Assembly: GCF_004153455.1 (NCBI RefSeq)
Contig: NZ_SDQE01000001.1
Span: forward strand, 806,001-870,000
Direction of reading: 5' to 3'
DNA: 64,000 nucleotides
DNA from: Allopusillimonas ginsengisoli
GTDB lineage: Bacteria > Pseudomonadota > Gammaproteobacteria > Burkholderiales > Burkholderiaceae_B
A program made the translations under genes and the position numbers. How positions within the stretch are numbered: position 1 is the stretch's first letter; the number at the start of each line of letters is the position of its first letter. The notes beneath the pieces are model-generated. The model was not told where the DNA came from. It searched no databases and saw nothing but the letters and a program-made list of their open reading frames with translations. Shown piece by piece: positions 1 through 64,000 of the stretch.

Positions 1-2
1 TC

Positions 3-464
3 AGCCAGGAAGGCCAGCGCAACGATTTCACCGCCCTGCTTGCCTCAGCAGACGACGGCGTTCAGATCTATGCCTGTGGCCCAACGCGCATGCTGTCGAG
101 CCTGCAGGGTGCCGTGGCCGCGCGCGGCCTGCCCGACACTGCCCTGCATATCGAGCATTTTGTCAGCGTATCGGCCACCCTCGATCCCAGCAGGGAGCAA
201 GCCTTTGTGGTGGAACTGAAGAACTCCGGCCTGACGCTGAACGTGGCCAACGACAGCACACTGCTGGACGTACTGCGCGCCTCGAACATCGATGTGCAAA
301 GCGATTGCGAAGAAGGCCTGTGCGGCGCGTGCGAGGTCGGCGTATTGCATGGCGACGTCGACCATCGCGACAGCGTCCTGAGCCCTGCGGAGCAGCGCGA
401 GAACCGCCGCCTGATGGCCTGCTGTTCCCGCGCGAAATCAGGCAAGCTGGTGCTTGATCTTTAA
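3..464 (+). CDS. C-terminal part of a PDR/VanB-type oxygenase reductase (partial)
   Basis: The gene enters from the left edge, so its start is outside the window. The visible 153 residues carry the end of an NAD-binding reductase domain (YACGPTRML, the CGP motif that contacts the nicotinamide) followed by a plant-type [2Fe-2S] ferredoxin domain with the cysteine pattern C-x4-C-x2-C and a distal Cys in MACCSRA. This reductase-then-ferredoxin order is that of class IA reductases such as VanB and phthalate dioxygenase reductase. These pass electrons from NAD(P)H to a Rieske oxygenase in the cytoplasm. The partner oxygenase and the substrate cannot be seen here, so no gene symbol is given. It is convergent with the fumarase gene. 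Confidence 0.85.
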   Translation, partial: SQEGQRNDFTALLASADDGVQIYACGPTRMLSSLQGAVAARGLPDTALHIEHFVSVSATLDPSREQAFVVELKNSGLTLNVANDSTLLDVLRASNIDVQSDCEEGLCGACEVGVLHGDVDHRDSVLSPAEQRENRRLMACCSRAKSGKLVLDL

Positions 465-491
465 ACGATCACACACCGGCCCGTTGCGTTA

Positions 492-2018
492 TCAAGCCAC
501 TGGAACCAGCGGAATTTCGGCAATCCTCGCTTTCCAGGCCTTGGGGCCGGTATCGTGCACCGACACGCCCTGGGCATCGACCGCAACTGTCACAGGCATG
601 TCCTTGACATCGAATTCGTAGATTGCTTCCATGCCCAGGTCTTCAAAGGCCACGACGCGCGCGCCGCGTATCGCCTTGGAGACCAGATAGGCCGAGCCCC
701 CCACCGCCATCAGGTACGCTGATTTGTGCTTGCGGATGGACTCGATGGCCACCGGACCGCGCTCGGCCTTGCCGATCATGGATATCAGCCCTGTCTTGTC
801 CAGCATCATATCGGTGAATTTGTCCATGCGGGTCGAGGTGGTCGGGCCTGCGGGGCCCACCACTTCCTCGCGTACAGGATCGACCGGCCCCACGTAATAA
901 ATAACGCGATTGGTGAAATCCACCGGCAGTTGCTCGCCATTGGCCAGCATTTCCTGAATGCGCTTGTGAGCCGCATCGCGACCAGTGAGCATTTTGCCTG
1001 ACAGCAGCAACGTCTGACCCGGCTTCCAACTGGCAACCTGCTCCGGCGTCAGTGTGTTCAGGTCCACCTGCAACGACTTGTTGTAATCGGGTGCCCAGTG
1101 CACATCGGGCCAGTCCGACAGCGAAGGGGGCGTGAGTTGAGCCGGGCCTGAGCCATCAAGCTCAAAATGAACATGACGCGTTGCCGCACAATTGGGAATC
1201 ATTGCCACGGGTTTGGATGCCGCGTGGGTGGGAAAGGTATTGATCTTGACATCGAGCACCGTGGTCAGGCCGCCCAGGCCCTGGGCGCCAATGCCCAGTG
1301 CGTTGACCTTGTTGTACAGCTCAATCCGCAGTTCCTCGACCTTGTTCTGCGGGCCGCGCTGCAACAGTTCGTACATGTCGATGTCTTCCATCAGCGACTG
1401 CTTGGCCATCAGCATGGCCTTTTCAGCCGTGCCGCCTACGCCTATGCCCAGCATGCCCGGCGGACACCAGCCTGCGCCCATGGTGGGTACGGTCTTGAGC
1501 ACCCAGTCGACCAGCGAATCGCTGGGATTGAGCATGACAAACTTGGACTTGTTCTCTGAGCCGCCGCCCTTGGCGGCGACCTGCACGTCGACCTTGTCGC
1601 CTTCGACAAGCTCGACGGAGACAATACAGGGCGTGTTGTCGCGTGTGTTCTTGCGGGTAAAGAGCGGATCGGTCAGGATGGAGGCGCGCAGGGGATTGTC
1701 CGGATTGAGATAGCCGCGGCGCACGCCTTCGTCACAGAGCTCCTGCATGCTGCGGCGGGTGTCAAAGCGCACATCCATACCTACCTTGAGAAACACATTG
1801 ACCACGCCGGTGTCCTGACAGATGGGACGCTTACCTTCGGCGCACATGCGCGAGTTGGTCAGAATCTGGGCGATGGCGTCCTTGGCAGCCGGGCTTTCTT
1901 CGCGCTCGTAGGCACGGGCCAGGTGCTGGATGTAGTCGGCAGGATGGTAATAGCTGATGAACTGCACCGCGTCTGCGATGGACTGGATCAGATCGTCTTC
2001 TCGGATAGTGGTTGTCAT
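492..2018 (-). CDS. fumA: Class I (Fe-S) fumarate hydratase
   Basis: Fumarase of the oxygen-sensitive [4Fe-4S] class, interconverting fumarate and malate in the TCA cycle. The 508-residue product has the fused alpha plus beta layout of class I fumarases. Cluster-binding cysteines are expected in RPICQDTG (Cys67), in the GAGWCPPGM segment and in IPNCAATRH, and all three are present. The C-terminal swivelling domain contains VGPAGPTTSTRMD. Length is normal for the single-chain family. It lies 63 bp downstream of a crotonase gene on the same strand, separated by an apparent terminator, so it probably has its own promoter. Assigning it to FumA rather than another class I paralogue is by class only. 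Confidence 0.95.
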   Translation of the reverse strand: MTTTIREDDLIQSIADAVQFISYYHPADYIQHLARAYEREESPAAKDAIAQILTNSRMCAEGKRPICQDTGVVNVFLKVGMDVRFDTRRSMQELCDEGVRRGYLNPDNPLRASILTDPLFTRKNTRDNTPCIVSVELVEGDKVDVQVAAKGGGSENKSKFVMLNPSDSLVDWVLKTVPTMGAGWCPPGMLGIGVGGTAEKAMLMAKQSLMEDIDMYELLQRGPQNKVEELRIELYNKVNALGIGAQGLGGLTTVLDVKINTFPTHAASKPVAMIPNCAATRHVHFELDGSGPAQLTPPSLSDWPDVHWAPDYNKSLQVDLNTLTPEQVASWKPGQTLLLSGKMLTGRDAAHKRIQEMLANGEQLPVDFTNRVIYYVGPVDPVREEVVGPAGPTTSTRMDKFTDMMLDKTGLISMIGKAERGPVAIESIRKHKSAYLMAVGGSAYLVSKAIRGARVVAFEDLGMEAIYEFDVKDMPVTVAVDAQGVSVHDTGPKAWKARIAEIPLVPVA

Positions 2019-2033
2019 GGGTATGCTCGATCG

Positions 2034-2059
2034 TAAAAAGGGCGGGCGTCAGGCCCGCC
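2034..2059 (-). terminator. Intrinsic terminator of the crotonase gene
   Basis: A perfect 7-bp GC stem (2041-2047 with 2053-2059, loop GTCAG) is followed on the minus strand by a T-run (the A-run at 2035-2039). It sits between the crotonase stop codon and the fumarase start. Confidence 0.75.
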
Positions 2060-2081
2060 GGTTCGTTATGGAAGACAGGTT

Positions 2082-2849
2082 TTACTTGCCGGTCCAGACA
2101 GGTTTGCGCTTTTCGGCGAAGGCGGTAGCGCCTTCCTTGGCATCGGCCGAGGTGAAAATGTGCGCAACACGCGGACGCTGCAGATCGAACATATCGGCCT
2201 GACGCCAGTCGCGCGACTGGGTAACGATGGATTTGGCGGTGCGCACAGCCAGCGGACCATTGGCCGCGACGATGCGGGCAAGCTCAAGCGCGGCGTCCAG
2301 CGCCTGGCCGGGCTCGACCAGGCGGTTGATCAGACCAAAGCTGTTGGCCCGCTCGGCTGTGAACATTTCACCTGTGAGAATGGCCTCCATGGCCAGATGA
2401 TAGGGAATGCGGCTGGGCAGGCGCATCATGCCGCCGGCCCCGGCGACGATGCCCCGCTTGACCTCCGGCAGGCCGAACTTGGCATTGCTGGCGGCCACGA
2501 TCAGATCGCAGGACAAGGCCATCTCGAAGCCGCCTGCCAGGGCGTAGCCCTCGACGGCGGCAATCAGGGGTTTGGCGGGCGGTTTTTCGCACAGACCAGC
2601 AAACCCACGGTCGCCCGCATAGGGACGCTGGCCGGATTGGGCGAAGGCCTTCAGATCCATGCCGGAGCAGAACGTGCCGTCTGCGCCGGTCAATATCCCC
2701 AGGACGATGTCGTCTCGGGCATCGAACTCCTCGAATACGGCCAACAGCGCCTGCGCCGTTTCGTAATTGATCGCGTTCTTGGCTTGCGGCCTGTTCAGGG
2801 TAATGATCAGGACACCTTCCTTTACTTCGGTTTGAACCAGGTCAGACAT
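2082..2849 (-). CDS. Enoyl-CoA hydratase/isomerase (crotonase) family protein
   Basis: A 255-residue crotonase-fold protein. The two oxyanion-hole segments are visible as GTFCSGMDLKAF (near residue 62) and AAVEGYALAGGFEMALSCD (near residue 100), and LPEVKRGI follows. The family hydrates or isomerises acyl-CoA thioesters in beta-oxidation and in aromatic or terpenoid degradation. The sequence does not fix the substrate. The ATG at 2849 is preceded by GAGGAAACTGC, a good ribosome-binding site. No obvious pathway partner is adjacent. Confidence 0.9.
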   Translation of the reverse strand: MSDLVQTEVKEGVLIITLNRPQAKNAINYETAQALLAVFEEFDARDDIVLGILTGADGTFCSGMDLKAFAQSGQRPYAGDRGFAGLCEKPPAKPLIAAVEGYALAGGFEMALSCDLIVAASNAKFGLPEVKRGIVAGAGGMMRLPSRIPYHLAMEAILTGEMFTAERANSFGLINRLVEPGQALDAALELARIVAANGPLAVRTAKSIVTQSRDWRQADMFDLQRPRVAHIFTSADAKEGATAFAEKRKPVWTGK

Positions 2850-3001
2850 GCAGTTTCCTCATAGCCCCGCCGTGGCAGGTAGTTCTAGCTTCGATTATGG
2901 AAAGGGTAAATGGAACAGCGGATCATGGCCAACAAGCCTTCCTTGCGGAACCAGTTAAAATTGAGAACTTTTGCGGCATCTCGCTTACTGGCTAATCGCT
3001 C

Positions 3002-3910
3002 ATGCTCACTTTTCAACAAATCATTTTAACGCTTCAGCAATACTGGGATCGCCAAGGCTGCGCACTGCTGCAACCGTATGACATGGAAGTGGGTGCTGGC
3101 ACTTCGCACACCGCGACCTTCCTGCGCTCCATCGGGCCCGAACCCTGGCGCGCCGCCTATGTGCAGCCCTCCCGCCGGCCGAAAGACGGCCGCTACGGCA
3201 ACAACCCGAACCGTTTGCAGCACTATTACCAGTACCAGGTGGTGCTCAAGCCCGCCCCCCCGGAAATCCTCGACCTTTACATCGGTTCGCTCGAAGCTCT
3301 CGGCATTGACCCCAAGGCCCACGACATCCGCTTCGTGGAAGACGACTGGGAAAACCCCACGCTGGGCGCCTGGGGCCTGGGCTGGGAAGTCTGGCTCAAC
3401 GGCATGGAAGTCACCCAGTTCACGTATTTCCAGCAGGTGGGGGGGCTGGACTGCTCACCGACCACCGGCGAGATCACCTACGGGCTGGAGCGCCTGGCCA
3501 TGTATTTGCAGGACGTCGAAAGCGTGTACGACCTGGTCTGGACAGCATCGCCCGATGGCCGCCAGGTGCTGTATCGCGACGTGTTCCACCAGAACGAGGT
3601 GGAACAGTCCACATACAATTTCGAGCATGCCTCCACCACCATGCTGTTCGCCCACTTCAATGACTACGAAGCCGAAGCGCAGCGCCTGATCGAGGTGCCG
3701 CTGGCACTGCCCGCCTACGAGGCCACGCTCAAGGCGGCTCACACCTTCAATATGCTGGATGCCCGGGGCGCGATCAGCGTCACCGAACGAGCTGCCTATA
3801 TCGGCCGCATCCGCAACCTGTCGCGCGCCGTCGCGCAGGCCTATTACGATTCACGCGAAAAACTAGGATTCCCCATGCTGGTCCAGTCCACAGCGGAGGC
3901 AGCATTATGA
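3002..3910 (+). CDS. glyQ: Glycyl-tRNA synthetase alpha subunit
   Basis: Catalytic subunit of the bacterial alpha2beta2 glycyl-tRNA synthetase, a class II enzyme that charges tRNA-Gly with glycine. The 302-residue length and the opening [18 protein letters not shown] are typical, as are [19 protein letters not shown] and [18 protein letters not shown]. It is the first gene of a tightly coupled operon: its TGA overlaps the glyS ATG in an ATGA. The upstream interval of about 150 bp, divergent from the crotonase gene, should hold the operon promoter. Confidence 0.98.
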
Positions 3911-6048
3911 GCGCCGCCAATACCCAACCCCTGCTGGTCGAACTCTTTACCGAGGAACTGCCGCCCAAGGCGCTCAAGAAGCTCGGTCTGGCCTTTGCAC
4001 AAGGCATCGAAAAAGTGCTGGCGCAGCATCACCTGCTGGCCGAAGGCCATAGCGTCACAGACTTCGCCACGCCGCGCCGCCTGGCCGTGCGGCTGGACGC
4101 CGTCCTGGAACGCGCGCCAGACCTGCCCTATACCGAAAAGCTCATGCCTGCCAAGATTGGCCTGACCGAATCCGGCAATATCACGCCCGCACTGGCCAAG
4201 AAACTGGCTGCCAAAGGCCTGCAACACCTGGCCGTCGGCGATCTGCTGCGCGAGTCCGACGGCAAGCAGGACTACCTGCTCGCCCGCGGCGTGGCCCATG
4301 GCAAAAGCCTGGCCGAAGGCCTGCAAGAAGCCCTGGACTTCGCCCTGAACCATCTGCCTATTCCCAAGGTCATGCGCTATCAGCTGGCCGACGGCGTCAC
4401 CAGCGTCAAGTTCGTGCGTCCGGCGCACCGGCTGACGGTGCTGTGGGGCGATAGCGTTGTCAATGTCAGCGCCCTGGGCCTTGCGGCCGGCCGCAGCACG
4501 CTGGGCCACCGCTTCATGTCCGACGGCGATATCGTCCTGGACCATGCCATGAACTATGAGAACCAACTGGCGGAAAAAGGCATGGTGGTGGCCTCTTACG
4601 ACGTTCGACGCGCGCAGATCAGCAAACAGCTGGCAGCCAAGGCCGCCGAGCTCGACGCCTCGCTGGGCGACGACACCGAAGTCAACGCCCTGCTGGACGA
4701 GGTCACCGCGCTGGTGGAGCATCCCACCGTCTACGTGGGCCAGTTCGACAAGCAGTTTCTCAAAGTGCCTCAGGAATGCCTGATTCTCACCATGCGGTTG
4801 AACCAGAAGTACTTCCCGCTGTTCGAGAAACAAGGCGGCAAGCTTACACACCGCTTTCTGATCGTCAGCAATATGCAGACGGATGATCCTTTGAACATCA
4901 TCCAGGGCAACGAGCGTGTCGTGCGGCCCCGACTGGCCGACGCGCAGTTCTTCTTTGAGACAGATCTCAAGATATCCCTGGCGGATCGCATCACCGCACT
5001 GGCAACCACGGTCTACCACAACAAGCTGGGCTCGCAGCTGGACCGGGTCGAACGCCTGCGCCGCATTACGCGCTATGTGGCAGAGCAGCTCGGCGTCAGC
5101 CCCATCTTTGCCGCCCGCGCGGCCTTACTGGCCAAGGGCGATCTGGTCAGCCTCATGGTGGGTGAATTCCCGGAGCTCCAGGGCGTCATAGGCTCCTACT
5201 ATGCAGCGGCTGACGACGAACCTCCCGAGGTCGTTCGCGCCATACGCGACCAGTACCGCATCCGCCTGGATGAAGCCATCACACCGGAGACGCTGGTCAG
5301 CGCCATTCTGTTTATTGCGGAACGGGCCGAGACGCTTGTCGGCATCTGGGGAATAGGGCTGGCGCCCACCGGCGAGCGCGACCCCTTTGGCCTGCGCCGA
5401 GCCGCGCTGGGCCTGATCAGCGCCTACGAGCAGTTGCTGGCCGGCGACCGCCTGAAGATCAGCGACAGCAGCGTTCTCGACCTGCCCGCCCTGCTGGCCT
5501 TCAGCGCCACCACCTTCAAGCCCGGCATTGTGAAGGACAATACCTGCGCGGAAATCGCAGCCTTCATCTACGAACGCTATCGCAACCAGCTTGCCCAAGA
5601 CGCCGATCGCAATGTCGTCGATGCCGTGCTGGCGCTGTCGCCCCCGCTGCATCAGGTGCAGGCCCGTATCCAGGCCTGCGCGCAGTTTGCCCAGCTCCCC
5701 GAAGCCGAAAGCCTGGCCGCCGCCAACAAGCGGATATCCAACCTGCTCAAGAAAGCCGACGCCACGTCCGGCGAACTTGACCCGGCACGACTGCAAGAGC
5801 CCGCGGAGCAAGCCCTGGCGGCCGTGATCGGCAAGCTCGGCCCTCAGGCCCGCGCGCAGTTTGAGCAGGGCAAATTCGCCGAGAGCCTGACCACCATGGC
5901 GCAAGCCCGCGATGCGGTGGATGCCTTTTTCAACGATGTCATGGTCATGGCCGAAGATCCCGCCGTGCGCGCCAACCGTCTGGCATTGCTGGCCCAATTG
6001 CACGGCCTGATGAACCAGGTCGCCGACATTTCCGGGCTGGCGCGATGA
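3907..6048 (+). CDS. glyS: Glycyl-tRNA synthetase beta subunit
   Basis: Beta subunit of the tetrameric glycyl-tRNA synthetase, needed for tRNA binding and full activity. The 713-residue product starts with [18 protein letters not shown], the family's N-terminal signature, and continues through the HD-like region ([19 protein letters not shown]) and the [12 protein letters not shown] segment. The DALR-type tRNA-binding C-terminus is intact. ATGA overlaps join it to glyQ upstream and gmhB downstream, which indicates translational coupling. Confidence 0.98.
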
Positions 6049-6590
6049 AGCTCGCCATCCTCGACCGCGACGGTGTGATCAATCAGGACAGCAAAGCCTT
6101 CATCAAGCACCCTGACGAGTGGATCGCCCTGCCAGGCAGCCTGGACGCCATCGCCCGCCTCTCCCATGCGGGCTGGCGTGTTGTCATCGCCAGCAACCAA
6201 TCGGGCATCGCGCGCGGCCTGTTCAGCATGGATATCCTGAACGCCATCCATGCCAAGATGCGGCGCGAGGTCGCCCAGGCCGGCGGCAGCATAGACGCCA
6301 TCTTCGTCTGCCCGCACGGGCCCGACGACGGATGCAGTTGCCGCAAGCCTAACGCTGGCCTGTTTCTGGACATCGGTCGCCGCTACGACCTCGACCTGTC
6401 TCAGGTGCCCTCGGTTGGCGATTCTCTGCGCGACCTCCAGGCTGCAAAAAAAGCCGGCTGCCGTCCGTGGCTGGTGCTTACCGGAAACGGACGCAAAACG
6501 CTGGACAACGGCGAACTGCCCTCAGGCACCCGCGTATGTGATGACCTGGCGGCAGTGGTTGACGCCTGGCTGGAGGACAGCCCCGCATGA
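6045..6590 (+). CDS. gmhB: D-glycero-beta-D-manno-heptose-1,7-bisphosphate 7-phosphatase
   Basis: HAD-superfamily phosphatase that removes the C7 phosphate from heptose bisphosphate on the way to ADP-heptose for the lipopolysaccharide inner core. The 181-residue protein has the nucleophile motif ILDRDGVIN at residues 4-12 (Asp7 and Asp9) and the motif II serine in IASNQSG. A zinc loop CPHGPDDGCSCRKP and the acidic motif VGDSLRDL follow. The zinc loop is diagnostic for GmhB against histidinol phosphatase. It overlaps its neighbours by 4 bp on both sides. Confidence 0.93.
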   Translation: MKLAILDRDGVINQDSKAFIKHPDEWIALPGSLDAIARLSHAGWRVVIASNQSGIARGLFSMDILNAIHAKMRREVAQAGGSIDAIFVCPHGPDDGCSCRKPNAGLFLDIGRRYDLDLSQVPSVGDSLRDLQAAKKAGCRPWLVLTGNGRKTLDNGELPSGTRVCDDLAAVVDAWLEDSPA

Positions 6591-7318
6591 TCAGCGTGTT
6601 GCGCGCCGCACTGTACCAACTCTTTTTGATTGTCACAGTCATCCCCTACGCCTTCGCCTGCATTCTCTGGGCGCCATTGCCCCGCCCTTGGCGCTACCGG
6701 CTCACCGTGGGCTGGCCACGCATGGCCGTGTGGGGCGCCAAGGTGTTCCTGGGCATACGATGGCAGGTCAAGGGCTGGGACAATCTTCCGGACGGCCCAG
6801 GCATTGTGCTGTCCAAGCATCAGTCGGCGTGGGAAACCCTGTTTTTCCCTGCCTATATGCCACGCGAACTGTGCTTTGTCTACAAGCGCGAACTGCATTA
6901 CGTGCCGTTTTTCGGCTGGGGCCTGGCGTTGCTGGATATGATCCCCATCAACCGCTCAAAAGGGCGTGATGCGTTCGAGCAAGTCATCCGAACCGGCCAG
7001 AAGCGCATAGACGAAGGACGCTGGCCCATTCTTTTCCCCGAAGGCACACGCATCGCGCCAGGCAAAACCGGCCGGTACAAAATGGGCGGCGCCTTGTTGG
7101 CGTCGCGCACGAACACACCCATTATCCCGGTCGCCCACAACGCGGGCGAACGCTGGCCGCGCAAAGCATTCATCAAGAAACCCGGCTTGATCACGCTGTC
7201 CATCGGTCCGCTGATCGACCCCACAGGCCTGACCCCTGACGAAGTCAACGAAAAAGTCAAAGCCTGGATCGAAGGCGAGATGCGGGTGCTCAACCCCGAG
7301 CGTTATGGGCTCAAGTGA
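6587..7318 (+). CDS. plsC: 1-acyl-sn-glycerol-3-phosphate acyltransferase
   Basis: Membrane-associated acyltransferase that makes phosphatidic acid from lysophosphatidic acid. The 243-residue protein has a hydrophobic N-terminus (LYQLFLIVTVIPYAFACILW), the substrate motif LFPEGTRIAPG and a PVAHNAGERWP block. Motif I reads KHQSAWET, an HX4E instead of the classical HX4D; the remaining motifs are normal, so it is probably active. Co-location with gmhB puts two envelope-lipid functions behind glyQS. The ATGA overlap with gmhB is conserved in style through the operon. Confidence 0.9.
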   Translation: MISVLRAALYQLFLIVTVIPYAFACILWAPLPRPWRYRLTVGWPRMAVWGAKVFLGIRWQVKGWDNLPDGPGIVLSKHQSAWETLFFPAYMPRELCFVYKRELHYVPFFGWGLALLDMIPINRSKGRDAFEQVIRTGQKRIDEGRWPILFPEGTRIAPGKTGRYKMGGALLASRTNTPIIPVAHNAGERWPRKAFIKKPGLITLSIGPLIDPTGLTPDEVNEKVKAWIEGEMRVLNPERYGLK

Positions 7319-8246
7319 ACAACTGAATCTGTTTGAGGGCCTGATGCCGGCTGCTCCCGACACGCCGGCAGACAGGCAGCCACTGGCCGGCTCAACGCCG
7401 CCGAAACAGCCCGACCTGCTTCGCTCTCCCAAACGCCCGCCTCTCGCGCCCAGCCGTCACGGCACCGCCGTCCCTACGCCCAGGCCCGCCACGCTGCCGC
7501 TCAATGCGCGCTGGCGCGAAGTCACGACTTCGGCACAAACAATCGGTTTTGTCCTGCGCCGCTCACGCCGCAAAAGCATAGGCCTGACCATCGACGACGG
7601 CGGCCTGACGATCACCGCCCCTAATTGGGTCACGCTGGCACAGATCGATGAGGCCGTCATCGAAAAATCCCAGTGGATACTGAATAAACTGCGCGTACGG
7701 CAGGCCCGCCAGGCGCAACTGGCCACCGCCGATGTGCAGTGGCGGGATGGCGGCACCCTGCCCTATCTGGGCGCACGCATCAGGCTGGCGCTGGACGACA
7801 CCTGCAACACGCCTGCGTTCAGGGGCGACGCCTTTGCGCCGCAACCGGGCGATCGCCTCGTGCTTGCCTTGCCACGCGACGCCGACCAGGCCCGCGTACG
7901 CGACAGCGCCCATGCATGGCTGCAACAACAAGCCTCGGCATGGTTCGGCCGGCGGCTGCAACACTTCCTGGATGAGCAACAGTTGACCATACGCCGCTGG
8001 CGGCTGTCCTCGGCCGCGACCCGCTGGGGATCATGCAGCAGCGATGGCAACATCATGCTCAACTGGCGACTGATACACTTTGACCATGCGGTCATCGACT
8101 ATGTGATCGCCCACGAAATCGCCCATCTGCGCCACATGAACCACAGCCGCGCGTTCTGGCAAGAGGTGGGCCGCATTCTTCCGGGCTTTGAACGGGCGCG
8201 CGATGTACTCAAACAGCATGACCCCAGGTCGTTGCCGCTCATCTGA
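7305..8246 (+). CDS. YgjP/SprT-like zinc metallopeptidase family protein (DUF45)
   Basis: A 313-residue protein whose C-terminal two thirds match the YgjP-like metal-dependent hydrolase family. The zinc motif [16 protein letters not shown] (HExxH plus a downstream His) lies near residue 270, preceded by [17 protein letters not shown]. The first 70 residues are proline- and arginine-rich and probably disordered. The start codon lies inside the end of plsC (14-bp overlap), so it belongs to the glyQ operon. The physiological substrate of the family is not established. Confidence 0.88.
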
Positions 8247-8311
8247 ATCCCTGTCGCAAGCCACGCCCACGAATAGGCCTGCGCGCAGGACTCATCAACA
8301 AGGAGAATTTC

Positions 8312-8707
8312 ATGCGTTTACTACACACCATGCTGCGCGTCGGCGATCTTGATCGCTCGCTTGCGTTCTACACAGATGTTCTGGGCATGCGCCTGTTGCG
8401 CCGCAAGGATTATCCCGACGGCAAGTTCACACTGGCCTTTGTCGGCTATCAGGACGAAGAGGATGGCGCGGTGATCGAGCTTACCCATAACTGGGACACG
8501 ACCAGCTACGACTTAGGCAACGGCTATGGCCATATCGCACTGGAAGTCGATGATGCTTATGCCGCCTGTACACGCATCAAGGAAAAAGGTGGCAATGTGG
8601 TGCGCGAGGCGGGCCCGATGAAACACGGCACGACCGTCATCGCATTCGTCGAAGACCCGGATGGCTACAAGATCGAATTGATTCAGCACAAGGGCCGTAC
8701 GGACTGA
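8312..8707 (+). CDS. gloA: Lactoylglutathione lyase (glyoxalase I)
   Basis: Isomerises the methylglyoxal-glutathione hemithioacetal to S-lactoylglutathione in the cytoplasm. The 131-residue length is typical of the short Ni-dependent bacterial type. Visible metal ligands are the N-terminal His in [14 protein letters not shown], Glu in VIELTHNWD, His in [10 protein letters not shown] and Glu in [23 protein letters not shown] precedes the ATG. It stands 65 bp after the metallopeptidase gene and ends in a convergent region facing an acyl-CoA dehydrogenase. Confidence 0.95.
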
Positions 8708-8771
8708 GCGATTCTGGCTCGCGGGCGCTGGGCCGTTTTTGCCTGGCGTCTTGCCCGGGCCAACGGCATCG

Positions 8772-8807
8772 GCGCAAGCGTCCCACCCGGAGCGGTGGCG
8801 CTTGCGC
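8772..8807. other. Strong hairpin between convergent genes
   Basis: A 9-bp stem (8772-8780 with 8799-8807) encloses a second 5-bp stem (8783-8787 with 8794-8798). It lies in the gap between gloA and the acyl-CoA dehydrogenase, which are convergent. There is no T-run, so it is not a canonical intrinsic terminator, but it may stop or protect either transcript. Confidence 0.5.
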
Positions 8808-8875
8808 AATCCAGGCGGGGCATATCGTGCAGGGCGCCACGGCTCAAGAATGCAGAGGGGGTGTCGGGTTTTGCA

Positions 8876-11092
8876 CTAGGCCCGCATCAATTCGTTACCC
8901 GCAAAATCATCCACCTCGATCACTGCCGCCACAGCCTCTTCTGCCGCCTTCAGCACTTCAGCCTGCTCGTCTGTAATGGCACCGTGCTCATGGGCAACCC
9001 GCCAGTCCTCCAGCCCTGCCTGCTGGATCCGGTCCAGCACCGGCTGCGCATCCACCACCAGCTCGAACGCCCGCTCAAGCTGCTCAACACTGGCGCTATC
9101 GTGCCCTTCCCAGACCGCCCCAACCAGGCGATCCCGCGCGATGGACGGCGTTAAAAGTATCTCCGCGCACGCTGCCGTCACCCTGTCGGACGGCCGGCGC
9201 CCACGCGACCAAGGCGGCAACAACAACACCCGCAATAGCCAGGACACCCCGCGAGACGGAAGATTCGCCAATACCTCGTCCAGGCGGCGATCTATCGTTG
9301 CAAACCCCTGCAGCGCACACTGCCGCACCAGCGGAAGATCCGCATCATGGCGGCCTTCGTCGTGCCAGCGCTTTAACACGGCCGACAGCAGGAAGAGTTC
9401 GGCCAATACGTCTCCAAGCCGCGCAGACAGCATTTCCTTGCGCTTGAGCGAGCCGCCCAGCGTCAGCAATGCAAGTTCCGAGACCAGCGAAAACGACGCT
9501 GTCCAGCGTGCCATGCCCCGATAGTAAGGCGCCACCGCCCCAGCGCCAGAAGGCACGCGCGCAAAGATCCCCATCGTCCACGCTCTGCCCGTTGCGCGCA
9601 AGGCATTGCACGTACTGTGCGCCAGATGCTTCCAGATCACCGCATCGAAATCATCCTCGCCCTGAGCCTGATCCGCATTGCTGATCGCCTGAATCTCCTG
9701 CATCAGATAGGGATGGGCGCGAATCGCGCCCTGGCCGAAAACAATCAGATTGCGCGTGAGGATATTGGCGCCCTCCACCGTAATCGCCACCGGCAATGCA
9801 CGGTACAGATTCCCCAGATAATTGCGCGGCCCATCCATGACAGCCTTGCCAGCGTGGATGTCCATCGCGTCGTTCACAGACTGGCGCATGCGTTCAGTCG
9901 CATGAAGCTTCATGATCGCTGAAACGACCGCCGGCTTGATATCGGTGGCCAGCCCTGCGCAGGTAAAACGCCTGGCGGCTTCTACCAGATAGGCATTGGC
10001 AGCCAGATGGCCAAGCTTCTCCTGAATCCCCTCGAACTTACCGATAGGAATGCCAAACTGCGAGCGCACACGCGCATAGGCACCCGCGGTATGCGCGGTA
10101 AATGTGCAGGCCGCGGCCGACAGCGACGGCAGCGAAATGCCACGCCCCGCCGCCAGCGCACTCATCAGCATCTGCCATCCCTTGCCTGCCTGCTCCGGCC
10201 CGCCGATCAAGGCATCAATAGGCACAAACACATCATGGCCCTCGGTCGGCCCATTCTGGAATACCTGCAAAGCGGGCAAGTGCCGACGCCCTGTGATAAC
10301 ACCCGGCAGATGCGTGGGGACCAGCGCCACTGAAATGCCAGGTTCGTTGTCAGGCCCCAGCAGATTGTCCGGATCGGACAGCTTGAACGCCAGACCGAGT
10401 ACGGTGGCGATGGGGGCCAGGGTGATGTAACGTTTGCGCCAGTTCAGGCGTATGCCCAGGGTTTCGATCCCGTCGACCTCCTGACGACACACGACGCCCG
10501 TGTCCACCATGGCAGCGGCGTCCGACCCCGCGTCCGGGCTGGTGAGCCCAAAGCATGGGATTTCTTCGCCCTTTGCCAGCCGTGGCAGCCAATAGTTGCG
10601 CTGCTCGGGCGTACCAAACTGCAGCAGAAGCTCTCCGGGACCAAGCGAGTTTGGCACCATCACCGTCACGGCCGCCGTCACCGAACGCACCGAGAGCTGG
10701 CGCACCACTTCCGAATGCGCATAGGGAGAAAACCCCAGTCCGCCGTATTCTTTGGGAATAATCATGCCAAAGAAGCCATGCTGCTTCAGGAACGCCCAGA
10801 CCTCCGGGGACAGATCGGCGTCTTTCCAGCTGATGCGCCAGTCGTCCAGCTTGTGGCAAACCTCGGCGACAGGCCCGTCCAGAAACGCCTGCTCGTCTTG
10901 AGTAAGCTGCGCAGGCGGCAGATCCAGCATGGCGCGCCAATCGGGCGAGCCCGAAAACAACTGCGCATCCCACCAGACGTCGCCCGCATCGATCGCTTCC
11001 TGCTCCGTGGACGACAATCGGGGCATGGCCTTGCGGCCCATGCGGTACAAAGGTTCGGTCAGCCAGCGGCGCCGCAAGGCTCTCCAGTCCAT
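8876..11092 (-). CDS. Acyl-CoA dehydrogenase, FadE type
   Basis: FAD-dependent enzyme for the first step of fatty-acid beta-oxidation. The 738-residue product has the extended FadE architecture: an acyl-CoA dehydrogenase core (PKEYGGLGFSPYAHSEVV, CFGLTSPDAGSDAAAM) followed by a long DUF1974-like C-terminal region (from about residue 460). I place the start at MDWRALRRRW because AAGAGGGC stands just upstream; the frame stays open for another 43 codons with unlikely composition. It lacks the N-terminal membrane segments of E. coli FadE and is shorter than that protein. Confidence 0.88.
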   Translation of the reverse strand: MDWRALRRRWLTEPLYRMGRKAMPRLSSTEQEAIDAGDVWWDAQLFSGSPDWRAMLDLPPAQLTQDEQAFLDGPVAEVCHKLDDWRISWKDADLSPEVWAFLKQHGFFGMIIPKEYGGLGFSPYAHSEVVRQLSVRSVTAAVTVMVPNSLGPGELLLQFGTPEQRNYWLPRLAKGEEIPCFGLTSPDAGSDAAAMVDTGVVCRQEVDGIETLGIRLNWRKRYITLAPIATVLGLAFKLSDPDNLLGPDNEPGISVALVPTHLPGVITGRRHLPALQVFQNGPTEGHDVFVPIDALIGGPEQAGKGWQMLMSALAAGRGISLPSLSAAACTFTAHTAGAYARVRSQFGIPIGKFEGIQEKLGHLAANAYLVEAARRFTCAGLATDIKPAVVSAIMKLHATERMRQSVNDAMDIHAGKAVMDGPRNYLGNLYRALPVAITVEGANILTRNLIVFGQGAIRAHPYLMQEIQAISNADQAQGEDDFDAVIWKHLAHSTCNALRATGRAWTMGIFARVPSGAGAVAPYYRGMARWTASFSLVSELALLTLGGSLKRKEMLSARLGDVLAELFLLSAVLKRWHDEGRHDADLPLVRQCALQGFATIDRRLDEVLANLPSRGVSWLLRVLLLPPWSRGRRPSDRVTAACAEILLTPSIARDRLVGAVWEGHDSASVEQLERAFELVVDAQPVLDRIQQAGLEDWRVAHEHGAITDEQAEVLKAAEEAVAAVIEVDDFAGNELMRA

Positions 11093-11291
11093 GATATGCC
11101 CTCTTGTACAAAACGTATCGACAAACTCATTATCCCCTGAAAGGCCTTGGCGTGGCGATTGCCCGTCGCCGTTGCCCCGCAGGGCGCGCGGCCTTTTCCC
11201 GTATCGCCTGGCACACAGCAATTAGTGTGCGGACGGTTTTGTCTGCGACAATCATGGCCTGCGCATTCGGAAATCTCATTTCACAGCACTT

Positions 11292-12521
11292 ATGCTTAAT
11301 ACGCTCTGGCTCGCCTTTTTTGTCGTGGCTTCCCTGTCGGGACTCTATCAATGGGTCGTGCTGCACGACCCTGAAGTGTTCTCGCGCATCGTGCTCAGCC
11401 TGTTCGACATGGCCAAGTTGTCTGTCGAAGTCATGATATTGCTGTTCGGCACCCTCACCCTGTGGCTGGGTTTTCTCAAGATCGCTGAAACCGCAGGCCT
11501 GGTGGACAAGCTCGGCAGGCTGCTGTCGCCACTGTTCAGCCGTCTGATGCCGGGCGTGCCGCGCGGTCACCCCGCGCTGGGGCTGATCACGCTCAACTTC
11601 GCCGCGAACGGGCTAGGGCTGGACAATGCCGCCACGCCCATCGGCCTGCGTGCCATGCGCGAGCTGCAAACACTCAATACCGACCCGAAATCAGCGACCA
11701 ATGCGCAAATTCTCTTCCTGGTGCTGAACTCTTCGTCACTCACGCTGCTGCCCGTCACCATCTTCATGTATCGCGCCCAGCAGGGCGCGGCGGATCCCAC
11801 CATGGTGTTTCTGCCCATATTGCTGGCCACCACTGCATCATCGCTCGTAGGATTGCTGTCTGTTGCCGTGATGCAGCGATTGCGATTGCACGATCCCGTC
11901 GTGCTGGCCTGGCTGGGCGGCCTGATACTCATCATGGGCGGCTTCATGGCCGTGCTCGCAACGCTGAGCAGCGCCGCCATCGCGGCCACATCGTCGCTGC
12001 TGGGCAATCTCACGATGTTCGGCATCATCATGTTGTTCCTGATCGCGGGCGCGCGCAAGAAGGTGCCGGTTTACGAGTGTTTTATCGAGGGGGCCAAAGA
12101 AGGCTTCAATATTGCGAAAGACCTGCTGCCCTATCTGGTGGCCATGCTCTGCGCAATTGGGGTGCTGCGCGGCTCGGGCGCGCTGGACATCATCCTGGAC
12201 GGCGTGCGCTGGGCAGTGCACGGGCTGGGCTGGGACACGCGATTTGTGGAAGCGCTGCCCACCGCCTTGGTCAAACCGTTTTCCGGCAGCGCAGCACGGG
12301 CCATGCTGATCGAAACCATGCAGCACTTTGGGGTGGACAGCTTCCCTGCGCTGCTGGCCGCTACCGTACAGGGCAGCACCGAAACTACCTTCTATGTGTT
12401 GGCCGTGTACTTTGGGGCGGTCGGCATACAGCGCGCCCGCCACGCGGTAGGCTGCGCCGTGCTCGCAGACCTGGCCGGCGTGCTGGCCTCGATTGCTGTT
12501 TGCTATTGGTTTTTTGGATAA
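11292..12521 (+). CDS. Spore maturation/nucleoside recognition domain membrane protein
   Basis: A 409-residue multi-spanning membrane protein that fuses the SpmA-like half (LGLITLNFAANGLGLDNAAT) to the SpmB-like half (LVKPFSGSAARAMLIETMQ, TVQGSTETTFYVLAVYFG). Both halves belong to the Gate/nucleoside recognition superfamily. Despite the name this is common in non-sporulating Gram-negatives and its transported substrate is unknown. It is transcribed divergently from the FadE-type gene, with about 200 bp between the starts. Confidence 0.85.
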   Translation: MLNTLWLAFFVVASLSGLYQWVVLHDPEVFSRIVLSLFDMAKLSVEVMILLFGTLTLWLGFLKIAETAGLVDKLGRLLSPLFSRLMPGVPRGHPALGLITLNFAANGLGLDNAATPIGLRAMRELQTLNTDPKSATNAQILFLVLNSSSLTLLPVTIFMYRAQQGAADPTMVFLPILLATTASSLVGLLSVAVMQRLRLHDPVVLAWLGGLILIMGGFMAVLATLSSAAIAATSSLLGNLTMFGIIMLFLIAGARKKVPVYECFIEGAKEGFNIAKDLLPYLVAMLCAIGVLRGSGALDIILDGVRWAVHGLGWDTRFVEALPTALVKPFSGSAARAMLIETMQHFGVDSFPALLAATVQGSTETTFYVLAVYFGAVGIQRARHAVGCAVLADLAGVLASIAVCYWFFG

Positions 12522-12596
12522 TGCGCGCCGCGCAAGTCATCCTGCGCCTGGCACAGCCGCGCCGGGCCTGTACGACACCAGTCCGGCCGCTGACGT

Positions 12597-13046
12597 CTAC
12601 AGGGCGGTGGAGGGATCCAGCTTGAACATATTGGTCACATCCATGTCCAGCACTTCTTCGTCGTGCTGATTGAACAAGCGCCAGGACCAACGAACCACGC
12701 CCAGATCGCTGCGCGTAGACGATACGCGCTTGGACGTCACGCTGGCCTCCAGCCGCAGCGCGTCGCCGGGGCGTACCGGGCGCAGCCAGCGCAACTTCTC
12801 CAGCCCTGGGGAGCCAAAGGATTCTGAATCGTGCAAAATGGTTTCCACGACCATGCGCATGGCAATGCCACACGTGAACCAGCCGCTGGCAATCAAGCCG
12901 CCCCAGCGTCCTTCTTCCGCCTGATCCTTGTCCACATGGAACCACTGCGGATCGTAACGCTTGGCAAATTCAACCATCTCGTCTTCGTTGACCACGATTG
13001 GCGGGTGCTTGATGACGACCCCTACCTGGAGCTCGTTATATTTCAT
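12597..13046 (-). CDS. MaoC-like dehydratase (hotdog fold)
   Basis: A 149-residue single-domain MaoC/hydratase-2 family protein. The catalytic region is visible as FAKRYDPQWFHVDKDQAEE with the Asp/His pair, followed by IASGWFTCGIAMRM. Such proteins hydrate enoyl-CoA thioesters; the substrate cannot be deduced. It is convergent with the nucleoside-gate gene and in tandem with the cysteine dioxygenase gene, with about 100 bp between. Confidence 0.87.
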   Translation of the reverse strand: MKYNELQVGVVIKHPPIVVNEDEMVEFAKRYDPQWFHVDKDQAEEGRWGGLIASGWFTCGIAMRMVVETILHDSESFGSPGLEKLRWLRPVRPGDALRLEASVTSKRVSSTRSDLGVVRWSWRLFNQHDEEVLDMDVTNMFKLDPSTAL

Positions 13047-13144
13047 GGCGTATTCAATGCATCTGGATTAATGAAACCAGCAGTGTAAAGCATTGAACAC
13101 GCTCGCGAAGCTTCGCAGGTCTAGCTGAGCGCAGGCGTCTGGTG

Positions 13145-13675
13145 TCAGGCTGCCTGCGCCAGCCGGTTTACGTGTGTCGAAATCCGCTCCGCATCGACAC
13201 CATACACGTGTATGGATATCGCGGGCGCTGTCCCTACATTGGCCAGACGGTGCACCTGCTCCATGCCGGCATGACCATAGCCAGTATCACCACAGGTACG
13301 GGCGACCGTTTCGTTCAGGACGACCTGTTTTTGGGCCGCATCCCAGGAGAAGCGTTCCTCTTGCAGATTACCCTCGGCAACGCGATAGGCGCACCAGGTG
13401 TAATGAGCATGTACGGGTGTTTTCTGGCCAGGCGACCAGACCAGTGCGACAATAGTGAAACGCCCTTTGCTGTCGCCATGCAGAAGATGACGGGTATAAC
13501 TCGACGCACTGCCCTCGCGCTGATAAGGCAGGAGCAGATTATCGATATCTCCGTATTCGCACAGAATATCCTTGACCTTTTCGGGCAATACATCTGCGGC
13601 GCCTTCGCAGGCACTGGAAATCTGATAGACCAACGACGCCAAGCGAGCTGGAAACTGTCTGGAATCTGCATTCAT
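13145..13675 (-). CDS. Cysteine dioxygenase family protein
   Basis: A 176-residue cupin of the cysteine dioxygenase type I family, non-heme iron thiol dioxygenases that oxidise cysteine or a related thiol to the sulfinic acid. The iron-binding facial triad is visible: HAHYTWCAYRVAEG gives the HxH pair and TGYGHAGMEQVHRLAN plus IHVYG give the distal histidine region. Some homologues use 3-mercaptopropionate, and the sequence alone does not decide. A divergent Lrp-type regulator sits 170 bp away and probably controls it. Confidence 0.85.
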   Translation of the reverse strand: MNADSRQFPARLASLVYQISSACEGAADVLPEKVKDILCEYGDIDNLLLPYQREGSASSYTRHLLHGDSKGRFTIVALVWSPGQKTPVHAHYTWCAYRVAEGNLQEERFSWDAAQKQVVLNETVARTCGDTGYGHAGMEQVHRLANVGTAPAISIHVYGVDAERISTHVNRLAQAA

Positions 13676-13847
13676 TATTGTTCACCGCCTAAGCAACCAT
13701 AGAGCCTTAATTATAAAAAATAGGCCTGTTAATTTAATTCCATATTCAACGCCTCATTTACCCGAAAATAGAATATTATTTATGTGTTATTTTTATTCGT
13801 AGAATAAAATTATCTATCACCGTATATTGATGAAAGAAGGACTCCTC
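13676..13847. promoter_or_regulatory. AT-rich divergent control region between cysteine dioxygenase and Lrp-type regulator
   Basis: This 170-bp gap is strikingly AT-rich next to its GC-rich surroundings. It contains related stretches AGAATATTAT (about 13771) and AGAATAAAATTAT (about 13801), consistent with the loose AT-rich sites of Lrp/AsnC proteins. The regulator's own GAAGGA ribosome site lies at 13836-13841. Exact promoters cannot be assigned by eye. Confidence 0.5.
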
Positions 13848-14312
13848 ATGGGCATGGATACCAAAGACAAGCAGTTGCTGAAATTGCTGCAGCAAGACGC
13901 CACCTTATCCGTCAATGACCTGGCTGACCGCATCAGCCTTTCCGCCACGCCAACCTGGAAACGGATCCAGCGCCTGGCGCGCGAAGGCCCGATCAAGAAA
14001 CAGGTCTGTCTGCTCGACCGAAAGGCACTGAATGTCAATATCACCGTCTTCGTGGCTATCAAAACAAATCAGCACGACCCAAAATGGCTGGAGAAATTTG
14101 CGACCAATGTGTGCGATTTGCCGGAAGTCGTGGAGTTCTACCGCATGAGCGGCAAAATCGACTACCTGCTCAAGATCGTGGTGCCGGATATCGAAGGCTA
14201 TGACAAAATCTACAAAAAGCTGATCAACGCAGCCGCCCTGTACGATGTAAGCTCCAGCTTTGCCATGGAAGAAATCAAGCACACCACTGTCCTGCCGCTC
14301 GATTATTGCTAG
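13848..14312 (+). CDS. Lrp/AsnC family transcriptional regulator
   Basis: A 154-residue regulator. It has an N-terminal winged helix-turn-helix (DTKDKQLLKLLQQDATLSVN, then LSATPTWKRIQRLAREG as recognition region) and a C-terminal RAM/AsnC ligand domain (LPEVVEFYRMSGKIDYLLKI). I start at the ATG at 13848, which has AAGGA six bases upstream; in-frame TTG and ATG codons at 13827 and 13830 would add seven residues. Its position, divergent from cysteine dioxygenase and directly upstream of a hydrolase, suggests local control, perhaps responding to a sulfur amino acid. Confidence 0.92.
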   Translation: MGMDTKDKQLLKLLQQDATLSVNDLADRISLSATPTWKRIQRLAREGPIKKQVCLLDRKALNVNITVFVAIKTNQHDPKWLEKFATNVCDLPEVVEFYRMSGKIDYLLKIVVPDIEGYDKIYKKLINAAALYDVSSSFAMEEIKHTTVLPLDYC

Positions 14313-14331
14313 AGAGGAATCTCAGAAAAAC

Positions 14332-15144
14332 ATGGATCAGGTCTTTCCCCACACGCGGCCCTCGCAAGTCGAACTCAAGCGCGCAGGGCGTGATATTGCC
14401 ATCGAAACCCAATGGATTTCGCCCGAGAAAAGGGATAGACCGCTGATCATCTTTCTGCACGAAGGGCTGGGCTGTGTCGCCATGTGGAAAGACTGGCCCT
14501 CGCAGGCTTGCACAGCGCTGAACTGTCGCGGCCTCGTGTATTCGCGTTACGGCTACGGGCAAAGCACCCCGCGCGCGCCTGGCGAGCTGCGCACCCCGGC
14601 CTACCTACACGAAGAAGCCCAGGAAGACTTGCCTGCCCTGCTCGAAGCGGCTGGCCTGCAGAACGAAAAACCCATCCTCTTTGGCCATAGCGATGGGGGA
14701 TCCATCGCCCTGCTGTTCGCCGCCAGGTATCCTGAGCGCGTGCGGGCCATCGCGGTGGCTGCGCCTCACATTTTTGTCCAAGACATCACGCTCGCAAGCA
14801 TCGCGCGGGCCCGGGACGCCTATCGCGCGTCCGACCTCAGGCAAAGACTGGGCCGCTATCACCGCGATGTCGACAGCGTTTTCCATGCATGGAACGATAC
14901 TTGGTTGAGTCCCGCATTTCGCGCTTGGAATATCGAGAACGACGTTGAGCAGATACGCTGTCCGATACTGGCCATGCAAGGTGACAACGATGAGTACGGC
15001 ACGCTGGCACAGATCGAAGGCATCCAGCGCCTGGCGCCACAGACCCGGTTGAATGTTATCCAGACGTGCGGGCATTCACCTCAACGCGATCAACCCACGG
15101 CAACAATCACGGCACTGCACGATTTCGTCAATAGCTTGCCGTAA
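14332..15144 (+). CDS. Alpha/beta hydrolase
   Basis: A 270-residue alpha/beta-hydrolase with oxyanion region FLHEGLGC and nucleophile elbow FGHSDGGSIALL. The acid is expected near GDNDEYGT and the catalytic His in TCGHSPQRDQP. Beginning 19 bp after the Lrp-type gene, it is probably cotranscribed with it. The substrate is unknown; the elbow and overall layout resemble proline iminopeptidase-like and ester hydrolase groups. The ATG at 14332 gives a normal N-terminus, although its GAGAGGA site is rather distant. Confidence 0.85.
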   Translation: MDQVFPHTRPSQVELKRAGRDIAIETQWISPEKRDRPLIIFLHEGLGCVAMWKDWPSQACTALNCRGLVYSRYGYGQSTPRAPGELRTPAYLHEEAQEDLPALLEAAGLQNEKPILFGHSDGGSIALLFAARYPERVRAIAVAAPHIFVQDITLASIARARDAYRASDLRQRLGRYHRDVDSVFHAWNDTWLSPAFRAWNIENDVEQIRCPILAMQGDNDEYGTLAQIEGIQRLAPQTRLNVIQTCGHSPQRDQPTATITALHDFVNSLP

Positions 15145-15268
15145 TCCCGCGCCATGGGCAGTGCACGCCTTGCCGCCGTCTTCCGGCTCGCGTGGCTGAT
15201 CTCCCCTCGGCCCGCCCAGGCGGTGTTTCCGCCAATGGCCATATATTGGGCCGCCCAACTGGCCACGT

Positions 15269-16402
15269 TCAGGCAAACGCGGCCGCGGCTCGCCCTATCC
15301 GGTCGTTGACGGCACGCCAGGCTTCGTTCCGTGGCGGTGCTTCGAGGTAGATATGCGTATAACCCAGTCCATCGAGTTCGCGCAGCAATGCGTACAAGTC
15401 GCGCGCATAGATGTTTGGATCGGACGAGCAAATACGCCAGTCCAGATGCTGCGCGCTGGCTGTGCTTGCTTCGCCCTCGTGCACTGGCCTGGCCTTCAGT
15501 TCAGGGAGGGGCTCAAAAACAAGCGCCACGGCGCGACGCCCGGCGGCACTGTCGTTCAGGGGCTTGCCTTTTGATGAATGGGCGTCCTCCTGGCTGGCGA
15601 CTTCACTCGCCTGGCCAGTCCGACCTTTGGCCAGGCTTGCGAGCTCCGCACGTGTCAGGATCGACAAAGGCGTGCGGGGCGCATAATGGGCCTTCAACGA
15701 GCCCGATACCCTCGGCGCGGTCGCGTCCGGGCGCCCCAACGCCATGCCGAGCACTTCCGCCAGCTGCATGGCGGTGATATGTCCAGGCCGCAACAGAACA
15801 GGGCCTACGCCCTGCGCCAGCCGCGACACATCGATAATGGTCGACTCGATGCCTACTTGCGACGGCCCGCCCTCCAGCACCAGCAGCTCATCTTCGCCCA
15901 GTTCAGCGAACTCTTCACGCACATGTCGCGCGTGTGTGGGCGAAACCTGACCAAATTTATTGGCAGACGGCGCCGCTACGCCCCCCTGGCCCGAAGGCTT
16001 GAGCCGCGCGAACTCGCGCAACAAGGCCTGCGCAACAGGATGCGAGGGGCAGCGCAAACCCACGCTGCGTTGCCCGCCGCTCACTGCCGCGGGAATATGG
16101 GCGGCACGCGGCAAAATCAGCGTCAAGGGGCCGGGCCAGAAAGCCTGGATCAAGGCTCGCGCCTCTGGCGGCACCGATGCCGCCCAGTACGATAAATCGG
16201 CTTCCGGCGCAACATGCACAATGACGGGATGATTCGATGGCCGCCCTTTGGCCGCGTAAATAGCCGCGACAGCAGTGGGGTTCTCGGCGTCCGCCCCCAA
16301 GCCATAGACGGTTTCGGTAGGGAAAGCCACCAACCTGCCGTCGGCCAGACGCTGCGCGCCCTCGGCCAACACGCGGGCCATATCGAAAGCAGTGCCGGTC
16401 AT
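15269..16402 (-). CDS. L-threonylcarbamoyladenylate synthase (Sua5 type)
   Basis: Makes threonylcarbamoyl-AMP for t6A37 modification of ANN-reading tRNAs. The 377-residue protein has the YrdC domain (VAFPTETVYGLGADAENPTA, KGRPSNHPVIVHV) and a C-terminal Sua5 domain after a linker containing RVSGSLKAHYAPRTPL, the conserved substrate-gating loop. This two-domain form is longer than TsaC. About 60 residues between the Sua5 strands look low-complexity. The ATG at 16402 is preferred over a TTG two codons upstream. It lies downstream of purK on the same strand. Confidence 0.93.
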   Translation of the reverse strand: MTGTAFDMARVLAEGAQRLADGRLVAFPTETVYGLGADAENPTAVAAIYAAKGRPSNHPVIVHVAPEADLSYWAASVPPEARALIQAFWPGPLTLILPRAAHIPAAVSGGQRSVGLRCPSHPVAQALLREFARLKPSGQGGVAAPSANKFGQVSPTHARHVREEFAELGEDELLVLEGGPSQVGIESTIIDVSRLAQGVGPVLLRPGHITAMQLAEVLGMALGRPDATAPRVSGSLKAHYAPRTPLSILTRAELASLAKGRTGQASEVASQEDAHSSKGKPLNDSAAGRRAVALVFEPLPELKARPVHEGEASTASAQHLDWRICSSDPNIYARDLYALLRELDGLGYTHIYLEAPPRNEAWRAVNDRIGRAAAAFA

Positions 16403-16465
16403 GTTCAATTGCTCGGGTTAGACAGGCCTGCGCAAGGAGCCGCGCCAGCCTGCCGGGAAGTTACA

Positions 16466-17650
16466 TCAAACGTGGTAATCCATGCCCAGTGCGCGCGCCA
16501 CCTGTGCGGCGCCTTCTTGCGCCTGAGCCAGGGTGGTTCCGACGATATTCACATGCCCCATCTTGCGGCCGCGACGGGCCTCTGCCTTGCCATATAGATG
16601 CAACCTTGCACCGGACACCGACAAGACGGTGCGCCAATCGGGCTCGCGCTGCCTACCCGTGACGGCATCAAACCAGACATCGCCAAGAATATTGAGCATG
16701 ACCGCTGATACCAGGCAGCGGGTGTCACCCAAGGGCAAGCCCGCCATCGCGCGCACTTGCTGCTCAAACTGGCTGCAGGCGCATGCATCCATGGTGTAGT
16801 GCCCACTGTTATGCGGGCGTGGCGCGATCTCGTTGGCAACGAGCCGGCCGTCTTTCAGCACAAAGAACTCGACACACATGACCCCGACATAATCGAGCGA
16901 GCGAGAAATCGCCACGGCAGCGCTTGCCGCCTGGGTTTCAATGCTGTCGGCCGCTGCCCGCGAGGCGTCGACCGTCGACACAGCAAGAATGCCATCGCGA
17001 TGCTCATTACGTGCCGACGGGTACAGCGCCGTACTGCCATCCTGACCACGCGCCATCACAACCGACAATTCATAATCCAGCGGCAACATGGCTTCCAGCA
17101 TACAATCTGCGCAGTCGAACTGCCGGAAGGCCGCCAGCGCCTCATCCCGGCTCTTTACACGGGCCTGACCCTTGCCATCGTAGCCCAGGCGCGCCACCTT
17201 CAGAATGCCCGGAAACAATGTGTCTGGCGTGGCTTGGACGTCGGCTTCGGAACGAATGGCGGCATGTGGCGCCACCGGCACGCCTGCCTTCTGTATGAAG
17301 GCTTTTTCATTGATGCGGTCCTGAACAATGGCAACGGCGTGGGCGCCTGGACTGACCACTGCGCTGCGCGCCAATGCTTCCAGGCTGCGGGCCGGCACGT
17401 TTTCGAATTCGGTACTTATCGCGCCGCAACCCGCCGACAATTGCGCCAGCCCATCTGCATCTTCGTACGCAGCGCAAATATGCCGTTCCGCAACGGCGCC
17501 AGCGGGGCTGTGCTCGTCGGGGTCGAGCACGGCAACTTTGTAGCCCATGCTTTGTGCCGAATGACAAAACATACGACCCAGTTGACCACCGCCCAGCATG
17601 CCCAGCCAGTTGCCCGGCGCGAGAAAAACAGGTGAGGAAGCATCAGCCAT
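16466..17650 (-). CDS. purK: N5-carboxyaminoimidazole ribonucleotide synthase
   Basis: ATP-grasp enzyme that carboxylates AIR to N5-CAIR in purine synthesis. The 394-residue product opens with the nucleotide-binding region LGMLGGGQLGRMFCHSA and contains ISTEFENVPA, FPGILKVARLGYDGKGQ and the metal-site segment VNEIAPRPHNSGHYTMDAC written here as VANEIAPRPHNSGHYT. The start at 17650 follows the purE stop by 4 bp, so translation is probably coupled. An upstream in-frame extension overlapping purE is out of character and was discarded. Confidence 0.97.
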   Translation of the reverse strand: MADASSPVFLAPGNWLGMLGGGQLGRMFCHSAQSMGYKVAVLDPDEHSPAGAVAERHICAAYEDADGLAQLSAGCGAISTEFENVPARSLEALARSAVVSPGAHAVAIVQDRINEKAFIQKAGVPVAPHAAIRSEADVQATPDTLFPGILKVARLGYDGKGQARVKSRDEALAAFRQFDCADCMLEAMLPLDYELSVVMARGQDGSTALYPSARNEHRDGILAVSTVDASRAAADSIETQAASAAVAISRSLDYVGVMCVEFFVLKDGRLVANEIAPRPHNSGHYTMDACACSQFEQQVRAMAGLPLGDTRCLVSAVMLNILGDVWFDAVTGRQREPDWRTVLSVSGARLHLYGKAEARRGRKMGHVNIVGTTLAQAQEGAAQVARALGMDYHV

Positions 17651-17654
17651 GCGC

Positions 17655-18197
17655 TCAACCCTCTGCGGACGGAGGAACCACCATGGCCCTGGCCGCGTTG
17701 GTCTGCCTTTCACGGTAAGCCACCAGTTGTTGCTGCAAGGCTGGATCCGTGGTGGCCAGACAAGCCACCAGATGCAAGGCCGCATTGGCAGCGCCTGCCT
17801 CACCGATGGCGAAAGTAGCCACCGGCACGCCGCGCGGCATCTGCACAATGGACAACAGCGAGTCTTCGCCGCGCAAATAGCGCGAAGGCACTGGCACGCC
17901 ATACACGGGCACCGGGGTCAGCGCCGCCATCATGCCCGGCAAATGCGCAGCGCCGCCCGCGCCAGCAATGATGCCGCGCAAGCCGCGGCCCATCGCCGCA
18001 TGACCGTACTCAACCATATCCAGCGGCATGCGGTGAGCGGAGACAACACGGGTTTCATGGGCAATGCCGAACTCGTCCAGAATGGCCGCCGCATGCTTCA
18101 TGACATCCCAATCGCTGGATGAACCCATGATGATGCCGGCCACCGGCTGGGGTTTGGCCGCGTCAGTCGCGCGGGAACGGGAGGTATGCTCATTCAT
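17655..18197 (-). CDS. purE: N5-carboxyaminoimidazole ribonucleotide mutase
   Basis: Converts N5-CAIR to CAIR, the step after PurK. The 180-residue protein has the PurE class I signature [17 protein letters not shown] and the catalytic-loop segments SAHRMPLDM and [15 protein letters not shown] start at MNEHTSR (18197); the frame is open further upstream into purC. Its neighbours purC and purK lie on the same strand within 10 bp, forming a purC-purE-purK operon. Confidence 0.97.
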
Positions 18198-18202
18198 GGG
18201 AA

Positions 18203-19087
18203 TCAGGCCGCTGTCAGGCGGGTAAGCGCCTCGCGGTATTTGGCGGTGGTTTTCTCGAGGACGTCTGCAGGCAGGCGCGGTGCGGGCGGCGTTTTGTCCC
18301 ACGTCTGGGTTTCGAGCCAATCTCGCACGAACTGCTTGTCGAAAGACGGCGGACTGATGCCTTCTGCGTAGTCTGAAGCTGGCCAGAAACGCGAAGAGTC
18401 GGGGGTAAGCACTTCATCCATCAGATGGAGCTGGCCCTGATCGTCCAGCCCGAACTCGAACTTGGTATCGGCAATGATGATGCCCTTGCCGGCCGCGTAA
18501 CGTGCCGCCTCGTCGTACAGCCTGAGCGTCACTGTGCGTATCTGTTCAGCCAGCTCAGGGCCGACCTCCTTGACCACGTGCTCGAAATCCACGTTCTCGT
18601 CGTGCGTGCCGAACTCTGCCTTGGCCGCGGGCGTGAAGATGGGCTCAGGCAAACGGCTGGCTTGTTTCAGGCCGGTTGGCAGGGTGACACCGCAGACGCT
18701 GCCCGTGGCTTGGTAGTCTTTCCAGCCCGAGCCGATCAAATAGCCTCGCGCCACGGCTTCCACCAGAATCGGCTTGAGTCGCTTGACCACCACGGCGCGC
18801 CCTTCGACCTGCGCTCGTTCGTCCGCGGTGACGACGTCTTCGGGTGCCACGCCCGTGGAGTGGTTGGGCAAGACATGCGAGAGCTTGTTCAGCCAAAACT
18901 CGGTGAGCTCAGTCAGGACCTGGCCTTTGCCAGGGATGGGATCGTCGAGGATGACATCAAAGGCGGAGATGCGGTCGGACGCGACAATGAGCAGTTTGTC
19001 GTCGCCGACTGCGTACATGTCGCGCACCTTGCCACGGCCTAGCAGGGGGAGCGAAGTGATGGTGGATTGATGTAGGGCCTGCGCCAC
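18203..19087 (-). CDS. purC: Phosphoribosylaminoimidazole-succinocarboxamide synthase
   Basis: Ligates aspartate to CAIR to make SAICAR in purine synthesis. The 294-residue monofunctional enzyme shows [20 protein letters not shown], the ATP-binding SDRISAFD, and [14 protein letters not shown]. Start codon is GTG at 19087 with GAGG eight bases upstream. It is the promoter-proximal gene of purCEK and follows fba after an intrinsic terminator. Confidence 0.97.
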
Positions 19088-19105
19088 GATGTGACCTCGA
19101 AAAGG

Positions 19106-19137
19106 AAAAATCCCGCCGGTATGCGTCCGCGCGGGAT
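19106..19137 (-). terminator. Intrinsic terminator downstream of fba
   Basis: A 7-bp stem (19110-19116 with 19131-19137) is followed on the minus strand by a T-run (A-run 19106-19110). It lies between the fba stop codon and purC, so the purine genes are likely transcribed separately or only by read-through. Confidence 0.7.
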
Positions 19138-19163
19138 GGGGTGAGATTTAACGGTGCAACACT

Positions 19164-20228
19164 TTACTGGACGACTTGGGCGAGCTCTCCGGCTGCATAG
19201 CGCCGGGCCATGTCGGTGAGGGGGATCGGCTTGATCTTGGCTGCATTGCCCGCGGTGCCAAACTGCTGGTAGCGTTCGATACAGATGCGCTTGGCCGCCT
19301 CACGGGCCGGCTTGAGGTACTCGCGCGGGTCGAACTTGCCGGGGTTCTCGGCCATGAAGCGGCGGATCGCGCCTGTCATGGCAAGGCGGATATCGGTATC
19401 GATATTAACCTTGCGCACGCCAAACTTGATGGCTTCCTGGATTTCTTCGACAGGCACGCCATAGGTTTCTTTCATGTCGCCACCGAACTCGCGGATTTCG
19501 GCGAGCAGGTCTTGGGGCACGCTGGAGCTGCCGTGCATGACCAGATGGGTATTGGGCAGGCGCTGGTGGATTTCTTTGATGCGGGAAATCGACAGGATAT
19601 CGCCCGTGGGTTTGCGCGTGAACTTGTAAGCGCCGTGGCTGGTGCCGATGGCAATGGCCAGCGCGTCGAGTTGCGTGTGGCGAACGAAATCCGCAGCCTG
19701 CTCGGGATCGGTGAGCAGTTGTTCCATGGTCATCGTGCCTTCAGCGCCGTGGCCGTCTTCCTTGTCGCCCTTCATGGTTTCGAGCGAACCCAGGCAGCCC
19801 AGCTCGCCTTCGACGGTGACGCCCAGCTTATGCGCCATGTCGACCACGCGGCGGGTGACATCAAGGTTGTACTCGTATTCGGCGATGGTCTTGCCGTCTT
19901 CTTTGAGCGAACCATCCATCATGACGCTGGAAAAACCCAGATCGATGGCACCCTTGCAAATGGCGGGAGACTGGCCGTGATCCTGGTGCATCACGATAGG
20001 AATATGCGGATAAGACTCCACCGCAGCCTGAATCAAATACTTGAGGAAGCCTTCGCCGGCATATTTGCGGGCGCCGGCGGAAGCCTGCATGATCACCGGG
20101 CTGTCGGTTTCAGCAGCGGCTTCCATGATGGCCTGGACTTGTTCGAGATTGTTCACGTTGAACGCGGGGATGCCGTAGCCATTCTCAGCGGCATGGTCGA
20201 GCAACTGGCGCATGGAAACAAGGGCCAT
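19164..20228 (-). CDS. fba: Class II fructose-1,6-bisphosphate aldolase
   Basis: Zinc-dependent aldolase of glycolysis/gluconeogenesis, cleaving or forming fructose-1,6-bisphosphate. The 354-residue product shows [20 protein letters not shown] at the N-terminus, the catalytic/zinc stretch [22 protein letters not shown], and [11 protein letters not shown]. The length and Calvin-cycle-style subtype are usual for betaproteobacteria. CAGGAG precedes the ATG at 20228; 14 extra in-frame residues upstream were rejected. Confidence 0.97.
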
Positions 20229-20362
20229 GTAGAGACTCCTGAAATCAATAGTGGGTGATGGATGAATCACCCCATTTTACCGGAATTGCGCGGCCTCAAC
20301 TGTGCAAGGCCCAAAGCCCGGCAACAATCGGAAACAAGGCCGCGACGCAGCGGAGCGCCTCG

Positions 20363-20989
20363 CTATGGCCGGATGGCGGATTTTGGTCGGAATGCCTTGA
20401 CGATATGTTCATGCGTTTGAACATAAGGGCCGCCGATCAAATCAATACAGTAAGGTATGGCCGCAAAAATACCGGGGACCAATACCTTGCCGGCCTCGTC
20501 TTTCAGGCCTTCGAGTGTCTCGCGTATCGCCTTGGGCTGGCCCGGAAGATTAATGATGAGCGCCGCATGGTCCGCCGTGGTTTCGCGGATGACGGCGACT
20601 TGGCGCGAGAGAATCGCGGTAGGCACAAAATTCAGGCTGATCTGGCGCATTTGCTCGCCAAAGCCCGGCATTTGCTTGGTGGCAACGGCCAACGTGGCCT
20701 CGGGGGTGAGATCGCGTCGCGCTGGACCGGTACCGCCTGTGGTCAACACCAGATCGCAACCTGTCTGGTCCACAAGCTCAATCAGTGCGGCGGATATGCC
20801 GGCCGGATCGTCCGGGATGAGCCGCTCGGCGTACTGAGGCGCCACGGTCAGCGCCCCATCCAGCCACTCGCGCAGCGCGGGGATGCCCTGATCCTGATAC
20901 ACACCGGCCGAAGCGCGATCAGAAACGGATACCAGGCCGACCAGCAATTGATCGGGATGACTGCGAGCCAGACGTGATGTGTTCGGCAT
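20363..20989 (-). CDS. mog: Molybdopterin adenylyltransferase
   Basis: Adenylates molybdopterin before molybdate insertion in molybdenum-cofactor biosynthesis. The 208-residue protein carries LVSVSDRASAGVYQDQGIP at the start and the MoCF signature TTGGTGPARRDLTPEAT. It starts at MPNTSRL (20989) with GAGAGG upstream. It stands alone among carbon-metabolism genes; a molybdenum-dependent sulfite dehydrogenase is encoded about 28 kb away. Confidence 0.92.
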   Translation of the reverse strand: MPNTSRLARSHPDQLLVGLVSVSDRASAGVYQDQGIPALREWLDGALTVAPQYAERLIPDDPAGISAALIELVDQTGCDLVLTTGGTGPARRDLTPEATLAVATKQMPGFGEQMRQISLNFVPTAILSRQVAVIRETTADHAALIINLPGQPKAIRETLEGLKDEAGKVLVPGIFAAIPYCIDLIGGPYVQTHEHIVKAFRPKSAIRP

Positions 20990-21035
20990 GTTACCTCTCG
21001 AAACGTAATAGTGCGTGGCCTGCTTCTGCAAGCGC

Positions 21036-22469
21036 TCAATGCTTGATGGCGATGGTCTTGAGTGTCGTGAAGCCGTACATGGCTTCGAAGCCCTTCTCCC
21101 GCCCGTAGCCAGACTGGCCGGTGCCGCCAAAGGGCAGCTCCACGCCACCCCCTGCGCCGTAATTGTTGACAAAGACCTGGCCGGAGCGCACCTTGCGGGC
21201 AAAGCGCATCTGCCGCGCACCATCCGCCGTCCATAGCCCGGCGGCCAGCCCAAAGGGCGTGCCGTTGGCGATGCGCAGCGCTTCGTCCTCGGTGTCAAAA
21301 GGGATGGCAGCAAGCACTGGCCCGAAGATTTCTTCCTGGGCCAGTGTGTGGCCGGGAGGCACATCGCTTAGCAGCGTGGGCACTTGATAAAAGCCACCCT
21401 TGGGCGCGTTGGCGTCCAGCTTGCCTTGCGCGGCAATCGTAATGCCGGCTTCGTCGACCATGCCCAGATAATCCTGCACCCGATCACGCTGCCGGGCATT
21501 GATCAGCGGGCCGCAATCCGGATCATCGCCGGCAGGCCCCGTGCGGGTCGCCTGGAACAATTCCGACAGGCGCGCCATGACGTCCGCGTAAACGGCGCGC
21601 TGGACCAGCAACCGGCTACCTGCAGAGCAGGTCTGCCCGGCGTTCTGGATAATGGCATTCAGCCATACCGGCAGTGCCGACTCGATATCGGCATCCGAAA
21701 ACACGATTTGGGGCGACTTGCCGCCCAGCTCCAGCGTGACAGGCGCGTAATGCGCTGCAGCGGCCATGGCAACCTGCTTGCCCGTCTGCGGCGAGCCGGT
21801 AAAGGAGATATGGTCAATATCCGGATGCGCCGACAACGCAGCGCCCGCTTCCATGCCCAGCCCGGTACAAATATTGAGCGCCCCTGCAGGCAGCCCGACC
21901 TCCATGGCGATCTCTGCCACCTTCAACAGGGATACGCAGGCGTCTTCGGCTGGCTTGACGACGCAGGCATTGCCAGCCGCCAGCGCAGCGCCCACACTGC
22001 GCCCAAAAATCTGCATGGGGTAATTCCACGGCACGATGTGGCCGGTAACACCATGCGGCTCTCGCACCGTCAGTACAGTGAAGTTGTTGGGGTAAGGAAT
22101 TGTCGCGCCATGCAGCTTGTCCACGGCGCCCGCGTAGAATTCAAAATACCGTGCCAGTGCCATCGCATCGGCCTGGGCCTGTCTGATCGGCTTGCCGGTG
22201 TCGCGGGATTCGATTTGCGCGAGTTCATCGGCGTGATCGAGCAAGGCCGCGCTCAAGCGCCACAGCAGGCGACTGCGCTCGGCGGGCGCCATATTGCCCC
22301 AGGCGCCCTCATAGGCGTTGCGGGCGGCACGCACCGCGGCATCGATATCCGCATCGCCAGACCGTGCTATCTCGCCATACAGCTGCCCATCGGATGGGTC
22401 GATCACAGGCAAGGCCTGGCCCGACATGGCGCTTATCCACTGATTACCAATAAAGTTTTTGTAAATCAT
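21036..22469 (-). CDS. NAD(P)-dependent aldehyde dehydrogenase
   Basis: A 477-residue ALDH-superfamily enzyme. Cofactor and catalytic elements are visible: VPWNYPMQIFGRSVGAAL, the Glu in LELGGKSPQIVF, and the catalytic Cys in NAGQTCSAGSRL. Substrate specificity is not evident; the closest flavour is betaine- or gamma-aminobutyraldehyde dehydrogenase-like. The ATG at 22469 has GGAGGCAGGCTT upstream. It lies between pgk and mog/fba, where other Alcaligenaceae commonly have pyruvate kinase. Confidence 0.9.
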   Translation of the reverse strand: MIYKNFIGNQWISAMSGQALPVIDPSDGQLYGEIARSGDADIDAAVRAARNAYEGAWGNMAPAERSRLLWRLSAALLDHADELAQIESRDTGKPIRQAQADAMALARYFEFYAGAVDKLHGATIPYPNNFTVLTVREPHGVTGHIVPWNYPMQIFGRSVGAALAAGNACVVKPAEDACVSLLKVAEIAMEVGLPAGALNICTGLGMEAGAALSAHPDIDHISFTGSPQTGKQVAMAAAAHYAPVTLELGGKSPQIVFSDADIESALPVWLNAIIQNAGQTCSAGSRLLVQRAVYADVMARLSELFQATRTGPAGDDPDCGPLINARQRDRVQDYLGMVDEAGITIAAQGKLDANAPKGGFYQVPTLLSDVPPGHTLAQEEIFGPVLAAIPFDTEDEALRIANGTPFGLAAGLWTADGARQMRFARKVRSGQVFVNNYGAGGGVELPFGGTGQSGYGREKGFEAMYGFTTLKTIAIKH

Positions 22470-22592
22470 AAGCCTGCCTCCTGGTGGATACGCCCTGACG
22501 CTGGCAGGCATGCCAGCTTCGCCGCCAGCCACCTGCCCATCGGTCGACGGGCCTTGCGGCAGCGGAATCCCGCTGCCGCGCGCGGCCTGTGA

Positions 22593-23786
22593 TCAGCCTT
22601 GAGCGCGTTTTTGCAGTATATCCACCGCTGGCAGCGTACGGCCTTCAAGGAATTCCAGGAAAGCGCCACCTCCGGTGGAGATATAACCGATTTTGTCTTC
22701 GATATGATACTTGGCAATTGCCGCGAGCGTATCGCCGCCGCCGGCAATCGAAAACCCGGCAGAATTGGCGATGGCTTTGGATACCACCTCAGTACCGTTT
22801 GCAAAGGCGTCGAATTCGAACACGCCTACGGGGCCATTCCAGACAATGGTGCCGGCGTTGCCCAGAATGTCGGCCAGCCGTTGCGCAGTCTCGGGGCCGA
22901 TGTCAAGAATCAGGTCGTCATCGGCCACCTGGTCGGCGGGCTTGACGGTTGCCTCGGCATCCGCGCTGAAGGATTTTGCGCATACCACGTCCACAGGAAT
23001 CGGCACCCCGGCCCCGCGCTTGTTCATGATATCGATAACGGCGCGTGCCTGGTCGATCTGCTCCGGCTCGGCCAGTGATTTGCCGATGGACAGCCCCGCC
23101 GCCAGCATAAAGGTATTGGCAATGCCGCCGCCCACGACAAGCTGATCCACTTTGTCAGCCAATGCCTGCAGGATGGACAGCTTGGTGGAGACCTTGGCGC
23201 CGCCGACAATGGCCACCAGCGGCCGCTTCGGATCATGCAGCGCGCGGCCCAGGGCCTCCAGTTCGGCCTCGAGCAAGGGGCCGGCGCACGCGACAGGCGC
23301 ATATTGCGCAATGCCGTAAGTCGTTGCTTCCGCCCTGTGTGCGGTACCGAAGGCGTCGTTCACATAGATATCGCAGAGCGCCGCCATTTTCTTGGCAAGC
23401 TCGGGGTCGTTCTTCTTTTCGCCGACGTTGCAGCGGCAGTTCTCAAGCAACACCACCCTGCCTGGCGATACGCTGACGCCATCCACCCAATCGGTGGCGA
23501 GCCTGACGGGTTGGCCCAGCAGCTCGGACAATCGGCGAGCGACAGGCTCCAGTGTGTCGTCGGGGCCGACGGTGCCTTCCGTCGGACGGCCGAGGTGTGA
23601 GGTGATCATGACCGCAGCGCCCGCATCCAGCGCCATTCGGATGGCTGGCACCGAGGCGCGCACGCGGGTATCTTCAGTGATTTTGCCGTCTTTCAGCGGC
23701 ACGTTCAGGTCGGAGCGGATAAAGACGCGTTTTCCGGCCAGCGCGTCGGTCTTGGCCAGGGAGGAAAGAGTGTTTACGGTAGTCAT
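22593..23786 (-). CDS. pgk: Phosphoglycerate kinase
   Basis: Transfers phosphate between 1,3-bisphosphoglycerate and ADP. The 397-residue product starts [10 protein letters not shown], then [25 protein letters not shown], the hinge segment and the C-terminal nucleotide loop [14 protein letters not shown]. Order tkt-gap-pgk on one strand suggests joint expression, although hairpins separate the genes. Confidence 0.98.
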
Positions 23787-23910
23787 GAGCGTAGGCTTCC
23801 AGTCTGTACAGCTACGTGCCAAATATCGTTTCGGGCAATCGACGCCACACAGGTCCAGTCAGCGTAAGGCATGGTCGGGCGCGGCGGACGACATACGTAA
23901 CAGATACGGC

Positions 23911-23933
23911 AAGGGCGGGATACACCCGCCCTT
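23911..23933 (-). terminator. Hairpin downstream of gap
   Basis: A perfect 9-bp stem (23911-23919 with 23925-23933, loop ATACA) follows the gap stop codon on the minus strand and precedes pgk. It has no T-run, so it may attenuate or stabilise rather than fully terminate. Confidence 0.5.
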
Positions 23934-23955
23934 TACCTTGCAATAATAATACGGC

Positions 23956-24966
23956 TTACTTTGCCGCCATCAATGCGACGGTGGTGTCGAGCATGCGATT
24001 GGAGAAGCCCCATTCGTTGTCGTACCAGGAAGACACCTTGACCAGCGAGCCAGAGACCTTGGTAAGGGCGGCATCCACGGTGCTGGACGCGGGATCATGG
24101 TTGTAATCGATCGATACCAGCGGCTCTTCGTTGAAGTTCAGAATACCCTTGAGCGGGCCTTCGGAGGCGGCCTTGAGAATGCCATTGACCTCTTCGACCG
24201 TGGTTTCGCGGGCCGACACAAACGACAGATCAACGATGGATACGTTGATGGTCGGAACGCGAATGGCGTAGCCGTCCAGCTTGCCATTGAGCTCGGGCAG
24301 CACAAGGCCAACCGCGGATGCCGCGCCGGTCTTGGTGGGGATCATGCTGTGGGTGGCCGAGCGCGCACGGCGCAGGTCGGAGTGATAAACGTCAGTGAGC
24401 ACCTGGTCGTTGGTGTAGGCGTGGACGGTGGTCATCAGCCCGTTGACCAGGCCCAATGCCTTATGCAGGGGCTGCACCAGCGGCGCCAGGCAGTTGGTGG
24501 TGCACGAGGCGTTGGAAATGACCGTGTCGCTGGACTTGAGCACGTCGTGGTTCACGCCATACACGATCGTGGCATCGACATCCTTGCCGCCAGGCGCGGA
24601 GATAATCACCTTCTTGGCGCCGCCCTTGATGTGGGCACCGGCCTTTTCCTTGCTGGTGAACAGGCCCGTGCATTCGAGCACGACGTCGACCTTCAGTTCA
24701 CCCCAGGGCAATTCAGCCGGGTTGCGTTGCGCGAGCACACGGATCTTGTCGCCGTTCACGACCATGTAGTCCCCATCGACCGTTACCGTGCCGGGGAACT
24801 TGCCGTGCGCCGTGTCAAAACGCGTAAGGTGGGCATTGGTCTTGGGATCGCCAAGGTCGTTGATCGCCACGATTTCGATATCGTGTTTCTTGCCGTCTTC
24901 ATAATGGGCACGCAAGATATTGCGGCCAATGCGGCCGTACCCGTTGATCGCTACGCGAATGGTCAT
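23956..24966 (-). CDS. gap: Glyceraldehyde-3-phosphate dehydrogenase, type I
   Basis: NAD-dependent GAPDH, 336 residues. Visible are the nucleotide fold [19 protein letters not shown], the catalytic Cys in [14 protein letters not shown] and the terminal [14 protein letters not shown]. It is the second gene of the tkt-gap-pgk series, 15 bp after tkt. Whether it is the NAD- or NADP-preferring form is not clear from inspection. Confidence 0.98.
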
Positions 24967-24981
24967 TACATCACTCCTGTT

Positions 24982-27027
24982 TTATAGAACCTTTTCCACT
25001 GCCTCGACGACGTGGTCGGCAGTAAACCCGAAATACTTGAAGAGTTCGCCGCCAGGGGCCGACTCACCGTAGCGGTCCAGCCCAATCACCGCGCCATCAA
25101 GGCCAACGTACTTGTACCAGCCCCAGGTAACGCCCGCTTCGACGGCAACGCGCGGCAGCCCCTTGGGCAGCACGGCATCGCGCCAGGCTTGATCCTGCTC
25201 GTCGAATACGTTGGCGCAGGGCATGGACACTACACGCACCGCGATGCCTTTGGCGGCAAGCTGTTCTTGCGCGCCCAGCGCCAGGGCAACCTCGGAGCCA
25301 GTGGCAATGATCACGGCCTGAGGGTTGTCTGCGTCGCGCAGTACATAGCCTCCGCGATGAATATTGGCGATCGTCTGCTCGTCGCGCGGGACAAACGCCA
25401 GGTTCTGCCGCGACAGCAGCAAGGCACTGGGGCCGCCGTCCCGCACGGTCATGCCGATGCTGACAGGTCGCTGGATCGCATAGGCCCAGGCCGCTGCGGT
25501 TTCAGTGGTATCGCATGGGCGCCACACGTGCAGGTTGGGGATCAGGCGCAGGCTGGCGGCGTGCTCGATAGACTGATGGGTAGGGCCGTCTTCGCCCAGG
25601 CCGATGGAGTCGTGCGTAAAGACATGGATGACGCGCTGTTTCATGAGCGCGGCCATGCGGATGGCGTTGCGGGAGTAATCCGAAAAAGTGAGGAAGGTGC
25701 CGCCAAAAGGCAGATAGCCGCCGTGCAGCGCAATGCCGTTCATGATGGCAGCCATGCCAAATTCGCGCACACCATAGTTGATATGGCGGCCGAAACGCAG
25801 ATGAAGATCGCCAGCGCGTACGGGTTCCGCGCCCTTCCAGTCGGTAAGATTGGAGCCGGTCAGGTCGGCCGAGCCGCCGAGCATTTCGGGCAGCATTTCG
25901 ACCAGTGCCGTAATCGCCAACTGGGAGGCCTTGCGCGTGGCTACGGTTTCGGCCTTGTCGTTGGTTTTCTGGATGAAGGCGCGCGCCTGTTCAGCGAAGT
26001 CGGCTGGCAAGTCACCTTGCATGCGGCGCACGAGCTCTGCGGCTTCCTGGGGATAGGCCTTGGCATAGGCTTCAAAGCCTTGCTGCCATTGGGATTGCAG
26101 TTGTGTGCCTTTGGGCTTGCCATCCCAATATTCGTAGATTTCGGCCGGGATGTCGAACGGGGGATAGGGCCAGTTGAGCGCTTCGCGCGTGGCTTCGATT
26201 TCTTTTTCGCCCAGCGCGGCGCCGTGAACTTTTTCGGTGCCGGCCATCGTGGGGGCGCCTTTTCCGATCACGGTACGGCAGCAAATAATGGTGGGGCCGC
26301 TGGCCTGCGCAGCGAAGGCGTGCGCCTGCTCGATGGCCGCCTCAACGGACTTGGCATCATGGCCATCGACGTTGGGAATGACGTTCCAGCCATACGCGGC
26401 AAAGCGTTCCGGGGTGTTGTCGCGGAACCAGCCGTCGACATGGCCATCAATGGAAATGCCGTTGTCGTCGTAGAAGAGGATAAGCTTGGAAAGCTTGAGC
26501 GTACCGGCCAGCGAGCATACTTCGTGGGAAATGCCTTCCATCAGGCAGCCGTCGCCGGCAAACGCGTAGGTATAGTGATCGACGATCTTGTGGCCTTCGC
26601 GATTGAATTCCTGTGCCAGCAGGGCTTCGGCCAGCGCCATGCCCACTGCGTTGCCTATGCCTTGGCCGAGGGGGCCGGTGGTGGTTTCGACGCCCGCGGT
26701 GATGCCGACTTCGGGGTGGCCTGGCGTGCGGGAGTGAAGCTGCCGGAAGTTGCGCAGTTCTTCTATCGGCAGGTCGTAGCCTGTAAGATGCAACAAGGCG
26801 TACAGCAGCATGGAGCCATGGCCATTGGACAGCACGAAGCGGTCGCGATTCGCCCAGGTGGGGTCGGCAGGGTTGTGCCGCAGATGGCGGGTCCAGAGTA
26901 CTTCGGCGATATCGGCCATGCCCATGGGGGCGCCGGGATGTCCCGAGTTGGCTTGTTGGACTGCATCCATGGCCAGGGCGCGAATTGCGTTGGCCATGGA
27001 GGTATCTTGGGCAGGGGTAAGGCTCAT
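24982..27027 (-). CDS. tkt: Transketolase
   Basis: Thiamine-diphosphate enzyme exchanging two-carbon units between sugar phosphates in the pentose phosphate pathway. The 681-residue protein has [17 protein letters not shown], the ThDP motif [18 protein letters not shown] and [16 protein letters not shown]. The start at 27027 ([18 protein letters not shown]) is a judgement: the ribosome site is weak, and MANAIRAL at 26997 is the alternative. It is the first gene of the tkt-gap-pgk series. Its upstream side faces the repeat-rich gap. Confidence 0.96.
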
Positions 27028-27164
27028 CGGAACACTCGCAAAAGGCACCGCCCCGGTAAACAGGCCGGCCCTCGATATTGAAGGATATGCAAAGTCTTCG
27101 ATTTTACCATCGGGGCGGGGGGAGGGTTTTGGGTGTCTGACCAAGGGTGCGATGGGGTCTCCTG

Positions 27165-27503
27165 CCGGAGGCGTCTGGCTGGTGGTGCCTGGCTGCGGAG
27201 GTATCTGTTGACGGCCGGGCAGGGGCTCATCCGGCTTCCGGCACAACCTCGCCGGTTCGGCGCCCACGCGCCGAACATCGCGTCGGCCGCTCGTCCAGGC
27301 CCTTCGGCCTTCCCTTCGCGCCTGCCTCGCTCGGCTCAGATCGTGCCTGCAGCCGGATGAGCCCCTGCCCGTCCTGCATTGAATTCATGCGCCACGCCGC
27401 TGGGGCGGGTGGCTTGCTTGGCATTTTTCTGATATAGCCTGTCATAGCAAAAGAGCTCTTGCGCTTGTGGTCATGGGCCCCCCTATCAGGGCCCATGACC
27501 ACA
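27165..27503 (-). repeat. Structured inverted-repeat element, copy 1
   Basis: Read 5' to 3' on the minus strand it has: hairpin A (27503-27491 paired with 27478-27466, 13 bp); a conserved AGCGCAAGAG box; a CCACCCGCCCCAGCG box; ATTCAATGCAGG; and a 20-bp closing stem B (27370-27351 with 27236-27217) around a core of about 114 bp. CCGTCAACAGA and one or two degenerate 23-bp units follow. The core is the same as in copy 2 by eye, yet both stems A and B have different sequences that remain fully paired. Inside the core an 8-bp stem closes on GTGG. No transposase or target-site duplication is visible. Confidence 0.8.
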
Positions 27504-27608
27504 TCGGGTTGCTGGCTTTCGGAAGGCTGATCGGCATTAGTCTGATCGGCAATAGTGATTGCACTCGGGCATGCAGACACCACCACCGTCCGCATGCAAA
27601 CGCTCCGA

Positions 27609-27901
27609 CGTGAAGCCGGGCCTGGATAGGGAGGCCCGGCTTCACGAGCGCAAGAGATCTTCGGCACAAACCAGACGCAGGAGCAGAAGGCCAAGCACCC
27701 CACCCGCCCCAGCGACCGTACGCATGAATTCAATGCAGGTCGGGCGGTCGTTCACCCGCCTGCAGGCACGATCTGAGCCGAGCGAGGCAGGCGCGAAGGG
27801 AAGGCCGAAGGGCCTGGACGAGCGGCCGACGCGATGTTCGGCGCGTGGGCGCCGAACCGGCGAGGTTGTGCCGGAAGCCGGGTGAACGACCGCCCGACCG
27901 T
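27609..27901 (+). repeat. Structured inverted-repeat element, copy 2
   Basis: Inverted twin of copy 1. Parts in order are: hairpin A (27609-27623 with 27632-27646, 15 bp, loop GGATAGGG); AGCGCAAGAG; the CCACCCGCCCCAGCG box; ATTCAATGCAGG; and closing stem B (27738-27758 with 27879-27899, 21 bp) around the shared core, which contains the hairpins 27802-27815 and 27837-27856. Stem B shares almost no sequence with stem B of copy 1, but pairs perfectly. The 23-bp tandem array starts right after it. This pattern is expected of a structured RNA, or of DNA whose function depends on folding. Confidence 0.8.
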
Positions 27902-28094
27902 CAACAGAACCTATCGGTACAAGCCAACAGAAGCCAACTGAACCCATCACATACGACAACAGAACTTACCAGCACGAACAAACAGAATCCACCAGCACGA
28001 ACAAACAGAATCCACCAGCACGAACAAACAGAATCTATCAGCATGTGCCAACAGAATCTATCAGCATGTGCCAACAGAACCCGGCAGCATCCAG
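27902..28094 (+). repeat. 23-bp tandem repeat array
   Basis: About eight units beginning MAACAGAA: 27902-27924, 27925-27956 (expanded and diverged), 27957-27979, 27980-28002, 28003-28025, 28026-28048, 28049-28071 and 28072-28094. Units four and five are identical, and units six and seven differ by one base. The second half of the unit comes in variants (CAGCACGAAC, CAGCATGTGC, CGGTACAAGC). There are no spacers, so this is not a CRISPR array. It ends about 90 bp before rsmE and could contain or modulate its promoter. Confidence 0.85.
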
Positions 28095-28181
28095 CCCGAT
28101 ACAATATGACAACGCAAAACCACTGACGTCATATCAACGCCGACACCCGACACCGTACTTTCCGCCGCGCCACCTGCTGCC

Positions 28182-28916
28182 ATGACCCTGCCCCGATTTT
28201 TTCACCCTGGCCCCCTGACACCCCACAGCACCGTGGAACTGCCCACCGCTCTGGCTCACCACGCCATTCGTGTGCTCCGACTCAAACCCGAAGCCGCCAT
28301 CGTCCTGTTCGATGGCCAGGGTGGCCAATATCCCGGGAACCTGATTGTCGAAGGCAAGCGCGGCTACGCCAGGCTTGGTGAGCATCAAACCCCCGAAACA
28401 GAGTTGGCAGGTCGCATCACCCTTCTACAAGGCATTCCTTCCGGCGACAAGATGGACTGGATCGTGGAAAAAGCCGTCGAGCTAGGCGCCACAGACGTTC
28501 AGCCCATTTTTGCCCAGCGCAGCATTCTGCAGCTTTCCGGGGAGCGCCTGCGCAAACGACTGGAACACTGGCGCCGTGTTGCGCTCGCCGCCAGCGAGCA
28601 AAGCGGCCGCAACAGACTCATGCAGGTGCATGAACCCTCTACCCTGCAGGCCTACCTGACCACCCATGCTCCCAATCCGGCCACGACGCTGTTCTGCCAT
28701 CCCGGCGCGCAACACACGCTGGCGCAGGCACTCAAGCAAGTCGACAACGAATTGGCGTTGCTGATCGGCCCCGAGGGAGGATGGTCCGACGAAGAGCTGC
28801 GTCTCACAAGAGACCACGGCCTCACGCCCGTCAGCTTCGGACGCAGCGTTTTGCGTACAGAAACGGCCGGTCTGGCCCTGATCGCGGCCGCCAGCGCCAT
28901 GCTGGGATGGGTCTAG
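28182..28916 (+). CDS. rsmE: 16S rRNA (uracil-1498-N3)-methyltransferase
   Basis: SPOUT-class methyltransferase modifying U1498 of 16S rRNA in the 30S decoding area. The 244-residue product has the N-terminal PUA-like part (MTLPRFFHPGPL, HHAIRVLRLKPE), KMDWIVEKAVELGATDVQP, and the knot with LLIGPEGGWSDEELRL and FGRSVLRTETAGLALIAA. Length is normal. It is preceded by the 23-bp repeat array and followed by a minus-strand barstar gene. Confidence 0.96.
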   Translation: MTLPRFFHPGPLTPHSTVELPTALAHHAIRVLRLKPEAAIVLFDGQGGQYPGNLIVEGKRGYARLGEHQTPETELAGRITLLQGIPSGDKMDWIVEKAVELGATDVQPIFAQRSILQLSGERLRKRLEHWRRVALAASEQSGRNRLMQVHEPSTLQAYLTTHAPNPATTLFCHPGAQHTLAQALKQVDNELALLIGPEGGWSDEELRLTRDHGLTPVSFGRSVLRTETAGLALIAAASAMLGWV

Positions 28917-29008
28917 GCGCACGGACCCATGCAGGCCGGAACACGCTTAGTTCGGCTTGCAGATGATCATCCGCGGAATGAAGCGATGCAAGGCCCCGCC
29001 GCCCTGAA

Positions 29009-29479
29009 TCAATCGTTGCCTTCGCCGCCCAAATATCGCGAAGGCTCCAGCCCTGGTTCGGGATCCGGATGCTTGCCGGCATGCTCGACGATATAGCCGA
29101 ACAATCGCTCGTTGTTGCTGGCAAAATCCGACACATCGTCGCACACCGCCATAATCGCCTTAGCGTCTTCCTCGAGCGCGGGATCCCCTGAATGCAGTTT
29201 TCGAAACCATAAAAACAGACCATTCTTGTGGTCAAGCACGGTGTCGCACAGACAATCGTAGAGCGCATCGAGATTGCCGCCGAAAAACTCCGGGAAATCC
29301 ACCGCTTTGACGACTGCGCGCAGCACTGCCGACCGGCTGCGTGCGCGGTCGCAATCCACGACAAAAGCCGACATGCCCGCTTCGCGGGCAGCCTCGAGGG
29401 CTTGTTCCTGGGACACTGCAGGCATGTCGATCAAACCGCCTTTTTGCAATTTCTTTTGCAACGACTGCGCTTGGCTCAT
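29009..29479 (-). CDS. Barstar family protein
   Basis: A 156-residue protein with the barstar fold region MSAFVVDCDRARSRSAVLR and FPEFFGGNLDALYDCLCD, the latter being the acidic helix that plugs a barnase active site in the family prototype. Barstars inhibit extracellular-type ribonucleases, but no barnase gene is adjacent. Its ATG overlaps the stop of the patatin gene in an ATGA, making it the last gene of a maeB-patatin-barstar series. The family assignment is good; the partner is unknown. Confidence 0.85.
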   Translation of the reverse strand: MSQAQSLQKKLQKGGLIDMPAVSQEQALEAAREAGMSAFVVDCDRARSRSAVLRAVVKAVDFPEFFGGNLDALYDCLCDTVLDHKNGLFLWFRKLHSGDPALEEDAKAIMAVCDDVSDFASNNERLFGYIVEHAGKHPDPEPGLEPSRYLGGEGND

Positions 29480-30690
29480 TGCTGCGTCTCCTTGAAAAAC
29501 GCTTTCACTTCTTCAACACGGCTCATGCTGTCGGCTCTTCCGAGACGGAGGAGCTCTCGGGTAAAACTGGCCTCAAACAACAAATAGGAAATCAGTGCAC
29601 CGCCGGTTGTTGGCCCGGAAGACGACGATACACCAAGAACACGAAAAAGGGTACGCGCAGCGCGCGGCATTCTGTCGATGTGTTCAATCGCCAGTTCGTC
29701 CAGGGAGCGGCTAGGCGTAATCACAAAAGTGCTTACTGGACGCAGCGATTGGCTTTGTAATGCATTTGCAGGCAACAAAGCAAGCAGATCGTTGATGCGT
29801 TGCATACGTTCCACATCCATGGACAGGCTATCAAGAAAAATATTGGACAGAGCATGCCCGCCAATCTGCGCCAGCGAAGGATAACGCGGCTTTGCCTCCT
29901 GCTCTTCAAGATGGATATCATCCTGATGGCCCGTGCCAATGACGCAAATCTTTTGCGAACCCAGATGGATGGCAGGGCTCATGGGCGCCAATTGACGCAT
30001 GGAGCCATCCCCGCACCATTGAGTCAGCCCCCGTATGGCCAGGGCCTCGGCAGGAAAAATAAACGGAATGGAGCTGGAGGCCAACAGGTGCCCTACCCCG
30101 AGGTTACACGGAATCGCCTGGCGCAGCGAGCGCGTCCAGGGTTCAATGGTGTTCGTGGACTGATAGAAGGTAAGGTGTTCGCCGGTGGTATAGGCCGTGG
30201 CAGTGATGGCCAGCGACTGCAAATACCCTTTGTCGAGATTGCGCTGCAGGCGCTCGAAATCAAGCGTGGACTCCAGCAGGTGTCGCAGGGGAGAATTGTC
30301 CAGCAAAGAGCGAGGCTGATTATTGCGCCGGTTCGGCAAAGCCCATCCCATCAGCAGCAGGCTCAGCCACCGCAGGCCCGTATACAGTAGGCGCGGCCCG
30401 TCGGCATGATAGACGTCGCCTGTATGCAGGCCGCCCCACAAGGCCTCCAGATGGTCGCAGGCCTTGTGTACATCGTTGGCGCGGCATCCCAGTGCTGCCG
30501 CGTTAATTGCGCCAGCCGACGAGCCGCAGATGATACCGAAGGGGTTGCGGAAATCCGGCGAGCGATCAGGGTCCAGAATATCGAGCAAACCCGCCAGGAC
30601 GCCCGCCTGGTAGGCGGCGCGGGCGCCGCCTCCAGTCAGCACCAGGCCGATCGCTTTTCCGGGAAGGCTGTCAGGCTGGCCGATTGGCAT
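29476..30690 (-). CDS. Patatin-like phospholipase
   Basis: A 404-residue acyl hydrolase. The oxyanion glycine run LVLTGGGARAAYQAGVLAG lies near residue 15, the catalytic serine in GSSAG near residue 55 and the dyad aspartate in WCGDGSMRQLAP. Such enzymes cleave fatty acids from phospholipids. No signal peptide is visible, so a cytoplasmic or inner-membrane-associated enzyme is likely. The ATG at 30690 lies inside the end of maeB (20-bp overlap), suggesting translational coupling; a TTG one codon upstream is possible. Confidence 0.9.
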   Translation of the reverse strand: MPIGQPDSLPGKAIGLVLTGGGARAAYQAGVLAGLLDILDPDRSPDFRNPFGIICGSSAGAINAAALGCRANDVHKACDHLEALWGGLHTGDVYHADGPRLLYTGLRWLSLLLMGWALPNRRNNQPRSLLDNSPLRHLLESTLDFERLQRNLDKGYLQSLAITATAYTTGEHLTFYQSTNTIEPWTRSLRQAIPCNLGVGHLLASSSIPFIFPAEALAIRGLTQWCGDGSMRQLAPMSPAIHLGSQKICVIGTGHQDDIHLEEQEAKPRYPSLAQIGGHALSNIFLDSLSMDVERMQRINDLLALLPANALQSQSLRPVSTFVITPSRSLDELAIEHIDRMPRAARTLFRVLGVSSSSGPTTGGALISYLLFEASFTRELLRLGRADSMSRVEEVKAFFKETQQ

Positions 30691-32959
30691 CAAGCACGGT
30701 CAGTGCAGTCATATTGACAATGCGCCGCACTGTGGAACTGGATGTGAGGATATGCACTGGCGCATTCGCGCCCAGCAGGAAGGGCCCGACCGCCACGTTG
30801 CCTCCGGCAGCGGTCTTGAGCAGGTTATAGGCGATATTGCCCGAATCCACATTCGGGCAGATCAACAGATTGGCTTCGCCCTTGAGCGTGGTGGAAGGCA
30901 GAATGCGCTGACGCAATGCTTCGTCTAGCGCGCAGTCGCCGTGCATCTCGCCATCGACCTCAAGCTCCGGATCGCGTTCCCGCACCAGCGCCAGCGCTTC
31001 CTGCATCTTGGCGCCCGAGGCGGAACTGCCCGTGCCAAAATTGGAACGCGACAGCAAGGCTACTTTGGGCACCATGTCCAGACGACGCAGCTCACGGGCG
31101 GCGGCCAAGGTGATCTCGGCGACCTGCTCGGCATCGGGATTGTCGTTGATGTGGGTATCGGCGATTGCAATGGTACGCTCTGCCAGCAGCAGGATATTCA
31201 TGGCCGCATAGGTGCAGGTGCCTGGTACTTTGCCGATCACCTGATCAATGAACTGCAAGTGGTTGGCATAGCTGCCCACGGTGCCGCATATCAGGCCATC
31301 GGCATCGCCCAGATGAACCATCATTGCGCCGATCAGCGTCAGGCGCCGACGCATCTCGACGCGTGCCATTTCCTTGCTGATGCCGCGACGGCACATGATT
31401 TCCCAGTAAGTGGTCCAGTAGCGATGAAAACGCTCGTCGTAATCGGGGTTGGTGACTTCGACATCCTTGCCCAGCTCAATGCGTAGACCAAAACGCTTGA
31501 TGCGGTCTGCCAGCACCGAAGGACGCCCCACCAGGATAGGCCGGGCCAGTTTTTCGTCGACCACGATCTGCACGGCCCGCAGCACGCGCTCTTCCTCGCC
31601 TTCGGTAAAGACAATGCGCGACTTGCCGCCATCGCGCACCAGCTTCTTGACTGACGAGAACAGCGGCTTCATGAAGGAGCCCGAGCGGTAAACAAACTGC
31701 TGCAGTTGCGCCGCGTAGTTGTCGACATCTGCCAAGGGGCGCGTGGCCACGCCATCTTCCATGGCGGCGCAGGCAACCGCCACACCGATACGCACGATCA
31801 AACGGGGATCAAAGGGTTTGGGAATGAAGTATTCGGGCCCGAAAGAGACGCCGTAGGTGCCATAGGCCGCTGCCACCACATCGTTCTGCTCTTCGCGGGC
31901 CAGCTTGCAAATGGCCATGACGGCGGCTTTTTCCATGCCTCGCGTGATGGTGGTTGCACCCACATCCAGCGCGCCCCGGAAAATGTACGGGAAGCACAGC
32001 ACGTTGTTGACCTGATTGGGATAGTCTGACCGCCCTGTTGCCATGACCACATCATCGCGAACCGCATGTGCGTCTTCGGGCAGGATTTCGGGATTGGGAT
32101 TGGCCAGCGCCAGAATGAGCGGCCGTGGCGCCATTTTCTTGACCATCTCGGGCTTGAGCACGCCACCCGCGGACAGGCCCAGGAACACATCGGCGTCCTG
32201 GATAAGGTCGCCCAGCGTGCGCGCATCGGTTTCCTGCGCAAAACGCGCCTTGTCCGGATCCATGAGCACTGTGCGGCCCTTGTAAACGACGCCCTCGATG
32301 TCAGACACCCATATGTTTTCCACCGGCAGGCCCAGGTCTACCATGAGATCCAGGCAGGCCAGCGCTGCCGCGCCCGCGCCCGACACTACGACCTTGACCT
32401 TGGCAATATCTTTACCCACGACCTCGATGCCATTGATGAATGCCGAAGACACACAGATGGCCGTGCCATGCTGGTCGTCGTGGAACACGGGGATATTCAT
32501 GCGTTCGCGCAGCTTGCGCTCCACGGTAAAGCATTCGGGCGCCTTGATGTCTTCAAGATTGATGCCCCCAAAGGTGGGCTCCAGCCCAGCAATGATTTCG
32601 ACCAGCTTGTCGGGATCGGTTTCGTTGATTTCGATATCGAAGACATCAATATCGGCAAACTTCTTGAACAGCACCGCCTTGCCTTCCATGACGGGCTTGG
32701 AGGCCAGCGCGCCGATATTGCCCAGCCCAAGCACAGCCGTACCGTTGGTGATGACACCCACCAGATTGCCACGCCCTGTGTAGCGCACCGCGTTCTGCGG
32801 ATCATTGACGATTTCTTCGCACGCCGCCGCCACGCCGGGGGAATAGGCCAGTGCCAGATCGCGCTGATTGGACAGCTGTTTGGTTGGCGTGACAGAGATT
32901 TTGCCGGGGCGGCCGGATTCATGATATTCCAGCGCGGCTTTGCGTAGCGTTTCTTCCAT
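30671..32959 (-). CDS. maeB: NADP-dependent malic enzyme with phosphotransacetylase-like domain
   Basis: Oxidatively decarboxylates malate to pyruvate. The 762-residue protein is the fused MaeB form. Residues 1 to about 430 are the malic enzyme ([56 protein letters not shown]). The remainder is a phosphotransacetylase-like domain ([30 protein letters not shown]) that is regulatory in studied homologues. It heads the maeB-patatin-barstar series. Confidence 0.97.
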
Positions 32960-33084
32960 GGCGACGTTTTAAACGTAAGAGAAGTGAAGGAGAGGCCCAT
33001 TCTAGCGTTTTGCCGCCGTTTGGGACATGCCTGCACACCTATGCCCCAAAACTGATTTGGCAAATAGCGCCGGAACGAGCGGTT

Positions 33085-34011
33085 TCAAAGGTCCTGGCCG
33101 GGGTGCGGAAAATGGCCCTTGGGATCAAACAGCGCCTTGACACCGGCATCCAACTCACCCGCCTGCGCGAAGAGCCCGAGATCCGCCGCACGCGCGGAGG
33201 CAAACCGACTGCCGTAAGGAGGCTCGACCATGGGCTGGGCCAGACGCTCATCGATCACGACCCATTCAACCCAGCCGAGGTCGCCGCCATGCCCGAGCAC
33301 CAAGTGAGCGAGATTAACGTCCTGGCCTTCGATGGGCTTCAAGGCGTCGAGCCGATAACGGGCCGGCCAGTTCGGGGCCTGCCTGCACGCAGCCGCTGCG
33401 TCGCTCGCCGACAACTGGTACAGCGCAGGGATAAGCCGCTGCAGCCGTGCGCCCTCGAGCGGCTTGCGGTTGTGCTCGCCAAACGGGCCCAGGCTGACTG
33501 CCTGGCCATCGGCCAGCAACACGGATGCATGAACAATGCCGCTGCGGAAGGTTTCACCCGCAGGCCAGTCGCACAGTCGGCGATCGGCCAGCCAGGCAGC
33601 CACCGTAATATGGCAGGGAAGATCGGCGAAGGCGGTCAGGCCTGCGGATTCGAGCTCCCCCAGCAGGCAGCCAGGCTGTACGAACCACAGGGCACCACCC
33701 GGCTCCAACCGCTCACAACGTCCCAAAGAACGGCCCGGATCCATCCAGAGCACCGGCATGTCTTCGATGCGCGTCGCAGCGGGGATATCGTCCAGCGCGA
33801 ACAGCACGCCATGCTCCTCACACAGGCTGCGAGCCTTGTGCACTTCGGCTGCCTGCTTGGGGGTAAGCCTTGCGGCGCCCACGCCTTCTACGGTCTCGAA
33901 TTCATAGAATGGCCCCTCCATGGATCTGCGCATGGCCTGGCAGAACGCCTGCCAGGGGTCTGTGGGGAGGCGCCGGCCGGTGAGAAATGCACGGCGGGAT
34001 GAGGACTGCAT
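33085..34011 (-). CDS. FAD-binding oxidase-like protein, probably degenerate
   Basis: A 308-residue protein that resembles a shortened FAD-linked oxidase (GlcD/VAO type). The C-terminus GVKALFDPKGHFPHPGQDL echoes the usual ending of that family, and LPCHITVAAWLADRRLCDW occupies the place of the FAD-binding glycine-rich loop but lacks it. The N-terminus SSRRAFLTGRR looks like a twin-arginine motif, yet no hydrophobic stretch follows. The frame is intact and has normal codon composition, so it is likely expressed, perhaps with a changed role. Function is unknown. Confidence 0.6.
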   Translation of the reverse strand: MQSSSRRAFLTGRRLPTDPWQAFCQAMRRSMEGPFYEFETVEGVGAARLTPKQAAEVHKARSLCEEHGVLFALDDIPAATRIEDMPVLWMDPGRSLGRCERLEPGGALWFVQPGCLLGELESAGLTAFADLPCHITVAAWLADRRLCDWPAGETFRSGIVHASVLLADGQAVSLGPFGEHNRKPLEGARLQRLIPALYQLSASDAAAACRQAPNWPARYRLDALKPIEGQDVNLAHLVLGHGGDLGWVEWVVIDERLAQPMVEPPYGSRFASARAADLGLFAQAGELDAGVKALFDPKGHFPHPGQDL

Positions 34012-34087
34012 AGTTTGTTATCCTTGATTCTGTAGCGGGGTACGCCAGGAGGCTACAATCCATTCTTTTACCTGAGATTTTCGCATC

Positions 34088-35245
34088 ATGTCCCGCCTTG
34101 CCAAGCGTACCGAACAATTCATGCCATTCTACGCTGTGGAGCTCTTCAAGAAAGCAAGTGTCCTGCAAGCGCAAGGCCACGACATTATCAGCCTGGGCAT
34201 AGGCGAACCGGACTTCACCGCGCCGCCGCAAGTCATCGAAACCCTGAACCGCGCCGCCCAGGCGGGTTTGAGCGGCTACACCTCGCCAGCCGGGCTGCCG
34301 CTGCTTCGCGACGCCATTGCCCGGTACTATGCAACGGCCTTTGGCGCGGCCATCGACCCCTCGCGCATTATCGTCACGTCGGGTGCTTCTGGCGCCTTGC
34401 TGCTGGGGACCATGGCGCTCATCAACCCCGGCGACGAAGTCCTGATGCCGGATCCATCCTACCCGGCCAATCAGAATTTCATCACCGCCGCCGGCGGCGT
34501 GCCGCGCCTGATCCCCGCGAGCGCGGCGCAGCGCTTTCACCTGAGCGCCCAGGATATCCGTGAACACTGGGGGCCAGCCACCCGCGGCGTGCTGATCGCA
34601 TCACCCAGCAACCCCACTGGCGCCACCATCTCGCGCGAAGACCTGCGAGCGCTTATCGCCGAAGTACGGCAACGCAACGGTTTCATTATCATGGATGAAA
34701 TCTATCTGGGCCTGTACTACGACGAGCGCCCTCAAAGCGCATTGACGCTGGACAATGATCTCATCGTCATCAACAGCTTTTCCAAGTACTTTCACATGAC
34801 GGGCTGGCGCCTGGGCTGGTTGATCGCCCCGCAGGATATGATGCCCGCCATCGAAAAACTCGCAGCGAGCCTGGCCATTTGCGCTCCCTCGCTCGCTCAG
34901 CATGCGGCCATCAGTTGTTTTGAACCTGAGGTCATACAGGTGTATGAAAACCGTCGTCTCTCGTTCAAGCAGCGGCGCGACTTCCTGCTGCCGGAGCTCG
35001 AAAAACTGGGCCTGCATGTACCAGTCGTGCCCGACGGCGCGTTCTACATCTATACCGACGTCAGCCAGCACAGCTCGGATAGCGCAGCGTTCTCGCACCG
35101 CCTGCTGCACGAAGCGGGGATCGCCGCCGTGCCGGGGCTGGATTTCGGCCCGGCTCACGCAGCAAATTTCCTGCGGCTTTCCTATGCCACGGGCCTGGAT
35201 CGCCTGCAGGAAGCCATGGAAAGACTAAGGCGCTTCCTGGGGTAG
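34088..35245 (+). CDS. PLP-dependent class I/II aminotransferase
   Basis: A 385-residue fold-type I aminotransferase. The PLP-binding lysine is in INSFSKYFHMTGWRLGWL (near residue 237). Other family blocks are IISLGIGEPDFTAPPQVIE, LIASPSNPTGATISREDL and FLRLSYATGLDRLQEAMERL. Substrate is not predictable; homologues are often labelled aspartate/tyrosine-type or alanine aminotransferases. It is divergent from the FAD-oxidase-like gene. Confidence 0.92.
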   Translation: MSRLAKRTEQFMPFYAVELFKKASVLQAQGHDIISLGIGEPDFTAPPQVIETLNRAAQAGLSGYTSPAGLPLLRDAIARYYATAFGAAIDPSRIIVTSGASGALLLGTMALINPGDEVLMPDPSYPANQNFITAAGGVPRLIPASAAQRFHLSAQDIREHWGPATRGVLIASPSNPTGATISREDLRALIAEVRQRNGFIIMDEIYLGLYYDERPQSALTLDNDLIVINSFSKYFHMTGWRLGWLIAPQDMMPAIEKLAASLAICAPSLAQHAAISCFEPEVIQVYENRRLSFKQRRDFLLPELEKLGLHVPVVPDGAFYIYTDVSQHSSDSAAFSHRLLHEAGIAAVPGLDFGPAHAANFLRLSYATGLDRLQEAMERLRRFLG

Positions 35246-35355
35246 ATTTTCTGGCGGTCTTTTTCTGGCCATGCGGTTGGGCAACCTGCCCTTTACCCGA
35301 ACGACGAGCGTTCGCAAGCCTTGGACTTGTTGGCCAAGATTGCGGGCAAACGCAT

Positions 35356-36225
35356 TCAGTTGGCTTTGATCGGTATTCCCGAGGCCAGCGCAATACGACG
35401 CCGCTCGGCCAGCACCTTGGCGCCATAGCCGCCGTCGCTGGGCCCGGTGGCCCCCACATAGCACGCCAGGCCGCCTTCCACGGAACCTCGCCGCTTGATG
35501 CAGTCGTAGAGAATCTGCGTACCCACGCGGATATTGGCAATCGGATTCAGCGCGGCAATCGGCCCGTCGGTGAAGACTTCGAACTTGTCCTTATGCACCT
35601 TGGTCATCACCTGCATTAAGCCCTGCGCGCCCACGTGACTTTCAGCATAGGGGTTGTAGCGCGACTCAATGGCGATCACCGCCAGAATCAGCTGAGGGTC
35701 CATATTGCGCTCGCGGGCCACTACAAAAGCGGTATTGACCAGTGCGCCAGCCACGCTGTAGGCAATGCGATACTTGCGGGCAATATAGCTGCGCAGCGAC
35801 TGCGCCTGCGCGTTGGTCAGGCCTGGCACATGCTGGCCCGCTTCCGATGCCCGGAGCGCCAGCGCAAAGCTCAATTGGGCGCCCGCCGGCGGGCGCGAAG
35901 CCTGCTCTGCCTGATCCGTGGCCTGCTCATCTTCGGCGGGAACATTGGCATCTGGTGCCTTGCCCGGCAAAAACAAGTCGTTTTCAATATTGCCCAGGGT
36001 GGCAAACGCCTGATCCTGAAAGCCGTCGGGCTTGAGGGCAACGACCAGTGCTTCGTGGATTTGGCGCGCCTGCTCTCGCAACGATGGCACGATCGCGGCC
36101 AGCGTGCCGCTGACCAGGACGGCAATGCCCAGGTAAACGGCGCTCACGTACACCAGCTCGCTCAGGCGATAGGACGCCCCCCGCAGGGAGCGGACAAGCA
36201 GCGAATGAGGATCTGCCACGGCCAA
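35356..36225 (-). CDS. Membrane-anchored lytic transglycosylase (SLT domain)
   Basis: A 289-residue protein with an N-terminal membrane segment (LVYVSAVYLGIAVLVSGTLA, about residues 25-45) and a C-terminal SLT domain. The catalytic glutamate is in LAVIAIESRYNPYAESHVGA, followed by GLMQVMTKVH. It should cleave peptidoglycan glycan strands in the periplasm. Start is TTG at 36225, with AAGGGG five bases upstream, or GTG at 36219. It is divergent from the UbiD gene. Confidence 0.88.
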   Translation of the reverse strand: MAVADPHSLLVRSLRGASYRLSELVYVSAVYLGIAVLVSGTLAAIVPSLREQARQIHEALVVALKPDGFQDQAFATLGNIENDLFLPGKAPDANVPAEDEQATDQAEQASRPPAGAQLSFALALRASEAGQHVPGLTNAQAQSLRSYIARKYRIAYSVAGALVNTAFVVARERNMDPQLILAVIAIESRYNPYAESHVGAQGLMQVMTKVHKDKFEVFTDGPIAALNPIANIRVGTQILYDCIKRRGSVEGGLACYVGATGPSDGGYGAKVLAERRRIALASGIPIKAN

Positions 36226-36306
36226 TTTAGCCCCTTGACGATAAAATGACGAAGGTCGATGTTAACCTCCTGACTTCCTACGAATGTAACCCGATCGGCG
36301 CAACCT

Positions 36307-37890
36307 GTGAAATATCGTGACCTGAGAGACTTTATCGCCCAACTCGAGCGGGCCGGTGAGCTGAAAAGGCTGACACCGCCCGTCTCGACCGATCTCGAAA
36401 TGACCGAGATCAGTGATCGCGTTCTGCGCGCGCAAGGTCCCGCCCTGCTTTTCGAGCAGCCGCAGCATAACGGCGCGCCCGCGCAAATGCCGGTATTGAC
36501 CAACCTTTTTGGCACGCCCAAGCGTGTAGCCTGGGGCATGGGCGCGGATGACGTCAGCGCCCTGCGCGATGTGGGCGAACTGCTGGCTTCGCTGCGCGAA
36601 CCCGAAGCCCCACGCGGGCTGCGCGATGCCCTGGCCACCGTCAGCAAGCTCAAGGCGGCATTGTGGGACATGAGCCCCAAGATGATCAAAGGCGGCCCTT
36701 GTCAGGATATCGTGCGCGAAGGCAAGGATGTGGATCTCAACGCGATTCCCCTGCAACGCTGCTGGCCCGGCGATATCGCTCCGCTGCTCACGTGGGGCCT
36801 GGTCGTGACCCGTGGTCCGAACGCCAAACGCCAGAACCTGGGCATCTATCGGCAGCAACTCATCGGCCGCAACAAGCTGATCATGCGGTGGTTGTCGCAT
36901 CGGGGCGGCGCGCTGGATTTCAGAGACCATTGCCTGGCCCATCCCGGCGAGCCTTTTCCAATTGCGGTGGCGTTAGGCGCCGACCCCGCCACGATTTTGG
37001 GCGCGGTTACTCCCGTGCCGGACAGCCTGTCCGAATACCAGTTCGCTGGCCTGCTTCGCGGTTCGCGCACTGAGCTTACCCAAACCCTGGGCAGCGCGCT
37101 CTCGGTCCCCGCCTACGCCGAGATCGTATTGGAAGGGCATATCCTGCCCTCCAGTGATCCCCGCGCATTGCCACCCACGGCAGCCGCGGCCGCTCACGCT
37201 TCCACGGCTGCCACGAACGGTGCGCATCCTCCGCCCCCGCCGCCGGACACTGGTTACGAAATGGCGCTGGAAGGCCCCTACGGCGACCATACCGGGTATT
37301 ACAACGAACAGGACTGGTTTCCGGTCTTTACGGTGGATCGCATCACCATGCGGCGCAATCCGCTGTATCACAGCACCTATACCGGCAAGCCGCCCGACGA
37401 GCCAGCCGTGCTTGGCGTCGCGCTCAACGAGGTGTTCGTGCCGCTGCTCAAGCGTCAGCTTCCGGAAATCGTGGATTTCTACCTGCCTCCCGAAGGCTGC
37501 AGTTACCGCATGGCAGTTGTGTCCATGCGCAAGCAATACCCCGGCCATGCCAAGCGGGTGATGTTCGGCTTATGGAGTGTGCTGCGTCAATTCATGTACA
37601 CCAAGTTCATTGTCGTCGTCGATCACGATGTAGATGTGCGCAACTGGCAAGAAGTGATCTGGGCCATGACAACCCGCATGGATCCCGTGCGCGACACCGT
37701 GCTGGTCGAAAACACCCCTATTGATTACCTGGATTTTGCCTCCCCGGTTTCGGGGCTGGGCGGAAAGATGGGCATGGATGCCACAAACAAATGGCCTGGC
37801 GAAACCCAGCGCGAATGGGGCAGGCCCATACAGATGGACGACAATGTCAAGGCGCGCGTGGACGCCCTTTGGCAAACACTGGGCCTCTGA
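36307..37890 (+). CDS. ubiD: UbiD family decarboxylase
   Basis: prFMN-dependent decarboxylase; in ubiquinone synthesis it decarboxylates 3-octaprenyl-4-hydroxybenzoate. The 527-residue product starts at a GTG with the characteristic [20 protein letters not shown], contains the prFMN-site region and ends with the canonical [12 protein letters not shown]-like segment, written here [18 protein letters not shown]. An unusual low-complexity insert of alanines, threonine and a run of six prolines lies at about residues 290-318. No ubiX partner is visible in the window. Confidence 0.93.
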
Positions 37891-37972
37891 GCGCCAGCCG
37901 CGACGGTGCGCTTAACGGCGTCCGCGCGGCCGCGCGCGCGGGTTTGTTTTCAAGCAGCGCTGTTCTGGCTGC

Positions 37973-38341
37973 TCAAGCATCGCCCACGTTGTCGTTCTTG
38001 TGTTTCATATTGCGGGCGAGCTGCCAACTGAGCAACAAGCCAGCTCCGATGCGCCACCAACGCCGCCGCTTGCCCTTGCCCAGGCCTGACAGCAACGCCG
38101 ACGCACCGGATGCCAGCAGCGGATAGCGCCGTGTCAGTGTGACGGCTTCCAGCACCCACTGCGACGCAGAGCGTGATGACAACCGGGGAAAAGCACTGTG
38201 CGCCAGCGCTCCTGGCCGCAAGGAGGCCGCCAGCTCTCGCGCATCCCGCGCAACGGCTTGACGCTCAAGCGCCGCCCGGGCTCGCGCAAGCTCAATGCGT
38301 ACGGCGCGCTCCCGGGCGCTATTGCGATTATCTTGCGTCAT
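37973..38341 (-). CDS. YqjK-like hypothetical protein
   Basis: A 122-residue basic protein with an Arg/Ala-rich helical N-terminal half and a weakly hydrophobic segment near the C-terminus (WRIGAGLLLSWQLARNM). Its position after a YqjE-type holin-like gene (ATGA overlap) and a DUF883 gene matches the yqjD-yqjE-yqjK arrangement of enterobacteria, which supports the name. Function unknown; stationary-phase membrane or ribosome association is known only for the YqjD type. Confidence 0.65.
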   Translation of the reverse strand: MTQDNRNSARERAVRIELARARAALERQAVARDARELAASLRPGALAHSAFPRLSSRSASQWVLEAVTLTRRYPLLASGASALLSGLGKGKRRRWWRIGAGLLLSWQLARNMKHKNDNVGDA

Positions 38342-38760
38342 GGCAGCTCCCTTCCCCCTGGCAAATCACCCGGAGACACGGCAGAAGAAGGCTCGCGCAA
38401 GCGCTCCGCGAGCGCGAGATCACGTCGCAGCTCTTCGACTGTCGCCGAAAAAGGCATGGGCGAATACAACAGGCGTTGCCGTATTGCAAGAAACAAGCCG
38501 GCGCCGATCAGGCCGTAAATCAGGGCCAGTACGCCCAAGGCCAGATAGCGCTGGTCTGTCGGCCAGAAATACAGCGCCACCGCGATGGAAAACACCAGCA
38601 GGGCCAGTGTCAGGAACAGCAACGCCCCAAACGCCATGCCCAGGAGCGTAATCAAATGTGATTTCTGCTCAGAGGCCTCGAGCGAAAAGAGCTCGATCCG
38701 GGTGCGCACGATGGACAGCAGCGTACACGCCAAGTCGCCTACCGATTGTCTTAGGGCCAT
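38338..38760 (-). CDS. Phage holin family / YqjE-like membrane protein
   Basis: A 140-residue protein with two clear hydrophobic segments (LLGMAFGALLFLTLALLVFS and the ALGVLALIYGLIGAGLFLA region) after an N-terminal amphipathic part LACTLLSIVRTRIELFSLEA. This layout is that of the Holin-X/YqjE family of small inner-membrane proteins. It is the middle gene of a three-gene envelope set. Confidence 0.8.
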   Translation of the reverse strand: MALRQSVGDLACTLLSIVRTRIELFSLEASEQKSHLITLLGMAFGALLFLTLALLVFSIAVALYFWPTDQRYLALGVLALIYGLIGAGLFLAIRQRLLYSPMPFSATVEELRRDLALAERLREPSSAVSPGDLPGGRELP

Positions 38761-38784
38761 ATCCCGCCTTCTTGTCGGTATTGG

Positions 38785-38811
38785 TAAAAATCCGGGGGGC
38801 CAAGCCCCCGG
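38785..38811 (-). terminator. Intrinsic terminator after the DUF883 gene
   Basis: A 7-bp GC stem (38792-38798 with 38805-38811, loop GCCAAG) is followed on the minus strand by a T-rich stretch (38786-38791). It lies just after the DUF883 stop codon, before the holin-like gene. Part of the transcription may read through. Confidence 0.7.
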
Positions 38812-38815
38812 CGGT

Positions 38816-39133
38816 TTAGCGACGGCAGATCAAAGCGCCAAGCAACACGCCGGCCAGACCCGCCATACCGATCGCCTGCCAGGGATTATCGTGTACGTAG
38901 TCATCCGTGACACGCGCCGCGCGGCGGCCACGCTCGAACACCGCATCCTGTGTGTCGTACAGGGCTTCGCGTGTGCGCTTGAGCGACAGCAGTGCACTTT
39001 CACGCAGTTCGGCTGCCTTGTCGCCTGTGGCTTCGGCGGCTTCGCGCAACAGTTTTTCGGCATCGTCCAGGCTGGTCTTGACGCTGTCGATGAATTCTTC
39101 TTCGCTAGTCCGAACAGTCTTTTTTGTTGCCAT
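38816..39133 (-). CDS. DUF883 (YqjD/ElaB-like) protein
   Basis: A 105-residue protein with a long charged helix (EEEFIDSVKTSLDDAEKLLR) and a C-terminal glycine-zipper membrane anchor AIGMAGLAGVLLGALICRR, ending in the usual basic residues. Family members are C-tail-anchored inner-membrane proteins that bind ribosomes in stationary phase in E. coli. ATG at 39133 is preceded by AGGAGTGAATC. Confidence 0.88.
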   Translation of the reverse strand: MATKKTVRTSEEEFIDSVKTSLDDAEKLLREAAEATGDKAAELRESALLSLKRTREALYDTQDAVFERGRRAARVTDDYVHDNPWQAIGMAGLAGVLLGALICRR

Positions 39134-39268
39134 GATTCACTCCTAATCAAACTCGGTTGAAACAATAAGGGGTCGTTTTAACGCTTGAGCCATGCCCAAC
39201 CCTTCGCAGCACCAGCCCAATTCAAAGAACACGTAATCCCTGCAAAACCCACAGGCTGCACTCCAAAA

Positions 39269-39997
39269 CTACTGCACCAATGTAACTTCTACGGTTGAGG
39301 TCACCCCGCTTTGCACGCTGTCCTGCTTCATGACCATGCTGACATCAGGGCAATACCAATCCGTGACAGCAGATGTCATGCCTGGCACCGGGAGCACCAA
39401 CCCGTTGAACGACGCCTGGGTGGGTTCGCTGACCCGCGTGTACTGCACTGGCCAGCAGGATTGTTCGCCCGCCGCCGTGCTGATGCGCTGGCGTTCGCCC
39501 ACGGTACGCTCGCCCGTGCGTATGACCACGGGCTTTGCGTCGACCGCTTTTTTGTCGACGTGCAATTGAAACTGCTGGGCGGGAAATGTCTGGCCAGCCT
39601 GGGTAATGGGCGAGGCGTACGAAAATAGCCCCAGCATGCGCAGGTCAAACTTTCCCTGGACGGGAACACGCTGGCCATTGCCGTCATCGCGCTCGAAACT
39701 GGCCTGGCCATTACTGACTTTCATCCAGTAATCTACCTTGGACTTGCCCCCGGGCAAGCCCGCCAGTCCATAGGTAGCCGTACCCTGAACGCGTGCCTGG
39801 CAGGCGTTGTCGCCCTGCTTTTTGACGTTGGAGAAACTCAAGTCTGCGCCAAGCGTCATCATGCCGGAACCGCTGAGCTGAACGCGGCCGCCATCGTGCA
39901 TGAACGGCGTCTGGCACATACCCGCCACCGCAGGGCCTGCCGCCAGACCAACAAGACATCCTGCCAGAATCGTAAACCAGGAACGCATAGGCACCAT
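39269..39997 (-). CDS. Secreted hypothetical protein
   Basis: A 242-residue protein with a signal peptide (MRSWFTILAGCLVGLAAGPAVAG; the ATG giving this N-terminus is at 39988, three codons inside the longer frame) and a predicted beta-rich mature part with three visible cysteines. I do not recognise a family with confidence; it may belong to the DUF3108-like periplasmic group. It stands alone between the DUF883 gene and upp on the same strand. Confidence 0.7.
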   Translation of the reverse strand: MVPMRSWFTILAGCLVGLAAGPAVAGMCQTPFMHDGGRVQLSGSGMMTLGADLSFSNVKKQGDNACQARVQGTATYGLAGLPGGKSKVDYWMKVSNGQASFERDDGNGQRVPVQGKFDLRMLGLFSYASPITQAGQTFPAQQFQLHVDKKAVDAKPVVIRTGERTVGERQRISTAAGEQSCWPVQYTRVSEPTQASFNGLVLPVPGMTSAVTDWYCPDVSMVMKQDSVQSGVTSTVEVTLVQ

Positions 39998-40139
39998 CTG
40001 AATAAAGATATCGAGTCTTCATACTAACCGATTTGCCATCGACCCTCAGGCTCGGCGTCTTCGCAAAAGTTAAGCAATTATGAACGCCGTTACATTTGGT
40101 GCGGGGTTTTGCGGCGCGCAGCCTCACCCCGCGACGGAC

Positions 40140-40775
40140 TCAATGCTTTTGGCGCGTACCGAAGATACGGTCGCCCGCGTCACCCAGCCCGGGGATAATG
40201 TAGCCGTCGCCGTTGAGATGGCTGTCGATGGAAGCGGTATAAATATCGACATCGGGATGCTTGTCTTGTACGGCCGCAATACCCTCGGGCGCCGCCACCA
40301 GCACCAGGGCACGGATGGAACGCGAGCCGGCCTTCTTGAGCAAATCTATGGTGGCCACCATGGAGCCGCCCGTGGCCAGCATGGGATCGACAATCAGTGC
40401 AACGCGCTGGTCCATCTGCCCCGCCAGCCGCTCCAGATAGGTTTGGGCCTCCAGTGTCTCTTCATTGCGCGCAATACCGACGGCGCTTACGCGCGCTCCC
40501 GGTATCAGGCTGAGCACCCCATCCAGCATGCCGATGCCTGCGCGCAGGATGGGCACCACGGTTACCTTCTTGCCAGCGAGCTTTTCGACATCCAGCGGCC
40601 CTGCCCAGCCTTCGATGCGAACCGGCTCCAGGGGCAGATCCTTCATGGCTTCATAGGTGAGCAGCGCGGCGATCTCCTGCGACATTTCGCGGAAATTCTT
40701 GGTGCTGAGGTCTGCGCGGCGCATCAGGCCAAGCTTGTGGCGAATGAGCGGATGGCGTATTTCGTGAATAGGCAT
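40140..40775 (-). CDS. upp: Uracil phosphoribosyltransferase
   Basis: Salvages uracil to UMP using PRPP. The 211-residue protein shows [20 protein letters not shown] at the N-terminus, [13 protein letters not shown], the PRPP loop [18 protein letters not shown] and the uracil-binding tail [18 protein letters not shown]. Length is standard. No uracil permease is adjacent. Confidence 0.97.
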
Positions 40776-40854
40776 GGGAATCCCTTGCAGAGTAGCCTGC
40801 GATGTTATTTTGTGACAGCTGTTACGCTATTTTATGGCGAGGCATGATTTGGGC

Positions 40855-42333
40855 TCAGCGTTCGGCGAGCCACGCCACCAGGGCATCGTCAAATGCCCGC
40901 ACGGCAGACGACCGTTCATCATTCACCATGCTGACCAGAATATAGCGCTTGCCGCTTGCGCCCAGCACATAGCCCGCCAATGCCCGCGTGGCGCGCAGCG
41001 TTCCCGTCTTGAGGTGGGCCATCCCCTTGACCTCGTTATCCCGCATGCGGCGCCTGACCGTGCCGTCCACCCCCGCGATCGCCAGAGACGAAATAAACTC
41101 GGGCATGAGCGGCGAGCGCCAGGCCGCATCCAGCATGCCAGCCAAGCCTTGTGCTGTCAGGCGACTGGCCCGCGACAAGCCTGCGCCATTGTCGATCACC
41201 CATCCACGTGTATCGACACCTTGTCCCGCCAGCAAGCGCAGCGCCGAAGATGCCCCCGATTGTGGCGTTGCGCCCTGGCCGGACATCTCCGCGCCCAGGG
41301 TGAGCAGCAGCGTGCGCGCCATCACATTATTGCTGTGCTTGTTGATATAGCGAATGGTATCGCCCAGGCTCTGGGAGTCATGCCAGGCCAGCGTCGTAGC
41401 ATTGTTGGGCACCCGCCCCGCGCGAACGCCACGCGCCAGCGTGCCCCCCAGTTCTCGCCACAGCATGGTGAACAGCGAGGCAAAATACTCGCGCTGAGGC
41501 AGCGCAAGGCGGTATATGCTGAATTCGCCGCATGAACCCGCAGCCGCGCCGCCCACGCGCACCACGAATTCGCCATTGACGGGCAACACTTGGGTCGAGA
41601 TCGAGGGCGAGCCAGGGCACACGGCATCCGTCCATTTGATTTCGCCTTCTACCCGCATACCGCGAAAGGGCGGATCCAGGACGGGTATCCATTTGCGCGC
41701 CGCCGCGTCGGGCTGAAACATCAATCGCACCGCGCCCAGGCCCACCATCATGGCGTCGGGGCTGGCGTTGTACGGGCGATCAGGGGCGTCATCGAAGGCG
41801 CCCGGATCCGTGTCGACATTGCCAAAGATAGATCGGTCTACCACGACTTCGGTCAGATTCTTGACACCGCGCATGCGCAGTTCACGCAACAGCGCCCAGA
41901 GATCCTGCATGGTAAAAAAGGGATCTCCACCGGCCTTGATATACAGAGGCCCAGCCAGGGTGCCCTGCGCGTCGATGCGCCCCTTGCCCTCGGCCAGCGC
42001 CGTGGTACGCCAGACATAGTCTGGGCCGAGGCCCGACAACCCGGCCCAGGTCGTGACCATTTTCATCACCGAGGCCGGGTTGCGCGGCTCGCCCGGATTG
42101 ACAGCCACCAGGGTAGGGCCACCGATTTCCTGCACGTACAAAGACAGCGCACTATCGGGTAGCCGTGTGGCACGCCAGAGTTTGTCGAGCTCGGGCGGCA
42201 AACCCTGCGCCTGGGCAAAGCTGGCTGCCAGGCAAGCCAGCAATGCAATCAGCCACCAGGCACGATGAATACACCCGGCGAGCGGGCGTGGATAGGCGTG
42301 TTTTCGGTAGTGTGACGCCGGCTGCGATACCAT
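40855..42333 (-). CDS. dacB: D-alanyl-D-alanine carboxypeptidase/endopeptidase (PBP4)
   Basis: Class C penicillin-binding protein acting on peptidoglycan in the periplasm. The 492-residue product has a signal peptide ([19 protein letters not shown]), the active-site motif SVMK in [14 protein letters not shown], an SNN motif in [14 protein letters not shown] and KTG in [16 protein letters not shown]. The ATG at 42333 is used; a TTG 18 bp upstream is unlikely. It is divergent from queA. Confidence 0.94.
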
Positions 42334-42507
42334 GTGGCGGCTTTCCCTCAAAAAGCATCAGCATACCCAAAGAAGACGGGCCCGGGACAGCGAGTAAACA
42401 ATTTTTTGCCATCGCAGCTTAAAATACCGCCAGCCTGCCTCGCCGGCAAGCTCACCACACAATTCAATCCGCCGATTCGCTCATGCACCGGCCAGCAACT
42501 ATTTTCC

Positions 42508-44690
<2,183 letters not shown>

Positions 44691-44745
44691 AAATTATCCC
44701 GCTACAATACAGAGTTAACTAAAAATCCTTCAGGAGAAACAATCC

Positions 44746-45090
44746 ATGGCAGTCACCGACACCTTGACACTGATTACGGCCCAGGCGGCCGCTGGCGGCG
44801 AGAACGCGCTGATGGGCATGCTGCCCATCATCCTGATGTTCGTGATCCTCTATTTCCTGATGATCCGTCCCCAGATGAAGCGCCAGAAGGAACACCGCAA
44901 CATGGTCGCCAATCTGGCCAAGGGCGACGAAGTCATCACCAGCGGCGGCATGCTGGGCAAGGTCACCAAGATCAGTGACAACTACATTACCGTGGAAATC
45001 AGCACGCTAGCCGACAAGCCTGTCGAGACGCTTGTACAGCGCACGGCTGTCACATCGGTCCTGCCCAAGGGCACGATCAAGGCTCTCTGA
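44746..45090 (+). CDS. yajC: Preprotein translocase subunit YajC
   Basis: Small accessory protein of the SecDF complex in the inner membrane. The 114 residues include one membrane helix (MLPIILMFVILYFLMIRPQM) followed by KRQKEHRNMVANLAKGDEV and the cytoplasmic domain. CAGGAGAAACAATCC precedes the ATG. TACAAT at about 44703 looks like a -10 box. The order tgt-yajC-secD-secF is the usual one. Confidence 0.96.
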   Translation: MAVTDTLTLITAQAAAGGENALMGMLPIILMFVILYFLMIRPQMKRQKEHRNMVANLAKGDEVITSGGMLGKVTKISDNYITVEISTLADKPVETLVQRTAVTSVLPKGTIKAL

Positions 45091-45103
45091 TCCGTCCGTC
45101 TCC

Positions 45104-45123
45104 AGGCGCCCGCGGCGCCTTTC
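45104..45123 (+). other. Hairpin between yajC and secD
   Basis: A perfect 7-bp GC stem (45104-45110 with 45114-45120, loop CGC) followed by TTC. It lies in the 55-bp gap between yajC and secD and may tune the yajC/secD transcript ratio. Confidence 0.45.
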
Positions 45124-45145
45124 CTGCTCCAGCTTCTGATCTACC

Positions 45146-47020
45146 ATGAACCGCTACCCACTCTGGAAGTACCTCACCGTACTGGTGGCCCTGATTCTGG
45201 GCCTGCTGTACACACTGCCTAATTTCTTCGGGGAATCTCCCGCAGTTCAGGTGGCTGGCGCAAAGGCCACTGTCAAAGTAGAAAACAGCACGCTGGAGCG
45301 GATCGAAAACCTGCTCAACAGCCACAGTATCCCCTTCACGGCTAGCCGTTTCGATATGAACGGCCCGGTCGGCACGGTACGCGTGCGTTTCGACAACACC
45401 GACGTCCAACTCAAGGCCAAGGATCTCATCGAGAAGAACCTGAATCCCGATGCCTCCGACCCTGGCTATACGGTAGCGCTGAACCTGCTGCCGGCGTCGC
45501 CAAACTGGTTGTCCGCGCTCAACGCCCACCCCATGTACCTCGGCCTTGACTTGCGCGGTGGCGTGCATTTCCTGCTGCAAGTCGACATGCAAGGCGCGCT
45601 CACTGGCCGCTACGACTCCATGGCCAACGATGTGCGCAGCACGCTGCGCACTGCCAAGGTGCCTGTTTCGGGTGTCGAACGCGACAGCATGTCTATCGTC
45701 TCCACCTATGCCAGCGAAGCCGACCGAGACGCCGCTGCCTCCGCGCTGCGTCGGGCCATGCCCGAGATGGCCTTCACCAATGCGGGTGAAAACGGCGGCA
45801 AATACCTGCTGACCGGCCGGCTTACCGAAACCGCGATCACTCAGGTGCAGACCAACGCCCTCAAGCAGAACATCACCACGCTGCACAATCGCATCAACGA
45901 ACTCGGCGTCGCCGAGCCTGTCATCCAGCAACAGGGGGCCGACCGCATTATTGTTCAGTTGCCAGGCGTGCAAGACGTCGCCAAGGCCAAGGAAATCCTG
46001 GGGCGCACGGCTACGCTGGAAATCCGCATGGTCGACGACTCGCCCGCTGCACAGGCCGCCCTGGCCGCAGGTACCGTGCCGTTCGGGCTTGAGCGCTACG
46101 AAGACAGCGACGGCCGCCCATTGCTGCTGCGCCGCCAGGTCATCCTCACTGGCGAAAACCTGCAGGATGCCCAACCGGGCCGCGATCAGCAAACCCAGCA
46201 GCCGTCGGTCAACCTCACGCTGGATTCCAAGGGCGCGCGCATTTTCCGCGACGTCACGCGCGACAACATCAACAAGCGCATGGCCATCCTGCTGTTCGAA
46301 CAAGGCAAGGGTCAGGTCGTCACCGCCCCTGTCATCCGCAGCGAGATTCCTGGCGGGCAGGTGCAGATCACGGGCAGCATGACCGCCCAGGAAGCCGCTG
46401 ACACCGCCCTGCTGCTGCGCGCCGGTTCGCTCGCCGCGCCCATGGAAATCATCGAAGAACGCACCATCGGCCCCAGCCTGGGCGCCGACAACATCGCCAA
46501 GGGCTTCTACTCCACGCTCTATGGCTTTATCGCCATCGCAATCTTCATCGTCGCCTACTACCGCCTGTTTGGCATGTTCTCCACACTGGGGCTGGCCTTC
46601 AACGTGCTGTTGCTGCTGGCGGTGTTGTCCATGCTGCAGGCCACACTCACCCTGCCAGGCATTGCCGCCATCGCACTCACCCTGGGCATGGCGATCGACT
46701 CTAACGTGCTGATCAACGAACGGATACGCGAGGAACTGCGGGCCGGGCTGCCGCCACAGCAGGCCATTCACCTGGGCTTCGAACGCGCCTGGGGCACGAT
46801 TCTCGACTCCAATCTCACCACGCTGATCGTCGGCCTGGCGCTGCTGGCCTTCGGAACCGGCCCAGTACGTGGCTTTGCCGTGGTCCACTGCATCGGTATC
46901 CTGACGTCGATGTTCTCGTCCATCGTGGGCGTGCGCGCTCTGGTCAACCTCTGGTACGGCCGCAAGCGCAAGTTGCGCACCGTCTCCATCGGCCAGATCT
47001 GGAAACCCGAAAAGGACTGA
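45146..47020 (+). CDS. secD: Protein translocase subunit SecD
   Basis: Inner-membrane RND-like subunit using the proton gradient to complete protein export. The 624-residue product has an N-terminal helix (YLTVLVALILGLLYTLPNFF), the signature LGLDLRGGVHFLLQVD, a large periplasmic part, and five C-terminal membrane helices beginning FYSTLYGFIAIAIFIVAYYR with ALTLGMAIDSNVLINERIRE. It is cotranscribed with yajC and secF. Confidence 0.98.
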   Translation: MNRYPLWKYLTVLVALILGLLYTLPNFFGESPAVQVAGAKATVKVENSTLERIENLLNSHSIPFTASRFDMNGPVGTVRVRFDNTDVQLKAKDLIEKNLNPDASDPGYTVALNLLPASPNWLSALNAHPMYLGLDLRGGVHFLLQVDMQGALTGRYDSMANDVRSTLRTAKVPVSGVERDSMSIVSTYASEADRDAAASALRRAMPEMAFTNAGENGGKYLLTGRLTETAITQVQTNALKQNITTLHNRINELGVAEPVIQQQGADRIIVQLPGVQDVAKAKEILGRTATLEIRMVDDSPAAQAALAAGTVPFGLERYEDSDGRPLLLRRQVILTGENLQDAQPGRDQQTQQPSVNLTLDSKGARIFRDVTRDNINKRMAILLFEQGKGQVVTAPVIRSEIPGGQVQITGSMTAQEAADTALLLRAGSLAAPMEIIEERTIGPSLGADNIAKGFYSTLYGFIAIAIFIVAYYRLFGMFSTLGLAFNVLLLLAVLSMLQATLTLPGIAAIALTLGMAIDSNVLINERIREELRAGLPPQQAIHLGFERAWGTILDSNLTTLIVGLALLAFGTGPVRGFAVVHCIGILTSMFSSIVGVRALVNLWYGRKRKLRTVSIGQIWKPEKD

Positions 47021-47080
47021 ACCTGAGCATGGCGCGGCGCAACAACGCCGCCCCTTCGTCACCTACAGGCAAGACAAAAC

Positions 47081-48016
47081 ATGGAATTTTTCCGCATCCA
47101 CCGCACCATCCCTTTCATGCGCCACGCGCTGGTGCTGAACCTGATCAGTCTGATCACGTTTCTTCTGGCAGTGTTCTTCATTGCCACGCGCGGCTTTCAC
47201 CTGTCGATCGAATTCACAGGCGGCACAGTCATGGAAGTGCACTACGAGCAGGCAGCCCAGCTCGATCAGGTTCGCACAGCCATCGACAGCCTGGGATACA
47301 CCGATTTCCAGGTGCAGAACTTCGGCACGTCGCAAGACGTCCTGATCCGCTTGCCATTGCGCCAAGGTGAAAGCTCCGCCGCGCAAAGCGATGCCGTCTT
47401 GAGCGCCCTGCAGCACCAGGATGCCCAGGTGACGCTGCGCCGCGTGGAATTCGTCGGTCCGCAGGTGGGCCAGGAGCTCGTGCACAACGGCCTGATGGCG
47501 CTGCTGTGCGTGGTCGTAGGCATCATGCTGTATCTGGCCTTCCGCTTCGAATGGAAGTTCGCTGTGGCCGGCGTGGTCGCCAACCTGCACGATGTGGTGA
47601 TCATCCTGGGCTTCTTTGCGTTCTTCCAATGGGAATTTTCGCTATCGGTGCTGGCCGGGGTACTGGCTGTGCTGGGTTACTCCGTCAATGAATCCGTGGT
47701 CATCATGGACCGTATTCGCGAAAACTTCCGCAAGCAACGCAAATCCTCAGTGCGCGAGGTCATCAACAGCGCCATCACCCAAACCATCTCCCGCACCATC
47801 ATCACCCATGGGTCCACACAGATGATGGTGCTGTCCATGCTGTTCTTCGGCGGCCCCACACTGCACTATTTCGCGCTGGCCTTAACCATTGGCATCTGGT
47901 TCGGCATCTACTCTTCTGTGTTCGTGGCCGCGGCTATCGCCATGTGGCTGGGCGTCAAGCGCGAAGACCTGGTCAAACCAGTCAAGAAGGACGACCCGGG
48001 CGCGGAAATCGCCTGA
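47081..48016 (+). CDS. secF: Protein translocase subunit SecF
   Basis: Partner of SecD. The 311-residue protein has an N-terminal helix (VLNLISLITFLLAVFFIATR), FHLSIEFTGGTVMEV, and five C-terminal helices with AGVLAVLGYSVNESVVIMDR. It starts 60 bp after secD and is followed by a strong intrinsic terminator, which ends the queA-secF run. Confidence 0.98.
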   Translation: MEFFRIHRTIPFMRHALVLNLISLITFLLAVFFIATRGFHLSIEFTGGTVMEVHYEQAAQLDQVRTAIDSLGYTDFQVQNFGTSQDVLIRLPLRQGESSAAQSDAVLSALQHQDAQVTLRRVEFVGPQVGQELVHNGLMALLCVVVGIMLYLAFRFEWKFAVAGVVANLHDVVIILGFFAFFQWEFSLSVLAGVLAVLGYSVNESVVIMDRIRENFRKQRKSSVREVINSAITQTISRTIITHGSTQMMVLSMLFFGGPTLHYFALALTIGIWFGIYSSVFVAAAIAMWLGVKREDLVKPVKKDDPGAEIA

Positions 48017-48068
48017 GGTTTCACGCCACAGGCCACACCCTCAGCACCCGGCGCCTCATTGCCGCAGC

Positions 48069-48114
48069 AAAAAGGCCACGTTGCATGACTAACCATGCAA
48101 CGTGGCCTTTTTTT
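48069..48114 (+). terminator. Intrinsic terminator after secF
   Basis: Long perfect stem (about 48069-48087 with 48094-48112, loop ACTAAC) with an A-run at the 5' side and seven T at the 3' side. The A/T symmetry lets it work for both strands, so it may also serve the convergent cytochrome gene. Confidence 0.92.
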
Positions 48115-48149
48115 GTTGGTCGCTTAACAGGCAGACCTGGGCCAGGGGA

Positions 48150-48491
48150 TTATTCGCCCCCGCCCGTCACATGCGATACATAGGCCGATACGGCGTCGAT
48201 GGCAGCTTCGTCCAGCGAGGCGGCAAACGCAGGCATGGTGCCGGCGCCTTCAGTCACCATTTTCCTGACATGCGCATAGCCAGGCTTGAGCTCATCGAGG
48301 TTCGGTCCGATGGCGCCTGTTGCGCCGGCATCCTCCAACGTATGACAGACCGCACAGGCAGGCACTGCCTCGGTCAGGAAAATAGCCTTGCCTTTTTCGA
48401 GCGTTGCCGCGTCAGGCTCGGCCGCTACACTGGTACAGGCCAGGCACGCCAGGAACACGCCGGCGACCCGGGACAGTACGGAATAACTCAT
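48150..48491 (-). CDS. Cytochrome c subunit of sulfite dehydrogenase
   Basis: A 113-residue periplasmic c-type cytochrome with a signal peptide (LSRVAGVFLACLACTSVAAE) and one heme site, CAVCH, near residue 46; the probable axial methionine is in GAGTMPAFAASLD. I start at MSYSVLS (48491), preceded by GAGGATGTAAGC. Placed after a molybdopterin sulfite oxidase gene, it matches the SorB role of accepting electrons from SorA. Confidence 0.88.
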   Translation of the reverse strand: MSYSVLSRVAGVFLACLACTSVAAEPDAATLEKGKAIFLTEAVPACAVCHTLEDAGATGAIGPNLDELKPGYAHVRKMVTEGAGTMPAFAASLDEAAIDAVSAYVSHVTGGGE

Positions 48492-48591
48492 GCTTACATC
48501 CTCGTTACTAACAAATTTCATATAAATCCCACAAGGGGCGAAAAGCGCGCCCTGACGGGCGCGCCTTCAATGTACCGCTGAATGACTGGCG

Positions 48592-49821
48592 TCAGGCAAC
48601 CTTGACAGCCAGCATGTGATCACGCCAACTGTTGTTCAAGTAGCCACGGTTATTCTCCAACCGTTCTTCGGGCTGGACATCGCCGTCGGCGTTGGTGGCC
48701 CGGCTTGCCAGCTCGTGCGTACCGGCATCAAGCGTAGCTGACAGCACGAACTCACGCCAGGCATAGGGCCCGAGGTCAGGCCCAACGAACTCAGCCTTTT
48801 GCCAATCCTTGCCGCCGTTCACCGACACTTCAATCTTGCTGGCAGCGGACATCCCACCCATCGCCACGCCGCGAATCTGTACCTTGCCGGCCTTGACGGC
48901 CTGATCAGGCTCCGAAGGATAGGTAATCCACGACTTGACGGGCATTTCCCAGATGGACGCATGAATAGGCGCGCCACTTTCGCCGAGTGGCGCGAAGCGG
49001 TAGCCCGTTTGCTGAATCTTGGCGGGAGACTGCTCTGTCGTGAACGCAATCTGCTTGACGTACTTGACGTTATTGACGCCTGTATAACCAGGAATAATGA
49101 CGCGCAGCGGTCCGCCATGCGCCAGTGGCAGCGGCTCGCCATTGACTTCCCACGCCAGAATGGCGTCATCCAGGGCTTCTACGGGGACGGAACGCTCCAC
49201 CATGATGGTCTTGGGATCCAGGCCCTCCGGAATCTCTTCCCCACCCAGGCTGGTCATGAACTTCATACCGCTTTCAATGCCGCCAACGGCTTCCAGCAGC
49301 GCCTTGACAGGCACGCCGCTGAATATCACACAGCCGGCTGCGCCCACTGTCCATTTAGTGCCGCTGGGTTCGCTGGGGAACCAGGCCCGACCGTTGCCTG
49401 AGCACTGCAGCACCACCGGTACCGATTCCAGCCCAAGCGTTTTCAGTTCAGCCACGGTAAAGCTGCGTGGCTTGCCGACGCCTTTGATTTCTACCGTCCA
49501 CGCATCCGGATCCTTGACAATCTCTTCCGAAGGCGGATTCAGGTTATTACGCACGAACAACCGGTCCAGGGGTGTCACCACACCCGAGCCGAACGCAGAG
49601 CGACGCAGCTCAATCGTATTGGCGCTATGGACAATCATGCTGTCCAGGTCTTTCCAGTCCGCATACGCTGGCAGGGGTTTGGCGGCAGCCGCGCCCGCGT
49701 CCTTCGCTGCAGCCTGCTGTGCACTGGCCAGGGAAGGCACGCCGCCCAATCCAGCAAAGGCCATGAGTCCACCCGTCGTAGCCAGCATGCGCCGGCGACT
49801 GTGATTTTGCAGTTCGTTCAT
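48592..49821 (-). CDS. Sulfite dehydrogenase molybdopterin subunit (SorA-like)
   Basis: Oxidises sulfite to sulfate in the periplasm. The 409-residue protein has a twin-arginine signal (NHSRRRMLATTGGLMAFAG), the Mo-ligating cysteine in VLQCSGNGRAWFP, and LAHGGPLRVIIPGYTGVNNV, followed by the Mo-co dimerisation domain. Start at 49821 uses GGGAG five bases upstream. A cytochrome gene 100 bp downstream fits a SorAB pair. A SoxC or YedY-type role is less likely, given the cytochrome partner and Cys context. Confidence 0.88.
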   Translation of the reverse strand: MNELQNHSRRRMLATTGGLMAFAGLGGVPSLASAQQAAAKDAGAAAAKPLPAYADWKDLDSMIVHSANTIELRRSAFGSGVVTPLDRLFVRNNLNPPSEEIVKDPDAWTVEIKGVGKPRSFTVAELKTLGLESVPVVLQCSGNGRAWFPSEPSGTKWTVGAAGCVIFSGVPVKALLEAVGGIESGMKFMTSLGGEEIPEGLDPKTIMVERSVPVEALDDAILAWEVNGEPLPLAHGGPLRVIIPGYTGVNNVKYVKQIAFTTEQSPAKIQQTGYRFAPLGESGAPIHASIWEMPVKSWITYPSEPDQAVKAGKVQIRGVAMGGMSAASKIEVSVNGGKDWQKAEFVGPDLGPYAWREFVLSATLDAGTHELASRATNADGDVQPEERLENNRGYLNNSWRDHMLAVKVA

Positions 49822-50097
49822 CATTGCTCCCAAAAGTTTCGGCATGTACGGAAACCCGCCCGTTCGCACAACGCGCGGAGTTCTCCTTCGGAATCACTCA
49901 TATACATGTTTTACTTTCGCAATTGTATACACAGAAGCTATATATTTATATAGTCCAGACATATTGGGGTCACTAGTCCAGACATATCGAGGTCACTAGT
50001 CCAGGGTATTTGACTGTTACGCCGACCGCCTGCAACCCGGTACAATACCGCTTTTATCCTGTGCCCCCGGGATATACACCCGTCACGGCAAATACTC
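49822..50097. other. Intergenic region with direct repeats upstream of miaB
   Basis: Divergent gap between the sulfite dehydrogenase and miaB. The left part is AT-rich. Two and a half 23-bp direct repeats follow at 49951-50005. TACAAT at 50041-50046 could be the miaB -10 box, with no good -35 in view. Confidence 0.6.
49951..50005 (+). repeat. 23-bp direct repeats TAGTCCAGACATAT...GGTCAC
   Basis: Copies at 49951-49973 and 49974-49996 differ at two or three positions, and a third partial copy (TAGTCCAGG) starts at 49997. Serial short repeats like this occur at the ends of IS21-family elements, so it may be an IS end left behind; no transposase remains here. Confidence 0.6.
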
Positions 50098-51546
50098 ATG
50101 CACGAAATCAACATCAAACGCGATGCAGGCCTGAACGCCGCCTCGCCGGTTTCACCCTCGCAGCCCGCCAGCAGAACGCCCGACCCCGTCGCGCCTCACC
50201 GCAAGCTGTTCATACGCACCTTTGGCTGCCAGATGAACGAATACGACTCCGACAAAATGGCGGATGTTCTGCGCGAAGACCAGGGTGTGGAAATCACCCA
50301 AAATCCCGAAGAAGCCGACATCATTCTGTTCAACACCTGTTCCGTGCGCGAGAAAGCGCAGGAAAAGGTATTCTCGGATCTGGGCCGGGTGCAGCATCTG
50401 CGCCAGGCCAAGCCCGATCTCATCATCGGCGTAGGTGGTTGCGTTGCAAGCCAAGAAGGCGAAGCCATCGTCAAGCGCGCACCCTATGTCGACGTCGTCT
50501 TCGGACCGCAAACCTTGCATCGCCTGCCCGAGCTCATTGCCCGCCGCCGCGCTTCCGGTCGCTCGCAAGTGGACATCAGCTTTCCCGAAATCGAAAAGTT
50601 CGACAACCTGCCGCCGGCGCGGGTAGATGGGCCTACCGCCTTCGTCTCCATCATGGAAGGCTGCAGCAAGTACTGCAGCTTCTGCGTGGTGCCCTATACA
50701 CGCGGCGCTGAAGTCTCGCGCCCCTTCGACGACGTACTGGTCGAAGTCGCCGATCTGGCCGACCAGGGGGTCAAAGAAGTCACGCTGCTGGGCCAGAACG
50801 TGAATGCCTACCGCGGCCCCATGGGCGACAGCCACGAGATCGCGGATTTCGCCATGCTGCTTGAGTATGTCCACGAGATTCCGGGGATAGAGCGCATCCG
50901 CTACACCACCTCGCACCCCAAGGAAATGACCACGCGCCTGATCGAAGCCCATGGCGCGCTGCCCAAGCTTGTGCCCTTCCTGCACTTGCCGGTACAGGCT
51001 GGCAGTGATGCCACCCTCGCCGCAATGAAGCGTGGCTACACCACGCTGGAGTTCAAATCCATCGTGCGCCGGCTAAGAGCGGCCCGCCCTGGCCTCACAC
51101 TGTCCTCCGATTTCATCATTGGCTTTCCGGGTGAGACCGAGGTCGACTTCGAAAAAACCATGAAGCTGATCCGCGACGTGGGCTTCGATCAGTCATTTTC
51201 CTTTGTCTACTCACGTCGTCCAGGCACACCCGCCGCGGATCTCGAAGACGACACGCCCAAAGAGGTCAAGCTCGAGCGTCTGCACCGCGTGCAGGCGTTG
51301 ATCAACGAGCAAGCGGCAGAAATCAGCAACGCCATGATCGGCACGACACAACGTATTCTTGTCGAGCGCCCGTCCCGACGCGATCCCGGCGAACTCGCAG
51401 GCCGTACCGAAAACAACCGCATGGTTAATTTCGTTGGCAATCCGCGGCTCATCGGCCACATGATCGATGTGCGTATCACGCAGGCGCTCAGCAACTCGCT
51501 GCGCGGCGAGGTCGTCACGCACGATTCGCTTGAGGAAACCGCATGA
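50098..51546 (+). CDS. miaB: tRNA-2-methylthio-N6-isopentenyladenosine37 methylthiotransferase
   Basis: Radical-SAM enzyme that thiomethylates i6A37 of tRNA. The 482-residue product has the N-terminal cluster motif [17 protein letters not shown], the radical SAM triad in [19 protein letters not shown], and a C-terminal TRAM domain ([15 protein letters not shown]). The first 35 residues are an unconserved extension. The stop overlaps phoH (ATGA). Confidence 0.97.
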
Positions 51547-52559
51547 CGGCGGCCGCCAGGAACAAGAAGCCGATCACCGTCAAGCTCGACGGCGACAATA
51601 CCCACCTCGCCAATCTGTGCGGCCCCCTGGACAGCAATCTGCGTCAAATCGCCGACGGCTGGAATGTCAGCATCAGCCGACGCGGCGACCATGTCTCGAT
51701 CACCGGTGACCAGGCCAAGGCAGCTGCCAAGGCGGTGCAACTCTTCCACCGGCGTGCCGTGCACAAGGCCCTGTCTGTGGATGACATTCAGTTAGGCATG
51801 GTGGAACTGGGCGCCGGCCTGGCCCAAACCCAGGGGAAGCCCGCCGTGGAGGTGGCTGAAACCCTGCCGGAACTGCCGCCCGTAGACGACCTGAGCCTGA
51901 ACCTGCGTACTCGCAAGTCCGACCTTCGGCCACGTACGCCACGCCAGCGTGAGTATCTCAATCACATCTTGCGCCACGACATCACTTTCGGCATCGGGCC
52001 TGCGGGCACCGGTAAAACCTGGCTGGCCGTGGCCTGTGCCATCGACGCGCTGGAACGCGAAACCGTGCAGCGCCTGGTGCTTACCCGCCCCGCGGTCGAG
52101 GCCGGGGAGCGTCTGGGCTTTCTACCAGGCGACCTGGTACAAAAAGTAGACCCCTATTTGCGGCCGCTTTACGATGCCCTGTACGACCTGATGGGCATAG
52201 AGCGCGTACAGCGCCTGTTCGAAAAACAGACCATCGAGATCGCGCCGCTGGCCTACATGCGCGGGCGTACGCTCAATCACGCCTTTGTCATCCTCGACGA
52301 AGCACAGAACACAACGCCGGAGCAGATGAAAATGTTCCTGACGCGTATTGGATTCGGCAGTAAGGCAGTTATCAATGGCGATCCGTCTCAAGTGGACTTG
52401 CCCCGCGGCCAGGCCAGCGGCTTGATCCACGCCGTGGATGTGCTGCGCGACGTCCAGGGCATCGCCACCACACAATTCACCAGCCGGGACGTCGTCCGCC
52501 ATCCCCTGGTGGCCCGCATCGTCGATGCCTATGAAAAAGCCGGTGACCATGTCGCGTAA
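51543..52559 (+). CDS. PhoH-like ATPase
   Basis: A 338-residue P-loop ATPase of the PhoH/YbeZ family with Walker [17 protein letters not shown] and Walker [19 protein letters not shown]. Family members work with YbeY in rRNA processing and ribosome quality control. It is placed between miaB and ybeY and overlaps both, as in many proteobacteria. Confidence 0.95.
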
Positions 52560-53094
52560 CCTCTGCGTGCAGGCAGATTCTCAGGCCACAAGCCAAGGCG
52601 CCGGTGCCGCGCCCACGCTGTCGCTCTCCATCCAGTTCGGCACCGAGGCAAAGGAACTGCCGCGCTGGCGCCTGCGTCGCTGGGTGCGGCGCGCGGTGGA
52701 CGGCGTAGCGCAAGCCTGGCAACAGGCCGGGCCTGACAGCCAGACACTGTGCCATGTAACGCTGGGCCTGCGGCTGGTGGACGATATCGAAGGCCGCGAA
52801 CTCAATCGGCGCTTTCGAGATAAAGACTACGCCACCAACGTCCTTACTTTTGAATATGGCCTGGATCAAGAGGGCAGCGCGAGCGGCGATATCGTGCTGT
52901 GTATTCCCGTGCTTTATCGTGAAGCGGCAGAACAGAACAAACCGGTGCTTTATCATGCCGCCCACCTGGTCGTGCATGGCGTATTGCACGCGCTGGGCTA
53001 TGATCACCTCGACGATGGCGATGCAGAGGAAATGGAATCCCTCGAAATTTCCATACTCGACGGCATGGGGCTTCCCGATCCCTACCAGCCCTGA
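52549..53094 (+). CDS. ybeY: rRNA maturation endoribonuclease YbeY
   Basis: Zinc-dependent single-strand RNase for 16S rRNA 3' maturation. The 181-residue protein has the metal motif HLVVHGVLHALGYDHL (H-x3-H-x5-H) near residue 142, preceded by NRRFRDKDYATNVLTFEY. It starts within the end of phoH; an in-frame ATG at 52531 would add six residues. An N-terminal extension of about 25 residues is longer than the usual YbeY. Confidence 0.95.
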   Translation: MSRNLCVQADSQATSQGAGAAPTLSLSIQFGTEAKELPRWRLRRWVRRAVDGVAQAWQQAGPDSQTLCHVTLGLRLVDDIEGRELNRRFRDKDYATNVLTFEYGLDQEGSASGDIVLCIPVLYREAAEQNKPVLYHAAHLVVHGVLHALGYDHLDDGDAEEMESLEISILDGMGLPDPYQP

Positions 53095-53222
53095 AACGCT
53101 CAGCGCCGCCGACACAGCGGCATCCTGGAAATATCAATCAAGGATATCCCGGGAACAGCTCGCTTAGCTTGCCCGCGCATAATCGGTTATCCTAAACATT
53201 CGTGTATTCAGTCCCTTGGACA

Positions 53223-54110
53223 ATGTCAGACCCTAGCTCTCCCGACCCCGAACCTCGCTCCGCAAAATCCAACAGCAAGTCCCTGTTCAAACGGCTTACG
53301 TCGTTCATGCGGCCTTCCGAGCCCGCAGACCGCGAAGACATCAAGGCCGTGCTCGAAGCTGCTTACGATCGCCAAGTGCTGGACGGCGAAGCCTACGCCA
53401 TGATTTCCGGCGCGCTGGATGTGGCCGACCAGACCGTGGCAGACATCATGGTGCCGCGCTCCAAGATGGATATGCTCGACATCAGCAAACCCTTGTCGGA
53501 AATCCTGCCCGAAATCATCGAAACAGGCCATTCGCGCTTTCCGGTATACGAAGACGACCGCGACAATATCGTGGGTATCTTGCTTTCCAAAGACCTGCTG
53601 CTCTCCGTCAGCAACCCGTCCATCGCGCTGCGTCCGCTGGTACGACCCGCTGTGTTCATTCCCGAAACCAAACGCCTGAACGTGCTGCTGCACGAATTTC
53701 GCATCAGCCGAAATCACCTGGCGATCGTCGTCGATGAGCATGGCGGCATTTCCGGCCTGGTTTCCATGGAAGACGTACTGGAGCAAATCGTCGGCGATAT
53801 CGAAGACGAATACGACGAAGACGCTGAAAAAACCATATTCCAGACGGGCACCAATAGCTGGCGTGCCATGGGCATCACAGAAATCGATATCTTCAACGAG
53901 CATTTCGGCACCAACCTGCCGCACGATGACTACGACACCCTGGGCGGTTGGCTTGCAGCCGAACTCGGCCGCATTCCCAGGCGCGGCGACAGCATCAACC
54001 ACGAAGGCATGAATATTACCGTTGTAGGCGCCGATACCCGGCGCGCGCTCTGGCTGCATATCCAGCACAATGCCTCAACCCCCCTGGCGCCGCCGAATAC
54101 CGACGACTGA
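53223..54110 (+). CDS. CorC/HlyC-type CBS-domain protein (YbeX)
   Basis: A 295-residue protein with a CBS pair (VADIMVPRSKMDMLDISKPL and ISGLVSMEDVLEQIVGDIED) and a C-terminal CorC/HlyC transporter-associated domain (YDTLGGWLAAELGRIPRRGD). Linked to magnesium/cobalt efflux and ribosome homeostasis in homologues. ATG at 53223 is preferred to a GTG at 53202. It overlaps lnt by 41 bp. Confidence 0.93.
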   Translation: MSDPSSPDPEPRSAKSNSKSLFKRLTSFMRPSEPADREDIKAVLEAAYDRQVLDGEAYAMISGALDVADQTVADIMVPRSKMDMLDISKPLSEILPEIIETGHSRFPVYEDDRDNIVGILLSKDLLLSVSNPSIALRPLVRPAVFIPETKRLNVLLHEFRISRNHLAIVVDEHGGISGLVSMEDVLEQIVGDIEDEYDEDAEKTIFQTGTNSWRAMGITEIDIFNEHFGTNLPHDDYDTLGGWLAAELGRIPRRGDSINHEGMNITVVGADTRRALWLHIQHNASTPLAPPNTDD

Positions 54111-55764
54111 CCTCTTGCAAAACTCCTTCCGCCTTTCCTGGACGCCTTCACCCGCCCTGCTCGCCTTGCTGACCCTGGGCGCCCTGCATGCCCTGTCTTT
54201 TGCGCCGGGGCCGCTTCCCCATTGGTCTTTGCCATTTGTACAGATATTCACCCTGGCAGCCATGGCCTGGCATGCCATGCGCGCAACGGGGCTAAGACAA
54301 GCGCTCGGGGCGGGATACGCGTTCAGCTTCGGCAACTTTTGCGTTGGGCTGTACTGGCTGTACATCAGCCTGCATCATTACGGGGACCTGGCCGCGCCAC
54401 TGGCCATTGGCGCGGTCATGATACTTGCGGCGTGGCTAGCCCTGTACGGCGCGCTTGCCACAGGCCTGGCGTACAGTCTTGGGGCGCGTTATTTTAGCGG
54501 GGGCTCCAGCTACCAGCGCCAATTGCTTTCCGCAGCCATCTGGGCCTCTTGCTGGGCGCTCAGCGAGTGGCTGCGCGGCACACTGTTTACAGGCCTGCCC
54601 TGGCTGAACATCGGGTACGCGCACGTAGAAGGCGTACTGTCGGGCTGGGCGCCCATTGTCGGTGTCTATGGCGTTGCCTGGCTGGCCGCGTTTGCTTCGG
54701 CCGCCATCGCCCTGCTCGCCTGCGCCAAGGATACGCAAAACGATGCTCGCGCCGCCGTCGGTGTAGGCGTTGCCGTGCTAACGGGCTTGGCTGGCATTTT
54801 TTTCACTCACATGACCTGGGCTGTGCCGCATGGCAAACCCATGATTGTTCGCCTCGTCCAAGGCAATATCCCGCAATCGGACAAGTTCGAGCCCTCGGCG
54901 TTTGTCCAGGGCCAGATTGATTACCTTGAGCTGGCCTCGCTCGAACCACGCAGCCTAGACGGCAAGCCCAACCTGATTGTCTTGCCTGAAACGGTTGTGC
55001 CCCTCTTTCAGGACGAGGTTGCTCCGAACCTGTGGGATCACTGGCTGGAGGTCGCGCGCACTCGCGAGGCCGACATCATCATGGGCATGCCACTGCATGA
55101 TAGACTGGCCACGCGCGACCGCTACACCAACAGCGCGATCGGTTTCGATGCCAACACCCCGGCCGCCGACTTTACGTCAGCAACCATGCCAATGCGCTAT
55201 GACAAGCACCATCTGGTTCCCTTCGGTGAATTTGTCCCCCCTGGATTCCGGTGGTTTGTCGATGCGCTCAGCATTCCGTTGGGTGACTTCGATCGTGGCC
55301 AGGTACGCCAGCCACTATTTGCTGTTCACGACCAGATGATCGCGCCGAACATCTGCTACGAAGACGTGTTTGGCGAAGAAATCATACAGTCGGTACGCCC
55401 CCTCAACGAGACTGACCCAGGCGCCAGCATTCTTCTCAATCTGAGCAATCTGGGCTGGTTTGGAGACTCCTGGGCCCTGCGCCAGCACCTGCAGATATCT
55501 CGCATGCGCGCGCTTGAAACCGCGCGTCCCATGCTGCGCGCCACGAATACCGGCATGACGGCGGCCATCGATCCTGACGGCTCAGTACGCGGCGTGCTGG
55601 ATGCGATGCACAAAGGGGTGCTCGATGTCGAGGTTCAGGGCACGACGGGCATGACGCCTTATGTACGTTGGGGCAACAGCCTGGCGCTGATCTGGCTGGG
55701 ACTGTTTCTCGTAGTAGGCGTTGTCTTGCGATTGACTGGCAGGCGTCCATCGCAAGCGGGATAG
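54070..55764 (+). CDS. lnt: Apolipoprotein N-acyltransferase
   Basis: Adds the third acyl chain to lipoproteins at the periplasmic face of the inner membrane. The 564-residue protein has several N-terminal membrane helices and a nitrilase-like domain with the E-K-C set: Glu in LIVLPETVVPLF, Lys in MRYDKHHLVPFGEFVPP and Cys in APNICYEDVFGEE. A C-terminal helix (LIWLGLFLVVGVVLRLTG) closes it. The start lies within the CBS-domain gene. Confidence 0.95.
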   Translation: MPQPPWRRRIPTTDLLQNSFRLSWTPSPALLALLTLGALHALSFAPGPLPHWSLPFVQIFTLAAMAWHAMRATGLRQALGAGYAFSFGNFCVGLYWLYISLHHYGDLAAPLAIGAVMILAAWLALYGALATGLAYSLGARYFSGGSSYQRQLLSAAIWASCWALSEWLRGTLFTGLPWLNIGYAHVEGVLSGWAPIVGVYGVAWLAAFASAAIALLACAKDTQNDARAAVGVGVAVLTGLAGIFFTHMTWAVPHGKPMIVRLVQGNIPQSDKFEPSAFVQGQIDYLELASLEPRSLDGKPNLIVLPETVVPLFQDEVAPNLWDHWLEVARTREADIIMGMPLHDRLATRDRYTNSAIGFDANTPAADFTSATMPMRYDKHHLVPFGEFVPPGFRWFVDALSIPLGDFDRGQVRQPLFAVHDQMIAPNICYEDVFGEEIIQSVRPLNETDPGASILLNLSNLGWFGDSWALRQHLQISRMRALETARPMLRATNTGMTAAIDPDGSVRGVLDAMHKGVLDVEVQGTTGMTPYVRWGNSLALIWLGLFLVVGVVLRLTGRRPSQAG

Positions 55765-55897
55765 GGCACGCGATCCTGCGCTTGCCTGGTCATCTCAAGA
55801 ATGTGACTCACGCCATTGTCCGAGCATTTCTATTTTTCACAGGGCGGACATTCTCACGTTGTGCCAACACATCCCCGGGGGAAATTGCCACGCCAAC

Positions 55898-55926
55898 TTG
55901 CACGCATTAAAAATTTCGTGCATAAT
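55898..55926 (+). promoter_or_regulatory. Sigma-70 promoter of the tRNA cluster
   Basis: TTGCAC (55898-55903), a 17-bp spacer and CATAAT (55921-55926), placed about 30 bp before tRNA-Ala. The spacing and match are good. Confidence 0.75.
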
Positions 55927-55955
55927 CTCGCTTCTTCGCTAAACAACCGCGCAAC

Positions 55956-56031
<76 letters not shown>

Positions 56032-56098
56032 AGTTCAGTGAAGAATTGCAGTACAGTCGCATTTAATATGCTAGAATGCGCAGCTTGTTTAAGTCCTG

Positions 56099-56174
56099 TC
56101 CCCTTCGTCTAGAGGCCTAGGACACCACCCTTTCACGGTGGGTACAGGGGTTCGAATCCCCTAGGGGACGCCAG
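56099..56174 (+). tRNA. tRNA-Glu (TTC)
   Basis: 76 nt including CCA. Acceptor GTCCCCT pairs with AGGGGAC; anticodon stem CCACC/GGTGG holds loop CTTTCAC, anticodon TTC. Confidence 0.97.
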
Positions 56175-56215
56175 GTTTTTTCCTGGCTTTGTAGTTTAAG
56201 TAGCACACCGCTGCG

Positions 56216-56292
56216 GAGCGGTAGTTCAGTTGGTTAGAATACCGGCCTGTCACGCCGGGGGTCGCGGGTTCGAGTCCCGTCCGCTCCGCCAA
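56216..56292 (+). tRNA. tRNA-Asp (GTC)
   Basis: 77 nt including CCA. Acceptor GGAGCGG pairs with CCGCTCC; anticodon stem CCGGC/GCCGG holds loop CTGTCAC, anticodon GTC. Accessory DNA begins about 100 bp downstream. Confidence 0.97.
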
Positions 56293-56308
56293 AGAATTCA
56301 GAAGATCA

Positions 56309-56340
56309 AGCGCTTATTTCTCGTAAGCGCTTTTTTTTCG
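56309..56340 (+). terminator. Intrinsic terminator of the tRNA cluster
   Basis: Stem AAGCGCTTA/TAAGCGCTT with loop TTTCTCG, followed by eight T. Confidence 0.93.
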
Positions 56341-56388
56341 TCTTATTTATGTTCCAAAGTCGGGGCTTTTATTCCAACGCTCGGAATT

Positions 56389-56491
56389 TTAGGCCGTCCG
56401 CACCCGACCTATGTCGAATCCCGCAACGGATTCTACAGCTTGGTTCAAGCGAATCCAGCATTCGATCTGGCCGCTGACGGCCCTGGACAGA
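56389..56491 (-). pseudogene. Remnant of a ParD-like antitoxin gene
   Basis: Minus-strand translation reads SGQIECWIRLNQAVESVAGF and continues DIGRVRTA before a stop. It aligns, with several substitutions, to the middle of the intact ParD-like antitoxin at 61562-61966 (SGQIEYWVRLGQAVESVPGF). Neither the N-terminal RLSD part nor the C-terminal part is present, and no toxin gene follows. This is a decayed paralogous copy. Confidence 0.75.
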
Positions 56492-56522
56492 TGCTTACGT
56501 CAAATCATCCGAATCGACCACC

Positions 56523-56924
56523 TCATTCGAGCCAGTTTTCGACGGCCAGGCCGCGTATGCGTTCAAACTCCCTGGCGTTCGCCGTCACCAAAGTCATACC
56601 CAGCGCGGAAGCATGGGCCGCGATCAACAAGTCGTTTGCGCCGATAGGCTTTCCTGCCGCCTCCAGTTCGGCGCGGATACCACCGTACTCGGTGTCAGCC
56701 GGGATATCCAAGGGGATGATGGGAATGACCTCCAGAACGCTTTCCACACGGGCCAGCAGCTTCGCGGAGCCCTTCTTCGCGCAGCCATAGCGCAATTCCG
56801 CCGCAACGATGATGCTGGTGCAGATTTTCTGAGGACCGACACGCTCGATATGCCGAGCAGCTGCGCCGTCAGGGTCGCTCATCAAGGCACTGATGATGCT
56901 GGTGTCCAGAAGATAGCCGCTCAC
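56523..56924 (-). CDS. VapC-type PIN-domain toxin
   Basis: A 133-residue ribonuclease toxin. The PIN acidic residues are visible: Asp in YLLDTSIISALM, Glu in VAAELRYGCAKKG, and Asp in IGANDLLIAAHASALG, followed by VTANAREFERIRGL. The GTG start at 56924 overlaps the VapB stop (GTGA), the usual coupled arrangement. It likely cleaves tRNA or rRNA in the cytoplasm; the target is unknown. Confidence 0.9.
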   Translation of the reverse strand: MSGYLLDTSIISALMSDPDGAAARHIERVGPQKICTSIIVAAELRYGCAKKGSAKLLARVESVLEVIPIIPLDIPADTEYGGIRAELEAAGKPIGANDLLIAAHASALGMTLVTANAREFERIRGLAVENWLE

Positions 56925-57193
56925 AGAACTTCGTCCGGTATGGGGGGAGCATCGGAGATGTCGGGAAACCTGTCTTGAGGGGCAAGGGGTTCGCTCTTCC
57001 TCCATTGGCCCAATAGCGCCACAATGTCCCGAGGCTTGGACACAGGCTCAATGATGAGGCGCGCGCCTTCACGACGGATGAGAACCCTATCGCCCGGCAT
57101 TTCAAATTCAGCGGGAATCCTGACTGCCTGGCTGCGATTGTTCCGAAATAGCTTGGCCTCACGCGGCCTGGAGTTGGTAGTAGAGATAGTCAT
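56921..57193 (-). CDS. VapB-type (AbrB/SpoVT) antitoxin
   Basis: A 90-residue antitoxin with an N-terminal swapped-hairpin AbrB domain (AKLFRNNRSQAVRIPAEFEM) and a C-terminal toxin-binding tail ending IPDEVL. It is upstream of and coupled to the VapC gene. It should neutralise VapC and repress its own promoter. The ATG at 57193 is preferred; nine extra residues upstream are possible. Confidence 0.9.
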   Translation of the reverse strand: MTISTTNSRPREAKLFRNNRSQAVRIPAEFEMPGDRVLIRREGARLIIEPVSKPRDIVALLGQWRKSEPLAPQDRFPDISDAPPIPDEVL

Positions 57194-57204
57194 GGCAACA
57201 CCCC

Positions 57205-57232
57205 GGTATGTATATGCCATATTGTATATGCC
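57205..57232 (-). promoter_or_regulatory. Repeated box upstream of vapBC
   Basis: TGTATATGCC occurs at 57209-57218 and again at 57223-57232, 14 bp apart (GGCATATACA on the coding strand), immediately upstream of the VapB start. This is a plausible operator for VapB autoregulation, overlapping a -10-like TACAAT. Confidence 0.45.
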
Positions 57233-57376
57233 AACGGCACGGAACGGAAAGGCCCGCCAGATTCCGCCCGATCGGCTGCGCCACCACTACGTCAAGCAAC
57301 GGGTGCGGACGCACCGCTACGTCGATGGCACCTTGGCGGTATTTTATGGACCTCGTTCTTGGCCAGTTATGATGTG
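57229..57376 (+). pseudogene. Probable transposase C-terminal fragment
   Basis: Codes for about 48 residues, LRHHYVKQRVRTHRYVDGT and LAVFYGPRSW, reminiscent of the C-terminal end of integrase-type transposases (possibly ISNCY-like). The catalytic part is absent. It begins directly beside the vapBC control region, and IS ends were not found. Confidence 0.4.
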
Positions 57377-57421
57377 AACGGAGCTTGGTTTGAACCATTG
57401 TACAAACAGGCCGCCTGATCC

Positions 57422-57559
57422 GATAACCAACTTGAAGTGAAGTCTCGGGATGGCCAATTGGGGTTGGCGTGCCTGAACCGTTTGGGCTATGACATTGAAA
57501 TCAAACTCAAGCCCACGGCCAGCGAATCCATGGGCCATTTGACAGTGGCTCTTGCCTAA
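57422..57559 (+). pseudogene. Remnant of an HTH-type antitoxin (C-terminal part)
   Basis: The frame reads CLNRLGYDIEIKLKPTASES then MGHLTVALA and stop, like the tail of HTH_37/HigA-type antitoxins. An in-frame stop lies just upstream and the DNA-binding helices are missing. Confidence 0.45.
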
Positions 57560-57611
57560 CAAGACGGCATAAAGCAGTCTACGACGGGAAAAGGACAAAC
57601 CCATATACTCA

Positions 57612-57728
57612 AATCATAGGCCGGAACAGATCACCAAGCGTCGAGGACACCCCGTGGGAAGCACTCAGGCTGCGACGAAAAAGGCAGTGAAGCTGCGCCT
57701 GGATGCTGACGTGTTGGCCGCATTTGGT
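57612..57728 (+). pseudogene. Remnant of a BrnA-like antitoxin (N-terminal part)
   Basis: In one frame KRRGHPVGSTQAATKKAVKL is followed by RLDADVLAAFG, the RLD-x-DVL-x-F signature of BrnA antitoxins, and similarity then stops. The usual GWQTRIN continuation and the BrnT toxin are absent. Confidence 0.5.
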
Positions 57729-57778
57729 AGCGCAGCTAGCTACCCAGCCACCGGCAATCTCCCGCCAATTACATCGTC

Positions 57779-58252
57779 TCAGACAAAACCTATCCAGCGG
57801 CCGGCTATGAGGACAGAAAGCCAAAGAATGGTGGATGTGGCGGCCAGGGTTCGAACTCGCACAGATGGCTGGCCGCTGCGCAGGGCTGCATCAAAGTGCT
57901 CGCCGCGATGCTGAAGTGCGATGTTGCAGATTGCCAGTACAAGCAGTGTGGCCTTGAAGAGGAAAGCTGGATTCTCTGCGTACTCCACCGGCTTCACTGA
58001 GAATAACCAAAGCCCTGTCGTCACCGCGAGTGAGGTGCCCGTCGCCGCTGCGCGTACAAGAAAGGGGCCAAGGGTCAGCAGATCCCGTCTGCGCGTTGAA
58101 CGCAAAAGAAGCAAATCGAGCGGTAGGATCGCGCCAAGAAGTAGCCCAATACCAAGGATGTGGGCTGCATTGACAACAAGATAGGCGACCCAGTATTCCT
58201 GCAGAAAGGCGGCACCGGGCCAGCCGGAAATTGCTTGCAGAAAATCTGTCAT
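57779..58252 (-). CDS. Small multi-spanning membrane protein (DUF2214/DUF6644-like)
   Basis: A 157-residue protein with four probable membrane helices: AYLVVNAAHILGIGLLLGAI, the AAATGTSLAVTTGLWLFSV region, FLFKATLLVLAICNIALQ and a C-terminal TSTILWLSVLIAGRW. The His in NAAHILG and the HRGEHFD stretch are potential heme or metal ligands. It starts 10 bp after the DUF6152-like gene, with which it surely forms a unit. Function unknown. Confidence 0.75.
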   Translation of the reverse strand: MTDFLQAISGWPGAAFLQEYWVAYLVVNAAHILGIGLLLGAILPLDLLLLRSTRRRDLLTLGPFLVRAAATGTSLAVTTGLWLFSVKPVEYAENPAFLFKATLLVLAICNIALQHRGEHFDAALRSGQPSVRVRTLAATSTILWLSVLIAGRWIGFV

Positions 58253-58262
58253 CGCCGTGTCG

Positions 58263-58700
58263 TCATTGCTTGATGCGTTCTGGATACATGTCGTACTGTT
58301 TGCCGCCGACCGTAATGCGCACGGCTTTTATATGCGCCTTGTTCGGCTCTTTGGTGCGGTTGCCCAGTACCGTAATGTCATCGCCCACTTTGGCAGTGTC
58401 GCCGGAGAAACCTGACCGCTGTGTCTGGCTCGGGTTTCCTAGATCGACTTGCCACAAACGACCATCCTGGTCCTTCACGCGCAGGGCTGGATGTGGCGGC
58501 GCCATTGAAATCTCGGTGATGGTGCCCTTCAACTCGGACTGCTCCTCTTCCGCCCAGGCCCAGCCGTGATGCGCGAAGGCTTGCATGGTAAATAGCGCCA
58601 TGACCGTGGTGCAAAGTATGAGCACCATACGATGCGCTACATTGCGCGCCGTAACGGAGATTACTCGGGTGGCGGTTCGGCTTTCGCTTGATACCGACAT
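58263..58700 (-). CDS. DUF6152-like periplasmic protein
   Basis: A 145-residue protein with an N-terminal signal segment (VLILCTTVMALFTMQAFAHH) and the family motif HHGWAWAEEEQSELKGTITE right after cleavage. The mature part looks like a small beta-barrel (GRLWQVDLGNPSQTQRSGF, GDDITVLGNRTKEPNKAHIK). I start at 58700, with AAGGAGCG upstream. Together with the membrane gene it may serve metal or redox chemistry in the periplasm; this is inference. Confidence 0.75.
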   Translation of the reverse strand: MSVSSESRTATRVISVTARNVAHRMVLILCTTVMALFTMQAFAHHGWAWAEEEQSELKGTITEISMAPPHPALRVKDQDGRLWQVDLGNPSQTQRSGFSGDTAKVGDDITVLGNRTKEPNKAHIKAVRITVGGKQYDMYPERIKQ

Positions 58701-58901
58701 AATCACGCTCCTTGAAGTGAGTAAAAAACTGCGAGTCCAACTCATTGACTCAGCTCCCGTTTATTAATGGTACAAGAACCGCCAGTGCCTACGGCCCCCA
58801 AAGCGAAGTGTAATAGCCTTTGCCAAACGTCCGCTTTGGAGTCGATAACTGCCGCTCAGCCTTGTCTCTTATCCATATGCTGATAAACAGCAACATTGGG
58901 T

Positions 58902-58930
58902 TTGCCAGAACATACAAAATATTGTATAAA
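58902..58930 (+). promoter_or_regulatory. Promoter of the RelE/XRE module
   Basis: TTGCCA (58902-58907), a 17-bp spacer and TATAAA (58925-58930), directly before the toxin ATG at 58937. The short leader means a repressor bound here would also cover the start site. Confidence 0.7.
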
Positions 58931-58936
58931 TCACAC

Positions 58937-59236
58937 ATGCCACCATCCAAGCCTGTCGAGTTCCTCGGAAGCTCACTTGATGATCTTCGTGCCTTCCCAC
59001 CTTCTGCCAAGCGCGAAGCGGGCCACCAGATCGATCAGGTTCAGAGCGGTGTGGATCCGGATGATTGGAAGCCTATGAACACAGTGGGCCAAGGTGTCAG
59101 AGAAATCCGCGTTCGCGATAGTGCTGGCGCCTTCAGGGTCGTCTACGTTGCGAAGTTCGTCGATGCCATCTATGTGATCCATTGCTTTCAGAAAAAGACG
59201 CAAAAAACCAACAAAGCGGATATAGATCTAGCCTAG
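58937..59236 (+). CDS. RelE/ParE-superfamily (Gp49/HigB-like) toxin
   Basis: A 99-residue toxin: LDDLRAFPPSAKREAGHQI, VREIRVRDSAGAFRVVYVAK and the family ending VIHCFQKKTQKTNKADIDLA. These are ribosome-dependent mRNA interferases or gyrase poisons; the phage-Gp49 branch is usually the former. The toxin comes first and the antitoxin second, as in higBA. An ATG at 58937 fits the promoter. Confidence 0.9.
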   Translation: MPPSKPVEFLGSSLDDLRAFPPSAKREAGHQIDQVQSGVDPDDWKPMNTVGQGVREIRVRDSAGAFRVVYVAKFVDAIYVIHCFQKKTQKTNKADIDLA

Positions 59237-59271
59237 AAATGTTATCGAGACCTATTACAGGAGCTAAGCAA

Positions 59272-59553
59272 ATGAGCAACCAACGATTTGCCAGCATCTG
59301 GGATGCCATCGAAGACACCCAGGAAGTAGCGGAGAACATGAAGCTTCGTTCAACCCTCATGACGGCACTGAAGCAGCACATAGTTCGCGTCAAGATGAGT
59401 CAGGCCGAAGCCGCCAAGCTTTTTGGTGTGACCCAGCCCCGCGTCTCTGATCTGATGCGCGGAAAAATCAAGGTTTTTGGTCTTGATGCACTGGTCAATA
59501 TGGCCGCTGCCGCTGGGCTGCACATTGAGATGCGTGTATTTGAACCTGCCTAG
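59272..59553 (+). CDS. XRE-family antitoxin of the RelE-like toxin
   Basis: A 93-residue helix-turn-helix antitoxin (MSQAEAAKLFGVTQPRVSDL then MRGKIKVFGLDALVNMAAAA). CAGGAGCTAAGCAA precedes the ATG at 59272; an upstream ATG at 59239 is possible. It follows the toxin by 35 bp and should repress the module promoter. Confidence 0.92.
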   Translation: MSNQRFASIWDAIEDTQEVAENMKLRSTLMTALKQHIVRVKMSQAEAAKLFGVTQPRVSDLMRGKIKVFGLDALVNMAAAAGLHIEMRVFEPA

Positions 59554-59640
59554 GGTTGGGACCAGAATTTCGAATCAAAAACTTTGGAATAAAAGTCTGC
59601 AAAACCGCATGAAATCGAGCAAATTTTAACGGTTTTTGGA

Positions 59641-59943
59641 ATGCGACTAATGAGCATGCATAACCCACCCCATCCGGGTGAATTCATATCCGGCATCTAC
59701 CTTGAACCCAACAATATCAGTGGGCGTAAACTTGCCAAAGCGCTCGGCGTAGCTGCTTCCACACTCAGCCGGGTACTCAACGGCACGTCTCGTGTCACGC
59801 CTGAAATGGCACTTCGCCTTTCCAAGGCAGTTGGACGCAGCCCGGAAAGCTGGCTCGCCATGCAGGATGCCCACGACTTGTGGCTCGCCCGCCAGCATGT
59901 CGATTTGCAAAGTGTCGATGAGCTTCGCTTCGCCACCGTTTAG
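59641..59943 (+). CDS. HigA-family antitoxin without a toxin partner
   Basis: A 100-residue protein with the HigA opening HNPPHPGEFISGIYLEPNNI, the XRE helix-turn-helix GRKLAKALGVAASTLSRVLN and the VTPEMALRLSKAVGRSPESW tail. HigB normally lies just upstream, but the 87 bp before it and the preceding gene encode an unrelated module. The start could be the ATG at 59641, 59650 or 59656. Confidence 0.88.
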   Translation: MRLMSMHNPPHPGEFISGIYLEPNNISGRKLAKALGVAASTLSRVLNGTSRVTPEMALRLSKAVGRSPESWLAMQDAHDLWLARQHVDLQSVDELRFATV

Positions 59944-59948
59944 CATTC

Positions 59949-60090
59949 ATGCCTTCAATCACAATCACGGGGGAGTCGGTGTCTCAGCCAGTAGTGCAGG
60001 AAGAAACCACCGGATGCGGAATCGCATCGGTTGCCAACCTTCCGGGTAAAACATATTCAGACATGAAGGCTGTGGCCGGTGCTAGGGGTA
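59949..60090 (+). pseudogene. Truncated C39-like peptidase family fragment
   Basis: The first 47 residues include QEETTGCGIASVANLPGKTY and SDMKAVAGARG, resembling the N-terminus of small papain/C39-like proteins (EE-x-GCGIA with the catalytic Cys). After that the similarity ends, and the frame runs into the opposite-strand GRAM-like gene. It starts 5 bp after higA, suggesting an original higA-peptidase unit. Confidence 0.45.
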
Positions 60091-60136
60091 GGCCGTCAAA
60101 ACGAGCGGACGCACACAGGATTCTAGCCGCGTGCAA

Positions 60137-60553
60137 TCAACGCGCTGCGAGGCGTGCCGCTTCGATTGCTGTGGCAAAAGCCTTGGCCTTGAAGCATTTG
60201 ATTTTCAAAATTCCCGTGCCAGTTCGGATTTCGATGACGGCCGTAATCAAACCTCGATGAACCACTATATTGTTGATGTTGGCCAGCGATATGGTCACCT
60301 CCAGATCTTCCGGGGCAGCATGCAGTGCTTGGTTCATGCTGTTCGGGGCAAAGCTGAGCGTTGCGGTCGTCAATACGGCCTTGCCCCCGACCCACAGCCC
60401 GCCCTGCTTGCGGCAACGGACATCAATCTGCCGAGAAATTGCCTTCGGCAAAGGACTGCAATCCCCTCGCCCGTCCTTACCGGCCAGATCTACTGACACT
60501 CTCGCATTGGCGAAAAAAGCGTTGGCGAGGCGACTGTCAACGATGTCGGACAA
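60137..60553 (-). CDS. GRAM/PH-like domain protein
   Basis: A 138-residue protein whose second half (GGKAVLTTATLSFAPNSMNQ, LANINNIVVHRGLITAVIEI, GILKIKCFKAKAFATAIEAA) has the strand pattern of GRAM/bacterial PH domains: a GGKxxLT start, and a closing helix. No ATG fits; a TTG at 60553 has CAGGAG six bases upstream and removes a poorly composed extension that would begin at 60682. Role unknown. Confidence 0.6.
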   Translation of the reverse strand: MSDIVDSRLANAFFANARVSVDLAGKDGRGDCSPLPKAISRQIDVRCRKQGGLWVGGKAVLTTATLSFAPNSMNQALHAAPEDLEVTISLANINNIVVHRGLITAVIEIRTGTGILKIKCFKAKAFATAIEAARLAAR

Positions 60554-60905
60554 GGCGAACTCCTGTAGAAAATCAGTGCCATGATAACTTACGCACCCAA
60601 GGTGGCATGGTCTGAGCGACCCTACCTCATCAAGCGCCCGAAAGCGCAAAGAACAGCGGCGTAACATCCTTCGCAAAGACAACTGGCATATGCGGCGACC
60701 TCAACGACAGGCCGAGCTTAATGTGTCATCGACGTGTTCAGCGAAGGCCTTGACAGACGCGGCCATCCGTAAGCTCGGGCGGATTTCACTGTGTATTGCA
60801 CATTATGCAATGAGCAATGTGTACCCTCTGGACGGCCTGTCACTGCTTATGTGAAAGGCTACGTAACTGTGGTGGCCACCTCCGAAGGTGATTGTGAGGT
60901 AGGTA
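60554..60905. other. Gap without a recognisable gene
   Basis: About 350 bp between the GRAM-like gene start and the end of the zeta toxin gene. No gene, tRNA or clear terminator seen; a short inverted repeat TTGCA...TGCAA lies near 60797-60811. Confidence 0.6.
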
Positions 60906-61565
60906 TCAGCCCTTATGCCTCGGCCTCGGCGGCTGCTCGGTCTGGGTGAAGGCTTCGATCTCATGCGCGTAAAGGCTTAGCATCCAGGGCGTTGGCTGAG
61001 AGTGAACGATGTCGATCAGCCCCGCTCGGAACTCCAGCGCAAGGCGGTGCGGCTGAGCGGCCATGGAGTTGTCGAAAACGTAGGCCCTGTCTGCGCGTAT
61101 GACGGCCTGGCGAATGAGTTGTTGGTTTCGCTCATAACGCCCCCGGATCTTGTCCTCAGGGACTGGGTGCCCACCCTGCGAGACGCGATGGGCGACGCGA
61201 AGCACCGATAGGGTTGGGCTCTGGACGTTGACGTGATAGACAAACACACGGTAACCCGCTGCCTGCGCCTGCTGTAGCAATTCGAGTTTGGAGAGGTGAG
61301 AGAAGGTCGATTCTGTGATGAAGCTCTGATTTGCGGCCATGAGCGCTTCGCGCCGTGCGTCGGCCAGATGCTGCCCCTTGCGGGACTCCTCCAGCGTCTG
61401 CGCGGCATGCCCAAAATGTCGCATCGCAAGCTCGTCGGGGTTGATGAACTCCAGACTGCGGTAGCGGTCTTGCAACTCATTGCGGTAGAGAGTCGATTTC
61501 CCTGCCCCGTTCGGGCCAGCAAGAATGATGAGGACTGGCGGACCAATTTCTGCTGCCAGGATCAT
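60906..61565 (-). CDS. Zeta-family toxin (P-loop kinase)
   Basis: A 219-residue zeta/PezT-type kinase. Walker A is in LIILAGPNGAGKSTLYRNEL at residues 12-31, followed by NPDELAMRHFG, the substrate loop FITESTFSHLSKL, and IRGRYERNQQLIRQAV with the catalytic Arg residues. Studied zeta toxins phosphorylate UDP-N-acetylglucosamine and block cell-wall synthesis. The start overlaps the antitoxin stop (ATGA). Confidence 0.9.
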   Translation of the reverse strand: MILAAEIGPPVLIILAGPNGAGKSTLYRNELQDRYRSLEFINPDELAMRHFGHAAQTLEESRKGQHLADARREALMAANQSFITESTFSHLSKLELLQQAQAAGYRVFVYHVNVQSPTLSVLRVAHRVSQGGHPVPEDKIRGRYERNQQLIRQAVIRADRAYVFDNSMAAQPHRLALEFRAGLIDIVHSQPTPWMLSLYAHEIEAFTQTEQPPRPRHKG

Positions 61566-61966
61566 TTGGTCGCAGCCCGTCCTTCGTTGGGGTCTTCGAG
61601 GACTTCAACGCCGCCCCCGGGTAGTGTGCGAATCAAACGGCCCTGCTCGTCGTAGCCAACTGCACCGCCCGCATCGCCCAGGGCCTTCATGTCCTGGTTG
61701 GATTTTGCCGATGGGGTAGCCAAGGCGTTGCCCAGGCTTTCCTCAAAGGCCATCAGTTCATTGTGGGCAAGCAGTCGGACATCGAGCTGACCATTGAGCG
61801 CGGCCCGCACCCGATCTATGTCGAAGCCCGGAACGGACTCGACGGCTTGGCCCAAGCGAACCCAATATTCGATCTGGCCGCTGATGGTGCGGTTGAAGGT
61901 ATCGGCATCGCGCCGGGCCTGGGCGACAATGGTGTCCGACAGCCGAATGGAAGAGGTTGTGGCCAT
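61562..61966 (-). CDS. ParD-like antitoxin of the zeta toxin
   Basis: A 134-residue protein with the ParD-like N-terminus SSIRLSDTIVAQARRDADTF and SGQIEYWVRLGQAVESVPGF, and a C-terminal extension containing GYDEQGRLIRTLPGGGVEVL, likely the toxin-binding part. The ATG at 61966 has GGAG six bases upstream. It is coupled to the zeta gene. This combination replaces the epsilon antitoxin of classical epsilon-zeta pairs. Confidence 0.88.
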   Translation of the reverse strand: MATTSSIRLSDTIVAQARRDADTFNRTISGQIEYWVRLGQAVESVPGFDIDRVRAALNGQLDVRLLAHNELMAFEESLGNALATPSAKSNQDMKALGDAGGAVGYDEQGRLIRTLPGGGVEVLEDPNEGRAATK

Positions 61967-62320
61967 GGCGCACTCCAGAAAACGAGTTACTCTACTATTT
62001 GTAGTCATATTACCACTTTATGCCACCATGATCGACAAATGACACTGGCGATTCGTCTTCGCGAACCACGCATGGCTCAGCCTCCGCGTGTACGAAAGGC
62101 ACGGAGTGAGAGTCTATTCCATCGGTTACAAGCGCCCCGACGGTCCAGAAGACAATGCGGCATAAACTCATGACAGAAGCGAAGGTCCAAGACGTCTGCG
62201 CTGCCAACAGCGATTAAATTGTGCGAACGCGATTTCCAAACGACAATAAGTATGTATCGACACAGCTGTGGCCAATGGTGCAATGTTGGCCCGGCGGGCG
62301 CATGCGAGAGGACAAATCTG
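61967..62320. other. Divergent intergenic region, no gene seen
   Basis: About 350 bp between the zeta/ParD-like module and a plus-strand hydrolase. The left part is AT-rich (TAATAT on the minus strand near 62010) and probably holds the module's promoter. The rest shows nothing recognisable; short open frames lack family features. Confidence 0.55.
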
Positions 62321-62974
62321 ATGACTAGATTCATTTTGGTGCCTGGTGGTTGGCACGGAGGCTGGGCCTTCGATGCTGTTAGCGAGATGCTGTCAAACGA
62401 AGGTCATGAAGTGCAGGCGCTCACTCTCTCGGGGCTGGGTAGCGAGCGTTCGACCGGAGCCAATCTCGAACGTCATATTGACGAGGTGGTTCAGGCGATA
62501 CGCTGGCGCGATACGCGGGCCGTTCTTGTTGGTCATTCGTACGGAGGAATGGTGATCACTGGCGCGGCAGACAAGGAGCCGTCGCGTGTAGAAGCAATCA
62601 TCTACGCTGATGCCTACGTGCCGGACAACGGCGCATCGGTTTGGTCGCTCACCACGCAACCCTATCGCGAGCGCTTTATAGCGGGCGTGGCTGCGGATGG
62701 TTTGAATTGCGCGCCCTCGGCCCATCTGGACAGGCGGTGCCGCCCGCACCCCATCGCCACCTTTCTGCAGTCGATCAAGCTGACCGGCAATTGGCGCAAC
62801 GTCCGCACCAAAGCCTTCATCGCTGCATTCGGATGGGAGGGAAGCCCGTTCGTGGAGTTGTACACACGTCTGCGACTGGATCCTGAATGGGCCACGCATC
62901 GCCTCGACTGCGCGCACGATATTCCTCGATTGGCCCCCGAGGCCCTCACGAGGATTCTCTTGCAGTACGTGTAG
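62321..62974 (+). CDS. Alpha/beta hydrolase (hydroxynitrile lyase/esterase-like)
   Basis: A 217-residue single-domain alpha/beta hydrolase: FILVPGGWHGGWAFDAVSEM at the start, nucleophile elbow LVGHSYGGMVITGAADKEPS, and the catalytic His in DCAHDIPRLAPEALTRILLQ. A little shorter than the usual 230-250 residues but with all triad regions. GAGAGGAC precedes the ATG. Substrate unknown; probably acquired with the accessory region. Confidence 0.85.
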   Translation: MTRFILVPGGWHGGWAFDAVSEMLSNEGHEVQALTLSGLGSERSTGANLERHIDEVVQAIRWRDTRAVLVGHSYGGMVITGAADKEPSRVEAIIYADAYVPDNGASVWSLTTQPYRERFIAGVAADGLNCAPSAHLDRRCRPHPIATFLQSIKLTGNWRNVRTKAFIAAFGWEGSPFVELYTRLRLDPEWATHRLDCAHDIPRLAPEALTRILLQYV

Positions 62975-63231
62975 GCAAGCCGGGGGCAGCAGGTCGACGG
63001 ACCTCTAGTCCCCGTTTTTTCTGCGGGCAAGCATGCGGAACGAAGCGATCAGTTCTTCTGATCAGCCGAAATGACAGCATAGCGCTATGTTCGGCCCACA
63101 ATGGATTCGGATGTCATTGTCGTGGTTCAAGTAGTAGCAGCGTTGTTGCAAGAGCCAGATTTTCACGTAGTTCCAGTGCTTTATTTTTGGACCAAATGGG
63201 TTTTTTTCCATCACGTATCGAAGGGCTCCAG

Positions 63232-64000
63232 ATGACCTGCTGTAAATCATGGATAGTGATCGCTTTGTTTGCCTCAACGCCTATGGTTTCACCCGTCTTG
63301 GCAAACGACGATACATTTCAGTCACAGGCTCGAACCGCCTACGCACAAGTTATCAAAGAATACAAAATCCCTGGCCTTGTTGTTGGGGTCACAAGAAACG
63401 GCCAGCACAGCTTCTACGCAACGGGTCTGGCGTCGCGCGCCGATAATCGTCCCGTCACCCCTGACACACTTTTCGAGCTCGGATCCATAAGCAAGGTCTT
63501 CAACGTGACACTCGCAGCGCTGGCCGAACAGCGCGGCCAGCTATCTCTGGGCGACAAGGCCGCCCACTTTCTGTGTGCGGATGCTTGTTCTATCGGCAAC
63601 GATATGACATTAATGGACTTAGCCACCCATCATTCAGGCGGACTCCCCTTGCAGGTTCCAGATCACGTCACGGACATCAAACAGCTCGTGAACTGGCTAA
63701 AGGCCTGGAAGCCGCCTCAGCCTGGTTCACGCAGCTACTCCAACATCAGTATCGGCCTGCTCGGGCACATTACAGCTGATGCAATGGGCATGAGCTATAC
63801 CCAGGCAGTACACACTGACCTGTTACCTCAGCTTGGTTTGAATAACACCTGGATCGATGTGCCAGCGCAAGAGATGAGCCAATACGCCTTTGGATATGAT
63901 CGCAAAACCGACAAGCCCATCCGCGTAACGCCCGGCGTCCTTGATGCAGAAGCCTACGGCGTCAAGTCGAGCGCCAGGGATATGCTCAAGCTGCTGGACG
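63232..64000 (+). CDS. Class C (AmpC-type) beta-lactamase, 5' part
   Basis: The gene runs off the right edge; 256 residues are visible. A signal peptide (SWIVIALFASTPMVSPVLA) precedes the mature start NDDTFQ. The active-site motif SISK is at residues 85-88 (FELGSISKVFNVTLAAL) and the class C Y-S-N motif at 169-171. Such enzymes hydrolyse cephalosporins and other beta-lactams in the periplasm. AAGGG lies just before the ATG at 63232. The KTG box and any adjacent ampR are outside the visible part; no ampR lies immediately upstream. Confidence 0.9.
   Translation, partial: MTCCKSWIVIALFASTPMVSPVLANDDTFQSQARTAYAQVIKEYKIPGLVVGVTRNGQHSFYATGLASRADNRPVTPDTLFELGSISKVFNVTLAALAEQRGQLSLGDKAAHFLCADACSIGNDMTLMDLATHHSGGLPLQVPDHVTDIKQLVNWLKAWKPPQPGSRSYSNISIGLLGHITADAMGMSYTQAVHTDLLPQLGLNNTWIDVPAQEMSQYAFGYDRKTDKPIRVTPGVLDAEAYGVKSSARDMLKLLD

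What the first reader, a model, noticed from the sequence alone, without database searches (positions are those of the whole stretch)
27165..27901. Inverted twin element whose stems differ in sequence but stay perfectly paired around an invariant core
Copy 1 (27217-27370, minus) and copy 2 (27738-27899, plus) share a core of about 115-120 bp with no difference that I can see. The closing stems are different sequences: 20 bp in copy 1 (27217-27236 with 27351-27370) and 21 bp in copy 2 (27738-27758 with 27879-27899), each perfectly complementary to itself. Compensatory change of this kind in two neighbouring copies is the mark of a structure kept by selection or by a process that rebuilds the stem. 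A structured non-coding RNA, a recombination or transposition substrate, or a folded DNA regulatory site would all fit. I know of no described family with these features.
Basis: partly seen in the sequence, partly recalled or inferred. Interest (0 to 1): 0.85.

Follow-up and report, generated by a model that had tools for sequence, protein, structure and literature searches.

The report
Twin RNA-like mobile repeats in Alcaligenaceae
A DNA repeat scattered through genomes of one bacterial family often comes as mirror-image pairs, and each half can fold into the same three-armed RNA-like shape whose long stem keeps its pairing while its sequence changes; the copies tested match no known RNA family, and the function is unknown.

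Summary
Two inverted copies share 122 identical bases; within the stated stems five base pairs differ and all five are compensated, while one further pair at the inner end is broken in copy 2. They belong to a dispersed family. The window's genome has five such twins plus remnants; a DNA search found none in four congeners, whose tkt-rsmE site is empty. A linker motif occurs in 69 of 268 family genomes; in genus g2, 42 of 43 genomes carry the core, up to 70 matches. All 31 twins found share one layout. H1 folds as a three-way junction: 26 of 62 pairs change on both sides, 171 cells against 44.5 in shuffles. Wobble pairs and H1 energy favour the outward strand, though the rest of the unit does not. 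No Rfam match; Y1 transposase in 2 of 9 and reverse transcriptase in 4 of 10 element-bearing genomes searched. Best reading: a mobile, BIME/REPIN-like inverted dimer, about ten times larger, selected for an RNA fold. Transcription, enzyme and function are not shown.

The parts
27118..28095 (.). approximate extent of the insertion relative to the tkt-rsmE intergenic region of congeneric genomes
   Evidence: orthologous sites in G001-G004 are short and lack the element; ends judged by eye, no target-site duplication resolved
27204..27214 (+). outer boundary motif of copy 1 (TCTGTTGACGG; family form TTCTTNTGACG)
27216..27371 (-). H1 of copy 1: closing stem 27216-27236/27351-27371 around the conserved core; folds as a three-way junction on the minus strand
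27398..27422 (+). linker motif of copy 1 (CGCTGGGGCGGGTGGCTTGCTTGGC)
27451..27464 (+). conserved AAGAGCTCTTGCGC of copy 1
27466..27503 (+). H2 of copy 1: 15-bp perfect hairpin, variable stem
27504..27608 (.). spacer between the two halves
27609..27646 (-). H2 of copy 2: 15-bp perfect hairpin with a different stem
27648..27661 (-). AAGATCTCTTGCGC of copy 2
27690..27714 (-). linker motif of copy 2 (CGCTGGGGCGGGTGGGGTGCTTGGC)
27738..27899 (+). H1 of copy 2: closing stem 27738-27758/27879-27899 around the same core; folds as a three-way junction on the plus strand
27896..27909 (-). outer boundary motif of copy 2 (TTCTGTTGACGGTC on the minus strand)
27935..28089 (.). 23-nt tandem iterons outside copy 2 that resemble its boundary word

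Best explanation
The pair is one copy of an apparently non-coding, intergenic, dispersed repeat: an inverted dimer whose halves each carry an outer three-way-junction fold (H1), a conserved 25-base linker motif and an inner hairpin (H2). SHOWN: the fold is conserved through compensatory change; its closing stem is free in much of its sequence while staying paired; the pair orientation was the same in every twin found; copies lie at unrelated loci in one genome and the tkt-rsmE site is empty in four congeners. SUPPORTED BUT INDIRECT: the relevant molecule is the outward-reading strand as RNA (one-sided wobble pairs, H1 energy, purine-rich internal loops GAAGG/GACGA). INFERRED: the RNA is supplied by read-through from the gene on the far side, and H1 acts as a very stable RNA 3'-end structure (nuclease or read-through barrier) between neighbouring, mostly 3'-facing, genes. 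The dimer has spread as a non-autonomous mobile unit by an unidentified enzyme. Stem diversity is then drift under a pairing constraint.
For: Covariation on 25 g2 H1s: 62 pairs, 96.9% of cells paired against 85.2% in shuffles; 26 pairs and 171 cells changed on both sides against 14.7 and 44.5; 0 of 500 shuffles reach these; sliding partners by 1-3 columns leaves 35-47% paired. Of all column pairs, filtered for two-sided change and at least 88% pairing, 23 passed; the 16 strongest, and 19 in all, lie in one nested fold. In 34 copies outside g2 the strongest three pairs, and several weaker ones, fit the same helices, with off-fold pairs appearing from rank 6. Orthologous g2 copies show compensated changes. 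Own-arm against swapped-arm pairing, 62 copies. Strand: A.C against G.T on the core strand 58:21; 28:12 and 30:9 for copies on the two contig strands; 24 against 9 copies, 29 ties, p=0.014; H1 more stable on the outward strand in 79 of 80 copies. Layout: 31 of 31 twins. Boundary word to core 39-40 nt in 41 of 51 copies that had the word within the 34-44 nt scanned. Context: gene next to H1 reads toward it in 45 of 60 and 16 of 20 in g2. Mobility. Retention: twins next to homologous ORFs in two genera (L046, L076).
Against: No transcript was examined. No sigma-70 promoter-like site in either twin scanned. The linker+H2 part is not more stable on the outward strand (8 of 62 and 0 of 18 copies), nor are control upstream regions (15 of 71), so composition contributes to the energy asymmetry. 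Copies within a genome are related, so counts are not independent events; 17 of 62 copies had a swapped arm at least as good as their own. The window's own twin lies between divergent genes, and 15 of 60 H1s have a gene reading away (a heuristic). Single-core loci are common: 27 of 46 loci outside g2 and 11 of 23 g2-type loci. The boundary-to-core spacing could only be seen within 34-44 nt; 11 of 62 copies showed no word there. GTAG, the tag of REPs, does occur at the outer end of one half of g2 twins. One of four congeners (G004) has a single linker-pattern match. No target-site duplication and no enzyme were identified.
Confidence: 0.58

Rival explanations
1. A DNA-level substrate: H1 and H2 fold in single-stranded DNA or as cruciforms and are recognised by a nuclease or recombinase, in the manner of REP/RAYT or IS200/IS605 ends. 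Pairing is kept for DNA, not RNA. (Raised from 0.20 to 0.22, and the best explanation lowered from 0.60 to 0.58, after the GTAG words in g2 were noticed.)
For: Dispersed copies, empty sites, inverted dimers, conserved boundary words and a linker not explained by folding. In 11 of 11 aligned g2 twins one half has CTAC just outside its stem (GTAG on the other strand), and 7 of 11 have GTAG at the opposite arm (by eye). G.T is also tolerated in folded DNA.
Against: Y1 transposase (PF01797) absent from 7 of 9 element-bearing genomes searched, while 3 of 4 congeners without a detected copy have it. The wobble bias points outward in both halves, which one excised strand would not give (inference). 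Conserved internal loops and a three-way junction go beyond a cleavage hairpin.
Confidence: 0.22
2. No selection on structure: template switching at quasi-palindromes keeps copying one arm onto the other, so stems stay matched whatever mutates.
For: Very high identity between arms; stems more variable than the core.
Against: Covariation at single pairs isolated by internal loops (A2 columns 49-91, 56-85); a G-U pair kept in 14 of 25 copies and another in 23 of 25, which arm correction would tend to erase; one-sided wobble bias.
Confidence: 0.08
3. A bidirectional transcription terminator or insulator between convergent genes, acting on the strand read by the adjacent gene.
For: Preference for gene 3' ends; two terminator-like sites in the window's twin against 0.6 expected, one of them in the linker of copy 1 on the inward strand.
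Against: H1 is more stable on the opposite strand in 79 of 80 copies; no terminator-like site in the g2 twin scanned.
Confidence: 0.1
4. An RNA-mobilised element (retron-like or SINE-like) moved by a reverse transcriptase in trans.
For: RNA-like fold on a dispersed element; RVT_1 present in 4 of 10 element-bearing genomes, the window's included.
Against: RVT_1 (PF00078) not found in the other 6 of 10, including G021 with 36 core matches.
Confidence: 0.05

Closest known systems
REP/BIME/REPIN elements (GTAG-tagged, RAYT-associated)
   Same: Intergenic, near gene 3' ends, inverted dimers, often heterodimers, apparently non-autonomous (passages of PMC3733652). GTAG words at the outer end of one half of g2 twins.
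   Different: REPs are 20-40 bp hairpins; here each half is about 300 nt with a three-way junction. GTAG is not in the boundary consensus outside g2, and Y1 transposase is absent from 7 of 9 element-bearing genomes searched.
CGTC-tagged REPs
   Same: The outward strand leaves the H1 stem with a CGTC-containing word in many copies (such as GCGTCAGAAGAA); dimers predominate and no dedicated transposase is known (passages of PMC3733652).
   Different: CGTC REPs have 8-9 bp stems and 4-5 nt loops; here stems of roughly 20-40 bp enclose a core of about 80-115 nt.
Bor repeats / Bor-1 and Bor-2 of Bordetella
   Same: Intergenic, structured, multicopy families in related bacteria: Bor-1 117 bp with 196 matches in B. 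bronchiseptica, 93 bp with 128 in B. pertussis (table passages of PMC2267715); 26-30 bp Bor hairpins (passages of PMC1590033).
   Different: No sequence was readable, so identity with the H1 core could not be tested; twins, linker or stem hypervariability were not mentioned in the passages seen.
MITEs such as ERIC, NEMIS, Nezha
   Same: Dispersed, non-coding, inverted structure, intergenic (largely recalled).
   Different: The inverted halves differ in stem sequence, and in many twins in H2 type; target-site duplication not resolved.

Membership tests
REP/BIME/REPIN with RAYT | 20-40 bp palindromic unit | tested here: not met
   unit about 300 nt, H1 alone about 165 nt
REP/BIME/REPIN with RAYT | GTAG tag beside the hairpin | tested here: inconclusive
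   not in the boundary consensus TTCTTNTGACG, but CTAC/GTAG stands outside the stem of one half in 11 of 11 aligned g2 twins (by eye); no count against chance
REP/BIME/REPIN with RAYT | Y1 tyrosine transposase in the genome | tested here: not met
   PF01797 absent in 7 of 9 element-bearing genomes searched, the window's included
REP/BIME/REPIN with RAYT | inverted dimers at intergenic sites | tested here: met
   31 of 31 twins in one orientation, though 38 of 69 loci show one core only; context
CGTC-tagged REP | 8-9 bp stem with 4-5 nt loop | tested here: not met
   stems and cores far longer
CGTC-tagged REP | CGTC (or TGTC/CCTC) at one end | tested here: inconclusive
   CGTC-containing word on the outward strand in many but not all copies, by eye
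Rfam families | match at gathering score | tested here: not met
   only tRNAs in the window; 0 matches in 17 related loci
Retron | reverse transcriptase beside the structured RNA | tested here: not met
   PF00078 found in 4 of 10 element-bearing genomes; for those four, distance to the copies was not checked
MITE / IS ends | target-site duplication | tested here: inconclusive
   empty sites found but flanks too diverged to resolve ends
Bor-1 of Bordetella | sequence match to the published model | not testable with these tools
   no sequence in the passages seen; supplements could not be opened
Integron attC | attC structure and integrase | not tested
   considered only

The most novel reading that the evidence does not exclude
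A new class of bacterial mobile element whose mobile or functional form is a structured RNA: an inverted pair of three-way-junction RNAs in which a long duplex, free in sequence and perhaps fixed in length, acts as a ruler for an unknown enzyme, spread through a bacterial family without a consistent Y1 transposase or reverse transcriptase.
Probability: 0.15. Interest if true: 0.9.

Novelty: new variant of a known kind. Interest (0 to 1): 0.72.

Why it matters
Structured repeats at dozens of intergenic sites per genome may matter for transcript ends and genome change in these bacteria, yet no Rfam family matched the copies tested. The freely varying but paired stem is a natural experiment on compensatory evolution: many paralogous and orthologous copies allow pair-by-pair rates to be measured. 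If an enzyme or RNA-binding protein recognises the duplex plus loops, it would be a new recognition mode for mobile repeats.

Tried and rejected
Rfam at permissive E-values gave weak unrelated hits (best E 0.039, far below that family's cut-off). Plasmids and phages: no match; viral contigs: no exact match to one core pattern. Recurrent accessory gene beside the copies: none stood out among 401 heuristic ORFs from fetched DNA; clusters were frame-shadow ORFs, ordinary genes or orthologous placements. IS256-type fragments in two spacers of the window's genome (label recalled) were set aside as later insertions: the spacer stretch also matches elsewhere in G001, G003 and G004, which lack the twin, and the window's twin shows none by eye. 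Outside the family, 16 genomes of the order gave only short matches (about 23-100 nt, E 4.5e-6 or weaker; two candidates scored per genome), treated as chance. Boundary word as a -35 box: no promoter-like site found. Coding: open frames run through the cores; not tested further. A covariance model was not built; direct counts were used instead.

Dropped rows: 9 of 74 profile hits (degenerate outer units of the window's genome) were left out; cores near locus ends or with partial core hits were left out (62 of 74 remained in 41 and 60; 60 in 59). A1 used 34 of 63 listed copies, chosen by eye for a recognisable linker and H2. A2 used 25 of 38 listed H1s, leaving out duplicates of one place and most cores of other length. 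One search examined 30 of 43 g2 genomes; the other 13 were not fetched. One search aligned 11 of 12 g2 twins.

Full report
CHECK. The two copies are as described. The 20-bp and 21-bp stems are perfect, and the identical block is 122 nt (27231-27352 against 27760-27881). Five stem pairs differ between the copies and all five are compensated; one more pair, at the inner end, is broken in copy 2, and one at the outer end is broken in copy 1 (read). On the outward strand each H1 folds into the same three-way junction, -117.3 and -116 kcal/mol, z -8.0 and -8.5; copy 1 on the other strand folds at -102.2, z -7.7.

ANATOMY. Each copy continues inward: a 25-base linker (CGCTGGGRCGG...GTGCTTGGC), AAGA(G/T)CTCTTGCGC, and a second hairpin H2 whose stem is also copy-specific. 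In the five twins of the window's genome the two H2s are of two types. Of 14 other twins outside g2, 8 (L046, L051, L055, L058, L062, L075, L076, L077; two genera, g32 and g35) also pair two H2 types, by eye; the other 6 were not assigned or lack a clear H2. Outside H1 lies a boundary word TTCTTNTGACG, in some copies repeated outward every 22-25 nt; beside copy 2 this is the 23-nt array at 27935-28089.

DISTRIBUTION. The window's genome has five twins, degenerate outer units and one core-deleted remnant. Four congeneric genomes gave no match to the 737-base query, though G004 has one linker-pattern match. A DNA search found matches in 31 of 268 genomes of the family, some of them short and weak, with two candidates scored per genome. 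The linker pattern with up to 2 mismatches occurs in 69 of 268 genomes and 17 of 43 genera, while the reversed control matched once each in 7 genomes. In genus g2, 43 of 43 genomes matched a DNA query that also held a flanking gene, and the core pattern matched 42 of 43, up to 70 places (G010), control 0. An exact core pattern, which would miss g2-type cores, hit 12 stretches among 84,980 species' genomes, all titled Alcaligenaceae, Pusillimonas, Pollutimonas or Candidimonas. In 399 genomes drawn from the order, matches outside the family were short and weak.

TWINS. Outside g2, 19 twins were found among 46 loci with a core hit, 27 having one core only; among 23 g2-type loci, 12 twins and 11 with one core. 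All 31 have H1 outermost and none the reverse. Neighbouring places listed show the same order by eye, apart from one same-strand pair (G006) and one overlapping double match (G007). In g2 the aligned twins are conserved over roughly 700-900 nt, the inner spacer being variable; the two halves differ in core length and linker. In 11 of 11 aligned g2 twins one half has CTAC outside its stem, that is GTAG on the other strand.

COVARIATION. Own arms pair far better than swapped arms (24.1 against 8.5, sd 3.1; 62 copies; own partner best in 45 of 62; relatedness of copies probably explains some of the rest). On 25 g2 H1s in outward orientation, 23 column pairs passed a filter for two-sided change and pairing; the 16 strongest and 19 in all lie in one nested structure. 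Counts: 62 pairs, 96.9% of cells paired, 26 pairs with two-sided changes, 171 such cells against 44.5 +/- 6.1 shuffled; slid controls 35-47% paired; one pair I proposed (46-94) fails in 23 of 25 copies, and RNAalifold shifts that short helix by one, otherwise finding nearly the same fold. In 34 copies outside g2 (6 from the window's genome), the helices corresponding to P2, P3 and P4 again show two-sided change, with off-fold pairs appearing lower in the list. At one g2 locus behind the same gene, 20 of 30 fetched loci gave a core alignment and close species differ by compensated pairs; the other 10 look empty, deleted, truncated, cut by a contig end or shortened in the core.

STRAND. On the core strand, stem mismatches are A.C 58 and G.T 21, so wobble pairs fit the other, outward, strand; the split is 28:12 and 30:9 for copies on the two contig strands, and 24 copies against 9 (29 ties, p 0.014). 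In A2 a G-U pair is kept in 14 of 25 copies and another in 23 of 25. H1 is more stable on the outward strand in 61 of 62 and 18 of 18 copies. Against this, the linker+H2 part is so in only 8 of 62 and 0 of 18, and control regions in 15 of 71, so composition matters.

CONTEXT AND MOBILITY. By a codon-position heuristic, the gene next to H1 reads toward it in 45 of 60 cases and 16 of 20 in g2, where the H2 side also reads toward in 17 of 20, many with weak scores. The window's twin is an exception: tkt and rsmE diverge. The tkt-rsmE gap in four congeners lacks the insert. Twins L046 and L076, from two genera, have homologous ORFs on both sides (dsbD and hemB by recall), which suggests long retention. 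Y1 transposase was found in 2 of 9 and reverse transcriptase in 4 of 10 element-bearing genomes searched.

KNOWN? Rfam: no match at gathering score, only weak hits below it. Paper searches listed nothing that I recognised as this element; of the listed papers I saw passages of PMC3733652, PMC2267715, PMC1590033 and PMC2864571 only. The nearest are REP/BIME dimers and the Bordetella families Bor and Bor-1. Bor-1 may be the H1 core seen earlier; no sequence was available to test this, so part of the family may already be in print under that name.

JUDGEMENT. Fold, twin layout and dispersal are shown. RNA as the acting molecule is likely but indirect. Mobilising enzyme, transcription and function are open.

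Noticed in passing
window 27935-28089: Tandem copies of a 23-nt unit (AACAGAATCTATCAGCATGTGCC type) just outside copy 2; similar 22-25 nt repeats of the boundary word lie outside other copies (L048, L058, L047, L071).
   Followed up: partly
L021 3774-4007, L022 2554-2630 and 4308-4498, L024 2691-2767: Degenerate H1-like units in tandem about 147 nt apart on the outer sides of twins in the window's genome, as if arrays grow outward.
   Followed up: partly
L022 about 3100-3830; L021 about 2920-3260; L075 1-125: Fragments that look like an IS256-type transposase and its end inside twin spacers, and one such end interrupting an H1 stem (label recalled).
   Followed up: partly
L142-L159, outer end of the second half of g2 twins: GTAG/CTAC words beside the stem of one half (11 of 11 aligned twins), as in REP sequences.
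   Followed up: no
L023 about 2900-2975 and L024 about 3340-3375: Run of GGCATA hexamers in the spacers of two twins.
   Followed up: no
L182 and L189, behind the orthologous g2 gene: Another repeat with the word GGTGTC(T/A)GACACC occupies the site where other species carry the element.
   Followed up: no
L078 1427-1521: One copy has an extra perfect inverted repeat inside the core, extending an inner arm (seen in A1).
   Followed up: no
window 55956-56288: Three tRNA genes in a row, the only Rfam matches at gathering score in the window.
   Followed up: no
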